DNA of 64,000 nt from Luidia sarsii (Eukaryota; Echinodermata; Asteroidea; Paxillosida; Luidiidae): contig OX465118.1 in the NCBI GenBank assembly GCA_949987565.1, forward strand, positions 9,811,223 to 9,875,222. The letters are read 5' to 3'. Both the position numbers and the translations under genes were made by a program. Positions 1 through 64,000 of this stretch are shown here, piece by piece. Every line of letters starts with the position of its first letter. The stretch's first letter is position 1. The notes under the pieces are model-generated. The model searched no databases. It saw only the letters and a list, made by a program, of their open reading frames with translations, and had not been told where the DNA came from.

Positions 1-135
1 TCACGCTGACCTGCAGCGCCCGGCCAGTCACCCAACTCTACTTCCAGTGCAACCAGAAGTGGATGGACCCTCAGCGGCTGGAGCACCACGAGACCTTCGA
101 CGACCTCGAGGAGCAGCTCATGATCATCAGCATAT
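1..135 (+). CDS. UNC5: UNC5 exon: N-terminal part of Ig1 (truncated by window)
   Basis: Frame begins at base 3. Contains [16 protein letters not shown], matching the UNC5 Ig1 motif with its extra cysteines. Ends ATA T before gtaag (phase 1). The start of this exon is not visible. Confidence 0.93.
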
Positions 136-3043
136 GTAAGAGTTTAGGCACCGGACATTTTTTGGTGTCGCAGTTGATGAGAAGCGATATAGCGGTCTAT
201 TTTCGTTCAATGGTCCTGCGGGCCCTTTTCCCAAAACCGGCTTGATCTTCGGCTCCGGCTTCGTCTCTGTATATCCGAATGATGAAAACACAGGATGGAG
301 TTCTTTGTGGAATCAAGTTGAATCTTTGGATTCTTTTTCATTACAACATTCGAATAGGCCTATTAAGTCGAAGGCTTCCTGTTTCCATGTCTTTAAATGT
401 ACGTACTTTAAAATGGAAGAAAGAACGGGAGACGAAGCCGCAGCCTGAGCCTAAGCCGGGTTTTAGAAAAGGGCCCTGTATGAGACCTGCCAGCATTATG
501 GCCCTTTGCCAATCCTTGGATCAGGCTCGGGCTCGAGCTTCGTGTCCGCCTGACAAAACCTGAAAATCCTGGTTGCTGATTGTTTCCGAGTTTGAAGGAC
601 TTTTTGCTTGATAGGTAGGCCTACAGAGTATTCCCCAAGAAACTGGAGACGAGCGCTTTTTTTTCTAGATGCCTGTGACATTATAACGACTGGGAAATAC
701 GTCCGACGCCAAAGCCCGAGCCTAAGCCTTCATTTCATAAACGGCCTGTGTTAGGACCCGATGTCTTGATCTCAATTGGGTGGCCGTGCTAAAATGGGTG
801 GGTGACGTCACCACCCATCTGACCACGTAGCGGCAACCTGGAATAGGCGAAATAGGCGGCGTGCTAAGATGGGTGGTTGAACTGAGCGCATGCGGGCGCC
901 CTTTACGCTAACCTGATTGCCCATAATTATATGGCAGCCCACCCATTTGATCATGCCACCCATTTTAGACTGTCACACCGGGCATCAGCCTCCACTCCCG
1001 AGCATCAAACGGAGGCCGTTTATACGAAATGAAGGATTAAGCTCGGGCTTTGGCTTCGGTCACATTTCTCTTCCGAGTTTCAATGTCACAGACATCTCGA
1101 AACAAGACAGTGTTTGTCTCCAGTTTCTTGGTGAATGCTCTGTGCTTAACATAAGCCAACAAACGCTCAAATCGGCGACAAACCCCATCCTGTATGTTCA
1201 GGTTTTGTCAGTCGGAGGCGAAGCCTACAAACACGAACCTGATCCATGGGTTCATAAAGCGTCGTTGAGGTACCAGACCTTCTTGCATATCACCCAGTGT
1301 TGTTCTGATAGGCACCAGATTTATCAGCAAGATCAAAGGTACAAGAGATTTTAATGAAAGTTAAGGCACCGGGCCCAATGCATTTACAGCCATGTCCATT
1401 AAATGCAGCTGTGAAGTTGGATACGATCTTTATTCATTGCCGTGTTCTCTGTATTCCTATTGCTTTGTGCAGCCATCACCAAGGATGACGTGGCGCAGTA
1501 TTCCGACCCTGACAACTACTACTGCCACTGTGTGGGCTGGGTGGATGAGGAGAAGAGCACAACCAGCAAGGAGGCCTCTGTCCGAATAGCTTGTAAGTGG
1601 TAATGGTAACGTCCATCTAGCTCAGGCTCAGGCTTAGGCTCTGGCTCTGGCTTAGGCTCTGGCTTAGGCTCTGGCTTAGGCTCTGGCTTAGGCTCTGGCT
1701 TAGGCTCTGGCTCAGGCTCTGGCTCTGGCTTTGGCTCTGCATCTTTTTTCTGCTACTGCCTCTTCTCTTTCTGTCCCTCTTTCTGTCTCTGCCTCTACCC
1801 TCTGCCCTCTGCCCACAGCCTCTGCTTCTGTATCTGTGTCTGACACTGCCTCTGTATCTGTTGTGTCTGCCACAGCCTCTGCCTCAGCCTCTGCCTCTGC
1901 CTCTGCCTCTGCCTCTGCCTCTGCCTCTGCCTCTGCCTCTGCCTCTGCCTCTGCCTCTGCCTCTGCCTCTGCCTCTGCCTCTGCCTCTACCTCTGCCTCT
2001 GCCTCTGCCTCTGCCTCTGCCTCTGCCTCTGCCTCTGCCTCTGCCTCTGCCTCTGCCTCAGCCTCAGCCTCAGCCGCCGCCCCCTTCTACCTCTGCCCCA
2101 GCCGCTGCATGCCTCTGTGCTGTTGGCTCAAATGTCGGCCGGTGAAGACCTGACCCAATTATGGTTAGGACCAGTATATGCCTAAGCGAAGGGAAGGTCA
2201 AAGCGAAGGTTAAGCAGCTGGGGCATCTCCATCTCTCCTTTGTCCATCCTCTGTTATCCGCCTGGCATTACGTCTCCACTTTCCTGTCTCACTCTGTCCT
2301 TGCCACTTTCGTCTTGGACGATGGCCCTGGTACGAGATCTAAACAACAGACCCCCCTCCCAAAGGCCTCAATAATCCTTCGTGATTTTGTCACTGCATGC
2401 AGCTGATCCCACTTGGTGGAAGCATTATTTGGGCATGTGGTGTCCATGCTGACTATACCTTATATCGACTGTGGCCCTTTCCTGTTTTCAGACACCCCAT
2501 GGCTCCCGTTATTCAGTTGTCTGTTAAGCCGGTACCGAAGCCACGCCGATCAATGGCAAATCATCGTAACATCGATACGCCCGAATATAAAGCAGCGTGA
2601 TTTCTGTAGGTGGGAAAAGCGAACATTGAAAGCGAGGCCCCTTTTGTTCAGCTTTGTGAAAGAAACGAGGAGAAAGGAGCATAGATAGATATCAGCAGAC
2701 CTCGGATCGCCGATGTTGATTCTAGAAACCCAGCTGGGTTTTTTTGTGTGTTCTTCAAGTCAGAGCCAACAATACTCTAGCCACGGCCCCTCTACCCCTG
2801 ATGTTATTAATGTTTACGGACATTTTAATTTGCAGCTCGGCGCTCGGATCAAGGTCAGGCGATAAAGCACTCCGGCGTGCACTCTCTCCACCCCATTGTC
2901 CTCCCTCCGTATATTTTCCCAACCATTGTCTACCTCCGTTCTTTTCACGGAGCTCAATAGTCGGATCGAATGTGGTATATCACCAATTCGGTGGAGGTTT
3001 TTTTTTCTCTCTCTCTCTCCCTCTTTATCCGTCTCTCTCTCTC

Positions 3044-3114
<71 letters not shown>

Positions 3115-6100
3115 CTGTTATTAAACGCCCTTTGAGAGTCGAAATGAATTGGACGTAATGCAATCAATGTATGGTGTGTTGGCCGCCATCTTTTGCTAAT
3201 TGAAAACAGTGTCTACTTTGGACAGTGTTTGCATCCCTGGCTCCGGTTACCCATTTCGCCCCGCTCTGCCGGTTTTTTTTTTTTTTTCTTCTTCCCCTCA
3301 ATTTTTTTTTTTTTTTTTACTGGCTGGGGAACAATAGGCGGACGGTGAAAAGTGATATCCCGTTTGCTGGCTCAAGGGGAAAGACTGTGGGAGAGGGCGG
3401 AGCCAGAGTCAGTGAGTCAGTGGGATTGTTGTGTGGGATGGGAGCCGGTAGTGGTATGAGGAGGTGCACGGGAGGAGGAGGCGTAAGCGATCGCATATTG
3501 TATTTCCCCGAGACGCCACAACAATGGTTGGTCCAGGAGGTGGCGTAGGTCGGAGTTGGCCTGGCGCAGGTAACCCAAAACTGGCAGCCCGTATCCTTCC
3601 GGGAGGACGGGGGATGAGGGGGGATGGTGGGATGGGAGGGGGAGAAAGAGAGAGAGAGAGAGAGTGTGTGTGGTGTGGATGAGCCAAGGACAACGGGGTA
3701 GCTCTGCATCCCCAACCGTGCACACCACCAGCGAGCTCGGCCTCCCTTCCCCTCCCTCAACACCCCTCGCCACTCCTGCTCCCCTACCCCAACCCCACCC
3801 ATCCCCCACCTACACATCCCTGCGCCCTATACCCATCCCATACCCTTCGACTGGCGGTGTAATCCCGGGGCTTAACTTGACCCTCGCCGGTGCCCCGGCC
3901 TTTCAAATCGAAATTAGTCACTGGACCCTCGGCCCGCCTCTTGAGCCCGGCAAAATATTTGAACAGGTCTACGGTCCATGACTCACGGTTCCTTTTTTTT
4001 TTTGGGGGGGGGGGGCAAGGCAGCGAGATAGTGGCCGATGCGGAGCTTGGGAGTGTATTATAAACACGGCCGCTGATTAGATGAAGTCAATCCCCACAGA
4101 GAGGGACGGAGAGACAGGAGAGATTTGAGAGATGAGACATCCGTTGATTAAGTGGCCGTCCACGTAAGACGTTCACGCGGGATGGGGGGGGGGGGGGGGA
4201 GTCTTTTGTTCACCTCGTCCAGTGTTTGAGACGAGGCATCTGCATCCGCTCCACGGTGGGTTCGGACGCCTAGAATGTCCAGGCTCTATGACTGACCTGC
4301 CAGCACTCATTATTCCCACGCGGCCTGAGCGACCCTGTACTACAGGGGTTGACCATCAACCCGAGTACAGCTTCACTGTCATCAGTTAAGCTGATAATAC
4401 ACAAATGCTGCAAACAGCTTACTGGCTATAATTACCAAAATGCAAATCTCACAATTTAATGGGTCTGACGTTTCGATCCTAGCAGGACCTTTCTCGTTTA
4501 AGTTAAACTGCGGCGCTCCTCTCTTTATCAGAATTTTTCTTCCAAGAAAAATGGTCAGACAAAATCATTACATTGCACATTTCTTTCATAAGACTACTTT
4601 TGTAACGGACACTTTCTGCCAGTTTGGTACTGCACTTCAGGCCTGACAGCATTTCCTTCCATGTATGTTCAACTTTTTGAGTGAACAGGCACAGTAGCTG
4701 GCTTAGTACTAGAACTAGTACTAGTAGATACACCCATTAGTCGTTCCACTCCATTCGGTATCGTATTGATGCGCCATTAAAGAACTATAACAACTTTTAA
4801 TGTTTTGCCTGATGAGTGCATGCCTCCAGATTTGACAGACATCTTGCACGCTCTATCTACCAACCTTACGGGGACATTTGAGAAGAAATCCGCACTGTTT
4901 CTTGCATTTTCAGTATAGGCCTATTTGCCCTATGGCTTTAGTATGCATAGGTACTACTACTACCACACCGAGGGGGTCCTTTGGTTCCACGTCCAGTGCA
5001 GCGCGCCTGAGTTACGAGATCCCGGAGTGACTTTGAAGTTCTAGAAATCGACTTGAAACACAACCTATAAATTTTAAGTTGCAACCAATCAACCTTTGTT
5101 TTGGTTCAGGGACAAACTAGTGAAAAGCACAAGAAAAAAAAACACAACTGCGAAAGTTAGGAGGGAGCAGTAATTTGATAATGAAGGTGTCCCAGTTTTC
5201 GTGACTTTGGTTCTGCTCCAGAAGCCCCCATTCTTTTTCCCCCCTGCCTGCCCCCCACTCCACTCCACTCCCCCATCTATACACCCCGGCACACCGCCCA
5301 CGCTGCACCCCTAGATCAGACTCCCTCCGTGATTTTGAAATATGGCCGGATAGACTTTCCCATTTTTCCCTTTTCTCTTTTTACTTCTTTGCCGGCTTGG
5401 GGGACGCTTCGCGGCTCATTAGGCTCGACCTGCGTAGCCAGACCCAATTATCGCTTGCTCTTCGCCAAAGACATATTTTTTTCCCCCTTGCAATCATTTA
5501 TTCATTGCGTCAGTTACAAACGACTGTGCTGGCATTTCAGAAGGGCAGGAAGGTAGGCCGCACTTCAACGAAGGCCACCATCTAAGATTAAGAAGAGCCG
5601 GATACCGTAGCTCAAGAGCGCTGGAACCCCAAATCGTCCAGGTCCAGGCAGATTTCTTCGTCATTTTCTTTGCCAAGGTCCTAGTCAGTTTTTGCTTTGT
5701 TTGATCTTAAAAGCCCCCCCCCCTTTTTTTTTTTTTTTTTTTTTGGGGGGGGGGTAAGCTCTTTAAGACAAGATTATATCGAATAACCTAACGTCGTGCA
5801 ACTGATATTTACAGCATGTCAGGTTCGTTCACCTCTGCCCAGCCTGCAACGCGGCCATTTTATTATGATGGGAGCATAATGCCCGTACCATATGCTCCAT
5901 CAATTATAATGACTTTCGGGTTTATTTTTGTATCACTGTGATGGAAATAGAGTTTGAAGACCAAGAGGGGACGAGAAGTGGAGTTTCGGGCATCAGTGGT
6001 TGTAATAATTATACCAATGGCCTCTTCACAGTACGACGCAGCAGTAGCCGGACAAGTGAACACTTGGCAGACTATGGATTCGCAAATTCACACCTAAATC

Positions 6101-9100
6101 CCGGGGTTATCTCTCTTAACCCTGCTCCCGAGCAAGGGATCTCAACTTTCCCTAGACATTTCCAAGTTTCCTGCGAATTGTCAGGACATGGCTACTGAGT
6201 TCTGTAGTGTTTTAGACTGGACCTTCTTCCCAGAGAATTTCCCTCCGAATTGTGTTTGGTTGCAGTGTGGGGGAAAAAAGTGATATCAAAAGACACCTTG
6301 GTATGTCAGTTCCAGGTCACAAACCCACAATTCCGTACCTACGCTATGAAAACAAGGTATAGCTGTCATTTTTTCTGTCACGGAATGTCGGAGTTATTCA
6401 TATTATGTATATGTACTAGTGTGTAACTAGTGGTCGGTGCATCTCTGCAGTACAATATTGCAGTCTATAATACCCTCCCCCGTGCCACCTCCTCTGCCGA
6501 TGACAGTGAGTAATGAGGCATCCCTGTCCATCGGACTCCGCAGCGAGTCCAAAGCCGCACTGCTAATGAATGACCTGCCAATCTTGTCGCTAGCGCGCGG
6601 AGATGTCAGCGGGGAGGGGAAAGGGGGGGGGGAATAGAGGTGGATTTTTTTTTCTTCTTCACAAATTGCCTTGTTTTTTTTGTTTTTGTTTTACAAGAAA
6701 CACGATGACAGCGGGATACCATCATTAGTGGCGTGGAGCTTTATTGGACTGGAAAGTCATTACGGGGGGGGGGGTCGACTGATATACTTTTTTCTTTTCT
6801 TGCCGAGATGAAAACCAGTAGTATGTTGTGACCGATGTGCACCCCTTTTGGTGGTGCAAAAATGTGCAGGTGGTGCAGGTGGTGCAGGTGGTGCAGGTGG
6901 TGCGGGTGGTGCGGGTGGTGCGGGTGGTGCGGATGTGCGGGTGGTGCGGTTGGTGCGGGTGGTGCGGATGTGCGGGTGGTGATGTACGTGGTGCGGTAAT
7001 GGTGGACGCATAGGCCTACGGCTATTTTGTATTGCATTGTTGCCTTTTTAAAATTATTATTATTATTTTTTTTTTTCCAGCGTTTTCTAACAAACAAACA
7101 AACAAACAAACCACACCCAAACAGACAAAGGAACAAAAAAGTCAAACAACAGCTACGAATTGCGACAAGGGAGTTGGGTTAAATAACGGTCGAAACGGGT
7201 GCCTAAAACCAACCGGAACTCACCAGAACATTCCTTATGTGGTCAACGGGCGATATACGGTTTGAATTATTTTATTGAACTCTTTCATACTTCACAAATC
7301 TTTACAAATCAAGGTAGGTGGTTGTTCTGCCGTCATAAGCAACTCTTTCATACTTCACAAATCTTTACAAATCAAGGTAGGTGGTTGTTCTGCCGTCATA
7401 AGCCACTTTCTTTCTTTCTTTTTGGATATAAGTATGAAAATGCAGTTTTCAACATTACGTTACATACGTTTGTATGGTTCAGTTTAACTAATAAACAAAC
7501 AAAAAAGCTACCAGTGGTAGTATCTATCTAATGGTAGTCGTTATCAAATGTACATTTAAATTAGACTACTAAGTAAAAAACAAAAACAAAACAACAAATC
7601 AATGTGTATTGATACTAACTTGATGACAAAGCAAAAAGTGAAGCCGGTGCAGTTGTGTTCAGTCTGAAGATGGAACGCGTAATGATCGTCTGCGAGGGTG
7701 ACAGGGCACGTTGAATCGGTGCTAGGTGAGTTGTTACTACAAGTCCGAGTCAAGGGGACATTAGTCTCGATCGAACAAAACAAAGAGGGCTTAATCAGGG
7801 ACCTGCGCGTCATCTATTGGAAAGAACGATGAGGGGGTAATGAGCGACCTGCACGTCTCTATCGAACCAAACAAAGAGGGGGATAATCAGGGACCTACAC
7901 GCCTCTATTGGACAGAACGACGAGGGGTAATGCGCGGCCCGCAAATCTCTCTCGGGCAGGACAAAGAGGGATCTGTGAGTGTCTATCGGACAGAACAAAG
8001 AGGGAATCTAGAAGGCTGAATGTTATTGATGTCGGTTCAATGCCGGCCACGAACAGTGTCAGTAATTTTAATGAAGGTATATTGTCCGATTGACGTATTT
8101 GAGCGCGGTCGTGGAAGTCTTCAAGAGACTTGACTGCTTGCAGTCGGCAACGTACTCATCGTCATCTGTGCATCCATCTAAAAACATCAAACAGGAATCG
8201 GGACCTGCTCATTGTACTCATCCACCTGCTCATGTTGCTCATCGACCTGCTCATTGTACTGGTCCACCTGCTCATTTTGCTCATTCACTTGCTCATTTTG
8301 CTCATTCACGTACTCATTTTGCTCATTTCCTGCTCATTTTGCTCATCTTGCTCATTTCCTGCTCATTTTGCTCATCGACCTGCTCATTTTGCTCTCATAA
8401 AGAAATAGGATTCTCTAATCCTTACCATCTCTAACTTTTTCTTCCGCTTTCATCATGTTGGAACAAGCCGAGAAATTCGGCATGGTGTTTAACCATTACC
8501 CTGTCCAGGGCCTTGTCAACTTCCATGCCTTTATCTAGTTTTTCTTTGAGATCTGCGAGAATAACTTGGTGGGTTTCATTTTCTTCAAGATGCAAGTAAC
8601 TTGACAGGAAATCCTTGTAGTTGTCAAAGAAGATTCTCTTGACTGCCCAGCAGGTTTTCCTATTGGCTTTGTCTTCGGCTTCATCTTCGTCCATACCATT
8701 GTCGATGTACTTCTCGTGTTTCTCATTCCACATATCTTTGGTTGCCTCTTTGGCCTCTTTCAACCAGTCTTGGTAAGCGATATTATCTTCCAATTCAGAG
8801 CTGGACCCATCTTCTTCCGACAAGTCATCGTCAGTTTCTTCCTCTGATTCGTCATCACTCTCCTCCAAATCGTCACCATCATCCTTAGATTCAGTCCCGT
8901 CACCATCAATTGTAGATTCAGTTCCGCTGCTGTCTGTTTCTGAATCCTGACATCTACGCCTTTTAAATCCCGGTTCATAATCTTCTACGTTAGAATTGGC
9001 TGATCGAAATGTTCTTATGTTACGATCATCGTCAATGTCGTCCATTTTCGATTCACCCGCAACGTGTGCATTTTCTTCATGTCTTCGAAGGTTATATCGC

Positions 9101-12100
9101 CGACTAAAGCTTTTGCTGCAGCGATGACAAGCATAGCGTTTTAGCCCAGAAATAGTATTCATGATGTTTACTCGTGGAGTGTCGATCTCCAAATGGGAAG
9201 ACATGTTTAAAATTGGGCAATATATAAATGTCCTGTTTTCTGTCCTCATTCGGGTGAAATGAGCAGAAATGAGCAGAAATGAGCAGAAATGAGCAGAAAT
9301 GAGCAGAAATGAGCACAGACATGAGTAGAAATGAGCAGAAATGAGCAGAAATGAGCACAGACATGAGTAGAAATGAGCAGACATGAGTAGAAATGAGCAG
9401 ACATGAGTAGAAATGAGCAGACATGAGCAGAAATGAGCAGACATGAGTAAAAATGAGCAAAAAATGAGCAAACATGAGCAGACATGAGCACAGACATGAG
9501 CAGACATGAGCACAGACATGAGCAGACATGAGCAGACATGAGCACAGACATGAGTAGACATGAGTAGAAATGAGCAAAATGGGGGAATGCTCGGGGGAAA
9601 ACCCATAAAATAATGGGGAGCGAGAATTTCTCTTTTCCCCGGGCATTCCCCCATTTTACTGATTTCTACTCATGTCTACTCATGTCTGTGCTCATGTCTG
9701 CTCATGTCTGCTCATGTCTGTGCTCATGTCTGCTCATGTCTGCTCATGTCTGCTCATGTCTGTGCTCATGTCTGCTCATGTTTGCTCATTTTTTGCTCAT
9801 TTTTACTCATGTCTGCTCATTTCTGCTCATGTCTGCTCATTTCTACTCATGTCTGCTCATTTCTACTCATGTCTGCTCATTTCTACTCATGTCTGTGCTC
9901 ATTTCTGCTCATTTCTGCTCATTTCTACTCATGTCTGTGCTCATTTCTGCTCATTTCTGCTCATTTCTGCTCATTTCTGCTCATTTCTGCTCATTTCACC
10001 CGAATGAGGACAGAAAACAGGACATTTATATATTGCCCAATTTTAAACATGTCTTCCCATTTGGAGATCGACACTCCACGAGTAAACATCATGAATACTA
10101 TTTCTGGGCTAAAACGCTATGCTTGTCATCGCTGCAGCAAAAGCTTTAGTCGGCGATATAACCTTCGAAGACATGAAGAAAATGCACACGTTGCGGGTGA
10201 ATCGAAAATGGACGACATTGACGATGATCGTAACATAAGAACATTTCGATCAGCCAATTCTAACGTAGAAGATTATGAACCGGGATTTAAAAGGCGTAGA
10301 TGTCAGGATTCAGAAACAGACAGCAGCGGAACTGAATCTACAATTGATGGTGACGGGACTGAATCTAAGGATGATGGTGACGATTTGGAGGAGAGTGATG
10401 ACGAATCAGAGGAAGAAACTGACGATGACTTGTCGGAAGAAGATGGGTCCAGCTCTGAATTGGAAGATAATATCGCTTACCAAGACTGGTTGAAAGAGGC
10501 CAAAGAGGCAACCAAAGATATGTGGAATGAGAAACACGAGAAGTACATCGACAATGGTATGGACGAAGATGAAGCCGAAGACAAAGCCAATAGGAAAACC
10601 TGCTGGGCAGTCAAGAGAATCTTCTTTGACAACTACAAGGATTTCCTGTCAAGTTACTTGCATCTTGAAGAAAATGAAACCCACCAAGTTATTCTCGCAG
10701 ATCTCAAAGAAAAACTAGATAAAGGCATGGAAGTTGACAAGGCCCTGGACAGGGTAATGGTTAAACACCATGCCGAATTTCTCGGCTTGTTCCAACATGA
10801 TGAAAGCGGAAGAAAAAGTTAGAGATGGTAAGGATTAGAGAATCCTATTTCTTTATGAGAGCAAAATGAGCAGGTCGATGAGCAAAATGAGCAGGAAATG
10901 AGCAAGATGAGCAAAATGAGCAGGAAATGAGCAAAATGAGTACGTGAATGAGCAAAATGAGCAAGTGAATGAGCAAAATGAGCAGGTGGACCAGTACAAT
11001 GAGCAGGTCGATGAGCAACATGAGCAGGTGGATGAGTACAATGAGCAGGTCCCGATTCCTGTTTGATGTTTTTAGATGGATGCACAGATGACGATGAGTA
11101 CGTTGCCGACTGCAAGCAGTCAAGTCTCTTGAAGACTTCCACGACCGCGCTCAAATACGTCAATCGGACAATATACCTTCATTAAAATTACTGACACTGT
11201 TCGTGGCCGGCATTGAACCGACATCAATAACATTCAGCCTTCTAGATTCCCTCTTTGTTCTGTCCGATAGACACTCACAGATCCCTCTTTGTCCTGCCCG
11301 AGAGAGATTTGCGGGCCGCGCATTACCCCTCGTCGTTCTGTCCAATAGAGGCGTGTAGGTCCCTGATTATCCCCCTCTTTGTTTGGTTCGATAGAGACGT
11401 GCAGGTCGCTCATTACCCCCTCATCGTTCTTTCCAATAGATGACGCGCAGGTCCCTGATTAAGCCCTCTTTGTTTTGTTCGATCGAGACTAATGTCCCCT
11501 TGACTCGGACTTGTAGTAACAACTCACCTAGCACCGATTCAACGTGCCCTGTCACCCTCGCAGACGATCATTACGCGTTCCATCTTCAGACTGAACACAA
11601 CTGCACCGGCTTCACTTTTTGCTTTGTCATCAAGTTAGTATCAATACACATTGATTTGTTGTTTTGTTTTTGTTTTTTACTTAGTAGTCTAATTTAAATG
11701 TACATTTGATAACGACTACCATTAGATAGATACTACCACTGGTAGCTTTTTTGTTTGTTTATTAGTTAAACTGAACCATACAAACGTATGTAACGTAATG
11801 TTGAAAACTGCATTTTCATACTTATATCCAAAAAGAAAGAAAGAAAGTGGCTTATGACGGCAGAACAACCACCTACCTTGATTTGTAAAGATTTGTGAAG
11901 TATGAAAGAGTTGCTTATGACGGCAGAACAACCACCTACCTTGATTTGTAAAGATTTGTGAAGTATGAAAGAGTTCAATAAAATAATTCAAACCGTATAT
12001 CGCCCGTTGACCACATAAGGAATGTTCTGGTGAGTTCCGGTTGGTTTTAGGCACCCGTTTCGACCGTTATTTAACCCAACTCCCTTGTCGCAATTCGTAG

Positions 12101-13130
12101 CTGTTGTTTGACTTTTTTGTTCCTTTGTCTGTTTGGGTGTGGTTTGTTTGTTTGTTTGTTTGTTAGAAAACGCTGGAAAAAAAAAAATAATAATAATAAT
12201 TTTAAAAAGGCAACAATGCAATACAAAATAGCCGTAGGCCTATGCGTCCACCATTACCGCACCACGTACATCACCACCCGCACATCCGCACCACCCGCAC
12301 CAACCGCACCACCCGCACATCCGCACCACCCGCACCACCCGCACCACCCGCACCACCTGCACCACCTGCACCACCTGCACCACCTGCACATTTTTGCACC
12401 ACCAAAAGGGGTGCACATCGGTCACAACATACTACTAAAACCTCTCCGATTTCCTTAAAGTTCACCGATAAAAGTCATCAGGGGTGTTGCTTTTTTTTTT
12501 GTCTTCTCTCCTCCTCTTCCTCTTCTCTCCTCCTCTTCCCCTTAATAACAAATATTAATTCACAGGTGGGTTTTGTGGTGTGACCTTTCCGTCAGCGGTA
12601 TTAGCTGTGGCTGGAGTAGTGGGGGAGAAGTCAGACCATGAGGCCTGCGTCCTTAAATCTCCCCCTGTCCGGGGGACCCCGCGTGCCGTATCCACGAAGT
12701 CCAGAGATCACCACTCGGTCCGCCAGGCATGACCGCCTATGTACCTATCCCTGTCTGTGCCTCTCCCTGTCTCTGTCTCTCTGTCTATCTCTCAATCTCT
12801 CTTTGTCTCTCTTCATCTCTCTGTCTCTCTGCTTATCTTCATTTGCCTCCCTCCAATCTCTGTCTCTCTGCCTGTCGCTTTCTCTTTCAGTCCTGATGTC
12901 TCTCAGTCTTTGGCCGCCTTTCTCCATCGCCCCATCTTGGTTCTCTGCCTCTCTCTCTCACTTTCCGTGTGTGTGTCTCTCTCTCTCTCCTTCTCTCTCC
13001 CTCTCTCTCTCTCTTTTTCCCTCTCCCTCTCTCTCTCTCTCTCTCTTTCTCCCTCTTCCTCTCTCTCTCTCTCTCTATCTCTATCTCTCCCTCCCTCCCT
13101 CTCTTTCTCTCTCTCTCTTTATTTCTCCCT

Positions 13131-13195
<65 letters not shown>

Positions 13196-13197
13196 TC

Positions 13198-13228
<31 letters not shown>

Positions 13229-13286
13229 CCCTCCCTCTCTCTCTCTCTCTCTCTCTTTCTCCCTCTCCCTCTCTCTCTCTCTCTCT

Positions 13287-13330
<44 letters not shown>

Positions 13331-13370
13331 CTCCCTCTCCCTCCCCCTCTCTCTCTCTCTCTCTCTCTCT

Positions 13371-13415
<45 letters not shown>

Positions 13416-16400
13416 GGTCACTCTCTATCCCTGTTCCTGTAAGTGGATTAAATTGAGCCCGAGTCACTCAAGCAAGCAGCTTGTGATCAGTCGGGATCCC
13501 GCGTGACTGAACTCGGCTCGGGATGCTGTCCACGGAATTTGTGTCTCTCCTGGTTTTTTTTCTTTCTTTGGCCGAGTTGTTCCTGTCCCTGGGTCTGGAT
13601 AAGCGTCCACCAACGCTGCACGAGACTCTCGCTGTCCGCTCGCCATCTTCAGCCCCGTCCGAACTGGATAATGTAGGGTTAAGATATGCCGTGATAGACA
13701 GGCAACTCTCCCCGGGTAACTTGTACTGGGAGGACTATACTCCACTCCAGCTGCCTGTTGTATGTGGGGTTGATATAAAAGCAAGAGTTGAAACAGATGA
13801 AGGTGTCTTCAATCGCGTGCCACAGAGCTGCGCAAGCACAAAACAATCTACTGAGGCAAAAACAAAATGTCCTCTCCCTCGTTTAATCGGGACCACTTCC
13901 ACTTACTGTCCATTCCTCTTGGCTTGACTGTGACGAATTAAACATCATAGAATCTTGTTGATTTGGCTGGCAATCCGGGGGTGGGCGATTGCCAAACACC
14001 CGTTTAAGCTGGAAAAACTGACCTTGTAAAATGAGGATTCCAGATAAGGCCCCGCGTAAATTTTCGTCAGAATGAAGCTGCATCACATGAGGCTTATGGT
14101 TGCATATCCTGTTTAGCCAGGGAATTCTTCTCATGCGTAAACAGCAGAGATTCTTGTAGCTCTATGAAAATGGCCTCTCGTCACTCTATCAAGCAAGGCT
14201 TCTGGAAGCTTCGGCAGAAATTCAGGTGCTAACTTCCTCTACCACCCCTGACTCTTCCCCCTTGTGCTCTCGGCAGATCTGAGGCGGCTATTTGACAACG
14301 AGCCGCTGGGTCAGCACGTGCAACCCCAGCAGTCCGTGGAGCTCCTCTGCCGTCCTCCCGACGGCGTCCCCGAGCCCAGGGTCTCCTGGGAGAAGGACGG
14401 CGTCCGCCTGGACACCACCAACATCCACTACCTGCAGACCTTCGAGGGCCTGATCCTGCCCCAGACGCTGCTGGCCGACAGCGGCAACTACACCTGCGTC
14501 GCCGAGAACGTGGCCGCTCGCAGGGAGAGCGAGACGGCCGAGATAGTCGTCTATGGTAAGGAGGGGCTCGATCGGCGAGGTGGTGGACCGTCGGGAAGCC
14601 CCGAAAGCTCCCCCTGTGATACCTGTTGGGATGATACCCGATGCTGAAACCGCTGTCTGTGTGATATCAGTGGTCCGTGGTTTCGTGAAAGCCTTAGTTC
14701 CAATTTTGATTTGCCTTCCTATGAGTACCGTAGCCCATCAGGTTTCTTGGAGGACGGATATCGCTAAACCATCATTTTACCATGGGGGGGGGGGGGGGGG
14801 TTTGGTTGATACCACGCAGCCCCACAGTGAGGGCGAGATCCCAGAGGCCAGTTGCGCGGCAATGTTTGATTCGTTGTCATTCGACTCCAAGTGTATGCAC
14901 ATCGTATCGTATCATTTTTTCTCAAAAGGTAGAGTGGCTTACGTTTCGATCCTACCAGGACCTTTCTCAAAGGCAAAGATTTCAAGATTTATTTAAAGAT
15001 TTAAAGATTTTTTTTCTCTCAAATTTCTACAAGTAATGATCACAAGATGCGATGGGTTTTTTGTCAAATCGAACCACAGACTAGGGGGCAATTTCATAGC
15101 GCCGCTTAAGCGCCAAAATGTGCTTCAGCGCCAAAACTCATGAGCCACAGGATCCCCTTGCCAACCCAAACTTCGCTTTTATTTCACGCTAAGTAAAGAA
15201 GAGTGGAATACAAGTCAAAGGCAACGGACATTACATCGCAGGGCAGCTTGTAATTCTTGCTTACACGAGGAAGACTTTTCCTGCTTAGCAGATTTTCACG
15301 CTTAAGCGGCTCTATGAAATTGGGCCCAGGTACCTATACAAACCCCGTGCTCATGGTATCATTGCTTTGAAGACCACGCAGCTCAGAGGCCCAGGTCGTC
15401 ATGATGAGAAGCCAGTGTTAGTAAGAAGACAAACCTTGACAAATCTCCATAGATATGACGTGATGTTTGCATCGAGGCGAATGTTATTCAATGAGGGTTT
15501 TCCCTGGTCGACGTAATAATTACTTAAGTGTCCAGTGCTTTGCCCGATGCCCGATGGAAACAAACTTCATGCAGCCCGTTCGATAAACCCTCGTTGAACT
15601 TGTCAAATCTTGCCAAGTGAATAGCAGTTTCACAGACCTGTCTTGTCGCCAAAAAAAAACTGCCTCGGCACTAAAGTCCATGGTATGGAGAAATGTGATC
15701 AGAATTAGCTCAACAATGAGAGCGTCTCGCGGGACTTGTCATGCCAATCAAAACATATCCGATCAAAATTCAGCTCCAATCAGACTCATGCCAGCAACAT
15801 GTCTCGTAAAAAAAAAACCCACTTCAACCGTCAGTCCTGTTTTTACCATTTGAGGCATATCACGGTCGTCACTTTTTTTCTTTTCTGGTAGATTAATTTC
15901 GTGAAACTGACTCCCCTGCCAAATTAGAATTGACGTGACCCTTGATGCTGCGGCTCTCCTTATACCATGAGAACCTTCTAGAACTCGATCCTCACTACAA
16001 ACTCTGGTTTCTGCAAATACGGATACAGTTTATTTTCCACTTAACCAATAGCAGCTGTTAAGATACTTGGGTCTATAAACTTGATATATATATAATTATG
16101 TGACCCGGCACAGCATAATGAAGAATAACCACCACTTTTGAGATTTTGAGATTTTCTAATGACGTGAAAGAGTATACCACTAGCTTTCAAACGATATCAA
16201 AATTATTTCCGTGTGAACGTTGTTGTAAATAGTACAAGGGGACTTCGCTCGTTCATTTGGTACCAGACACAAGACAGCAGCACCATTCTAACTCCTCGAA
16301 AGCGGCCATTCATAAAGGCAGGAAGACACTCCCCCGAAGTCCTCGGTTTTTTTTTCAACATTTAGAGACGGATTTCGGAAAAATCCTTTGTACATAATAT

Positions 16401-19400
16401 CCTCCAATACATGAACTTTCCGAAAATACAAAAAAAAAATTTTTTTTATCCAATTGAGAAGATACTTTGAGTTAAGGCGTTGTTTACTCGAAAAGTGTTT
16501 TGGTGGGATATTCCCTATGTCGCTGTGCCGGGTCACATATATATTTGTTTAAATGGTTGTGGTTTGTTTGGTTCCCCGTCCACAAACTTCCACCGGGGCT
16601 AAAAACAACCACTTGGCTGTCGGAGCGGAAAAGATCTGGCCATTATTCATGCGGGGATCGGGGGAAGACTGTTTGGCATCAGGAGAACACGGCCTTCTCT
16701 CCCAATGGACTTGAACGGCATTCTGCTACCCCCTCCCTCAACTCCTTGGACCGGCAAGACAACAGGTGGTGTCTCGATCTGTCCTCTGGTCTTAAGCCGC
16801 GTCCTGTCCTATCGTTCACAACCCCCACCCCGGCCCCTCCCCTTGAACCCCTTTCTCCCCGAATTCTGTGGGCCCCCAAATCATTCACCTCTATTATAGG
16901 AATCCGCAGTCTGGTTTGTTTGTCCCCCAGACACCTGTGAAGGTACGTCAGCTAGGCCAGTCTTCACTGAAATCCCTCCTACTTAATAAAAAAAAAAAAA
17001 AAAAAAACTTCAACACAAATATTGTTAGGCATTTTGACCCGGCAAGTTCCCCTTTGAGAAACCGATTGCAGGTTGTTTAGAGTTCCGTCCTAACAATTGA
17101 AGTTGATATTTTAAGACTTCGAGATCAAGGTCTTGAGACCCGGATACCCATCTGGCCTTTTATGTACGTTGATTGTGTGAGACGTCCGTCATCAAAACAT
17201 CCAAGGAGAAAAAAAAACAGATTATTTTTAAGGGTCAACGTTCCGATCCTCTCGGGACCAAAGTCCCGGGAGGATCGGAACGTCAGGCCCTCCTGGTTTG
17301 TTGACATTTTCACTTTGATCATTAGTAAGCTGTTTACACCATTATTTTGTTGAATATCACTCTAGTGTTGCGATTCAGAAGGGTCCGTTACACTCCAAAA
17401 AGTGACCTATACGGTGACAAGAGATGGAGAGAACATGTGTGAAGATGATTTCGTTGGAAATTCTGTCACTGTGAGAACAGATGTCGTCACTCAAAGCCAG
17501 GGGATTGGGGAATTTTTTGTTTGGTTTTCCCAAAGTCTGCATTGGTCGACTTCATTGTTCACCATGTCAATGTATTACTAGCCGTTATGCGTGAAATTTG
17601 CTTAGCGCTAACTGCCTTTCTTGGGTAAGCAGGATTATCCACAATAATTCCATGCCATGTTTCAAAATGATTTGTCATCGAATTCAACAATAATTGATTA
17701 CTGAGGGCACCAAAGAATTAAGGACCTTCAGCTTGCAGCGTCATGTTATAAGGCAGTTTGCTTTAGCTCACGCAACAGAAACAGGACTGAACGCTTGATA
17801 ATTCAGCATCTGTACTTTGCAGAGATTATCAGCTTAGAGATGGCACTGCTGTTTGAAGGTTTCACTATTGTACTAAGCGCTGATAGCACAGTTGCCAAAC
17901 ATAAATAAACCTATATATCTTCAAGGATGAGATTCATCTTTGCATCTTTGCCATATTGCTATGCTTCCCCGCTGTACAGTGGACGGGGGCTGGTCGTCGT
18001 GGAGTCGGTGGACAGACTGTGACGTCACCTGCGGCACGGGTCTCCAGGAACGTCGCCGGTCCTGCAACAACCCTCCCCCACACAACGGTCAGCTGTGCCA
18101 CGGCCCAGACACCCAGACTACCTCCTGCACCGAAGACTGCCCAGGTAAAAGGAGAAAGACTGACGGCAACCCATACCCGTCCACAGCGGAGACCAGGGAT
18201 TTCTATTTGTACGGTTCACTAGCACACAGAGGCTCGTCCATGCACATACATATTAGTGCTTAGGGCCACTAGATGCCTTTTCTTGAGTTTCTACTGAAAT
18301 TACTTGAATTCCAAGCCATAGTTATGAAGAAAACAAGCCATATCCAGAATACACAACTTGAATATGAACGGCTATGGCTTTGCTTATTGCTGAGGCCAGC
18401 CGTACCCATTAGGGATCAATATTATTGTGCATCCTTAGCCATGCCTTGAGATAACACAATCTCTGACAGTGGCTCTGTCTCATAGACACATCTCTTAACA
18501 GGAAGGGAAAAACAAGCTTGGAGTATGAGCTTGGGCTCCCCGCTGTGTGAAGCAATTATTAAGGGTCGTTACAACTCAGAAGGTGGGATCGTTTGTTGTT
18601 GGGCCTAGGGAATCTGGATTCATGTTGGGCACAGTAGAATCTACTATAGGCTTTCCCCCTGATTTCACTGAGATGAAACCAGATGGAATCACACGTGTAG
18701 CGAATGAAAAGATCAACCATCTTTCCAAGAAGCCAATATCCAGTGGCCTGCACCTCACACCTACACCGATGAACTAGTGAATACATCGTGCAAAGTTGTG
18801 TTTATAGCTCGGGACATTCTGCTCAGTGAACATTCCTCAAAATTGTTTTGCATCGCTCGATTACTTGCAATTATTTTGCGAGGGTAGAATGATCTCCGTT
18901 TCCGAGTGGAGCTTCAGTCGTCTGCTCCAAAGATGCATTTCGCATAGATCCGGGCCTGTATACATTAGCATCCGCACTCGAAGACGCTCTTTCTGCTTAG
19001 CGGAGAATCCAGGGATTCTCCCCCCACCCCACCCCCTCAATTTCACGGCCTGCTGAGCCGCTTTCCAAGTCGAGAACTCCTCGCTAAATAATTCAGACAG
19101 TTGACGCAGCGTTGGCCCATCGTTATACCTGGTGGAAAGGGAGGGGGGAGGGGGTGGGTTGTTGGGGGGTAGGATGGTTTACATCGGGGAGTAATGCCCG
19201 CCGGTACACGTACAAGCAGACACCTTCCCTTCAGCTTGCAAACGCATTACACGCTGACCGAGGTCCTGAGAATACACGCACGCACCAGGTGGGGGTTTAG
19301 GGGTTTTACGCTCGCTGAAGATGCTTTCAAATTATCTCCAAGAGAGCCTGGGTTATCCAGTGTACTTACCCAGTGTGACTGGCATCCGATCTGCGTTCGT

Positions 19401-22400
19401 TCGGGTCACCTCATTTCTTGTGTCTCTTTTCATTTCAAATTTCAAATCACGGCTATGCAACAAAACTTTGAAAGCAAAAAGATTAGGGTAGATGGGATTT
19501 ACTAGGGAAATCCTTATACGGTTAGGATGGACGGTCCACAACGTAAGAGCTTAGGAGGTTTGCAGTGACAGTGTGTAGAGTGAATATCTCAGTATCTCTC
19601 TTTTGATGGTGTGTGGCTCGGAGATTAGCCGGTTGTGCAATCTTTCATTCGATTTATTACAAACTTGGCTTACTCTTTATTTTTTAGTGAGGTCTACACA
19701 TTATTAGTATGCAGAGGCCTATAAGCCCCAAGGCCTTTTCTAAAGAAAGGAAACAGTGGCACAGTTTTGGGGGATATGCAAAACAAAGACAGACAGACAC
19801 ATCGTCACAAAAAAAAAGTTCACAGACGTAATCACAGGATTCAGTTACCAGCGTAATTGTACGAATCGTGAAGATGTGATCGTCTTCAACATTACACAGC
19901 AAAGTTGTACCATGAGCAGCCGACAGAGGGCGGTATTCACTACCACCGTTGGCATTCACAGTTGTTTCTCACTCCCATGGATCAATATTATTTTGAATCT
20001 GAACGCTGGTTCCTACACCAGCTACCGCATATTGGATGGAGGGAACCAGCCCCATAACATAATAATAAGTCATAAATACAATAATTTCCTTTTGGTTTTA
20101 CAGATAAAGCCTATTTAGAAAGGTTGATCTAGGATCGAGTCGTTCGATCCTGCAACTTTTCAAGCCTTGTCGTGAGGCCTGGTGTTTCAGAGGTTCCACT
20201 CTTCTGTTTTCTCCCCCTTCCCCTCCCCCTTCCTCACCCCCCTCCTCCTCCTCCTCCTCCTCCTCCTCCTCCTCCCTCTCCCTTGTAGTCCACGGGGAGT
20301 GGAGTAGGTGGTCCGATTGGTCCACGTGCAGCGAGGCCTGCAGACATGTGCGCAGTCGCTACTGCGACGACCCGACACCCAGTAACGGCGGGCGGGATTG
20401 CTTTGGCGAAAATGTTGAGAGACGAAACTGCACAGGCGGACGCTGTCGAAGTAAATCTTCCTTCTCGGCCTCGTTAATTTCATATTAATTTCTCTGCACT
20501 AATGTTTAGGTCACTCTCTCTCTCTCTCTCTCTCTTTCATTGCTGAACTGACAGCTTTCGCACCTTGCACGAACAATCTCTGCACTTGATCAAAGTCTAG
20601 AATCATCGCATTAATCAAAAAACGATAGATGTAAAAAAAAAAAAAAAAAAATTGCACTAACCTGATCGGAGCACTTTTTTTTCAATCTGAACTTTCTACA
20701 CTTGCACCTGCACGAATATCTTCATTTCAGTCAAGAACTATGAACTTTTGACTATGTCGGGATGTGAACCTGAACCAGTGGATTATCGTTTATGGGTCCC
20801 TATCACCTGAGCTGTCCAGCCCTTAGGTCGGCACCTTCCCAGATTGATGACTTCCTTTTTCTTTTCAAACCTTCCAAAGTAATTTCATCTGTGGAGTAAG
20901 GCCGTGTCTGATTGGTTTTTTTTGCGTGGCTGAGGCTTCTAGTTGCACGCAAGTATATTGAAGCTGCTACCCAAAGGCTGTAGCCAATTCCAATAGCCTC
21001 GTGTGCAGTTGAAAGCCCCAGCCCGTAAATTCAAACACGCTGGCACAAGGCCTCGATTCGAAGTAACTGTTAGGCTAAGGCTAAGGCTACCGACTCGTTT
21101 GTCTACGTAGTATTGAAACAGAGACCTCTCATTTCCACGCCCTCCGCCGTAACCTCAGCCACAGCCTTGGTCCTAACAGTTACTTTGAATTTGGCTTCAA
21201 CGGGTTCATAGCATTAGCTTCAATGCATGATGATTTAGAAATATTGTATGTAGCGAGAGTAGTCGGCAAATTAACATTTTCATGAAGCACACTTCCCTCG
21301 AGTGAGGAAGCCATGCTTAACTAACACCATACACTTATAGATAATTACCTAGACTCAATTAGCACTATCTTTAACAAACAGAAGGTAGAGGTAGCTATCT
21401 CTAGCATACGGGTATTATGTGATTCACGTTTTACTTGTCATGCCTGCCGAAATCCCCTTATTAAGATAATGATTTGGTGAAGCAAGTAATCCAGCAAATA
21501 ATTGACAGGTAAGTTTGGAGCCACCTCGAGCGGAGAAGATAATAATAATTATTGACTCGAGAAAAAGTGTTGCCTCGGCCTCGGCAGTGTTACTGTTTCA
21601 AATCTAAATGGATCCGATCGGATTCTTGTGGAAAAAGGAATTGGTGACGGTGATATTTTCTGAAGCAGGTTCCCTAAAGGTATAAAGTGCATGCAGTATC
21701 AAAGATGGCTGGATCTCTTTCATTGTGAAACTCAAATAAGCTATCGGTTACCGTACCGTGGTGATGTACACGTGCCAACTGGTGCGCTGTATTAGGTCGG
21801 TCAATCTGAGAGACTCATTGGCAAGCGTATTATAAGCTTGGCGGTTGATTCAATTGACATTTCTGAAACGGGTCTGAGGTATTGGCTGTGGCACGGCTTG
21901 TTGCTAAGGGCGTTGCTCTGCACAGCCCATTACTCCGTGCTAAGTAGTGACGCCTGTAGCAATAGCCGAATCCCTAGCCTCATTTAGATCCAGATGAAAC
22001 GAAAAAATAGTGGACAAGCCTCTGGTATGAATCCAGAGCCAATATGAACTCGCCACCGGAATGAGGCATGTTTCACCGCTGTACCGTCCTGTCTGCCACC
22101 ATGTTGTCGTCTCTTCAACAGTGGCATCAGCGTATAACGGTTAAACGGCAGCCCTCCAAAACCGTTGATTGCTAATGTCCATGAATATTATAACCAGAAA
22201 CTCAAACAAGCACGAATTCTTCACCTCATGTAGTTATTTCCTTGGCAACAAACTTGGACCACTCAGCTCGCCTGTGAACTCACGAATCGGTGAATTTTGA
22301 TGATTTAAAAAAATATGATTTTTATTATTATTATTTTCACAAATAACTACTAACAGGAATCTAAGCTAAACGGTGATGCTATCGTTCCTTTCTGGACGCT

Positions 22401-25400
22401 AATGTTTAATTAACGATACCAAGACTATACCTCAAAATGCCCTAATCATGATCTAAAAAAGAAGTTAATACAAAAACTGTTGCAAACTGCTCACTGATTA
22501 AAATGACCTGCAATACTTAAATCTCAAGAGTTAGAGGGCCTGACGTTTCCATCCTAGCAGGACCTTTCTCAAAGGCCTTTGCCTTTGAGAAAGGTCCTGC
22601 TAGAATCGAAACGTAAGGCCCTCATAATCTAAAATGGCTTGCTTAAAGATTGTAGCAAAATTTCAGAGAATAAATGCTTCCCGCACATTCGGTCAATGGT
22701 ACAAGGACTTTATTTGTTGCAAATAACTCATAAAAGTTGCCCCGCTTTTTTCTGTTTGCAGAAGGTTTCAAGGAATCGGTGACAACAGTGATTGCCCCAG
22801 TAGTCGCAGCTGGAACTGTCAATAATGGGAATAGTGGTGCGCCGGGTACCAGGGACACTGACCCCAAAGGTGAGGTCATCTGCCATGACTCCATATTCTC
22901 CCAGTCGGGCACGCAAACCTGCGTGACATTTCTCCCTATTTCCCTTCCAATACTCGAAGCGTCTATCGTGTACCGCAGCACACTTTTGTGTGGCTTTCTT
23001 TTATGCATACAGTCTGCACTCTGCTGTCTATTTCACCAAATTCATCTTAACTTGCGATCAATCGCAAGACGATGAGCAGTGCTCACAAAGCATTCAGTGT
23101 ATCACAACATACGACGGATTATCCATCGTAAGTTGAGTTACGATGCATCGTATAACGGCTTTGTGAAACCCACCCTAGCGTGTTATACTCTGGGCAGTTT
23201 GTGGATCGTAGGTAGGCCTATAGTGCTGGCACCTGCATGCAAAAAAATATTTTTGTCTCGGGTTTGCTTCTCTGAACTCCGGGAGTGAATTGGTACTCGC
23301 GTTGACTGATTGTGGCGTTTGTTTTAGGATTGTGGGAACATAAGAGAGAGCCACTTGATTGTGATGAAGTTCGCATTTGGGCAATCCCTCAGAGTGCTAC
23401 CCTGTTCATGTTCTGTTTGGTTTTGTATAGCTTTCATGTTTGTACTTGCCCTAAGAAAAAAATAAATTCAATGAAACAAGTCTTACAGCTTGTATGTTCC
23501 TTTTATGACAATTTGGAAAGACATGATTATGTGGTTACTAACCCCCATTTTCTATCGTGGTGGGCGTGGGCAAGGAAAAATTACGTCACAGCTGTAGTTC
23601 ACGGTATACCGAAACCGCGCGGGTTTTTTCCCCACGGTATACCGAGTATCTACCGAGTATCTAAACCGGCACAACCTCAATTTGCCTAATGACCAAAGTT
23701 AATAATTCCATAGAGTGAGTTTCGTGTTTCTACTTGCGCGAGATGTGACGTTTGATTGCGCCTGTATGTCTTCACAATAATGCTCGCAGTCAAAGACCCC
23801 AAGTACGGAGACCCTATCCCCCTGTACGTGGGTGTGGCGCTGGCAGCTCTGGTCTTCCTCCTCGTCTTCGTCTTCATGATTGTCTGCCTAGCTACCCGCA
23901 GGAAACGACAGGGACCGGGCTTCACAGCCGGAACCAGAGGTACGTCTGTCCCCGTACACACCAATATAAGCAACATTGGCAAAGAAAACTTTGACTGGAC
24001 CGGGACGCGATAGTTTTTTTCCCGTACCACTAACGCGTCAAGTTGGCCCCCTTAATTGCAATTGTGCGACTTGAATGAAGACCAACGCGATTTCTGCGGC
24101 TCGTTGCCAACTCGCCCACTAGTCTACTTGCCCCTAGCCAACTTGCCAATAGTCTACCTGCCCCTTGCCAACTCGTCCACTAGTCTACTTGCCCCTAGAC
24201 AACTCCCCAATAGTCTACCTGCCCCTTGCCAACTTTGCCCACTGGTCTACTTGCCCCTTGCCAACTAGCCCACTGGTCTAATTGCCCCTAGCCAACTCGC
24301 CCACTAGTCTACCTGCCCCTTGCCAACTCACCCACTAGTCTGCTTGTCCCTAGCCAACTCGCCCACTAGTCTACTTGCCCCTTACCAACTCACCCACTAG
24401 TCTGCTTGTCCCTAGCCAACTCGCCCACTAGTCTACCTGCCCCTTGCCAACTCACCCACTAGTCTGCTTGTCCCTAGCCAACTCGCCCACTAGTCTACCT
24501 GCCCCTTGCCAACTCACCCACTAGTCTGCTTGTCCCTAGCCAACTCGCCCACTAGTCTACCTGCCCCTTGCCAACTCACCCACTAGTCTGCTTGTCCCTA
24601 GCCAACTCGCCCACTAGTCTACCTGCCCCTTGCCAACTCACCCACTAGTCTGCTTGTCCCTAGCCAACTCGCCCACTAGTCTACCTGCCCCTTGCCAACT
24701 CACCCACTAGTCTGCTTGTCCCTAGCCAACTCGCCCACTAGTCTACCTGCCCCTTGCCAACTCACCCACTAGTCTGCTTGTCCCTAGCCAACTCGCCCAC
24801 TAGTCTACCTGCCCCTTGCCAACTCGCCCACTAGTCTACTTGCCCCTTACCAACTCGGCCACTAGTCTATTTGCCCCTTGCCAACGAGCCGCGGAAATCG
24901 CGTTGGTCTTCATTCAAGTCGCACAATTGCAATTAAGGGGCCAACTTGACGCGTTAGTGGTACGGAAAAAATAATCGCGACCGGGACTTGAGCCCGAGAC
25001 CTCTGGACTAACGTACCAGTGCTCTTCCTTCTGAGCTATCAAGCCCTTAGATGGTGGCCTCCCAAATAGTCGACTAGTCTTTGCCGGGGATGGGGGCTCC
25101 TGTCAGTTTTCCTTTGCCATTTTTTTTCAAATTGTTTGAAAGGTTCAGAGTCAGTTTTTCCTTGGTTTGTTTGACGAAGATCAACCTCGGGAGGCTTCGT
25201 GGCTGTGGCCAACTATAAGGCTAAACATCAAATAATTGACCAAAATATATTGATATTTTTTCTTGTAGGGCTATCCATGGGAAAAACAAAAACATAGGTC
25301 AGATAACATTCACAATGGGATTTTGAAAGGGTTCAAGACATCGTGCAATTCAACGAAATTGTCTTTAGGCACATTCATGATATCGGTGTACTGCCTTCAG

Positions 25401-28400
25401 TCAATGCTACTTGTACCTTCTCTGATCAGAAGGTTCTTCTTGAAGGGTGTGTCTAGTGGTCTTCACAGACTATGGGATCTTGTTTTTTTTGGTCTCTGCA
25501 GATGAGTGCAACATGGCCATGCTGTCCGTTCAGCCAGACCTGACCCAGTCGGCGCCCCATACCATGTGCACCCACGTGGCCCTCCCCAGCCACACCACCA
25601 CAAGCAGCACCAACGAGAAGATGGTCATGACCCCGTCGCCCATCCTCCAGACGGAGGCCTACTACGAGGACCCCAAGGACATCAAGCCCAACGGCATGAC
25701 GGTCACCTTCTCGCCCAAGAGCGGCGTGGTCACCCACCTGAACGACTACTCGTCCGACTCGTCCAACTACGCCGTGCCCAACGGCAACCCCATCATGGAC
25801 CCGTCCATGCACCAGTACATCCCGCTGGTGCGGCCCACCCAGGAGTGCTGCCGCCCGGTGCTCCACAACCGGCCGCCGCTCGACCTGCCCTGCCGCAGCG
25901 TGGCCCACAACCCGGCCGCCCAGCGCTGCTCCGAGCCGGACGGGGAGGACGACACGGCCTTCCAGGAGCAGCGGCTGCAGCGCGACTCGGCCGTCCACTC
26001 GTCCGAGGAGGAGAGCCTGACGCCCGGCTCGCCCTACGGGTCGGACCACGGCAGGGCGCCGTCTATAGTCAGCGCCGGCATTCCCTCGCACATAGACTCG
26101 CACTGCATGTCCTGGGGGATGGTCAGCCATCGGGGCGGCCGACTAGTCATACCTGATGCAGGTAATGTTATCTCAGTCATAGCAGCTCCATGGCTCGCTC
26201 ACTCTCCACCCCTTTCACTCTTCTCTTTCTCTTTTTCAGTCTCTCCCCGGCCTCTCTCTGACTCTCTCTTTTCCCCCATCCCTCTCTCCATCTCCCTCCC
26301 CTCTCCCCTCTCTCCCCATCTCTCTCTCTCTTTCAACCCTCACTCTCTCTGTCTTTCTCCTTTGATTCAAGAACTTGACATATCTGAATATCAAAGATAT
26401 TAGAGGGCCTGACGTTTTGATCCTATAGCTGACCGAGGACGAACACAGAGGTAGAGGAAGAGACAATGGGATAAGGATGACAGAGAAACAAAATATGGCA
26501 AAGTAGGAAAACATGATCGCTTGACTATGGTGGTATCAAATGGAAGGGCGGGGAGGAGGTAAGGGGAACTCTTAGGGACAAGATGAAAGAGAGAAGTCGA
26601 AGGAGTTATCTTTTTAATGCAAAATCGCTCAAAATAAGGCTAAAAAGCAACTCAAGGTGAAGGGCTAAGGGACGAAGGAGATAAAGAGGGACTCGGGAAG
26701 GCCGGAGATAGGAATTGACATTCCTCTTAAAAAGGGCAAGATCGTAGGCTGGGGGGAAACATGAACCAGGAAGGGAATTCCAGATGAAGGCAGAACGAGG
26801 GAAGAAGCTGTTCCGATACCTCTCCGTTCTACACTTTGGGATGGATATAGGGTGTGCGGGGGAAAATACGAAAGAGATATCTAACAAACAATCCATATGC
26901 TTTCGCGCAACCCTTTCATCAAAGAAGTTATTAATTTTGTGGTATGCAAATGACATCCAAAGGACTTCATCAAAGCATCGCTACTAGAAATTATACCGTG
27001 CTTCACGGAGTATTTCCATTGTGTTTGTGTCAATTGCAGGCATAAGCATGTTCATCCCAGAGGGCGCCCTTCCCAAGGGCCACACGGAGGACCTGTACAT
27101 AGCGGTCAGCCGGGACGCCAACGACCGGCCGCGGGTCAGCGGCAAGCAGACCATCCTCAGCCCGGTCATCATCTGCGGCCCGCCGGGCCTGACCTTCGCC
27201 AAGCCGGTCATCATCACGGCCCCGCACTGCGCCAACAGCATGAGGGCCGAGTGGCGGTCCAGCGTCTACAGCAACATGTGTCGGTCGGGCGAGCCCGTAT
27301 GGGAGGTGCGTACCGTACCAGATTCCTTCCCCGCCCAGACTCCATGCCCAATACATTAATAATTTCACGCTACTTCGCTGCGCTCATACGCATGAAAGAC
27401 AGCTTAGTATTATTGGGACGCAATAAGAAGGACATTGGGCACTGGTTTGAGTTTTAAGACTATTTATTACAGCATGGGATAATGGTGGCACACAAACAGT
27501 TTGGACATACTGTAGATCGAGTAGACTGAAGATGACTTGTATAGAACCAAACGCAGAAACAAATTCGAGGTTGGAATTTCGTGAAGATCGGAAAACATCG
27601 GTGTTCACAGTTGGCAGCTGGTTATGATAGAATCCTCAAGTTGAAAACTTATCAGGTCATTATGTCCTGGCCATCGTCGGCCACCTTGTAGTGATTATTT
27701 CGAAATCTGAGGTCTTTCTACATGAGATATCCTTCACATTGTTAACACAAACTTTCAATGTTTTGTAAGGCTTAAATCGTATTGCTGTCGTTGTTGTTGT
27801 TTTTCGTTCTCACTGTTTGATTATGGCTGTTCAACTCGTTTCCCTTCGTTGTTTTTTTTTTGGGGTATATCTGCCTCGCAGAAAGTTGCCATTGTTGGGG
27901 AGGAGACCATCAACACGCCCATCTTCTGCCAGATAGACAAGCGGCAGTGCTCGGTGGTGACGGACCAGCTCAGCTGGTTCGCCTTCGTGGGCGAGTCCCT
28001 GCCCAGCCAGGTGGCCAGCAAGATCCTCAAGATCGCCGTCTTCGGTCCGGTGCTGCGAGCCACCATGGACTACAGCATCAAGGTGTACGTCATGGAAGAC
28101 ACCCCGGACACGCTGGAGGTGAACAAGACAAGCGAACAACTCGTATAGGAGCTCTTAGATAGACGTGTGACACGATACCTGCATCGTGGAGAATGTAATT
28201 CATCGAGGCGACCCACATTGCAGTGAAGAGCATTAACCGTCATGGGCCAGTAATTCTGGGTGTCTGACACTCAAATACTGTAGTTATCATACTTTCTATA
28301 TGATACTAAAGTCTTGTCTTGTCTACTTACTTAGGTCTCTTGTCAAAAAGATCATCGGTTGAGTGCCGGTTGAATTCATCCGACCGATAAAAATGTCCCG

Positions 28401-31400
28401 GGTAGAAAGCCGATTGTACTGGACTCTGGGGTGAAAAATTCACGATGGCTATCCGGTGGAAACGACATCGGACGGGTCAAATCATCTGATACCCAACCGA
28501 TGATCTTGTTGCCAAGAGGCCTTACTGAGTACGACTCATTTTGAGGAAAACAAAACCAAAGCGGCTTACCGTGACCTTCTCGTGTTCGCATGTTTGCACT
28601 CTTTTTCTGCAGAATGTCATCCAGATAGAGCAGAGATTGGGCGGCCGACTACTGCACAGACCCAGGCAGTTGTACTTCATGGACACCGGTCACAACCTGA
28701 GGCTTTCCATTGAGGAGGTCATGCCGGGCTGGCAGTGCAAAGTAGCCTCCAACTGCCAAGTGAGCTGCACACTTGCTTGTTTTTTGGGGGGCCAGAAGCC
28801 TGCGAGGCCGTGATTTTTTTTTTCGTACCTCATATGTGACCCGGCACATCATAATGAGGAATATCCCCCACTTTTGAGATTTTGAGATTTTCTAATAATG
28901 TGAAAGAGTATACCATTAGCTTTCAAATGATATCAAATTTATTTCCGTATGAACTTTGTTGTAAATAATACAAGGGGACTTTGCTCGTTCATTTGGCACC
29001 AGACACAATATAGCAGCACCAGTCTAACTCCTCGAAAGCGGCCATTCAAAAAGGCAGGATCTTTATATTTTCATGAAAACAGTACACAAACACTCCCCCG
29101 AAGTCATCGTTTTTTAACATTTAGAGACGGATTTGGGAAAAATCCTTTGGACATAATATCCTCAAATACATTAACTTTCCGAAAATACAAAAAAAAATCG
29201 AATATCGAATTGAGAAGATACTTTGACTTCAGTCGTTGTTTACTCAAGAAGTGTTTTGTTGGCATATTCCTCATATCGTTGTGCCGGGTCACATATTCGC
29301 TATCTGGGGCCCATAATTATGTTTGTGCACAAACAATTTACGGGGTGGGGGCAAGAGGGAGGGGAGGGGGCTATACCAGTTGAAGTTAAAGCTAGGGATA
29401 GGCTTTCTGCACAGCCAATTAGGCTTTCTGCACAGCGATTACAACGTATGTGAACAATCTGAGTGACCTTAGACTCAATTCTTCATACTTTGTTTGTGCT
29501 CAAACATAATGGGCCCATAGGGAATATAATTATGGTAGGGAAAAAAAATTATCGCGGCCAGGCCAGGGGTGGATTTCACAAAGCAGTTACGATACATCGT
29601 AACTCAACTTACGATGGATAACCCACCGTAAGTTATGATAGGCCGCATGGTTTCTGTGCATCGCTCATCTTCTTGCGATTGATCGTAAGTTACGATGAGT
29701 TTGGTGAAATCGACCACGGTCCGCCCAGCTTAGCCTGGTAGCGCACTGGTAGCCTCCCAGGCAGAACATTCACACGCACGTTATTTACATGTACGTGTAC
29801 CGATCGCATAATAAGAGAAGTGTGGTTCCCCTGCACACTCATACTTGGGGAGTTTATTCCCCATACATCCTTTCATGTCTGAGCTGATTGAGTCCCACAC
29901 ACATTAGAAAGGTAGCCTGTACGTCCTTCCCATCGGTACATCGGTAGGCCTGATGAGGAATTTATTTCAGATTAGACAATAGTATCGAATGCAACATAAT
30001 TATCGAAAGATACAAATTATTATCCATCGTGAGTTGTAAACCGTCGTGAAATCAACCCCTAGGATGACCCATAACCATTACACATCGACATGATATTGAC
30101 AAGATACATCCTATCTCCAGCCTTCCTGAGTCCCTCTCTTTCTCCTTCTTTCTTAACCTTGAGTGTCTTTTTTTAGCCTTGTTTTGGGCAAATATGACAC
30201 CTCGAACACCTCTACCGGCTGGTTGGGGGCATACAGAAGTGGCCTCCCGTCAAGGAAAATTTGAAAAGTCCGAAGATTTGACTTGATTTGTTCCAGGGTA
30301 ATCGTAGGCGTCTTTGTGTCTTGCAGGAGATCCCCTTCTATCACATCTGGAGTGGTGCGTCCAATACCTTGCACTGTGCCTTCACGCTGGGCCGTGCCGA
30401 GCCCGCCATCAACATGGTCCGCTGCCGCATCGAGGTGTCCCAGGGCTCCTCGCCCGGCACCCGGCAGATCATCGACATCTCCAGATGCGTGGACGACGTG
30501 AGTGCGCCCTCTCTTGGGGAGAATCGGTCCAGTCGGAAGGTTTGGGGGCTAGGGGGGAGATTGATAATAGTATGCAGAAAAGGGAACGGAGAGAGGTTAC
30601 GTGATAATGAGTAGCAGAATGTGGATAGGGAAGGGATGGTTTTGACCTTCAAGAGAATGGAGATTAAAAGGAAGCAAATGCATTTGGGAAGGAATCAGAG
30701 AAAGGAAAATCAAAATGGAAACATACAAATTAATGTGATCGGAGTAAGGAAATGTGAACACAAAGAAAAATCTTAAAATAATTGCAATATTAATAGGTGT
30801 TATACAATACATGTAATTTTTATTTTCACGTTGCTAATTGAAACTATCTGCAATTAACAACATTTAGAAACAGTGGAATATTTCGTTTAGCAAGAGGTTT
30901 AAGAAAAGAAGAAATATTGAACGTGGGTGGGTATTTGACATTTCAACTGGCATGCTCCGACCTTCAGACAATTTCAGCTCGAGCAAGAGTAAGGATAAGG
31001 AGCCTGTTGGAGGTCAAGGTTATAGGTCAATAGGTCATATGCTCTGGCCATGATCCTCGTGACACCTTCAAGTGATCCTCTCGAGATCCAAAAATCGTTC
31101 TACACAGGATATCCCTCACAGTCTTTACACCAATATCTGGCAAGTCTCGAATCTCTCTTCTTTTTTCCTCCTCACTGTTCTGGTCCTCAGATGTCGTGCG
31201 ATCACAGCCACTCGGAGCCGGACGTGGCCAACTGCAGCTCCAGCTACGGCTCCATGACCCTGGAGGCCCCCAACAAGGCCTTCCGCCTCTCCCGCCCCTT
31301 CAGGTCCCAGCTCTGCACCCTCCTGGACCCGCCCAGGAGCCGGGGAAACGACTGGCGGATGCTGGCCTCCAAGCTTGGGGTGGACGGGTAAGAGGCCCCG

Positions 31401-32790
31401 ATGGGCGAGAGAGACAGAGAGAGAGAGAGGGGGGGGTTGGTTAGGGGAGAGTCGAGTGGTGAAGGTCGTAGGCAACCTTGGTTTATCTACTTCATGACCA
31501 GGGCCCAATTTCACAGAGCCGCTTAAGCGTGAAAATCTGCTAAGCAGCAAAAGTCTTCCTCGTGTAAGCAGGATTACAAACTGCACTGCGATGCGATGCC
31601 AGTTGCTTTTGACTTGAATTCAACTCTTTCCTTACCGTGAAACAAAAGTGAAGTTTGGGTTGGCAAGGGGATCATGTGGCTCATGAGTTTTTTGCGCTGA
31701 AGCACATTTTGGCGCTTAAGCGGCGCTATGAAATTGCCCCCTAGACTGTGGATCGATTTGACAAAAAAAACCATCGCATCTTGTGATCATTACTTGAAGA
31801 AATTTGAGAGAAAAAATTATTTAAAACGTTAAATAAATCTTTAAATCTTTGCCTTTGCGAAAGGTCATGGTAGGATCGAAACGTCAGCCCCTCTACCTTT
31901 TGAGAAAAAATGATACTATACGATGTGCATACACTTGGAGTCGAATGACAACGAATCAAACATTGCCATGAGTTTTTGCGCTTTAGCACATTTTTGCGCT
32001 TAAGCGGCTCTATGAAATTGGCCCCAGGTCGTAGGCATCCTCGATTTTTCTACTTCATGACCTGGGGTGGATTTCACAAAGCCCCACGATGCATCGTGTA
32101 GCTCAACCTACGATGGATAACCCATCGCAAGTTGTGACACACCGTATGGTTTCTGTGCGTCGCTCGTCGTCTTGCGTTTGATCGTGGGTCACGATGGGTT
32201 TGGTGAAATCGACTGCCGGACCTCCGCGCCGATCCACTCTGCACGGGTTCCTTCATTCAGGAGCCCGTTCACATTCACAGCCGCGGATACATTATTTTGA
32301 CTGCACTCCGTTGTATAGTCAGGGCCGTTCAGCCTACCACAGAGGTCCTGTGGAAGTGCAGAAGGCCATTTCAAAAGTTAGGCTGGAATCGAATGGCGGT
32401 CTGTGCATGTGACAGTTATCGAGGTCATCCGTTCCCCGTGCCATCCTTGGGTGCGAGCCGAGTTACTGTCACTCATAACGAAGCCGTATGCCGAAGTTGT
32501 AGCCATTGATTCAGATCTTGGCCCATGCCGAATTCTGATCGCAACCGTCAAGGGTTAGGTCGTTATCAAAGACTCACTGCTTTTTCTTCTTCTTCTCCGA
32601 CTCGTTGCATCCAAACAGCTACATCAACTACTTCGCCATCAAGCCGAGCCCCACCGACCAAATCCTGGATCTCTGGGAGGCCAGGCACCGCGAGGAAGGG
32701 GCAGTCCTGGACCTAGCCAGGGTCCTGCAGGAGATGGGGAGACAGGACGCCCTGGCCGTGGTAGAGAAACAGCTGGGAGCCTGGATGTAG
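1..32790 (+). CDS. UNC5: UNC5-family netrin receptor (5' partial, 14 exons in window)
   Basis: Type I membrane receptor for netrins, mediating repulsive axon guidance and, in vertebrates, netrin-dependence apoptosis. Exons: 1-135, 1473-1592, 14277-14555, 17980-18144, 20289-20450, 22762-22869, 23790-23939, 25502-26161, 27040-27305, 27882-28118, 28613-28759, 30327-30497, 31191-31387, 32619-32790. All junctions are GT-AG and the phases join without a break into 988 residues plus stop. Domain order seen: Ig1 (part), Ig2, TSP1, TSP1, linker, transmembrane helix, juxtamembrane region, ZU5, UPA, death domain. This is the canonical UNC5 architecture. The signal peptide and about the first 60 residues lie upstream of the window. 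The juxtamembrane exon (220 residues) is longer than I expect for vertebrate UNC5A-D. A single invertebrate UNC5 is likely; the paralogue class cannot be assigned. Base composition of the exons is GC-rich at third positions, unlike the introns. Confidence 0.96.
221..475. mobile_element. MITE-like inverted-repeat element, copy 1
   Basis: Left end GGCCCTTTTCCCAAAACCGG pairs imperfectly with a right end reading GCCGGGTTTTAGAAAAGGGCC. Inner parts share 'GGCTTCGTCTC' and 'GACGAAGCC' with the other copies. No coding capacity. Confidence 0.6.
500..747. mobile_element. MITE-like inverted-repeat element, copy 2
   Basis: Same family as 62690-62938. Shares the ends AGGCTCGGGCT / AGCCCGAGCCTAAGCC and the internal stretches CCTGAAAATCC and AAGAAACTGG. 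The two terminal arms can pair. Confidence 0.65.
1011..1258. mobile_element. MITE-like inverted-repeat element, copy 3 (degenerate)
   Basis: Starts AGGCCGTTTATACGAAATGA and continues into AAGCTCGGGCTTTGGC, related to the copies at 500-747 and 62690-62938. The right arm (near GGAGGCGAAGCCT) is decayed. Confidence 0.55.
1473..1592 (+). CDS. UNC5: UNC5 exon: C-terminal half of Ig1
   Basis: Preceded by tttgtgcag, followed by gtaagt; phase 1 in and out. Encodes [20 protein letters not shown], with the cysteine pair and Trp typical of the Ig1 F strand in UNC5. Confidence 0.94.
1621..2075 (+). repeat. GGCTCT/GGCTTA and CTCTGC hexanucleotide arrays
   Basis: 1621-1740 is a GGCTCTGGCTTA dodecamer series. 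1866-2065 is an almost pure CTCTGC array, with 1741-1865 a decayed transition. The Ser/Ala and Pro/Leu frames it creates are not genes. Confidence 0.95.
3008..3110 (+). repeat. CT dinucleotide microsatellite
   Basis: About 100 bp of CT with few interruptions, preceded by a short T run. It lies in UNC5 intron 2 with the pyrimidine strand as the sense strand. Confidence 0.95.
4440..4498 (+). repeat. Half copy of the GACGTTTCGATCCTAGCAGG repeat
   Basis: Reads AAAATGCAAATCTCACAATT, then the GACGTTTCGATCCTAGCAGG core and a CCTTTCTC tail. The opposite arm of the hairpin, present in the copies at 22534, 40699 and 41696, is missing. Confidence 0.75.
5714..5754. repeat. C10-T21-G10 homopolymer cassette
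   Basis: Three consecutive homopolymers. The C and G blocks are complementary and would form a stem with the T run as loop. Length may vary with sequencing and assembly error. Confidence 0.85.
6811..6816. repeat. Target-site duplication, left copy (AAAACC)
   Basis: AAAACC directly abuts the first base of the palindromic element and recurs immediately after its last base (12437-12442). Six bp matches the duplication length of Polinton/Maverick insertions. Confidence 0.8.
6853..6994 (+). repeat. GGTGGTGC minisatellite near left terminus of the element
   Basis: Tandem 9-bp units GTGGTGCAG / GTGGTGCGG. The mirror image is at 12259-12400. Terminal tandem arrays are common in Polinton terminal repeats. 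Confidence 0.9.
7278..7403 (+). repeat. 63-bp tandem duplication in left arm
   Basis: Two exact copies of a 63-bp unit starting AACTCTTTCATACTTCACAA (7278-7340, 7341-7403). It is mirrored in the right arm at 11850-11975. Confidence 0.92.
7790..8012. repeat. Degenerate ~60-bp tandem repeat in left arm
   Basis: Repeated motifs AACAAAGAGGG and TCTATCGGACAGAACGA alternate with GACCTGCACG; about four units. The mirror is at 11241-11463. Confidence 0.75.
8208..8396. repeat. TGCTCAT satellite, outer side of left-arm gene
   Basis: Short units CTGCTCATTTTGCTCAT and variants immediately downstream of the left-arm gene. The mirror is at 10857-11045. The same hexamer core GCTCAT forms the inner satellite at 9258-9576, so the gene is bracketed by related arrays. 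Confidence 0.9.
8431..9162 (-). CDS. Single C2H2 zinc-finger acidic protein, left-arm copy
   Basis: Frame of 243 codons from ATG at 9162; an alternative start at 9204 gives 257. Near the N-terminus is ACHRCSKSF, then a His pair with spacing C-x2-C-x12-H-x4-H: one classical finger. A long Asp/Glu/Ser-rich stretch follows, then a charged helical C-terminal region containing [11 protein letters not shown] and [18 protein letters not shown]-like box at 9221-9228 lies about 60 bp upstream of the 9162 start, so that start is preferred. Longer readings into the satellite are not credible. Function unknown; inferred to be a DNA-binding cargo protein of the element. Identical to the right-arm copy. 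Confidence 0.75.
   Translation of the reverse strand: MNTISGLKRYACHRCSKSFSRRYNLRRHEENAHVAGESKMDDIDDDRNIRTFRSANSNVEDYEPGFKRRRCQDSETDSSGTESTIDGDGTESKDDGDDLEESDDESEEETDDDLSEEDGSSSELEDNIAYQDWLKEAKEATKDMWNEKHEKYIDNGMDEDEAEDKANRKTCWAVKRIFFDNYKDFLSSYLHLEENETHQVILADLKEKLDKGMEVDKALDRVMVKHHAEFLGLFQHDESGRKS
9258..9576. repeat. ATGAGCAGAA satellite, inner left
   Basis: Units ATGAGCAGAA, ATGAGCAGAC, ATGAGTAGAA and ATGAGCACAG. The array differs in length and order from its mirror at 9664-9996. This shifts the arm symmetry by 19 bp and is the main place the arms diverge. Confidence 0.93.
9598..9636. other. Centre (loop) of the palindrome
   Basis: The arms end in GGGGGAATGCTCGGGG (left) and CCCCGGGCATTCCCCC (right). 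Between them are about 39 bases that do not pair, including CATAAAATAATGGGGAGCG. Single mismatches cluster just beside the centre, for instance ATGAGC against ATCAGT. Confidence 0.85.
9664..9996. repeat. Inner satellite, right arm
   Basis: Mirror of 9258-9576, reading CTACTCATGTCTGCTCATG. Slightly longer than the left copy. Confidence 0.93.
10025..10032 (+). promoter_or_regulatory. Candidate TATA box for right-arm gene
   Basis: TTTATATA sits 59 bp before the ATG at 10091. The mirrored box is at 9221-9228. The two genes face away from each other across the satellite centre. Confidence 0.5.
10091..10822 (+). CDS. Single C2H2 zinc-finger acidic protein, right-arm copy
   Basis: Same 243-codon protein as 8431-9162: ACHRCSKSF finger, acidic middle, charged C-terminal region. 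An alternative in-frame ATG is at 10049. The stop at 10820-10822 is followed by a short unique stretch and the TGCTCAT satellite. Intact reading frames in both arms suggest a young insertion or recent arm homogenisation. I do not recognise the family beyond the finger. Confidence 0.75.
   Translation: MNTISGLKRYACHRCSKSFSRRYNLRRHEENAHVAGESKMDDIDDDRNIRTFRSANSNVEDYEPGFKRRRCQDSETDSSGTESTIDGDGTESKDDGDDLEESDDESEEETDDDLSEEDGSSSELEDNIAYQDWLKEAKEATKDMWNEKHEKYIDNGMDEDEAEDKANRKTCWAVKRIFFDNYKDFLSSYLHLEENETHQVILADLKEKLDKGMEVDKALDRVMVKHHAEFLGLFQHDESGRKS
10857..11045. repeat. Outer TGCTCAT satellite, right arm
   Basis: Mirror of 8208-8396, reading GAGCAAAATGAGCAGGT. Confidence 0.9.
11241..11463. repeat. 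Degenerate ~60-bp tandem repeat, right arm
   Basis: Mirror of 7790-8012; contains repeated CCCTCTTTGTT and GTCCAATAGA-type blocks. Confidence 0.75.
11850..11975 (-). repeat. 63-bp tandem duplication, right arm
   Basis: Mirror of 7278-7403, two exact units (11850-11912, 11913-11975). An AATAAA at 11977-11982 follows on the + strand and could serve the right-arm gene, though it is over 1 kb away. Confidence 0.9.
12259..12400 (-). repeat. GCACCACC minisatellite near right terminus
   Basis: Mirror of 6853-6994. Confidence 0.9.
12437..12442. repeat. Target-site duplication, right copy (AAAACC)
   Basis: Directly follows the last base of the palindromic element; identical to 6811-6816. Confidence 0.8.
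12740..13415 (+). repeat. Long CT/CCCT pyrimidine tract
   Basis: About 670 bp that starts as degenerate CTGTCTCT and becomes almost pure CT with CCCTCTCT interruptions. The long Ser/Leu frames inside are by-products of the repeat. It lies 300 bp beyond the palindromic element. Confidence 0.97.
14277..14555 (+). CDS. UNC5: UNC5 exon: Ig2
   Basis: Preceded by ctcggcag, followed by gtaag. The junction codon gives [14 protein letters not shown], a close match to the UNC5 inter-Ig linker. Encodes a C2-type Ig with [10 protein letters not shown] and [11 protein letters not shown], the canonical cysteine pair. Confidence 0.97.
14858..15332 (+). mobile_element. Composite foldback repeat, copy A
   Basis: A 475-bp block repeated in inverse orientation at 31498-31976. 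Its second half (15084-15332) has complementary ends CAATTTCATAGCGCCGCTTA and TAAGCGGCTCTATGAAATTG. The first half carries the ACGTTTCGATCCTACCAGGA motif. Confidence 0.8.
16099..16537. mobile_element. TGTGACCCGGCAC MITE, copy 1
   Basis: Terminal inverted repeat TGTGACCCGGCACAG / CTGTGCCGGGTCACA, flanked by AT-rich TA steps. A related copy sits at 28834-29294. No coding capacity. Confidence 0.85.
17232..17286. repeat. Short hairpin AACGTTCCGATCCTCTCGGG
   Basis: Two nearly perfect complementary arms around CCAAAG; related to the ACGTTTCGATCCTAGCAGG hairpins elsewhere. Confidence 0.8.
17980..18144 (+). CDS. UNC5: UNC5 exon: first thrombospondin type-1 repeat
   Basis: Encodes [14 protein letters not shown] and [12 protein letters not shown], with WSxW and the six-cysteine pattern of TSP1. 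Phase 1 at both ends, as usual for a mobile extracellular module. Confidence 0.97.
18145..20288 (+). other. UNC5 intron 4, no recognised element
   Basis: About 2.1 kb. Only a CTC trinucleotide run at 20245-20276 beside the acceptor and short G-rich patches near 19140. Nothing else seen. Confidence 0.8.
20289..20450 (+). CDS. UNC5: UNC5 exon: second thrombospondin type-1 repeat
   Basis: Encodes [24 protein letters not shown] and NCTGGRC; paired with the previous exon as in all UNC5 receptors. Potential N-glycosylation at NCT. Confidence 0.97.
20757..20842 (-). mobile_element. tRNA-derived SINE head, copy 1 (decayed)
   Basis: On the minus strand: AAGGGCTGGACAGCTCAGGT and GGTTCAGGTTCACATCCC; the most degenerate of the four. 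Confidence 0.55.
22534..22623. repeat. GACGTTTCGATCCTAGCAGG hairpin, copy
   Basis: Two 43-bp complementary arms around CTTT. The left arm reads GAGGGCCTGACGTTTCC; the right arm is its near reverse complement. Confidence 0.92.
22762..22869 (+). CDS. UNC5: UNC5 exon: extracellular juxtamembrane linker
   Basis: 36 codons, [18 protein letters not shown], low complexity, phase 1 to phase 1 between the TSP1 and membrane exons. The frame is fixed by both neighbours; the sequence itself is poorly conserved. Confidence 0.85.
22870..23789 (+). other. UNC5 intron 6 with a small MITE
   Basis: Contains an inverted copy (23036-23177) of the GGGTGGATTTCACAAAGC element also found at 29566-29716 and 32063-32213. 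A direct repeat CACGGTATACCGA occurs near 23599 and 23632. Confidence 0.75.
23036..23177 (-). mobile_element. GGGTGGATTTCACAAAGC MITE, copy 1
   Basis: Reverse orientation relative to the other two copies. Shares the TACGATGCATCGTA and CGATCAATCGCAAGA blocks. Confidence 0.75.
23790..23939 (+). CDS. UNC5: UNC5 exon: transmembrane helix
   Basis: Encodes about 24 hydrophobic residues ([20 protein letters not shown]) followed by the stop-transfer sequence ATRRKRQ. Phase 1 to phase 1. Confidence 0.96.
24006..24977. mobile_element. Foldback element with internal minisatellite
   Basis: About 90-bp terminal inverted repeats: the left arm includes CGTACCACTAACGCGTCAAG and AATTGCAATTGTGCGAC, and the right arm is their reverse complement (24890-24975). 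Between them, 24096-24885 is a tandem array of a ~60-bp unit made of two ~30-bp halves (ACTCGCCCACTAGTCTACCT / CCCACTAGTCTGCTTGTCCC). No coding capacity. Confidence 0.88.
24979..25066 (-). mobile_element. tRNA-derived SINE head, copy 2
   Basis: On the minus strand it reads ATAGCTCAGAAGGAAGAGCA (A-box-like) and CGGGCTCAAGTCCCGG (B-box-like). It shares GGGAGGCCACCATCT with the copy at 36779. Confidence 0.75.
25502..26161 (+). CDS. UNC5: UNC5 exon: cytoplasmic juxtamembrane region
   Basis: 220 codons, very GC-rich third positions, rich in Pro, Ser and His. Ends with [10 protein letters not shown], which leads into the ZU5 domain as in all UNC5 proteins. Contains DPKD and DGED, which fit the DxxD caspase-3 pattern; in vertebrates this region is cleaved during dependence signalling, but that any site is used here is only a guess. 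Confidence 0.95.
26162..27039 (+). other. UNC5 intron 8 with LINE fragment
   Basis: CT-rich stretch at 26205-26355, a half hairpin repeat at 26401-26420, and a reverse-transcriptase C-terminal fragment on the minus strand (26603-26956). Confidence 0.8.
26603..26956 (-). pseudogene. 3' end of a non-LTR retrotransposon (LINE) reading frame
   Basis: A minus-strand frame contains [13 protein letters not shown] followed by FKRNVNSYL, the typical C-terminal tail after the reverse transcriptase of CR1/L2/Jockey-like LINEs. Only the tail is present, as expected for a 5'-truncated copy. The clade cannot be decided from this piece. Confidence 0.75.
27040..27305 (+). CDS. UNC5: UNC5 exon: ZU5 domain, first half
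   Basis: Encodes [25 protein letters not shown] and [11 protein letters not shown], the core ZU5 signatures. Phase 1 in, phase 0 out. Confidence 0.97.
27306..27881 (+). other. UNC5 intron 9
   Basis: 576 bp, nothing recognisable apart from a T run before the acceptor. Confidence 0.85.
27882..28118 (+). CDS. UNC5: UNC5 exon: end of ZU5 and start of UPA
   Basis: 79 codons with [18 protein letters not shown] and [13 protein letters not shown]. The last motif matches the UPA boundary RVYCLEDTP of vertebrate UNC5. Confidence 0.97.
28119..28612 (+). other. UNC5 intron 10 with a foldback
   Basis: Complementary arms TCAAAAAGATCATCGGTTG (28338) and CAACCGATGATCTTGTTG (28494) bracket about 140 bp. 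Likely a small MITE. Confidence 0.65.
28613..28759 (+). CDS. UNC5: UNC5 exon: UPA domain, middle
   Basis: 49 codons: [14 protein letters not shown] and [14 protein letters not shown], aligning to the LGG and HNLRLSLHD motifs of UNC5 UPA. Confidence 0.97.
28834..29294. mobile_element. TGTGACCCGGCAC MITE, copy 2
   Basis: Same ends and interior as 16099-16537 (for example CACTTTTGAGATTTTGAG and GGAAAAATCCTTTG), with an extra ~25-bp insertion. Confidence 0.85.
29566..29716 (+). mobile_element. GGGTGGATTTCACAAAGC MITE, copy 2
   Basis: Ends GGGTGGATTTCACAAAGC and TTTGGTGAAATCGACC. The interior repeatedly pairs TACGAT with ATCGTA. Confidence 0.8.
30327..30497 (+). CDS. UNC5: UNC5 exon: UPA domain, C-terminal part
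   Basis: Encodes [20 protein letters not shown], nearly identical to the most conserved UNC5 UPA motif. Confidence 0.98.
30498..31190 (+). other. UNC5 intron 12
   Basis: 693 bp. The only notable item is a cluster of three AGGTCA half-sites at 31011-31037. Confidence 0.8.
31011..31037 (+). promoter_or_regulatory. Cluster of AGGTCA nuclear-receptor half-sites
   Basis: AGGTCA at 31011, 31024 and 31032. The last two are a direct repeat with 2-bp spacing (DR2), a known retinoid-receptor arrangement. Motif match only. Confidence 0.35.
31191..31387 (+). CDS. UNC5: UNC5 exon: UPA-death linker and start of death domain
   Basis: 65 codons plus 2 bases. [18 protein letters not shown] and [16 protein letters not shown] match the UNC5 death-domain start (RGNDWRMLA). 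Phase 2 out. Confidence 0.97.
31498..31976 (-). mobile_element. Composite foldback repeat, copy B
   Basis: Inverse orientation relative to 14858-15332. Includes complementary ends CCCAATTTCACAGAGCCGCT / AAGCGGCGCTATGAAATTG and the CATGGTAGGATCGAAACGTC motif. Confidence 0.8.
32063..32213 (+). mobile_element. GGGTGGATTTCACAAAGC MITE, copy 3
   Basis: Closely related to 29566-29716, ending TTTGGTGAAATCGAC. Confidence 0.8.
32619..32790 (+). CDS. UNC5: UNC5 terminal exon: death domain and stop
   Basis: Encodes [20 protein letters not shown], then [14 protein letters not shown], and ends GAWM-stop at 32788-32790. This is the C-terminal half of the death domain. The length agrees with the family. 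Confidence 0.97.
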
Positions 32791-32830
32791 GAGACAGGGA
32801 GCCAGACTCATCGTACCGACCTCCATCCCC

Positions 32831-32836
32831 AATAAA
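32831..32836 (+). terminator. Candidate UNC5 polyadenylation signal
   Basis: AATAAA 41 bp after the stop codon. Further AATAAA hexamers at 35340, 37234 and 37669 could end a longer 3' UTR. Which is used cannot be told. Confidence 0.4.
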
Positions 32837-34662
32837 ACCGCGTGGGGAATACAAGGACAGCAGGATCGCACGGGAGTTCGGGGGGGGGGGCTTGTTGGTG
32901 ACGACATTATCAGATCCGATTATTCGGTCTAGTGATGGTTCAGGTGGAACCCGGCTCTTGAGGCTCCTGTCCTCGAGCACGACTATCTTCAACACGATGC
33001 GTCTACTAGCCCAGAGCTTTCCGAGGAGCTAATCATCGCCCGACTAGTCGCTCCCACCCCCAACAAAAAAAAAAACTCGTCGAAATGCGAGCGACCTGGA
33101 GCTGCACCATCCTCGATGATCCCGGTATAGTTTGTCTGAGCGAAGGGCCCGCGTGTGGGGGGTTCATGTTGTAGTGGTGACAACTCAAAATAATCACCGC
33201 CTGTACATACAGCACTTGGGGGGCACTACCAACTTGGTTGGATCGCTTCTATAAGTCTTACAGTGCTTCTTATCATTGGTAAGTTTAACAAAAACAAAAA
33301 GAAGTAAAATACCTTCCACTAGACATAGGTCATTTGTGTTAAAAAAAAAAACCAAGAAAAGTGATCAAACAAAAATTAACTAGAAATAGGGAATATTTTA
33401 TAAATTTTGTAAGAGTTTTACCTTCCTTTGGGCAAAGGGCATTGGCTTCCCACATCACACTTCCCTTGTCTTGAGTTACCCGGTGGAACAATTGGAAATG
33501 GTCGAAATTGGCCGGTGCGCCATAGTTTGCATGCACCGACACGGGGGGGACTTAAAGTCGAAAACGACCTCGTCCCCCACACGCTATAAATGCTTCCTTT
33601 CTTTAGTAACCATGGCAACGCTTAGCACCGCAACCCATGTTTGTATCTGTTACGATGTATAACGAATGCTGCTTAAGTCTGCCTTTGTTTTCTTGAAAAG
33701 AAATCATAGCTCTGTACAAATACAGTGTATGGCCGCGTCGTATGTTCGTATTTACTTTTAGACTGTTTGGTATATGTTTTTTTACGTGCGCTCCAACTAG
33801 ATTATATTTGTTTTATTTTATTTTTTATTTTTTATTTTTTTGCGGGGGGGGGGGGCTACAGGCAAATGGAGTGATATCTATAAGCCTGGCTTTTTTGCTC
33901 GAGGACCTTTGAGTACCTCTGCAGGGGATACTTGAAGCCGAGGTTTTCGTGGCCGCACCTGTCGATCAGAATTGTGACTGTAATTATACGCGGTAGAGGC
34001 TCATTGGATATCGAGGGGCGTCGACGGGTTCTGAAGAGAGGGGGAGGGACCGTTTGCGAGGGCACTAAGTGACCGAGCCCCATCTCGCAGAGCAAACCAG
34101 GGGGGATGGGGTGGGGGATGCGTCTCTCCTCCGACGCTAGGAGATTGTTGCATTTTCGTGCTTATAGGTAGTCATGCCATTCGGTGCACATTTTATGGTG
34201 TATTTTACCTATACTTCAAAGGGTTTTTCAACTACGAGGAAAAAAGGTTCTATGCTGCCATACTTCTAATCCCGTAAGTGGGATGGGGGCAAATAAAATG
34301 ATGCACCCTGACGGTTGAAGTCGACAGTGTTGGATTGGTGGAGACGTCCCACCGTCCCTCGCCCGTTGACGTCGATATTGGTTGTAACTTACCTATGTAG
34401 TCACAATAAGAAGTGGGCCGCAATATTAACATTGGCTCGCTGTTCCGAAGTGGATATGTTTTTAACCGAATGAAATGCAAAGCGTGTTTGCTGTGGCTTC
34501 CATATTTGTTTGTATCTGTTCCAAGAGCGACAATGATAACACTGTGATATAATTAAGTTTGAAGGTGGTCGCAGCACGAACGACCCTTTGACCAAATTGC
34601 GGGAGTGCCCGACAGTACTTGACAATCAGAACTTTCGAGTGGAAAAAAATGTCAACGACAAC

Positions 34663-34740
34663 TTTGACAGGGACTTGAACCCCAGACGTCGTAACATCGA
34701 TCCCACCATCTGAGCTGTCCAGCCCAAACTAGGAATTAAC
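34663..34740 (-). mobile_element. tRNA-derived SINE head, copy 3
   Basis: On the minus strand: GGACAGCTCAGATGGTGGGA (A-box-like) and GGGGTTCAAGTCCCTG (B-box-like). Confidence 0.75.
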
Positions 34741-36778
34741 TCAGAAACCGAAAACTCCGTCGTATACCGTACGGGCCGCCTGTATCATGAATTAGTATAG
34801 CGATTGCAAGCTGGGAAAAGAGAAAATCAATTATTTTTTACGACTTAGATTCGGTAGAGGGCCATCTTGATATATAGAGTCATGGTTTAAACACTATGCA
34901 ACTCACGAAACAAAAGAATCTTCTGTACATAATGTGTAAATTTATAAGATATACAAAAAATGAGAGAAAAAAAACACGGACTTCTGTATACCTTTCGACT
35001 GCAGTGAAAGGACAAAAACTGAACCGAACGGCATGGGACTTTAAAGGAATGAGCGAGTTTCAGTAATTATGACCATTTTTTTTCTGTTATCTCACCTGTA
35101 TAGCGGTTCTAGTGAGTAATTTTAGTTCTAAGTCTGAAAGGACTTGCCAATGAACGGGATGGGAAATGTGATTTCTATAAGAAGTGACCGATGTGGCAAT
35201 GGTAACCTTCCCAGCATTGTGATACAATAATTTGGAAGAAAAGGTCATTTTATTTTTGTTTATGGGTGTAATGGCGTCGTGTGTGTTTGCGTCAGCGATG
35301 CCACTTGATCAAACAATTCGGATTCTGTAAATATTAAAAAATAAAATGTTTGGAGGACACTTTTTTTTTATTAAATGCATTTTTGGAAGGGGGTGTACAT
35401 CTCCACCCCACCCCATTTTGGGGGTCCGATACAGGGGGACCTTTGAGTGAATCCATGCTCGTCTTTTGAGGGGAAATGCTTCAGGTTCTTAACAAACAAA
35501 ACAGGTGTTTTATACAGTGTATATTGCAGGAAAAATGAGTCAATTTTGTCGGATTCAGAGCAAATTGGACGAGAAATGAAACCGACGTTCGTTTCAAATG
35601 ACATGCTCCTCGTGAATTGTGTCAAACACTTCCTCAAAAAAATGTTGGCTGTTTTTTATACCGTGCAGTCCTTATCGTCCTAATGACTCGTCACTGAACT
35701 CGCATGGATTGGCCCAAAATCGTTAACCAACTCCCTCCATTGTTTTTTTCTCTCTGTAAAATGTAAGTATACCGATGACTATTTTTCTATTTCGACCGCC
35801 TTTGTGATCTTAACGAGTACCGACTACTCCCCTTCTCCCAGTGACGTACACAACGGTGAATTGTCTTCACACTGTCGATAGTCCTCCGCGGTCGCTGTGC
35901 AATTTGACCAGTGACTGTGTCCCTTTTGTGTGCATGAAAAAAAAAATTAAAATTAAAAAAACAGTCGTCGTTCTTTTGGTCAAAATATTGGTGAAAATGC
36001 GTCCATCTTGGGGCAATGTCTAAACGAGAGAGAAGTGTACAGCAATGATTCCTGTTCCGTCAGTGCTCGATATTCTTGTTATATTTTTTAGTGGGCGGGG
36101 ATGGCGGGATACTCGTTGCTAGGAGACGCGTCTCCATGGCGACTGGTTTCGAACCAACAAAAAAAGGATGTCTTCGTGGCTAGCGCTGGGGTCGTATCGC
36201 GCTTGTTTTCCAATGCAACCGGAGAGAAGGACCCCCAATTCATCCTATAGCCTTTGTGTTTTGGAAATGAAAAGTAAAATTGAAAGTAAAGAAATCTCGA
36301 AATGGCTATTTGCACTTTCTTACTCCTTGAGTTTATCCAGCTAACTAAAGCGCAAATCGGTTTGTAAAATACGGAATTTATCCCGAAACAAATAGTTGGG
36401 GGAAAAAACTTGTTGCGTACAGCGCGTGTTGATTTTTTTCTTCTGAACCGGATAATAGATTGTACAAAAGTAAATGTGTATACATTGTACAAAATGATTG
36501 AACTAATTTTTCTTTCCTTAATTCCTAAAAAAAATGTAAAAATGTCAATTAAGAAATCGTACTATCTTTCTTGAAAATAGAGTAGATATTTTTTTCGTTA
36601 TTTTTCACCTTTTTCATTTCCTTGAGAATGGAAAACTTGAGGTACTAAATAATCAAGACACTTCAATTCGAACGGCTACTAACTGGCAAATTATCGAAAT
36701 TGACCTTTGAGTCAAACAAACCAAGGGAAAACTGACTGGGAAACAATTAAAACAAAAAGGACTAATTGACTATTTCTG

Positions 36779-36862
36779 GGAGGCCACCATCTCAAGGTCG
36801 GGTACCTTAGATGAAAGAGCACTGGTACGGCAATCCAGATGCCTCGGGTTCAAGTCCCTATC
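36779..36862 (+). mobile_element. tRNA-derived SINE head, copy 4
   Basis: GATGAAAGAGCACTGGTACG and CGGGTTCAAGTCCCTAT follow GGGAGGCCACCATCT, the same layout as 24979-25066. No acceptor stem partner, so not a functional tRNA gene. Confidence 0.75.
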
Positions 36863-37874
36863 CAGTTAAATTTGTCTTTGCCAATTTTTCAAAATTGACT
36901 TTTGAAAGCACGAGCCAGTGATCGTTTGGTAGTCATAATTATGAAACTAAACACGCAGTAGCGTACACAACCAATTCCACTACATAGGGCTTTGTTGTCA
37001 GTTTTCTTATGAAGGGCTATCGTATATGGGCGCCTTGCCGAAGTCAGGCACTTTTCAGTATATGAACCTGCCCTATTTGGGAATTACTTTTGGCACATCT
37101 CACATCAGATACTATACAGTCTTTAGTGTAAGTTTTGTTTAATAATGACATTGTACTCTTTGGGTTGACATCGATAGATTTCAAACAATTATTTTGTATA
37201 TTTGAGTATCAGTTTGCCTCGAGAAAGAGAACAAATAAAGGTTTTTATACATATTCATAAGCATGTTGCAAGCGCTTGCTAAACAACCGCGAGTCCTGTG
37301 TTGCTGTGGCAACGCGGACTCTATCTGAATAATTTTTTTAACACGGCACCTGGGAAAGGGTTTCGGGGAACACCGACCAATGATTTCAAATTGATTGTGA
37401 TCTTATTGCAGCCCACAAATGCATGCCGTATGTTGCCAACACATGATTTAGACCAAAAAAAAAACTCCTTGGCTTAGAAAATCGCCAATTTACGCAATTT
37501 GAAGCAAAAAGCTGTACGATACAATTATTTTGTTTGTTTGCATTATCCATGGGTGTCGGTAACATAACTTGCAATAATCTTATATAATGATTACGTATGA
37601 ATATTCATGAACAACGAGTGATCATGTGACGGAGCTGTACAATACGTGAATGAGAAGTATGAGGGAATAATAAAAACTATAAAAAAAAATGTTTATTCAT
37701 GTTGTAAGCGGCTCACTTTATTTGCCTTGTCTGTCGGGTGGTTTTTCTTTTAGGGTACTAATGTCAGATCGTAAGATTTGTTTTGCATTGAGGTAAATCT
37801 TCTCTTTTTCAGACGAAGAGAAGAGGTACGGTGGTTTTAAAGGGACATGATAGGAACAAAAATAAAGCAAAACA

Positions 37875-39545
37875 ATTTTGTTGAGGGAACAACGAAATTG
37901 TGTTGTGGGAACAACCAATTTTGTTGAGGGAACAACCAATTTTGTTGAGGGAACAACCAATTTTGTTGAGGGAACAACCAATTTTGTTGAGGGAACAACC
38001 AATTTTGTTGAGGGAACAACCAAATTTTGTTGAGGGAACAACCAATTTTGTTTTGGGGGAACAACCAATTTTGTTGAGGGAACAACCAAATTTGTTGAGG
38101 GAACAACCAATTTTGTTGAGGGAACAACCAATTTTGTTGAGGGAACAACCAATTTTGTTGAGGGAACAACCAAATTTTGTTGAGGGAACAACCAAATTTT
38201 GTTGAGGGAACAACCAATTTTGTTGAGGGAACAACCAATTTTGTTGAGGGAACAACCAAATTTTGTTGAGGGAACAACCAAATTTTGTTGAGGGAACAAC
38301 CAATTTTGTTGAGGTAACAACCAATTTTGTTGAGGGAACAACCAAATTTTGTTGAGGGAACAACCAATTTTGTTGAGGGAACAACCAATTTTGTTGAGGG
38401 AACAACCAATTTTGTTGAGGGAACAACCAATTTTGTTGAGGGAACAACCAAATTTTGTTGAGGGAACAACCAATTTTGTTGAGGGAACAACCAATTTTGT
38501 TGAGGGAACAACCAATTTTGTTGAGGGAACAACCAATTTTGTTGAGGGAAAAACCAATTTTGTTGAGGGAACAACCAATTTTGTTGAAGGAACAACCAAT
38601 TTTGTTGAGGGAACAACCAATTTTGTTGAAGGAACAACCAATTTTGTTGAGGGAACAACCAATTTTGTTGAGGGAACAACCAATTTTGTTGAGGGAACAA
38701 CCAATTTTGTTGAGGGAAAAACCAATTTTGTTGAGGGAACAACCAATTTTGTTGAGGGAACAACCAAATTTTGTTGAGGGAACAACCAATTTTGTTGAGG
38801 GAACAACCAATTTTGTTGAGGGAACAACCAATTTTGTTGAGGGAACAACCAATTTTGTTGAGGGAAAAACCAATTTTGTTGAGGGAACAACCAATTTTGT
38901 TGAAGGAACAACCAATTTTGTTGAGGGAACAACCAATTTTGTTGAGGGAACAACGAAATTGTGTTGTGGGAACAACCAATTTTGTTGAGGGAACAACCAA
39001 TTTTGTTGAGGGAACAACCAATTTTGTTGAGGGAAAAACCAATTTTGTTGAGGGAACAACCAATTTTGTTGAGGGAACAACCAATTTTGTTGAGGGAACA
39101 ACCAATTTTGTTGAGGGAACAACCAATTTTGTTGAGGGAACAACCAAATTTTGTTGAGGGAACAACCAATTTTGTTGAGGGAACAACCAATTTTGTTGAG
39201 GGAACAACCAATTTTGTTGAGGGAACAACCAATTTTGTTGAGGGAACAACCAAATTTTGTTGAGGGAACAACCAATTTTGTTGAGGGAACAACCAATTTT
39301 GTTGAGGGAACAACCAAATTTGTTGAGGGAACAACCAATTTTGTTGAGGGAACAACCAATTTTGTTGAGGGAACAACCAAATTTTGTTGAGGGAACAACC
39401 AATTTTGTTGAGGGAACAACCAATTTTGTTGAGGGAACAACCAAATTTTGTTGAGGGAACAACCAAATTTTGTTGAGGGAACAACCAATTTTGTTGAGGG
39501 AACAACCAATTTTGTTGAGGGAACAACCAAATTTTGTTGAGGGCC
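37875..39545. repeat. 21/22-bp self-complementary minisatellite array
   Basis: About 78 tandem copies. Each unit contains TTGTTGAGGGAACAA, whose TTGTT and AACAA arms can pair around GAGGG. Units alternate between 21 and 22 bp by one A. A variant stretch GAAATTGTGTTGTGGGAAC occurs at about 37893 and again at about 38955, hinting at a ~1.06-kb higher-order duplication. The open frames of up to 628 codons on the minus strand and others on the plus strand result from the 21-bp period. Confidence 0.97.
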
Positions 39546-40698
39546 AAGTTCCTGGCCAAGTTCGTAGTTTTTGGTCCGCTCTCCATTCCCGTAATTATCC
39601 TCAAGTCCTTTCACACGGTGTACGTTCCGCTAAAAATGTTCTTTTTCATTATCGATCCTTGCATTCGTAAATAATGAATGAACGTCTTTCTTTGAGCGCC
39701 CGCACGAACCACGTTGCACGCGCACCGGTCAATTGAGTGGTCCTTTCTTCTTGTTTTGGCTGAAAGCAGGCGGAATTTGTGTGTATCGATCCTTCTGGCC
39801 GCCGATTTGTCAATCGGTATATACGAGGTGAGCGCGGACTATTGTGCAGTCCATCGTCACCCCCATCAGGGCGGACAAAAGACCCGGCTTCGCAACATCA
39901 ATTCGCCGTAAACAACTCCAAATAGTGATCCTCATGTTCGGATCGAAGCAATACCGTTATAGTCACTGACCACGTCCCTTCCGTTAAGATTGCCACGCAA
40001 CTGTCTCCCTGCACACTGGAGCCTCCAAATATACCTCGCAGACGCTGGGATGTCGATACCTGCAAGATTTGGCCCGTATAAGCAGGGAACGTAACTGTTC
40101 TTGTTCCAGGGACTCGGACCGATTCTCGCCATGAGACCCACGAAGCTTCGCCAGCCGATTTGGGGACAGGACTGACGGGGGGTGGGTTGCGGTCTGTGAG
40201 AACCACCCCGGAACAAAATAGCCAATAATTCCCCGACTCGTGTAAATCGCCTAATGGTGGCTGAACCGGTTTCCGAGAAGTCTCCGTCGAAGGCGGGTTG
40301 AAACGGCCGTGTCTCGACCGTGGATGGGCGTTTCTCTCCCGGGGCCAACCGGTCTCCCCACCGCCTCCCTCCTCGCGGAGAGCCGCGACGTGCCACCCGC
40401 TCGCATTCGTCGACTTCGGTAATGGACCCTCATTCGTCTCGACCTCTCCTTTCATTGAACCCAAAGCCAACGGCCGAGAACTCGCTCTCAAGGAGGGAAA
40501 ACTTGAAACAGTGAACAAACATTTTGAATCCGAACCGACGTATTAAAGTTTGACACCGACTTTCTGACCAGGTAGATGCCGTCAGTGTGATATTTGAGGT
40601 AAGTTTGTGTCCATCCTTCATGCTTAGGCCTAGCTATTTTGTGTTCTTATTGAGCCGAAGTCAACATTATTGTAGGTTTTGATTTTTGATTCATTATT

Positions 40699-40804
40699 CT
40701 CAAAAGTTAGAAGGCCTGACGTTTCGATCCTAGCAGGACCTTTCTCAAAGGTCTTTGAGAAAGGTCCTGCTAGGATCGAAACGTCAGACCCTCCAACTTT
40801 TGAG
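40699..40804. repeat. GACGTTTCGATCCTAGCAGG hairpin, long copy
   Basis: Two 52-bp arms around GT, starting CTCAAAAGTTAGAAGG and ending CCAACTTTTGAG; almost perfect complementarity. Confidence 0.95.
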
Positions 40805-41695
40805 ATTTATGTATTGCAGGTCGTTTTAATCAGTGAGCAGTTTGCATCAGTTTTTGTATTTACTTCTTGATTCATTATCATTTTGATACCATCCAACACC
40901 GCTAAAATGAATGGCTTTATTACACACGACACCGGTACAAGGTAGTTCTATATAATCTCTAATTACGCAATGGCGGCTTGCGTTGGAATTATCAACAGCG
41001 ATAAGGTGCAAGGACTGGAGCTCAAGTCTACCCCGCCGGCACATTAATAACGGCTGGGCTTTTGAGGGGAAATACCCGTTAGGGAACTGTGGAATAACCC
41101 CGCCCCTGCCCCTCTCGCAAAGATAGCCCATCGTGAGTCTGGGGTAAAGGTAAACAGGTAAAGGCAAACACGACGCAACAGAAGCACCTTGTCGGGAACG
41201 CGGGTGTTTGGAACATGACTCAATGTTCCCTATTATATGCCTCGGGGGACAAGCTGTGCGGCTTCCCCGACCAACTATACCGTACCACCCTTTGTGGTCG
41301 AAGGTCAACGACGAAGCATCTGCGGTTGACGTCATGAGCCATAAATATCGATGAGTCGCGACGTGATATCGGTAAGGGGAGATGTAACCTTTTTTTTATG
41401 GTTTGGGGGTCGGGAGTGCGAGATCCAGATCTAAGTTGGATCATTTTCAAGTTAGGTATACAGACGTGGTGAACACACAATCCAATGCGCTGGATGGGAA
41501 ATAAAACGCGCGACTAGAAAGTAAAACGGATGGCGGGGTCAAGCGGCAACAGACTAAATGCCTGACAGACAGTCCGATAAACCAACGAACAAAACATTGA
41601 AGTGGCAAACTGACATACAGAACAATAAACAGGGAGACAAACAAACAAACAGACAGGCAGACAGACGCTGCAAAATGATATGAATATAAATGAAA

Positions 41696-41788
41696 CTTAA
41701 CATTTAGTGGGCCTGACGTTTCGATCGTAGCAGGACCTTTCTCAAAGGTCCTGCTAGGATCGAGACGTCAGGCCCACTAAATTTTAAG
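41696..41788. repeat. GACGTTTCGATCGTAGCAGG hairpin copy
   Basis: Arms of about 45 bp around CTC, from CTTAACATTTAGTGGG to CCCACTAAATTTTAAG. Confidence 0.93.
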
Positions 41789-41887
41789 ATTTGCATTTTG
41801 GTAATTTTAGTCAGTAAGGAGTTTGCAACATTTTTGCGTATCACTTTAAGTCATAATTAAAACTTGATGAACTGTCGACAAAACTGC

Positions 41888-41940
41888 GTGCGAGTTGACC
41901 AAACCGCGTACGAGTTGACCTGCGTACGAGTTGACCTGCT
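41888..41940 (+). repeat. Short tandem repeat GCGTACGAGTTGACC
   Basis: Three adjacent copies with one or two base changes. Confidence 0.8.
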
Positions 41941-42489
41941 CCCAATACGAATCACATTTTCGATTCACTGTCCACCAATTCAGTTTGTTCACCTTGGTAG
42001 ATACCCTCTCCCCGTATCCCACCATAATCCACCAAATACTTGATGATTATATAATGATAACAAACTCATCGGACGAATTGCGAGCGGGTGGAATTAAGCA
42101 GAAGGGGCACCTTGAATTTGGCGACCCCTATACCGCGAGGTCGCGGGTTCGTTTGGGGCTTAGAATCCGATGAGGAAACCAGTGCAACTGGTTCCGTTGT
42201 TGTTTTGTTTTCACACGGAGGTCACGATACGGTGCCATGATTTGCCAATTATTGCCCTGCCTAATCCCTTGGGCATATAGACCTAATAACTGGCTGAATC
42301 GGTTTGATTTTCAGATATCGAAAGATTATGAGCGGATCAAACACCAGATAGGTGACCGTGCGGCGCTGAGACGAAACCGGATTCCGGCACTGTTATACCT
42401 CGTGTGTCAGTGCTGTCGACACAGTCGGATCGGTTCGGTGGGAGCCAGCGCCGTGGTGTTGAAACGGCAGTGCGTGTGTTTCCGACACC

Positions 42490-43992
42490 ATGACGGGAGG
42501 GCAGGGCAGCACGGAGCGCCACTACCGGCGGCTTCTGGACAAGCTGAAGAGCCGCTCCAACCGCATCTTCGTCAAGGCGCAGATGCAGAACCGGACCCAG
42601 GACCAGCGGCTGAAGAAGGTGGTGGGCACGCTGGAGAGGGACAGGGACCTGAGGATCCGCAAGGCCCACGAGGGCATCTGGAGGGTGGCGTCCAAGGACT
42701 GCCCCGCTCCCCGGCTGGCCCGCCCCGAGGGCCTGCCCTCCTACCTCGGCCGGCCCAAGGCCACCACCTTGCCCACGCCGGCCGAGCTGGCTAGCCTGCT
42801 GCCCAGGAAAAAGCCCGCCGTGCACCCGGCCGCCGCCGCGCGCCCCCAATCCGCGGCGGCGGCGGCGGCCGCCGATCCGTCAGGCCGACCGCCGCCCAGG
42901 CAGTACACGAAGATGTCCAAGCGGAGGCTGTCCGAGATGACCACGGACCAGCTGCAGATCTGGCACTACCGGCAGTCCCTGGTCGACAGAGAGGGCGCCA
43001 CGGAGGCACCGGGGGAAGGGGACGGGGAGGAGGCCGCCAAGACCTCGGGCCAGGGCGAGGGCAGGGCGCCCCCGCCCGCCGAGGCCGAGAAAGCCGAGGA
43101 CAGCACGGCCGCCGCCGAGGAGTCCATCCGAATCGTGATGCGGAAGCTGGGCATACGCCCCCAATCCAGCCCTCTCTCCTACTCCCAAAGCGGCAAGGGT
43201 GGTAGGCCCAAGAAGAAGCGCCCTCACACGAGCACTGGCTACTGCCCCGACGCCATCGCCGAGCAGAAGGTCAACTCGAGCAGCAAGGTGCTGAAGACAA
43301 ACTACCTGGAGATGTACCAGTCGCAGATGAAGAGCCACGTGCGACGCATGTCGTCTCGGGGCACCGCGCCCGCCGCCACTGGCGCCGGGGCGAGAGCGGA
43401 CTCGCCGGCCCGCCAGGAGCTTGACAGCAGCCAGGGGCTCGATCGGACGACCTCCACGCGGGCCTCCTCGACAACCCCGTCCCGGTTCGCGTCGCCCTCC
43501 TTCTCCCTCGAGGCGCGCGGGATAGCCAGCCCGCTCAAGCAGCAGCAGCAGCAGACGCCCCGGGCCTCCACGCTCATGCGCCCCACCACCTCCTCGTCCT
43601 CGCACGCCAGCCCCCGGCGGCGGATGCGTCGGCTCAGCCAGCAGGTCAGGCACGCCGGCGCCTTCGAGCAGCTCCGCCAGGAGGTGCAGCGGGTGCAGAG
43701 CTACAAGAGCTTCCGCCGCGAGTCGCTGGGCGTCACCGATACGGCCGGCGGCGGCGGCAGCGGCGCGGACGACCCGGAGCAGGAGGAGGAGCTCTTCGAC
43801 GAGATGCGGCGCTGTCGCTACATCCGCTGGGGGAAGGAGGACGAGACCATCATCGAGGAGCTGGAGGAGGAGGAGCCGCTGCAGCTCCAGAACCAGCTGG
43901 CTCTCCTGACGCTCAAGTACACGCCCTCCAAAAAGAAGGAGCGGAAGACGGGTTGGTCCGAAACCTCGACAGCCCTGAACAGCACCAAGTGA
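42490..43992 (+). CDS. Uncharacterised intronless 500-residue protein
   Basis: Begins CACCATGAC (good start context) and runs uninterrupted to TGA at 43990-43992. Third positions are strongly GC-rich, like the exons of the named genes and unlike the flanks, which supports real coding. Visible regions: a basic, probably helical N-terminus (RSNRIFVKAQMQNRTQDQRL) and an Ala-rich segment near residue 115-135. Then RQYTKMSKRRLSEMTTDQLQ near 137-156, a Glu/Ala stretch, a Lys/Arg-rich patch KGGRPKKKRP near 236-245, a run of five Gln near 350, and an acidic C-terminal segment (EELEEEEPLQLQ). No signal peptide or membrane segment. I do not recognise the family. Intronless structure could mean a retrocopy or a lineage-specific gene; an upstream 5' UTR intron is possible (acceptor-like tttgattttcag ending at 42315). 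Confidence 0.8.
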   Translation: MTGGQGSTERHYRRLLDKLKSRSNRIFVKAQMQNRTQDQRLKKVVGTLERDRDLRIRKAHEGIWRVASKDCPAPRLARPEGLPSYLGRPKATTLPTPAELASLLPRKKPAVHPAAAARPQSAAAAAAADPSGRPPPRQYTKMSKRRLSEMTTDQLQIWHYRQSLVDREGATEAPGEGDGEEAAKTSGQGEGRAPPPAEAEKAEDSTAAAEESIRIVMRKLGIRPQSSPLSYSQSGKGGRPKKKRPHTSTGYCPDAIAEQKVNSSSKVLKTNYLEMYQSQMKSHVRRMSSRGTAPAATGAGARADSPARQELDSSQGLDRTTSTRASSTTPSRFASPSFSLEARGIASPLKQQQQQTPRASTLMRPTTSSSSHASPRRRMRRLSQQVRHAGAFEQLRQEVQRVQSYKSFRRESLGVTDTAGGGGSGADDPEQEEELFDEMRRCRYIRWGKEDETIIEELEEEEPLQLQNQLALLTLKYTPSKKKERKTGWSETSTALNSTK

Positions 43993-44524
43993 CAATCGGT
44001 CCGGTATACGAATTACAGCCGCCGAATGCGTCCATCATCAACGCAATCATTAGAGCGGTATACCAGACGAGATTTTGTACCAACTACAGTACATGTATAC
44101 TCAACACCAACATTCGATTGATTATGCACACCAGTTGTGGGCATGCTCGGCTATGTGCAATCTAAGGAGCAATAATCATGCAATTGGCTAATGAGATTGT
44201 CACTTGAATTTGTGCCGCTAGTCTGAAGACTATACCCAATGCTGTCTTTACCGAAGGAGACTTCGGTCAGTTCGTTATCCGAATCAGCCACAAAGCTGTA
44301 TAACAGCCCATCGCAGACCCTAAGCATTCAAAATGTACTGACAGCCATGGTTGTCAAATTCTACCCACTCTCTGGGGGAAACTGAGGCCGCGTCCGAAAC
44401 GGGCGTCTAGAGCTAGGTCGGCCCCCCTATTGTAAATACACGGAGAAGCGAAGACAATAGCCCTATAGCCGTAGCTCTGGAAGCCCGACACGGCCTGAAG
44501 CCAAATCCAATACGGACGATTCTC

Positions 44525-44662
44525 GATAGTGCGCCCTCACACGTTGACCAATCACAATGCGCGGGATCTGTCGACCCTTTTTCACTGAGACGTGCATTAT
44601 TTGGGTCGACAGATTCCGCGCGTTGTGATTGGCCAACGCGGTGCAAACTGTCGCACTATTTG
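44525..44662. mobile_element. Small foldback (MITE-like)
   Basis: Arms around ACGTTGACCAATCACAATGC / GTTGTGATTGGCCAACGCG and ATCTGTCGACCC / GGGTCGACAGAT can pair. Ends ATAGTGCG / CGCACTAT. Confidence 0.75.
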
Positions 44663-44739
44663 AAAACTCAGTGATTGGCATTTGGGCTGGAATATTACCC
44701 GTCTGTTTTCGTGACCTCAAAGAAAATCGATTAATTATT

Positions 44740-44745
44740 AATAAA
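44740..44745 (+). terminator. Candidate polyadenylation signal of the intronless gene
   Basis: AATAAA about 750 bp after the stop at 43992; the first on the plus strand in this spacer that I noticed. Confidence 0.35.
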
Positions 44746-45524
44746 GTTGATGTAGGGCCGTATGATAATACGGTACGATTTGCTTACCTTAGCGCATAAG
44801 GAAAAAACATCCTTATTTTTATGCTATATGAAAGAAATGTGTAATAAGATAGGTCTGTGTGAGGTGAAGATTTTCATGAAATGAAAATACCGCAATAAAG
44901 TATTGGCCTCTGAAAATTAGTGTACTATGTCGACAGATGGCGCTACACACGGACTGTGTTAGTTCACATACATGCTTACTTACACGGACCACCACAGCAT
45001 ACAATAATCTGCAGAGGGAGCTTAATTTTCCATCAAACTTACAATTTATTTCAGCCGATTTCGCTTAACAAAATAAAACACACTATGGTAATTTTATCCA
45101 GCAAATAAACAACCAATCATTATGAAAAAGGTAGCAATAAAACGTAACCGAGATAACAAAATAAATGTTAAGCTAACAACATCATATCGTGAGCTCCAAA
45201 TCAATGCAAACTGCTTGGATCAGGAGCACCGGAGCTCGTACTGAAATAGCCATAAGAAAAAACGAATCTGTATCATTTACATATGTACACAAGTATAAGG
45301 ACACTTAGGCCCAGTCAATAAGTTAAAACATTGACCGACTCGGGTCCGATGTTACGGGTAGTGTCGTCGACTGCTGATGCACGCCACAGAAGCAGTTGCG
45401 TACAGTTCAGGACCTCCATTAGTGGATATCCCACTAATAAATTTGCATAGAGCCGAATATCTATCTTACACCTGAAACATTCTTCATGGTGAACCTAGCA
45501 AATAGCCGGCTTGCTCTGAGAGGC

Positions 45525-45568
45525 CTCTCTTTGACCCGGCCGCGGTCAAAAGAAGCCCTAATCCAGCA
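45525..45568 (+). repeat. 44-bp block duplicated at 49005-49048 (copy 1, Wnt8 3' flank)
   Basis: Identical over 44 bp to 49005-49048, with partial identity extending about 20 bp on the left. Holds TTTGACC..GGTCAAA (7-bp inverted arms) and CCTAATCC, an Otx/bicoid-class core. Lies 67-110 bp beyond the Wnt8 stop, probably in its 3' UTR. Confidence 0.85.
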
Positions 45569-45634
45569 GCCATTGCTCTATTACACGGGACCCGACTGGG
45601 GGCCAGTCGCAACTGTTCGTTCGAGGTCAAGGGG

Positions 45635-46165
45635 TCAGCGCCTGGACCGCGTCTCACTCTTGCGGGCGCACGTCAGCTCGGTGACCTCCCGCGTGCAAGT
45701 CTGGCACCGGACCTCGCAGCACCAGTGGAACTGGCAGTGGCAGCTGGACGACACGGTGACTCGGGTGCGGCGGACGCCCAGCCCGCACGAGGTGCACAGC
45801 CGCTTGCAGCTCCGCGCCTCCCAGTCAGTCAGGCTGAGGCCGGCGGCGCTGGCCCCGCGGGCCGACCGCAGGCACTCCCTGCCCAGGGTGCCGGCCGCCC
45901 GCACGGTGGCGTTGACGTGGCAGTAGTTGGGCGAGAGCTGGAGGAAGACCAGGTCGTTCTTGGAGGACGGGGACCGGGACCGGCCGCCGTCGCTCGGGTA
46001 CAGCGCCCCGTTGATGTAGTCCACGCGGAGGGCCGTCTCGTAGCGCTTGCGCAGCGCTTCGCCGATGACGTCGAAGGCCCCCAGTTGCTCCCAGCAGGTC
46101 TGGATGGAACAGCTCCCGGAGACGCCGTGGCACTTGCACCGACGGGACAGCGTCTGTCGAACAGC
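45635..46165 (-). CDS. wnt8: Wnt8 exon 6: acylation loop to stop
   Basis: 177 codons including TGA. Begins [14 protein letters not shown] and ends SETRSRR. Contains the acylated hairpin, [12 protein letters not shown] and the C-terminal cysteine-rich domain. Acceptor cgacccacag. Confidence 0.97.
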   Translation of the reverse strand, partial: AVRQTLSRRCKCHGVSGSCSIQTCWEQLGAFDVIGEALRKRYETALRVDYINGALYPSDGGRSRSPSSKNDLVFLQLSPNYCHVNATVRAAGTLGRECLRSARGASAAGLSLTDWEARSCKRLCTSCGLGVRRTRVTVSSSCHCQFHWCCEVRCQTCTREVTELTCARKSETRSRR

Positions 46166-49100
46166 CTGTGGGTCGCACAAAAATAGAAATACACATTAGA
46201 TACAATATCAAAACGAGCTTTGAATGTTTTCATGGTGAGAATAGTAGGAGTACAACCAAATGTAATAGGTTTGCGGTGACACCATGAAAAAATAATGTTT
46301 TTCTGAGAAACAAAATGTGGTTCTGAAAAGAACTGCAGGAACTCGACGTTTCGAACAGTATATACAGGAGACTCTTGAACAGAGTTTATACATTTCGAAT
46401 TTTACATGGTGTCACCGCAAACCTATTACTCCCACTGAACACATTATCATTCACGGCAAAAATACCCCAGAGCCAAAATCTCACACTGTTGTTATCGATC
46501 ATTGCAGGACCTTTTTTTAGAAATCCCCAAATCCCAGACTCATTGAACCAGTGTTGGTCTGATGGAACCAAGTGACGGTACCGGTAATCAATAGTGGCGA
46601 TTAGCTGACGAACAGCAGCCTAGTACAAACAATGTCGGAAACGTTGAATCAGCAAGGCAGATGATAACAAGGGTAGCCTAGATGACTCACAGCAGTCTCT
46701 CGACAAAGGCTTCACTAATCGGAAGGCCCCGATCGAAGGGCTTCATAGTTGGTACTCTCTCAAGGGTCGGTACTCACTCAAGGAGAGAAATTCGCTCCAA
46801 AAAGTAAAAACATATAGTGAAAAAACACTGAGTGGAGTGAAATCTCATAATTATGGAGCCATATGGAGGACAAATCGAAATGGCTCCTCTATAGAATGTT
46901 GTTTCAATCCATCCTTAGCAGTTTCCACACCTCTTACAGTGGTTTTCACTCTTTTTGAGCGATTTTCACTCCCCGAGAGAGTGAATCACTCTTTTGCACT
47001 GAGAGAGCAATAGGCACCGCATGGTCCTAGTCAGCGTCCACTCACCTTCCTGCCGATGTCGTTATTGTGCAGGTTCATGAGGGCTAGGGCATCGGAGCCT
47101 TGCTCCATGCCGTCCACGAACACCTTGGAGATGCGCTCCCCGAACTTGACGTTGTCGCTGCAGCCTCCCCACTGCCAGTCATCGCCACCTGCAAATTGAA
47201 CCACATCGACAGTGATAAATCACCTCGTCAAGCACTGGGCACTCAGTGCTTATCACGTCGAGCAGGGCAAACCCTCACTGAAATACAGCTACAGTCGACG
47301 CATATTGCAAGGTTCTTGCTTTATGGTTAAATTGACTACCCCCCTGGAATATAGCAAAGAACACGGCAAGTGGTCTTAAAGTGTCTCGTACATTTTTTGT
47401 TCCACGGGTCAACAGAGAGGCGGTGTCACTGAATGGGATTACACCATCATTTTCACAAACATCTAAACAACAAAAATCAATAATTGCGAGAAGCCGGAGA
47501 GGACTGTGAACTGCTTCAAAATAAACCTCCTCGCAAACCTCCCTCAATATCCTCTGTCTCGCCTTAGAAGCACAACGAGCTCCAGTTGTTTCCGAATCCT
47601 TGCATAAACTATGGATATCCAGAAAATTCCCCTTTCTGAAATGCCAGCCACGGTGACATTACATTATCAAGTGACCGGCCACATCTGTCTGCGCCCGTAA
47701 AGAAACAAAGGCCGCAACAAGCCTTCAAACTCGGAAACAAACCACAACCCGGATTTTCATGTGTTGTCAGACGGAGACGAAGCCTGAGCCCGAGGCCATA
47801 GTCACTGTTAATGGCCGGCAGTGGTACGGCACCGCACAGCAGAACAGGAGCGCACAACTTACCGTCCTTGGCTTTGCCGCTCCTCTTGGACTCGTCACAG
47901 CCACAGTCTTCGAACTGGCCGACCGAGCAGTTCTTGGTCAGGGAGTACATGACACCGGCCGAGCTGATGGCGTGGACGAAGGACATCTCCCGGGTAGCTG
48001 CGGGGTAGAGAGAGGAAGGCATAAAACGTGTCAAACACAGAGAAACGTGATATAAACCACCGGTAGCTCACTATGACTAGCTTGATAGCTAGCTATTACT
48101 AGCTTTATGAAGTAAGCACACAGCTTGAGCATCAAGGTGACACCTCGAGAAAATGGTCCGCCTAGGATGGAGATCATGTCAAAGACAACACCAGTCGTAA
48201 TCTAGGTCCGCAAAATGAGGTTTGCGGCGATACCATGTACATCATCTCCTTACGACGGGCATACCCGAAATGCTGAGTTCTTTTCTTTACATTTGCATGA
48301 TGTGACAATGCAAAACACTATACAGATCTTATCCAAACTCTACTCTTCCTTTTCCAAGTACTCAGGGGTATTCGAAAATAAATCCCGTCTAGTTCTACGG
48401 GGGCTAACTTACGCAGTGGTTCGTTGAAGAGGGCCAGGGAACCTTCGGGGCAGTTCCAGCGGTCCCACTGGAAGCGTCGCCGACACTCCTTCATGGCCGT
48501 CTCAGCCCCAGAGCTCACGCTGTCCGAGTAGGTTATGTATCTCTGCAGACCCTATCAACGAAAGCAAGGAGAAGACGGAACTGGTTAGTTAATACAAAGT
48601 CAGCCAGGACAATGCAACAGTCTATGAACATTGGGATCTCGTGAAGTGAAGTAGATCTCTAATGTCATACTCTTTCTGAGAAACCAAACGAAACCAAAAC
48701 GGAATGTTCTCTCTTTCTCCGTCATCATTTTTTTTTTCAAAGAGAGATACTCTTAGATGACCAACGAATGAGTCACGCGCTTCTTTTCAGACAGAGACTC
48801 GTGCAAGTCGTGTCATCCTCCTTAATCGTGTGCCCACATTGGTGAGTCAATTTGGTGGGCCGCTCATAGGGGGAAAACAAAAACCCAAAACTTATTGCCA
48901 AAAGTCACACGGTGACATCAGAGGCAACTCCAAGTTGAGTCAACCACATGAGTCACGGTTTCGTGAGGGGTGAGAAAGCGAAGAGCCGGCTCGCTCAGAG
49001 AGCTCTCTCTTTGACCCGGCCGCGGTCAAAAGAAGCCCTAATCCAGCACCCATTGCCCAAGAGCCAGCTCCCGACCGAACAATAGGCGGGACACCAAGGA

Positions 49101-50625
49101 CGAGCGAGAGGAGGAGTGGGCTGGGGGGACCCAGACTGCTAATTTGCGGCTAATGAGATTACCAGCGATACGCCGGGCAAACTCATCTACGCTGAATGGG
49201 CCCAACTGAGCCAGCGGTCTGGCTTTGAAGTGAACTAGAGTGATGGAGAGAAAGGAGCATCGCGGAGGGAGAGATGGATAGAGGGAGGGAAGGCAACACT
49301 ACAGGATCCGGGTATCAACCAATTAACTCAACGCTCGCCCCATGCGGTGAGCAACAGAGACATGAACAAAGTGTGGGATGGGGAGTGAAAGAAAACCTTC
49401 CTTTATAATACACCCGGACAACGATATGACCATGCAGGGAAAAAATAGTGGGTCTGTGGCAAGGGAAGATGGGATGTTCTTTTGAAGGGGAGACGCAAAT
49501 TTGGCGGGCGATGCTGACTTGTGATGGACCGATTCTGACGGCCATTGAAAGAGCTCTTTTAGAAGGGGGGTTAAAAAGGGACATAAATCAGCCTTTCAAG
49601 GCCAGCGGCCCAGAGGGATGCCACTTGTTGGCCCCACCGTCGGAAACCCGGCGGAAACGAGCCCAAGAATGAGCGAACAAAGGTGCGGGTTTCAGAGAAA
49701 AAAGGGGGGAGAGAAGGAGAAGACCCGTGAAAGGAAGACACGGATAGGGTACATTAGCGGACAAAGGCGGCATCCTTGGCGGGGATTGCCCCCCGTCTCA
49801 GCCCCGTAAATCGCAGCTCTAGGGCACCGAGGGCCTGACCACAATTCTCGTGGACACGGGGGTCGGGTAGAAAGGGCGAAACTGTGGGATGACTCCGGGC
49901 TTCGCTCATAGGGGGGATGTTCGGACGACTTGGCCGAAACAACCCCGGGGAATTAGGGATTCGGAATTAGGAGCTGATGTAAAGCGGAGCAGAGCGCCTT
50001 ACATCACTCGCCGGAACTTGTACAAGGAACAGGATAGGGAAAGTGGGACCTACAGAATGCACTATAACAAAAAAAAACCGGAATGGTTGTATCGCTTACC
50101 TTCGATCCAGAAAGTAGAAGATTGCTCGCGGGTGCCCTGGAAAGACAGCGACAACAAAATCGAAAATAACAAAACAGACCAAACGTTCTGACTAAGTTCT
50201 ACTTCTAGTGTTTTGCCATAATGGAGATTTCCAGCTGTGGGGCCCGGTACAGCTTTGGGGTAATACTGATTGATGTCAAAAAGGGACGTCCAAAATGTTC
50301 GAGGGCCTGAGTTGACGTTTCGATCCTAGCAGGACATTTCCAAAAGTGGGATACAAGGATGACGGGTGATATCGAGAAACTGAAAAAAAAAACTAATGTA
50401 AACGAGAGAATCTCGCACATGTAGTGATTTATACTGATTTAGGTAAGACACATTCTCGGGGACGATTGAATTGATGTCGAATTCACTTTTGACTGAGAGG
50501 TAAGCAGAATCAAAATTTGATTTAATCACAGAAAGCAAAAGGTGAACTCACCATCCTCTTGCAAACAGCTGGCCTCCCGCTACGGTCATTAGGCACTGAA
50601 GACAAACTATCAAGAGCAGCTGCAT
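45635..50625 (-). CDS. wnt8: Wnt8-class secreted Wnt ligand (6 exons, complete)
   Basis: Lipid-modified secreted ligand for Frizzled/LRP. In deuterostomes Wnt8 drives posterior/endomesodermal patterning through beta-catenin and TCF. Exons (minus): 50552-50625, 50100-50136, 48413-48542, 47863-47997, 47046-47188, 45635-46165. Lengths sum to 1,050 nt and all phases agree, giving 349 residues. Features in order: hydrophobic signal peptide ([18 protein letters not shown]), [103 protein letters not shown] glycosylation site, and the Cys-rich end [13 protein letters not shown]. The serine after CHGV (about residue 189) is the expected Porcupine acylation site. The ISSAGV and FGERISK motifs favour Wnt8 over other classes. 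It is convergent with the intronless gene. Confidence 0.96.
46166..47045 (-). other. Wnt8 intron 5 with MITE
   Basis: Contains the inverted-repeat element at 46262-46429. The rest, including a run of CACTC/GAGTG-like words at 46760-47000, has no recognised feature. Confidence 0.7.
46262..46429. mobile_element. AATAGGTTTGCGGTGACACC MITE, copy 1
   Basis: Perfect terminal inverted repeat of about 24 bp (GTAATAGGTTTGCGGTGACA and its complement). The interior has an ACTCGACGTTTCGAACAGTA motif. A second copy is at 58310-58557. Confidence 0.88.
47046..47188 (-). CDS. wnt8: Wnt8 exon 5
   Basis: Encodes [20 protein letters not shown] and [19 protein letters not shown]; phase 1 in, 0 out. Confidence 0.97.
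47189..47862 (-). other. Wnt8 intron 4
   Basis: Contains a CAGTGC/GATAA-type fragment (about 47228-47284) related to the tRNA-bearing foldback at 51862, and a decayed copy of the GGCTTAGGCTCGGGCT MITE (about 47640-47805). Confidence 0.6.
47863..47997 (-). CDS. wnt8: Wnt8 exon 4
   Basis: Encodes [20 protein letters not shown] and [16 protein letters not shown]. The junction with exon 3 reads NEPLPTREM, two residues shorter than the usual LRSATRE, the only small oddity in this gene. Confidence 0.96.
47998..48412 (-). other. Wnt8 intron 3
   Basis: 415 bp; a degenerate end of the GGTTTGCGGTGACACC MITE near 48220-48240. Nothing else. Confidence 0.65.
48413..48542 (-). CDS. wnt8: Wnt8 exon 3
   Basis: Encodes [20 protein letters not shown] and [18 protein letters not shown] chose the acceptor ctgcag rather than the upstream gatag because it aligns KRYITY with the family KAYLTY without inserted residues. 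Confidence 0.92.
48543..50099 (-). other. Wnt8 intron 2 with duplicated block
   Basis: Carries the second copy of the 44-bp block (49005-49048), preceded at 48972-48983 by GAGAAAGCGAAG, similar to a Blimp1/PRDI site. No exon signal elsewhere. Confidence 0.6.
49005..49048 (+). promoter_or_regulatory. Duplicated 44-bp block (copy 2, Wnt8 intron 2), candidate enhancer
   Basis: Identical to 45525-45568 and in the same orientation. Contains CTTTGACC (TCF-like core) and CCTAATCC (Otx-like). In sea urchins wnt8 is controlled by TCF and Blimp1; the match here is by motif only. Confidence 0.4.
50100..50136 (-). CDS. wnt8: Wnt8 exon 2: 37-nt micro-exon
   Basis: Flanked by ctgtctttccag and gtaagcg. 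Completes the Trp codon left by exon 1 and encodes [12 protein letters not shown], matching the family NNFLMTGPK. Without it exons 1 and 3 do not join in frame. Confidence 0.9.
50302..50343 (+). repeat. Half copy of the GACGTTTCGATCCTAGCAGG repeat in Wnt8 intron 1
   Basis: Reads GAGGGCCTGAGTTGACG then the TTTCGATCCTAGCAGGACAT core; the opposite arm is absent. The rest of intron 1 (50137-50551) holds nothing recognised. Confidence 0.7.
50552..50625 (-). CDS. wnt8: Wnt8 exon 1: signal peptide
   Basis: ATG at 50623-50625, [20 protein letters not shown], ends phase 2 before gtgagt. A second Met at residue 13 is less likely, as it would shorten the signal peptide. Confidence 0.9.
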
Positions 50626-50957
50626 GGCTGGAAAGTGACGAAGAAATTCTGGTCCGAAGTTATCCCGAAAAAAGAAATTCCACAGTTTTGCGTGGACGAA
50701 CCGGTATAGTCAGTGAGAGGTACTCGAGATGCGACCGTTCTCAACGAAGTCGAAACTGGAAATGACTCGAGACGTTTGGGTTTGCGAATATGTATGAGAG
50801 GGAGAGAGAGAGAGAGAGTGGGGAGGTGGGTGTAGAGAGTGTGACAAAAGCAGTCATTGACGTGTGACGTGATTCGCTGTGACAGGGCCCACGGCTTCCC
50901 TCCCGCGACCAATCGGCGGGGATGGCGTTGCCTCAGTGCCGGCTGACTCCGTCGGCG

Positions 50958-50965
50958 CTTCAAAG
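50958..50965 (-). promoter_or_regulatory. Candidate TCF/LEF site upstream of Wnt8
   Basis: Minus strand reads CTTTGAAG, a full match to CTTTGWWS, about 335 bp upstream of the Wnt8 start codon in a GC-rich stretch (50880-51120). Motif match only. Confidence 0.4.
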
Positions 50966-51861
50966 CCGACCGCAGGCCGGAACGAAACAAAACTTCAAGA
51001 AAGAAAAAAACTTCTGAGGCAGCGTGCCGACGGGCTTTGCGTTGGCCGTCTGCCGGGCTGAGTGACCGGCGGGCTCGGGCCGGGGGCGGCTGTCCGGACG
51101 CCATTCACCGCCGATCGCGTCCTGAATAGCAGCCCGGAGGACATTTTTTCTTGGCCTGTCCAGTTTGAGAACCGATTATCTTGATCCCCCCTATGGGTTT
51201 CAGGAGATTTGGCCAGGGGGGCCTCGGGGGTTCATCTTGTCTCCTCTCCTTCTCCTCATCTGAGTGATGGCAAGCTTTTAAGGATACATTAGCTCAACCC
51301 TCTAGCCTTCTATCCACTTAAGAGTGCCTCGATTTTTTTCCCCCTGAAATTCCAAACCCGTCTTAGTTTTAAAAAGGCCCGTTTGGGGTGGGGGGGGGGC
51401 GGGACAAAGGGATCGGGAATGTTCATTCTTCACCAGATTTGTGTGTCCCCCAACATTGTGAAGTAAAAGGTGCCACTCAAAAGTAGACAGGGAGCCCGAG
51501 TACAGGCTTCGTCAATCCTCCCCTTCCCCCCTCGCCAACAATCTGTCACAAATGCTTGATTCCGATTTGGAGGCTACGGTGTGTCAATATTAGCAGTGTC
51601 GATAGAGTGATAGGACCATGCCACGGGACGACTCAGTATTAACCCGAGGTGGATTTTTTTTTTTAGGTCAAATGAATCGATTTCACTACGATTTCACATA
51701 CGAAGACTAACCTTGCCTATACCATTGCTTCAGATACGAATGTGATACATTTATGGCATAAAAATGGGGACAAATTGGTTCCGGGCTGGGGTAGGGCTCG
51801 ACAGTGTTGTCTGAATTCTTCAGCTGCTAATGCGATTTTTAAACTAATGGTATTTTTCAAT

Positions 51862-52082
51862 GAGGTTCTGCCCTTTCTCGACGTGATAAACACTGAGTAC
51901 TCAGGGCTTTGCCCGGTGCCTGATACAAATATCAAGTGGTTAAGACGTCCGTACTAGAAATAGGGAGTCGCGGGTTCGAAATCCCGCCCGAGCTGCCTGA
52001 AATATTTTTTATCAGGCACCGGGCAAAGCACTGAGCACTCAGTGTCTATATCACGTCGAACAAGGCCAAAACCCCATTGAAT
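51862..52082. mobile_element. Foldback element with tRNA-Ser-like core
   Basis: Long complementary arms: left ends in GGGCTTTGCCCGGTGCCTGA, right begins TATCAGGCACCGGGCAAAGC. Both contain CACTGAGTACTCAG-type words and ACGTGATA / TATCACGT. Between them (about 51929-51997) is a tRNA-like sequence: AGTGGTTAAGACGTCCG (A box), CTAGAAA (anticodon-loop-like, AGA), and CGCGGGTTCGAAATCCCGC (T arm with B box). Confidence 0.8.
51929..51997 (+). tRNA. tRNA-Ser(AGA)-like sequence inside foldback, probably not functional
   Basis: T arm pairs well (GCGGG/CCCGC). The anticodon stem has one mismatch, no convincing acceptor stem is seen, and the position inside an inverted repeat suggests a SINE-type derivative rather than a working tRNA gene. 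Confidence 0.4.
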
Positions 52083-52743
52083 AACAAGAAAGCAAAGTTG
52101 ATACTCTGCCGTGAGTTGAACTGAAATGGAATACATACCCGGTAGCTTAGTCCAAGTCAGCGGGCGGCCATGTTTACAAATAAAAACGCAATACTCCAAA
52201 AGGAGGATATGGAGACGTGTTTTGACCACAGACTATAATGAACACAAAGCGACATAGAATGGAATGGTTTTAGATATATTCATGTCCATAGTTATTTATA
52301 TATTTCAACATTTTGTTGTCATTGCAGAGAAATGTCCAGCTCATTTAGTTTCATAATGTATAATAATTTGTCTTATAGTTGTTAATTTGAATATCAATCA
52401 GTACACTTTGTACAGACATATACATACAATTTTATGAGACAAAGCTTATATATAATGATATTTATAATTTAACCTTTTTTTGTTTGGTTGTAAAAAAAAA
52501 ATTAACTTGGAATGACAACTGTGGACACACACGCTTACATACATGCACTAGAGCTGCCGAGTCTAATTATTATTTTTTCTTTTTGTTGTAACACGATCCA
52601 GCGCAAAGAGTTGTCGATTCCATTGACTTCACATTCAATTGTTTTATTTCCTTAAAAGCACAGACAGACTCCGTTTGGAGATGACGAATGAGAATCAAGG
52701 GCGAGGGGTGAGTCTGCCGTGGCCTTGTCGTGACAGACTCTGA

Positions 52744-52880
52744 TCCAATCACAGCAGGCCACGTCACTGACAGCCCCCCTCCTCCCCTGCCCTGCTCCCT
52801 TGTGATTGGCCAAAGGGGCACGTGTGAGGGACGCCCCCGTTTATACAAAAAAAAATCGACGCCAACAGACACGTGGGAAA
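52744..52880. promoter_or_regulatory. Cluster of CCAAT and CACGTG motifs
   Basis: CCAATCACA at 52744 and TGTGATTGG at 52800 form an inverted pair, with GCACGTGT near 52817 and CACGTGGG near 52870. Could be a distal Wnt8 element or an unassigned promoter; motif evidence only. Confidence 0.25.
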
Positions 52881-53824
52881 AAAAGCACATTCACTCTCAT
52901 TGGCGTGAAGTCATCGTTATCGGGCCTCGCATCGATTCCATTGTTTCCCTGAAGGTAGCCTTTGACGTCTTGAACTGACTCTTCCCTCGACTTCATTCGG
53001 CGAAAATGAGCGCGTGACCTACTTCACGAGAAACATTTTGTTTTCTTTATGGAATGTCATAGATTTCTTTTTTAGAGCGACCGTTATGCGCTCTGCTAAG
53101 GTGCATCTTTATAATATTTACAAAGATGACAAGCCACATTCTTGTATCTACTCAAAATATCGTTATCTGCTATTTACAATTTACAGGTTGTTTGTTCACA
53201 AATAAGAGTACACAATCGAAACGACAGACCAACAATCGATGACTTATACAAACTTAAAGAATCATATCAAACTCTGAAAAATATCTTCGTCCTCAAACGT
53301 ATGATAACAAAATATGTATGACTATATCGCGTCATTACAATATGTGGGAAGAGCGTTTTCTTTGACAATCAAAAATGGGTTGGGGTAAAATCACCGACGG
53401 GAGATCAGTAAGAAACCTAATGCATGGAGTGCTTCAAAGGGAAACCATTACTAAACTGTGTAATACATTCACGACTGGACAGAGGTCTACGTTTTGAACA
53501 TCGATAAATCTTTAGTCGGGATTCACTGTTGCATCGGATGCTAGACTTGTTACGGTCCTCCATTAGTTGGAAGCTATTACGGGCTCCCATCAATTGGGGA
53601 AAAACTGCACGGCGGATTATGCACAGGCCCTATTACACATGTACTTGTCAACTTAGGGTAGAGCGTAGAGCTAAGGATAGAATGAATGCGCTACTGTCGG
53701 TGTGGTTTTAGCGTCCTATTCTTTAGGGCTTCTGACATTTGGAAGTTGTCATAAATCGGACGGGGCTTTCCTGTTGCTCAAACGGCTTAATCCTCCCTCT
53801 GTGTTTGCCGCGCGACCACACAAG

Positions 53825-53920
53825 ATGGCCGCCGGTGCTGAGCGACAGTTCCGCCGCGGTGCCGCGCCCAAACCGCAAAAGGCAGCCTCGGAGCAACCCG
53901 CGCTGTCAGATAAAGGCCTC
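53825..53920 (+). CDS. Weak candidate first coding exon
   Basis: CAAGATGGCCGCC gives a good start context, followed by MAAGAERQFRRGAAPKPQKA in a locally GC-rich island and a gtacgc donor just after GGCCTCG. No downstream exon was found on this strand, and CAAGATGGC is also a YY1-type promoter motif. Confidence 0.2.
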
Positions 53921-56631
53921 GGTACGCTGACTTTTTCCCGGAGCTGTCTTCTCAGATTCACGAACAATGTGACCGCTCAGCCGAGTGAGGAGGAGAAGAA
54001 GAAGAGCCTGTCACATTTCAAGACACCAATATGAAGACTTTAGTCTTTCCTAAATGGCACGAATGGAGCCATTTCCGGGCTTCTGTGAAAAAATGTGACC
54101 GCAGCGATGCCTTTGTTTGCCCTATTTGGAGGAGTTAAACTGTACACAGGCTTTGGCGTCTAAAATGTCTGGTTTACTGAGACCGTACTTGTGACATGAC
54201 ATCAGTCAGATCTGAACACTACCGTACCACAAGATAGGCAAAAAACCCACGTGAAGACATAAATGCCTGTGCAAACTGTATGTGAACTGGTTTAGGAAAA
54301 CGGAACATACAGCTTCACTCTGTAAGGTTTGTTGAGGTATTGTCTCACGCCATGACCAACGGTTCGAATTCAGATCCAATCTGTCTATTTTGAAAGACTG
54401 GTTCGTACGATACGTGCGCCGTTGGAATTTTGGACATGTTTTTGGCTAAATTCAAATTTTTCTAAATCCGACGGCTATTCGGTGTGTTAATGAATGAATG
54501 AATGTCTTTAGCACATTCTACGGGAACACACGCCCGTGAATGCCACATCTGCTAATTGTAAAAAGGCTACGCCGCGCGCGCTGACCCGACGTTTCGAACA
54601 GCGCGCTCAACCCGCTGAAGAAGAACGAGGCGCCCTCTACGGCGGTGCATACAATCCCGAACCCGCCAACGCGTTTGCCGCATAGCCAAGGCTTCTTCGT
54701 TTCCACGGTTACTTGTAAAACTACAAAAAACCGAAACGAACACGTCAGTATAAAAAAGGACCCTGGTGCAACAACAAGACCACAATAGTTACTGGCACTA
54801 TACAGCTGTCGGTAACTCACAACCCTGACTATTTTTCAATCTCACGACGTCCGATTTTGTTACTTTTTTTTTCTCCAAAAATGTATTTACCTCTACAGGT
54901 GGAGACAATAACTTTGTAAGGATAACTACGACAACCACATTATTCGTATCATTAAGGGCACGTCTGTAACAATGACACGCATACTCACAATTCTTCTGTT
55001 ATTAGTCATTATTGTTTGTTTTTTTCATTTTTACAATTTTTCATTTTAATTTCCGAATGAACACTGTGCACGTCTTCGTTGCCAGACACATTCGCAGACA
55101 CTGGGAGGGGAAGTTTACGCTTTGTACGAAGCATGTTAGAGAATAGTCTTTATTTCTTTATTCATTATAATTATTCCGAAACCAGCTCAGATTTAGCTTT
55201 GTCTTGATTCTAACGACATTAATTTATAGGTTGGATTTGATAATGGGTTTAGTTCGCCGTTTACTATGTGCGTGTTGCAAATGCAATGTCGCGCTGTAAA
55301 AGTCAGGATGCAAAAATTAACGAAACATTAAAAAAAAATATATAAAAGGTATTTATAATAGGCTAAAACGATTCTCATCCACGGTTGGTCCAACTGATCC
55401 CAATGAAACTATCTGGGAAAAGTTCGAAGCCTTGCCGCCCTTTAACAGATGAAAGGTAACTTTGTTCAGGAATTGGTTGGGTGTGATTACGCAATACCAT
55501 TGTAAGTCGGCTCACTGAGGATCAGACTCACTGTGAAGCGTAACTTTGGATCGGCAACGTCGCAGGTAACTGTATCAACGTCAACTTGATTCAGTGCGGG
55601 GAGTGGAGTGCGTCAGATCTTGTCGATGGCTAAGCTTGGGGGGGGGGGGCTTGAATGGACGAACAATGAAAGACAGAAAACAGAAAATGACAAGATGGTC
55701 TATCCTCTGTTTAGTATAAGGCATCGATGAATTCATGCATTTGGAACACGTCTGAGAGCAAATCGTGTGGCGTCCTATTTCGCTTCTCAACTAATGTTGG
55801 CAGTGAACAAAACACAGGGCGATGGAGAGATTACACCCCCTCGACAAATTAATCAAAGAAACAAGCAAACCAATTACAAAGGGAATTATGGTGTGAAAAA
55901 AAACCAGTACCAGTTGTTCTCCGGATGCCGTTAATTATCAAAAATCAATCAATCAATCAAACAGCGGCTTGCACACCATCGCATTGGCATAGAAGAGAAC
56001 CGCAGTTCGTCCCAAAGATGTTACCGTGCTTTTACACACGCGCAACGCCACCATGCGATGAGTGTAGCGCCACCATGCGTCCACATTCTCTCTCGGGCTA
56101 GCCTCTTGAACAAGATCCCGTCCATTTTTATCTGCGTTCTCACCCAAACGCTGAAAACCTGGTTTCAACAGGCTTGGGCCAAAATACACTGAAACCATTG
56201 GGGGAGTAAGGTCTGCGGCGTTTGAATAAAAAATAAATAATTATCGAAACAAAAGGAATAAGAGGTTCCGCACGTGAACAAAATACGCGTGCGCATACGT
56301 TTAGCCGTTTCGCAATCCCGGGTATTGGTAGCGCTGATCGCAATCCCAACACTGCGTAAAATTAATCTCGAATGAAGTCTAATTCCGACACCATGCACCC
56401 TCGTTTTGATACCCACCTCTGCAACTTATCTGTTCGTAATTCAAAGTCCTTGAAACTCACAGATATTTAGCGATTATTCATTTCTGGACAACACTATCCG
56501 TAATATGAAAGAAAAAATTGAAAAGACAATAAGTTTGCTAGAAATTCGAATTTTCTGACGCGCTTCTTGCTTACGTGTAGCGAGCGAGATATCCGTGTCG
56601 TCCACACGTTTAGCGGATAGCAAGTAACGTA

Positions 56632-56639
56632 TGACGTCA
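56632..56639. promoter_or_regulatory. CRE-like palindrome TGACGTCA
   Basis: Full CRE followed 7 bp later by a half site TGACG. No gene start is apparent nearby. Confidence 0.25.
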
Positions 56640-58105
56640 TAATTGATGACGTATCCGTTTCACTAACCGTAACCGTTCGCTTGCGAAACCTCTTTGTTAA
56701 AAGGTTGCCGGTGTCGTTCAATGCATGGAATTTGAAGAAAAGTATGTTTCGATTTCGTTTTTTTTTTTCAATTCTAGAGCTAACACTTTTGGGGGAATAA
56801 TGAGGTCAACTATTTAGTTACGATCTAAAGGACATTATTTTTTAACAGCGAATTCAATGTTATTTACAATAGATAACTCATCTCCTGTTCTGTGATGGAA
56901 TGATGATTCGTTATCGAATAAGAATTCGCCGCAATTCACCGTTGGGTGCGCTATATCTGTGTCTGCGGTCGCAGCTCTGTTACAAGACTCGACTATGTAT
57001 ATCGTTGCACGTTCTTGAAGTTTGGTATTATGCGCCTCCGGCTATCATAGATTCAGCCACTCAAGAGAGGGCGCTGTGACGAGAGAGGCGTATGTCATCG
57101 ACCAAATCCTGAGCCGTCAACCTGTTCAATGCAGAAAACACTGCACGGAACAGTACATTTTGTCGCATTTCTGACTGTCATTACAAATGCATAGTGTGCA
57201 ATACTCATGACCACAAGTTCTCTTCGGTCTTTTGGTAAAGTGGCATCGACACAGCGCCCGCTATTGGTAGGAGATTAGCCACGGCCTTTACGCCCCGAAT
57301 GTCTTCGTATACCTGAACGCCAGGAAACGATTCTAGAGTCTTGCTTTGGTGCGTGGACTAGACGACCGTCCATTTGTTGGATTCCTGACCATTGTTTGGA
57401 ATGAAATCCACTTCCTCATGTCTTGCATTGGTTCTTAATTGTTGCGCTTTTGGATGAAGGGACGAAACGACGACTACGCCAGCGTGCATGTACGCTACGC
57501 AGTCCGATCTCCTAATACGAAAACAAAATGTACGTTCTTTTCTTTCAAGTTTTGAACGGTGTACACGCGATTTGGGAGATCTTCCAATCGCACGTTGTGT
57601 CGAACTGCAAGTGGATTTACGGACCGCGACGACCAGATGAACTTGAAGCGCCATGGTGGATTCCGTTCAGCGAGGGATGAATTCTGCCGTCTGTGCATGG
57701 GTAGATATTGACTCTAGTCCCCGTTGACTCTCGCCAATTGTTAGACCCCACACGGCTTCCTGAAAAGGGGCTGGTAATCCGTACAACATTTCTGTGATTA
57801 TCCCGTGAATTCTCGCCGTCTACAAATCCTCCCTAAAACCCTTGCCTCTTTGAAGTTGCCGACGCGGATATTTCGATTGTTATCCCGTCTCCCCCCATAA
57901 AAACTCCCGCCGCAGAGATGACGTTGGCGCTGTCCTTGCGTCTCGCTCTGGAAAACAAAAGAGTACAGGTGTGACCGATACTGACTGGAGCCAGCGCGTT
58001 GCCAAGTTTTCATCGTGAGGGGAGCAAGCGCGCGATGTTCGCTGCTCAATCACGCGAACCACGCGATTCGCTGCACGAAGGTTTCCACACAGGCGGCCGC
58101 GGGAA

Positions 58106-63751
<5,646 letters not shown>

Positions 63752-63849
63752 CTGCCAGGGCCGAGATGAGTGGAAAGGAGGACAAGAATTGGCGTTTGTG
63801 GGCGAATAGAAATATTGAATAATATCGATCCCATAGAAGGACGTAACAC

Positions 63850-63960
63850 AAAGGCAGATTCTGCCCTTGACAGAGGCTCTGTTAGGATCGAATCGTGAGG
63901 CTCTCTACAGATTTGCATTTCGGTCATATTAAATCAGTAATCAGTCTGCAACACATAGGC
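63850..63960 (-). repeat. Half copy of the hairpin repeat at window end
   Basis: CTGTTAGGATCGAATCGTGA and AGATTTGCATTTCGGTC match the tail of the 41696 hairpin family. Confidence 0.65.
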
Positions 63961-64000
63961 AGATTTCTTCCTGAATAGAGCGTTGGCAGAGAACTTGAGT

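What the first reader, a model, noticed from the sequence alone, without database searches (positions are those of the whole stretch)
6817..12436. A 5.6-kb almost perfect palindrome with Polinton-type ends and a 6-bp target duplication
Seen: two ~2.8-kb arms that mirror each other base for base outside satellites (coordinates sum to 19253), ends AGTAGTATG..CATACTACT, and AAAACC on both sides. Established: Polinton/Maverick elements make 6-bp duplications and start with AG. Inference: this is a non-autonomous Polinton relative in which the terminal repeat has grown to be the whole element, possibly by foldback during protein-primed replication, as in inverted-dimer defective genomes of linear protein-primed viruses. 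I know of no described palindromic class of Polinton.
Basis: partly seen in the sequence, partly recalled or inferred. Interest (0 to 1): 0.93.

Follow-up and report, generated by a model that had tools for sequence, protein, structure and literature searches.

The report
Palindromic hitchhikers of Polinton virus-like transposons
A 5.6-kb piece of animal DNA that reads almost the same on both strands belongs to a mobile family whose two halves are renewed from each other and which probably travels with the enzymes of virus-like Polinton transposons, a kind of element we found no published description of.

Summary
Confirmed and extended. Window 6817-12436 is a 5,620-bp palindrome: 2,696 nt at each end mirror without mismatch, flanked by AAAACC. 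The unnamed 471-Mb genome holds 24 +/- pairs of its end motif; 20 of 22 palindromic or derived copies read at both ends have exact 6-bp duplications. The same ends bound a 17.5-kb Polinton with polB, integrase, ATPase-like, protease and capsid frames and its own duplication.

A second family, its zinc-finger protein ~60% identical, is also palindromic (3 of 3 read, 9.5-9.7 kb, 6-bp duplications); its outer ~380 bp are 95-97% identical to the ends of a different 18.3-kb Polinton.

Outside satellites the two arms of a copy are mostly alike although copies differ. Changes shared between copies lie on both arms 49 times and on one arm 3 times; private changes 28 and 26. Two family-2 copies carry a fold-back junction with a 28-nt loop. 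Best reading: non-autonomous Polinton satellites whose second arm is re-copied from the first through a hairpin; the mechanism is inferred. Nine literature searches listed no such class.

The parts
6811..6816 (.). left copy of 6-bp target duplication AAAACC
12437..12442 (.). right copy of 6-bp target duplication AAAACC
6817..12436 (.). whole palindromic element, 5,620 bp, ends AGTAGTATG...CATACTACT
6817..9616 (+). arm A (2,800 bp, terminus to centre)
9617..12436 (-). arm B (2,820 bp, mirror of arm A)
6817..7527 (+). [quoted passage not shown]
11726..12436 (-). mirror copy of the Polinton-end homology
7368..7452 (-). remnant of the 3' end of polB (matches residues 1239-1264 of the C2 Polinton polB frame)
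11801..11885 (+). mirror copy of the polB 3' remnant
8134..8194 (.). 61-bp remnant (93%) of the start region of the right-end 160-aa Polinton frame
   Evidence: match; frame
11059..11119 (.). mirror copy of that 61-bp remnant
   Evidence: mirror of the match
8431..9204 (-). 257-aa C2H2 zinc-finger + acidic + helical-domain protein gene, arm A copy, read outward from the centre
10049..10822 (+). identical 257-aa zinc-finger gene, arm B copy, read outward from the centre
9256..9581 (.). inner satellite, ~10-bp unit (GAAATGAGCA), arm A; mirrored in arm B
6862..6981 (.). outer GTGCGGGTG satellite, arm A; mirrored in arm B
9572..9661 (.). oriented centre carrying the A/B differences that persist between copies; folds as a stem tipped by two small hairpins (CCCAT..ATGGG at 9602-9617, GAGAATTTCTC at 9622-9632)

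Best explanation
It is a non-autonomous satellite of Polinton/Maverick elements whose genome is an inverted dimer. SHOWN: it is a palindrome; it belongs to a family with the same ends at many sites, nearly all of those read having 6-bp duplications; the same ends bound a Polinton with polB, integrase and capsid frames; a second family repeats this with a second Polinton; changes shared between copies lie on both arms; the central ~45 nt per side keep their asymmetry; two family-2 copies carry a fold-back junction. INFERRED: Polinton polymerase copies it from its ends by protein priming, and Polinton integrase inserts it. Each displaced strand folds at the centre into one long hairpin. Synthesis restarting near the tip (the 3' end folding back on itself, or a nick beside the tip) re-copies one arm from the other outward, so each new copy starts with matching arms while the tip keeps its asymmetry. 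Occasionally the fold-back point shifts and makes a new centre. Likely advantages are small size, two origins, and a strand that is its own template. The zinc-finger protein is a cargo or regulator of unknown role.
For: Palindrome and duplication. Same ends elsewhere: 48 matches to the first 301 bp (capped scoring); 68 sites of the 16-bp end motif with up to 1 mismatch against 13 for the reversed-pattern control, forming 24 +/- pairs. Duplications: 16 of 18 exact 6 bp (one of them, CCCCCC in L014, lies in a C run), a 19th copy, 3 of 3 family-2 copies. Helper 1: C2:5463781-5481281, 17,501 bp, CACACG on both sides; DNA_pol_B_2, rve + Chromo, Peptidase_C5 (E 4e-4, just under its cut-off), a frame with the P-loop GPTGSGKT, and a 446-aa frame with 2,203 homologues, two of the 120 listed being named capsid or major capsid protein. 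Helper 2: ends C23:7217077 and 7235335 at 95-97%, integrase and capsid frames between. Arms together, unique 1.9-kb part: no base mismatch in 7 of the 10 two-arm copies (two of the seven have one small gap), also L038; shared changes 49 both: 3 one, private 28: 26; family 2: 0 of 2,839 and 0 of 2,850 within L043 and L044 against 10 of 2,738 between them. Tip: -41 asymmetry in 10 of 10 canonical copies, -44 in 9 of 10. Fold-back: on one strand L044 matches the L043 centre from 1 to 616 and then returns from 588 to 1 (97%), leaving a 28-nt loop. 41 divergent pairs of the zinc-finger gene within 4 kb, 0 convergent, 0 tandem.
Against: No replication or integration was observed. The arms are not identical throughout: with satellites, the longest arm alignments of the full-length copies run from 93% to 99.4%, most differences lying in satellites. 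Window and L012 share inner 150-nt A and B states that differ from each other by 20 bp, and L011 and L016 show related differences at -94, so homogenisation does not always reach the tip region. In the tree only 7 of 14 two-arm copies form an exclusive A+B pair; window, L012, L011 and L016 fall in groups of identical or nearly identical arms, and L014, L017 and L019 do not pair. L011 has a 7-bp repeat offset by one and L013 none; the C23 Polinton lacks a duplication. None of the 9 other integrase matches of 90% or more has the window family's end motif within 20 kb; the nearest is 22.5 kb away on C19. The palindrome ends are only 92-94.5% identical to the C2 Polinton, so that copy is not the direct source. 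The direction L043 to L044 is inferred; loss of a central unit from an L044-like element could give the L043 form. Among recent copies dN/dS was 0.93-0.94 in 4 of 6 comparisons where it could be computed, 0.23 and 0.31 in two, and five more had only non-synonymous changes. Mismatch repair in a hairpin could give the same pattern as copy-back.
Confidence: 0.7

Rival explanations
1. A Polinton-mobilised palindrome whose arms are kept alike after insertion by gene conversion or cruciform repair in the chromosome, as in sex-chromosome palindromes (recalled).
For: Unique parts of the arms of a copy are nearly identical; some homogenisation in place cannot be excluded for copies such as L022 with 11 private both-arm changes.
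Against: 26 private one-arm changes stand unrepaired (L014 3, L017 5, L019 8, L023 10), while changes shared between insertions are on both arms 49 times and on one arm 3 times; L024 and L019, different insertions that group at 98/93 in the tree, carry 10 and 7 shared both-arm changes; L045 has 7 changes on one arm only.
Confidence: 0.13
2. Every palindrome is formed anew from a one-armed precursor carrying the central hairpin; there is no palindromic lineage.
For: L044 and L045 suggest that a new fold-back centre can form; one-armed pieces L026 and L027 exist.
Against: Ten copies share one oriented centre with the same A/B asymmetries; L026 stops inside the loop and L027 shows no second end within its 7-kb locus, so both look broken; no two-ended one-armed element was seen among the loci read.
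Confidence: 0.11
3. An ordinary long-TIR (foldback/Galileo-like) transposon of another superfamily that resembles Polintons at its tips.
For: Long terminal inverted repeats with varied structure are typical of Galileo, which resembles Foldback elements (PMC4168063, passages read).
Against: 6-bp not 7-8-bp duplications; (AGT)2//(ACT)2 ends as reported for vertebrate Mavericks (PMC8097293, passage read); 92-97% end identity to two Polintons; polB remnant in the arm.
Confidence: 0.03
4. Assembly or fold-back read artefact.
For: Fold-back artefacts are known in long reads (PMC12870357, search listing only).
Against: Mirror symmetry stops exactly at the element ends; the flanks differ; duplications border 20 of 22 copies; several derived forms are asymmetric; single-arm differences are resolved in several copies.
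Confidence: 0.02

Closest known systems
Polinton/Maverick elements (vertebrate Mavericks, PMC8097293, passages read)
   Same: (AGT)2//(ACT)2 ends, 6-bp duplications, terminal sequence shared with a polB/integrase/capsid-bearing Polinton in the same genome
   Different: 5.6 or 9.5-9.7 kb, no polymerase, integrase or capsid gene found; palindromic over the whole length; carries a zinc-finger gene in both arms
Foldback and Galileo elements (PMC4168063, passages read; PMC3573991, listing only)
   Same: long inverted repeats that are internally repetitive, many non-autonomous copies of varied size
   Different: Galileo is of the P superfamily with 7-8-bp duplications; here Polinton ends, 6-bp duplications, a gene in each arm, and arms whose shared changes lie on both sides
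AAV snapback genomes in defective interfering particles (PMC8235507, passages read)
   Same: self-complementary inverted dimer of one genome part that replicates with helper functions; in one type the promoters stand head-to-head at the centre
   Different: those are by-products in populations of a single-stranded DNA virus; here an inherited family integrated at many genomic sites and tied to Polintons
Palindromic defective adenovirus genomes and transpovirons (recalled, from no call)
   Same: parasites or by-products of linear DNA replication with terminal repeats
   Different: recalled only; not compared here

Membership tests
Polinton/Maverick | 6-bp target duplications | tested here: met
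   16 of 18, a 19th copy, 3 of 3 in family 2
Polinton/Maverick | terminal inverted repeats starting (AGT)2 and ending (ACT)2 | tested here: met
   motif reported for vertebrate Mavericks in PMC8097293 (passage read)
Polinton/Maverick | encodes protein-primed polB and retroviral-type integrase | tested here: not met
   in the window element only a polB 3' remnant and no integrase match; no match of either to the family-2 loci; hence a non-autonomous derivative, not an autonomous Polinton
Polinton/Maverick | encodes capsid proteins | tested here: not met
   no capsid-frame match in the window element or the family-2 palindromes
Non-autonomous Polinton derivative | ends shared with an autonomous-type Polinton in the same genome | tested here: met
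   C2 Polinton 92-94.5%; C23 Polinton 95-97% for family 2
Non-autonomous Polinton derivative | mobilised by Polinton integrase and polymerase | not testable with these tools
   inferred from ends and duplications
Galileo (P superfamily) | 7-8-bp target duplications and P-type transposase | tested here: not met
   6-bp duplications; the 257-aa protein matches only zinc-finger families in Pfam, all below the curated cut-offs
Snapback (copy-back) genome | inverted dimer joined by a loop, explicable by the 3' end returning on its own strand | tested here: met
   L044 junction 616 to 588 with a 28-nt loop; the window family's own centre folds as a tipped stem but its origin junction was not found
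Snapback (copy-back) genome | produced during helper-supported replication | not testable with these tools
   no replication data

The most novel reading that the evidence does not exclude
Palindromic satellites are a stable class of mobile element: heritable inverted-dimer genomes that parasitise protein-primed Polintons, each family matched to its own helper, and propagate by a hairpin cycle in which one half of the genome rewrites the other at transposition, erasing one-sided mutations.
Probability: 0.5. Interest if true: 0.93.

Novelty: new variant of a known kind. Interest (0 to 1): 0.88.

Why it matters
As far as I recall, Polinton replication has not been watched directly; these elements would be fossils of it. 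Arms that change together, a tip that does not, and fold-back junctions give testable marks of strand displacement and hairpin intermediates in protein-primed replication inside animal cells. If the reading holds, snap-back genomes, known as by-products of viruses, have become inherited genomic parasites with a gene of their own, now seen as two diverged families in one genome, each with the ends of a different Polinton. Whether the two arose separately or descend from one palindromic ancestor is open. They also show how multi-kilobase palindromes can be made and tolerated in a chromosome.

Tried and rejected
Assembly or fold-back artefact: disfavoured (flanks, duplications, asymmetric derivatives). 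Gene conversion in place: disfavoured by the 49:3 versus 28:26 contrast. Polinton gene as source of the zinc-finger protein: the C2 Polinton has a 274-aa C2H2 frame, but the match is to finger motifs only. The rve match near the C10 relic looks like a Gypsy-type retrotransposon frame, not a Polinton (my reading of the frame). Zinc-finger function: AlphaFold model mean pLDDT 62, with 10-residue blocks of 71-96 from about residue 141 to 250; no match with E below 0.001 in PDB or BFVD; PHROGs gave only weak hits. No relative of the zinc-finger protein or the capsid frame was found in IMG/VR. Pfam and PDB gave nothing for the capsid frame; the ATPase is my reading of a P-loop, with weak PHROGs matches only. 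Rfam on the window: nothing at gathering scores. dN/dS among copies: inconclusive. Host name: given by no tool; the nearest named capsid homologue is from the sea star Patiria miniata, 80%, followed by sea cucumbers and sea urchins, so perhaps a sea star. I kept the C2 Polinton in separate pieces and built no genome consensus. L026, L027, L031 and L033 have no second end in what I read and are in no duplication count. Rows dropped before counts: one search used 34 arms or pieces, leaving out arms with less than 900 bp of the unique part; one search used 14 copies with both arms; one search used the 150 listed of 152 matches.
Full report
What is there. Window 6817-12436 is a 5,620-bp palindrome. 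Its two ends mirror without a mismatch for 2,696 nt; in the middle the halves differ by a 20-bp satellite step about 126 nt from the centre and by point and small length differences within 44 nt of it. AAAACC flanks both ends. Outside the element the longest inverted repeat in the window is 157 nt at 94%. Each arm carries, from the tip inward: a Polinton end (arm 1-711) that includes a remnant of the 3' end of polB, a 46/91-bp satellite, a 61-bp remnant of a right-end Polinton frame, a 21/42-bp satellite, a 257-aa zinc-finger gene read outward from the centre, and a 10-bp satellite.

It is a mobile family. The 16-bp end motif with up to one mismatch occurs 68 times against 13 for the reversed-pattern control and forms 24 +/- pairs: 22 are under 17 kb apart (21 of 1.2-6.2 kb and one of 16.9 kb), one is the 17.5-kb Polinton, and one is a copy interrupted by a run of N. 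Not all of these pairs were read. Of 18 palindromic or derived copies read at both ends, 16 have exact 6-bp direct repeats (in L014 within a run of C); L011 has a 7-bp repeat offset by one and L013 has none. A 19th copy has AGCTAC on both sides. Of these 19, 12 keep both long arms and seven have lost much of one arm or of the centre.

Its likely helper. The end pair C2:5463781-5481281 (17,501 bp, with a nested insertion in the left repeat) encloses a polB frame of 1,264 aa, an integrase with rve and Chromo domains, an adenovirus-type protease match (E 4e-4, just under the curated cut-off), a frame with the P-loop GPTGSGKT, a PC4/WW frame, and a 446-aa capsid frame. The capsid frame has 2,203 homologues; of the 120 listed, one is named capsid protein and one major capsid protein, while many of the other named ones are called F54H12.2-like; Pfam and PDB gave it no match. 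The element is flanked by CACACG on both sides. Its ends and the palindrome's are 92-94.5% identical. The (AGT)2//(ACT)2 end motif with perfect 6-bp duplications is what PMC8097293 reports for vertebrate Mavericks (passages read).

A second family. A search with the zinc-finger protein gave 152 matches; the 150 listed merge into 147 gene copies with 41 divergent pairs within 4 kb, no convergent and no tandem pairs. Three pairs are only ~60% identical, and all three lie in palindromes, on C3 (9,525 bp), C1 (9,644 bp) and C12 (9,744 bp); 3 of 3 have 6-bp duplications (AATGGA, ATGGTG, AAGACA). Each arm has two zinc-finger copies or parts. The outer ~380 bp of the C3 arm match at 95-97% the two ends of C23:7217077-7235335, between which lie a second integrase type (51% to the first) and a capsid frame (57%). 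That Polinton lacks a target duplication (CCACAA / ACTTCC). By blastn the window family's arm had no match to the two 551-bp end pieces of the C23 Polinton, and the outer 1.07 kb of the C3 arm had one 22-bp match to the C2 Polinton. So two palindromic families go with two Polinton families in one genome; because they share a zinc-finger gene they may have a common ancestor.

How the arms behave. With satellites included, the longest A/B alignments of the full-length copies are 93-99.4% identical. In the 1.9-kb unique part, 7 of 10 two-arm copies have no base mismatch between arms (L012 has 1, L014 3, L017 5), and neither has L038; L018 and L024 have one small gap each. Copies differ from each other by up to about 0.9% from their nearest other copy. 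In the tree, 7 of 14 two-arm copies form an exclusive A+B pair (L013, L018, L022, L023, L024, L036, L038); window, L012, L011 and L016 lie in groups of identical or nearly identical arms; L014, L017 and L019 do not pair; no fork separates A arms from B arms. Among 14 copies with both arms, variants shared by two or more copies are on both arms in 49 carrier copies and on one arm in 3; variants private to a copy are on both arms 28 times and on one arm 26 times. Thus insertions inherit matched arms and one-sided changes pile up afterwards. Family 2 shows the same: 0 of 2,839 and 0 of 2,850 within L043 and L044, 10 of 2,738 between them, and 7 changes on one arm of L045. The two ends of the C2 and C23 Polintons are 96.9% and 95.0% identical; their ages are unknown.

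The tip is different. Ten copies share one oriented centre; the C/T difference at -41 is in 10 of 10 and the G/C difference at -44 in 9 of 10 (L038 has C on both sides); L022, with a slightly altered centre, has matched -44 and -41 but keeps the -25 difference; L023 and L024 have lost part of the tip. The centre folds as a stem with two small hairpins at its tip (-68.9 kcal/mol, z -15.5). Asymmetry further out is also shared in two cases: the inner 150 nt of window and L012 agree arm by arm while A and B differ by 20 bp, and L011 and L016 show related differences at -94. So re-copying seems to begin near the tip at a point that varies.

The fold-back junction. The centre of L044 matches the centre of L043 (97%) from 1 to 588 and then back from 616 to 1; read on the other strand, synthesis passed the old centre, ran on, and returned on itself, leaving a 28-nt loop in an otherwise perfect stem. 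L045 has the same junction plus a further 165-nt rearrangement. This is what a 3' end snapping back on its own strand would leave. The direction, L043 form first, is inferred; loss of a central unit could run the other way.

Mechanism and its limits. I infer that Polinton polymerase and integrase act in trans, that the displaced strand folds into a hairpin, and that synthesis from near the tip renews one arm from the other. Hairpin mismatch repair would look similar. Nothing here observes replication. The zinc-finger protein has 29 homologues (none with an organism name); an alignment of the window protein with 14 of them has 30 invariant columns. Of 37 matched gene copies or pieces in the loci read, 28 are full and intact, 3 full but broken, 6 partial. 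Among recent copies dN/dS was 0.93-0.94 in 4 of 6 computable comparisons and 0.23 and 0.31 in two; five others had only non-synonymous changes, so selection on the protein is not shown. Its role is a guess.

Known or new. Galileo and Foldback elements are the nearest transposons in shape (PMC4168063, passages read), AAV snapback genomes the nearest in structure and presumed origin (PMC8235507, passages read). Nine searches of the open-access library, of which I saw the top rows only, listed no paper on palindromic or non-autonomous Polintons; the direct phrase search returned three papers, all for 'polinton-derived'. Subscription journals, preprints and Repbase were not searched.

Noticed in passing
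G000 C2: Polinton integrase matches are concentrated on one contig: 18 of the 25 best matches lie on C2, which is 31.9 Mb of 471 Mb.
   Followed up: no
L026 (C20:3822000-3828240): One-armed copy whose sequence stops inside the central loop, with a 1.4-kb Polinton right end (160-aa frame 98.75% identical) and internal duplications of arm sequence: a recombinant or a palindrome broken at its tip.
   Followed up: partly
G000 C3:19325242-19342136: A 16.9-kb pair of end motifs (one with a mismatch) with a zinc-finger match inside but no listed integrase match; may be a palindrome with an insertion.
   Followed up: no
G000 C21:14553397-14598519: Three end-motif pairs of 5.05-5.08 kb within 45 kb with the same spacing of the zinc-finger pair; looks like local duplication of one palindrome.
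   Followed up: no
G000 C10:18007321-18008088 and C18:8193742-8194503: Zinc-finger gene copies lying in open frames of 2,067 and 885 codons, far longer than in the other matches.
   Followed up: no
21 of the 41 divergent zinc-finger pairs, e.g. C10:1443900-1446159: Palindrome-like pairs without the window family's 16-bp end motif and not of family 2; perhaps further subfamilies with other Polinton ends. Their letters could not be fetched, so they are not shown to be palindromes.
   Followed up: no
G000 C2:8431319 and C2:8444118: A window-family end motif lies 12.8 kb from an integrase of the second type (52%); possibly a Polinton with exchanged ends.
   Followed up: no
L041:5118-5469 (C2, near 5461469): End of another element 2.3 kb from the C2 Polinton with the same end motif and a 72% polB fragment next to it: perhaps an older relative of the same Polinton group.
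   Followed up: partly
L038 (C2:5717269-5722880): Both arms carry the same zinc-finger frame lengthened by 27 bp in frame (801 against 774 bp) that stays open.
   Followed up: partly
window 37718-39629: Three overlapping long open frames on the - strand (585-630 aa) with weak or implausible Pfam matches; probably repetitive DNA rather than genes.
   Followed up: partly
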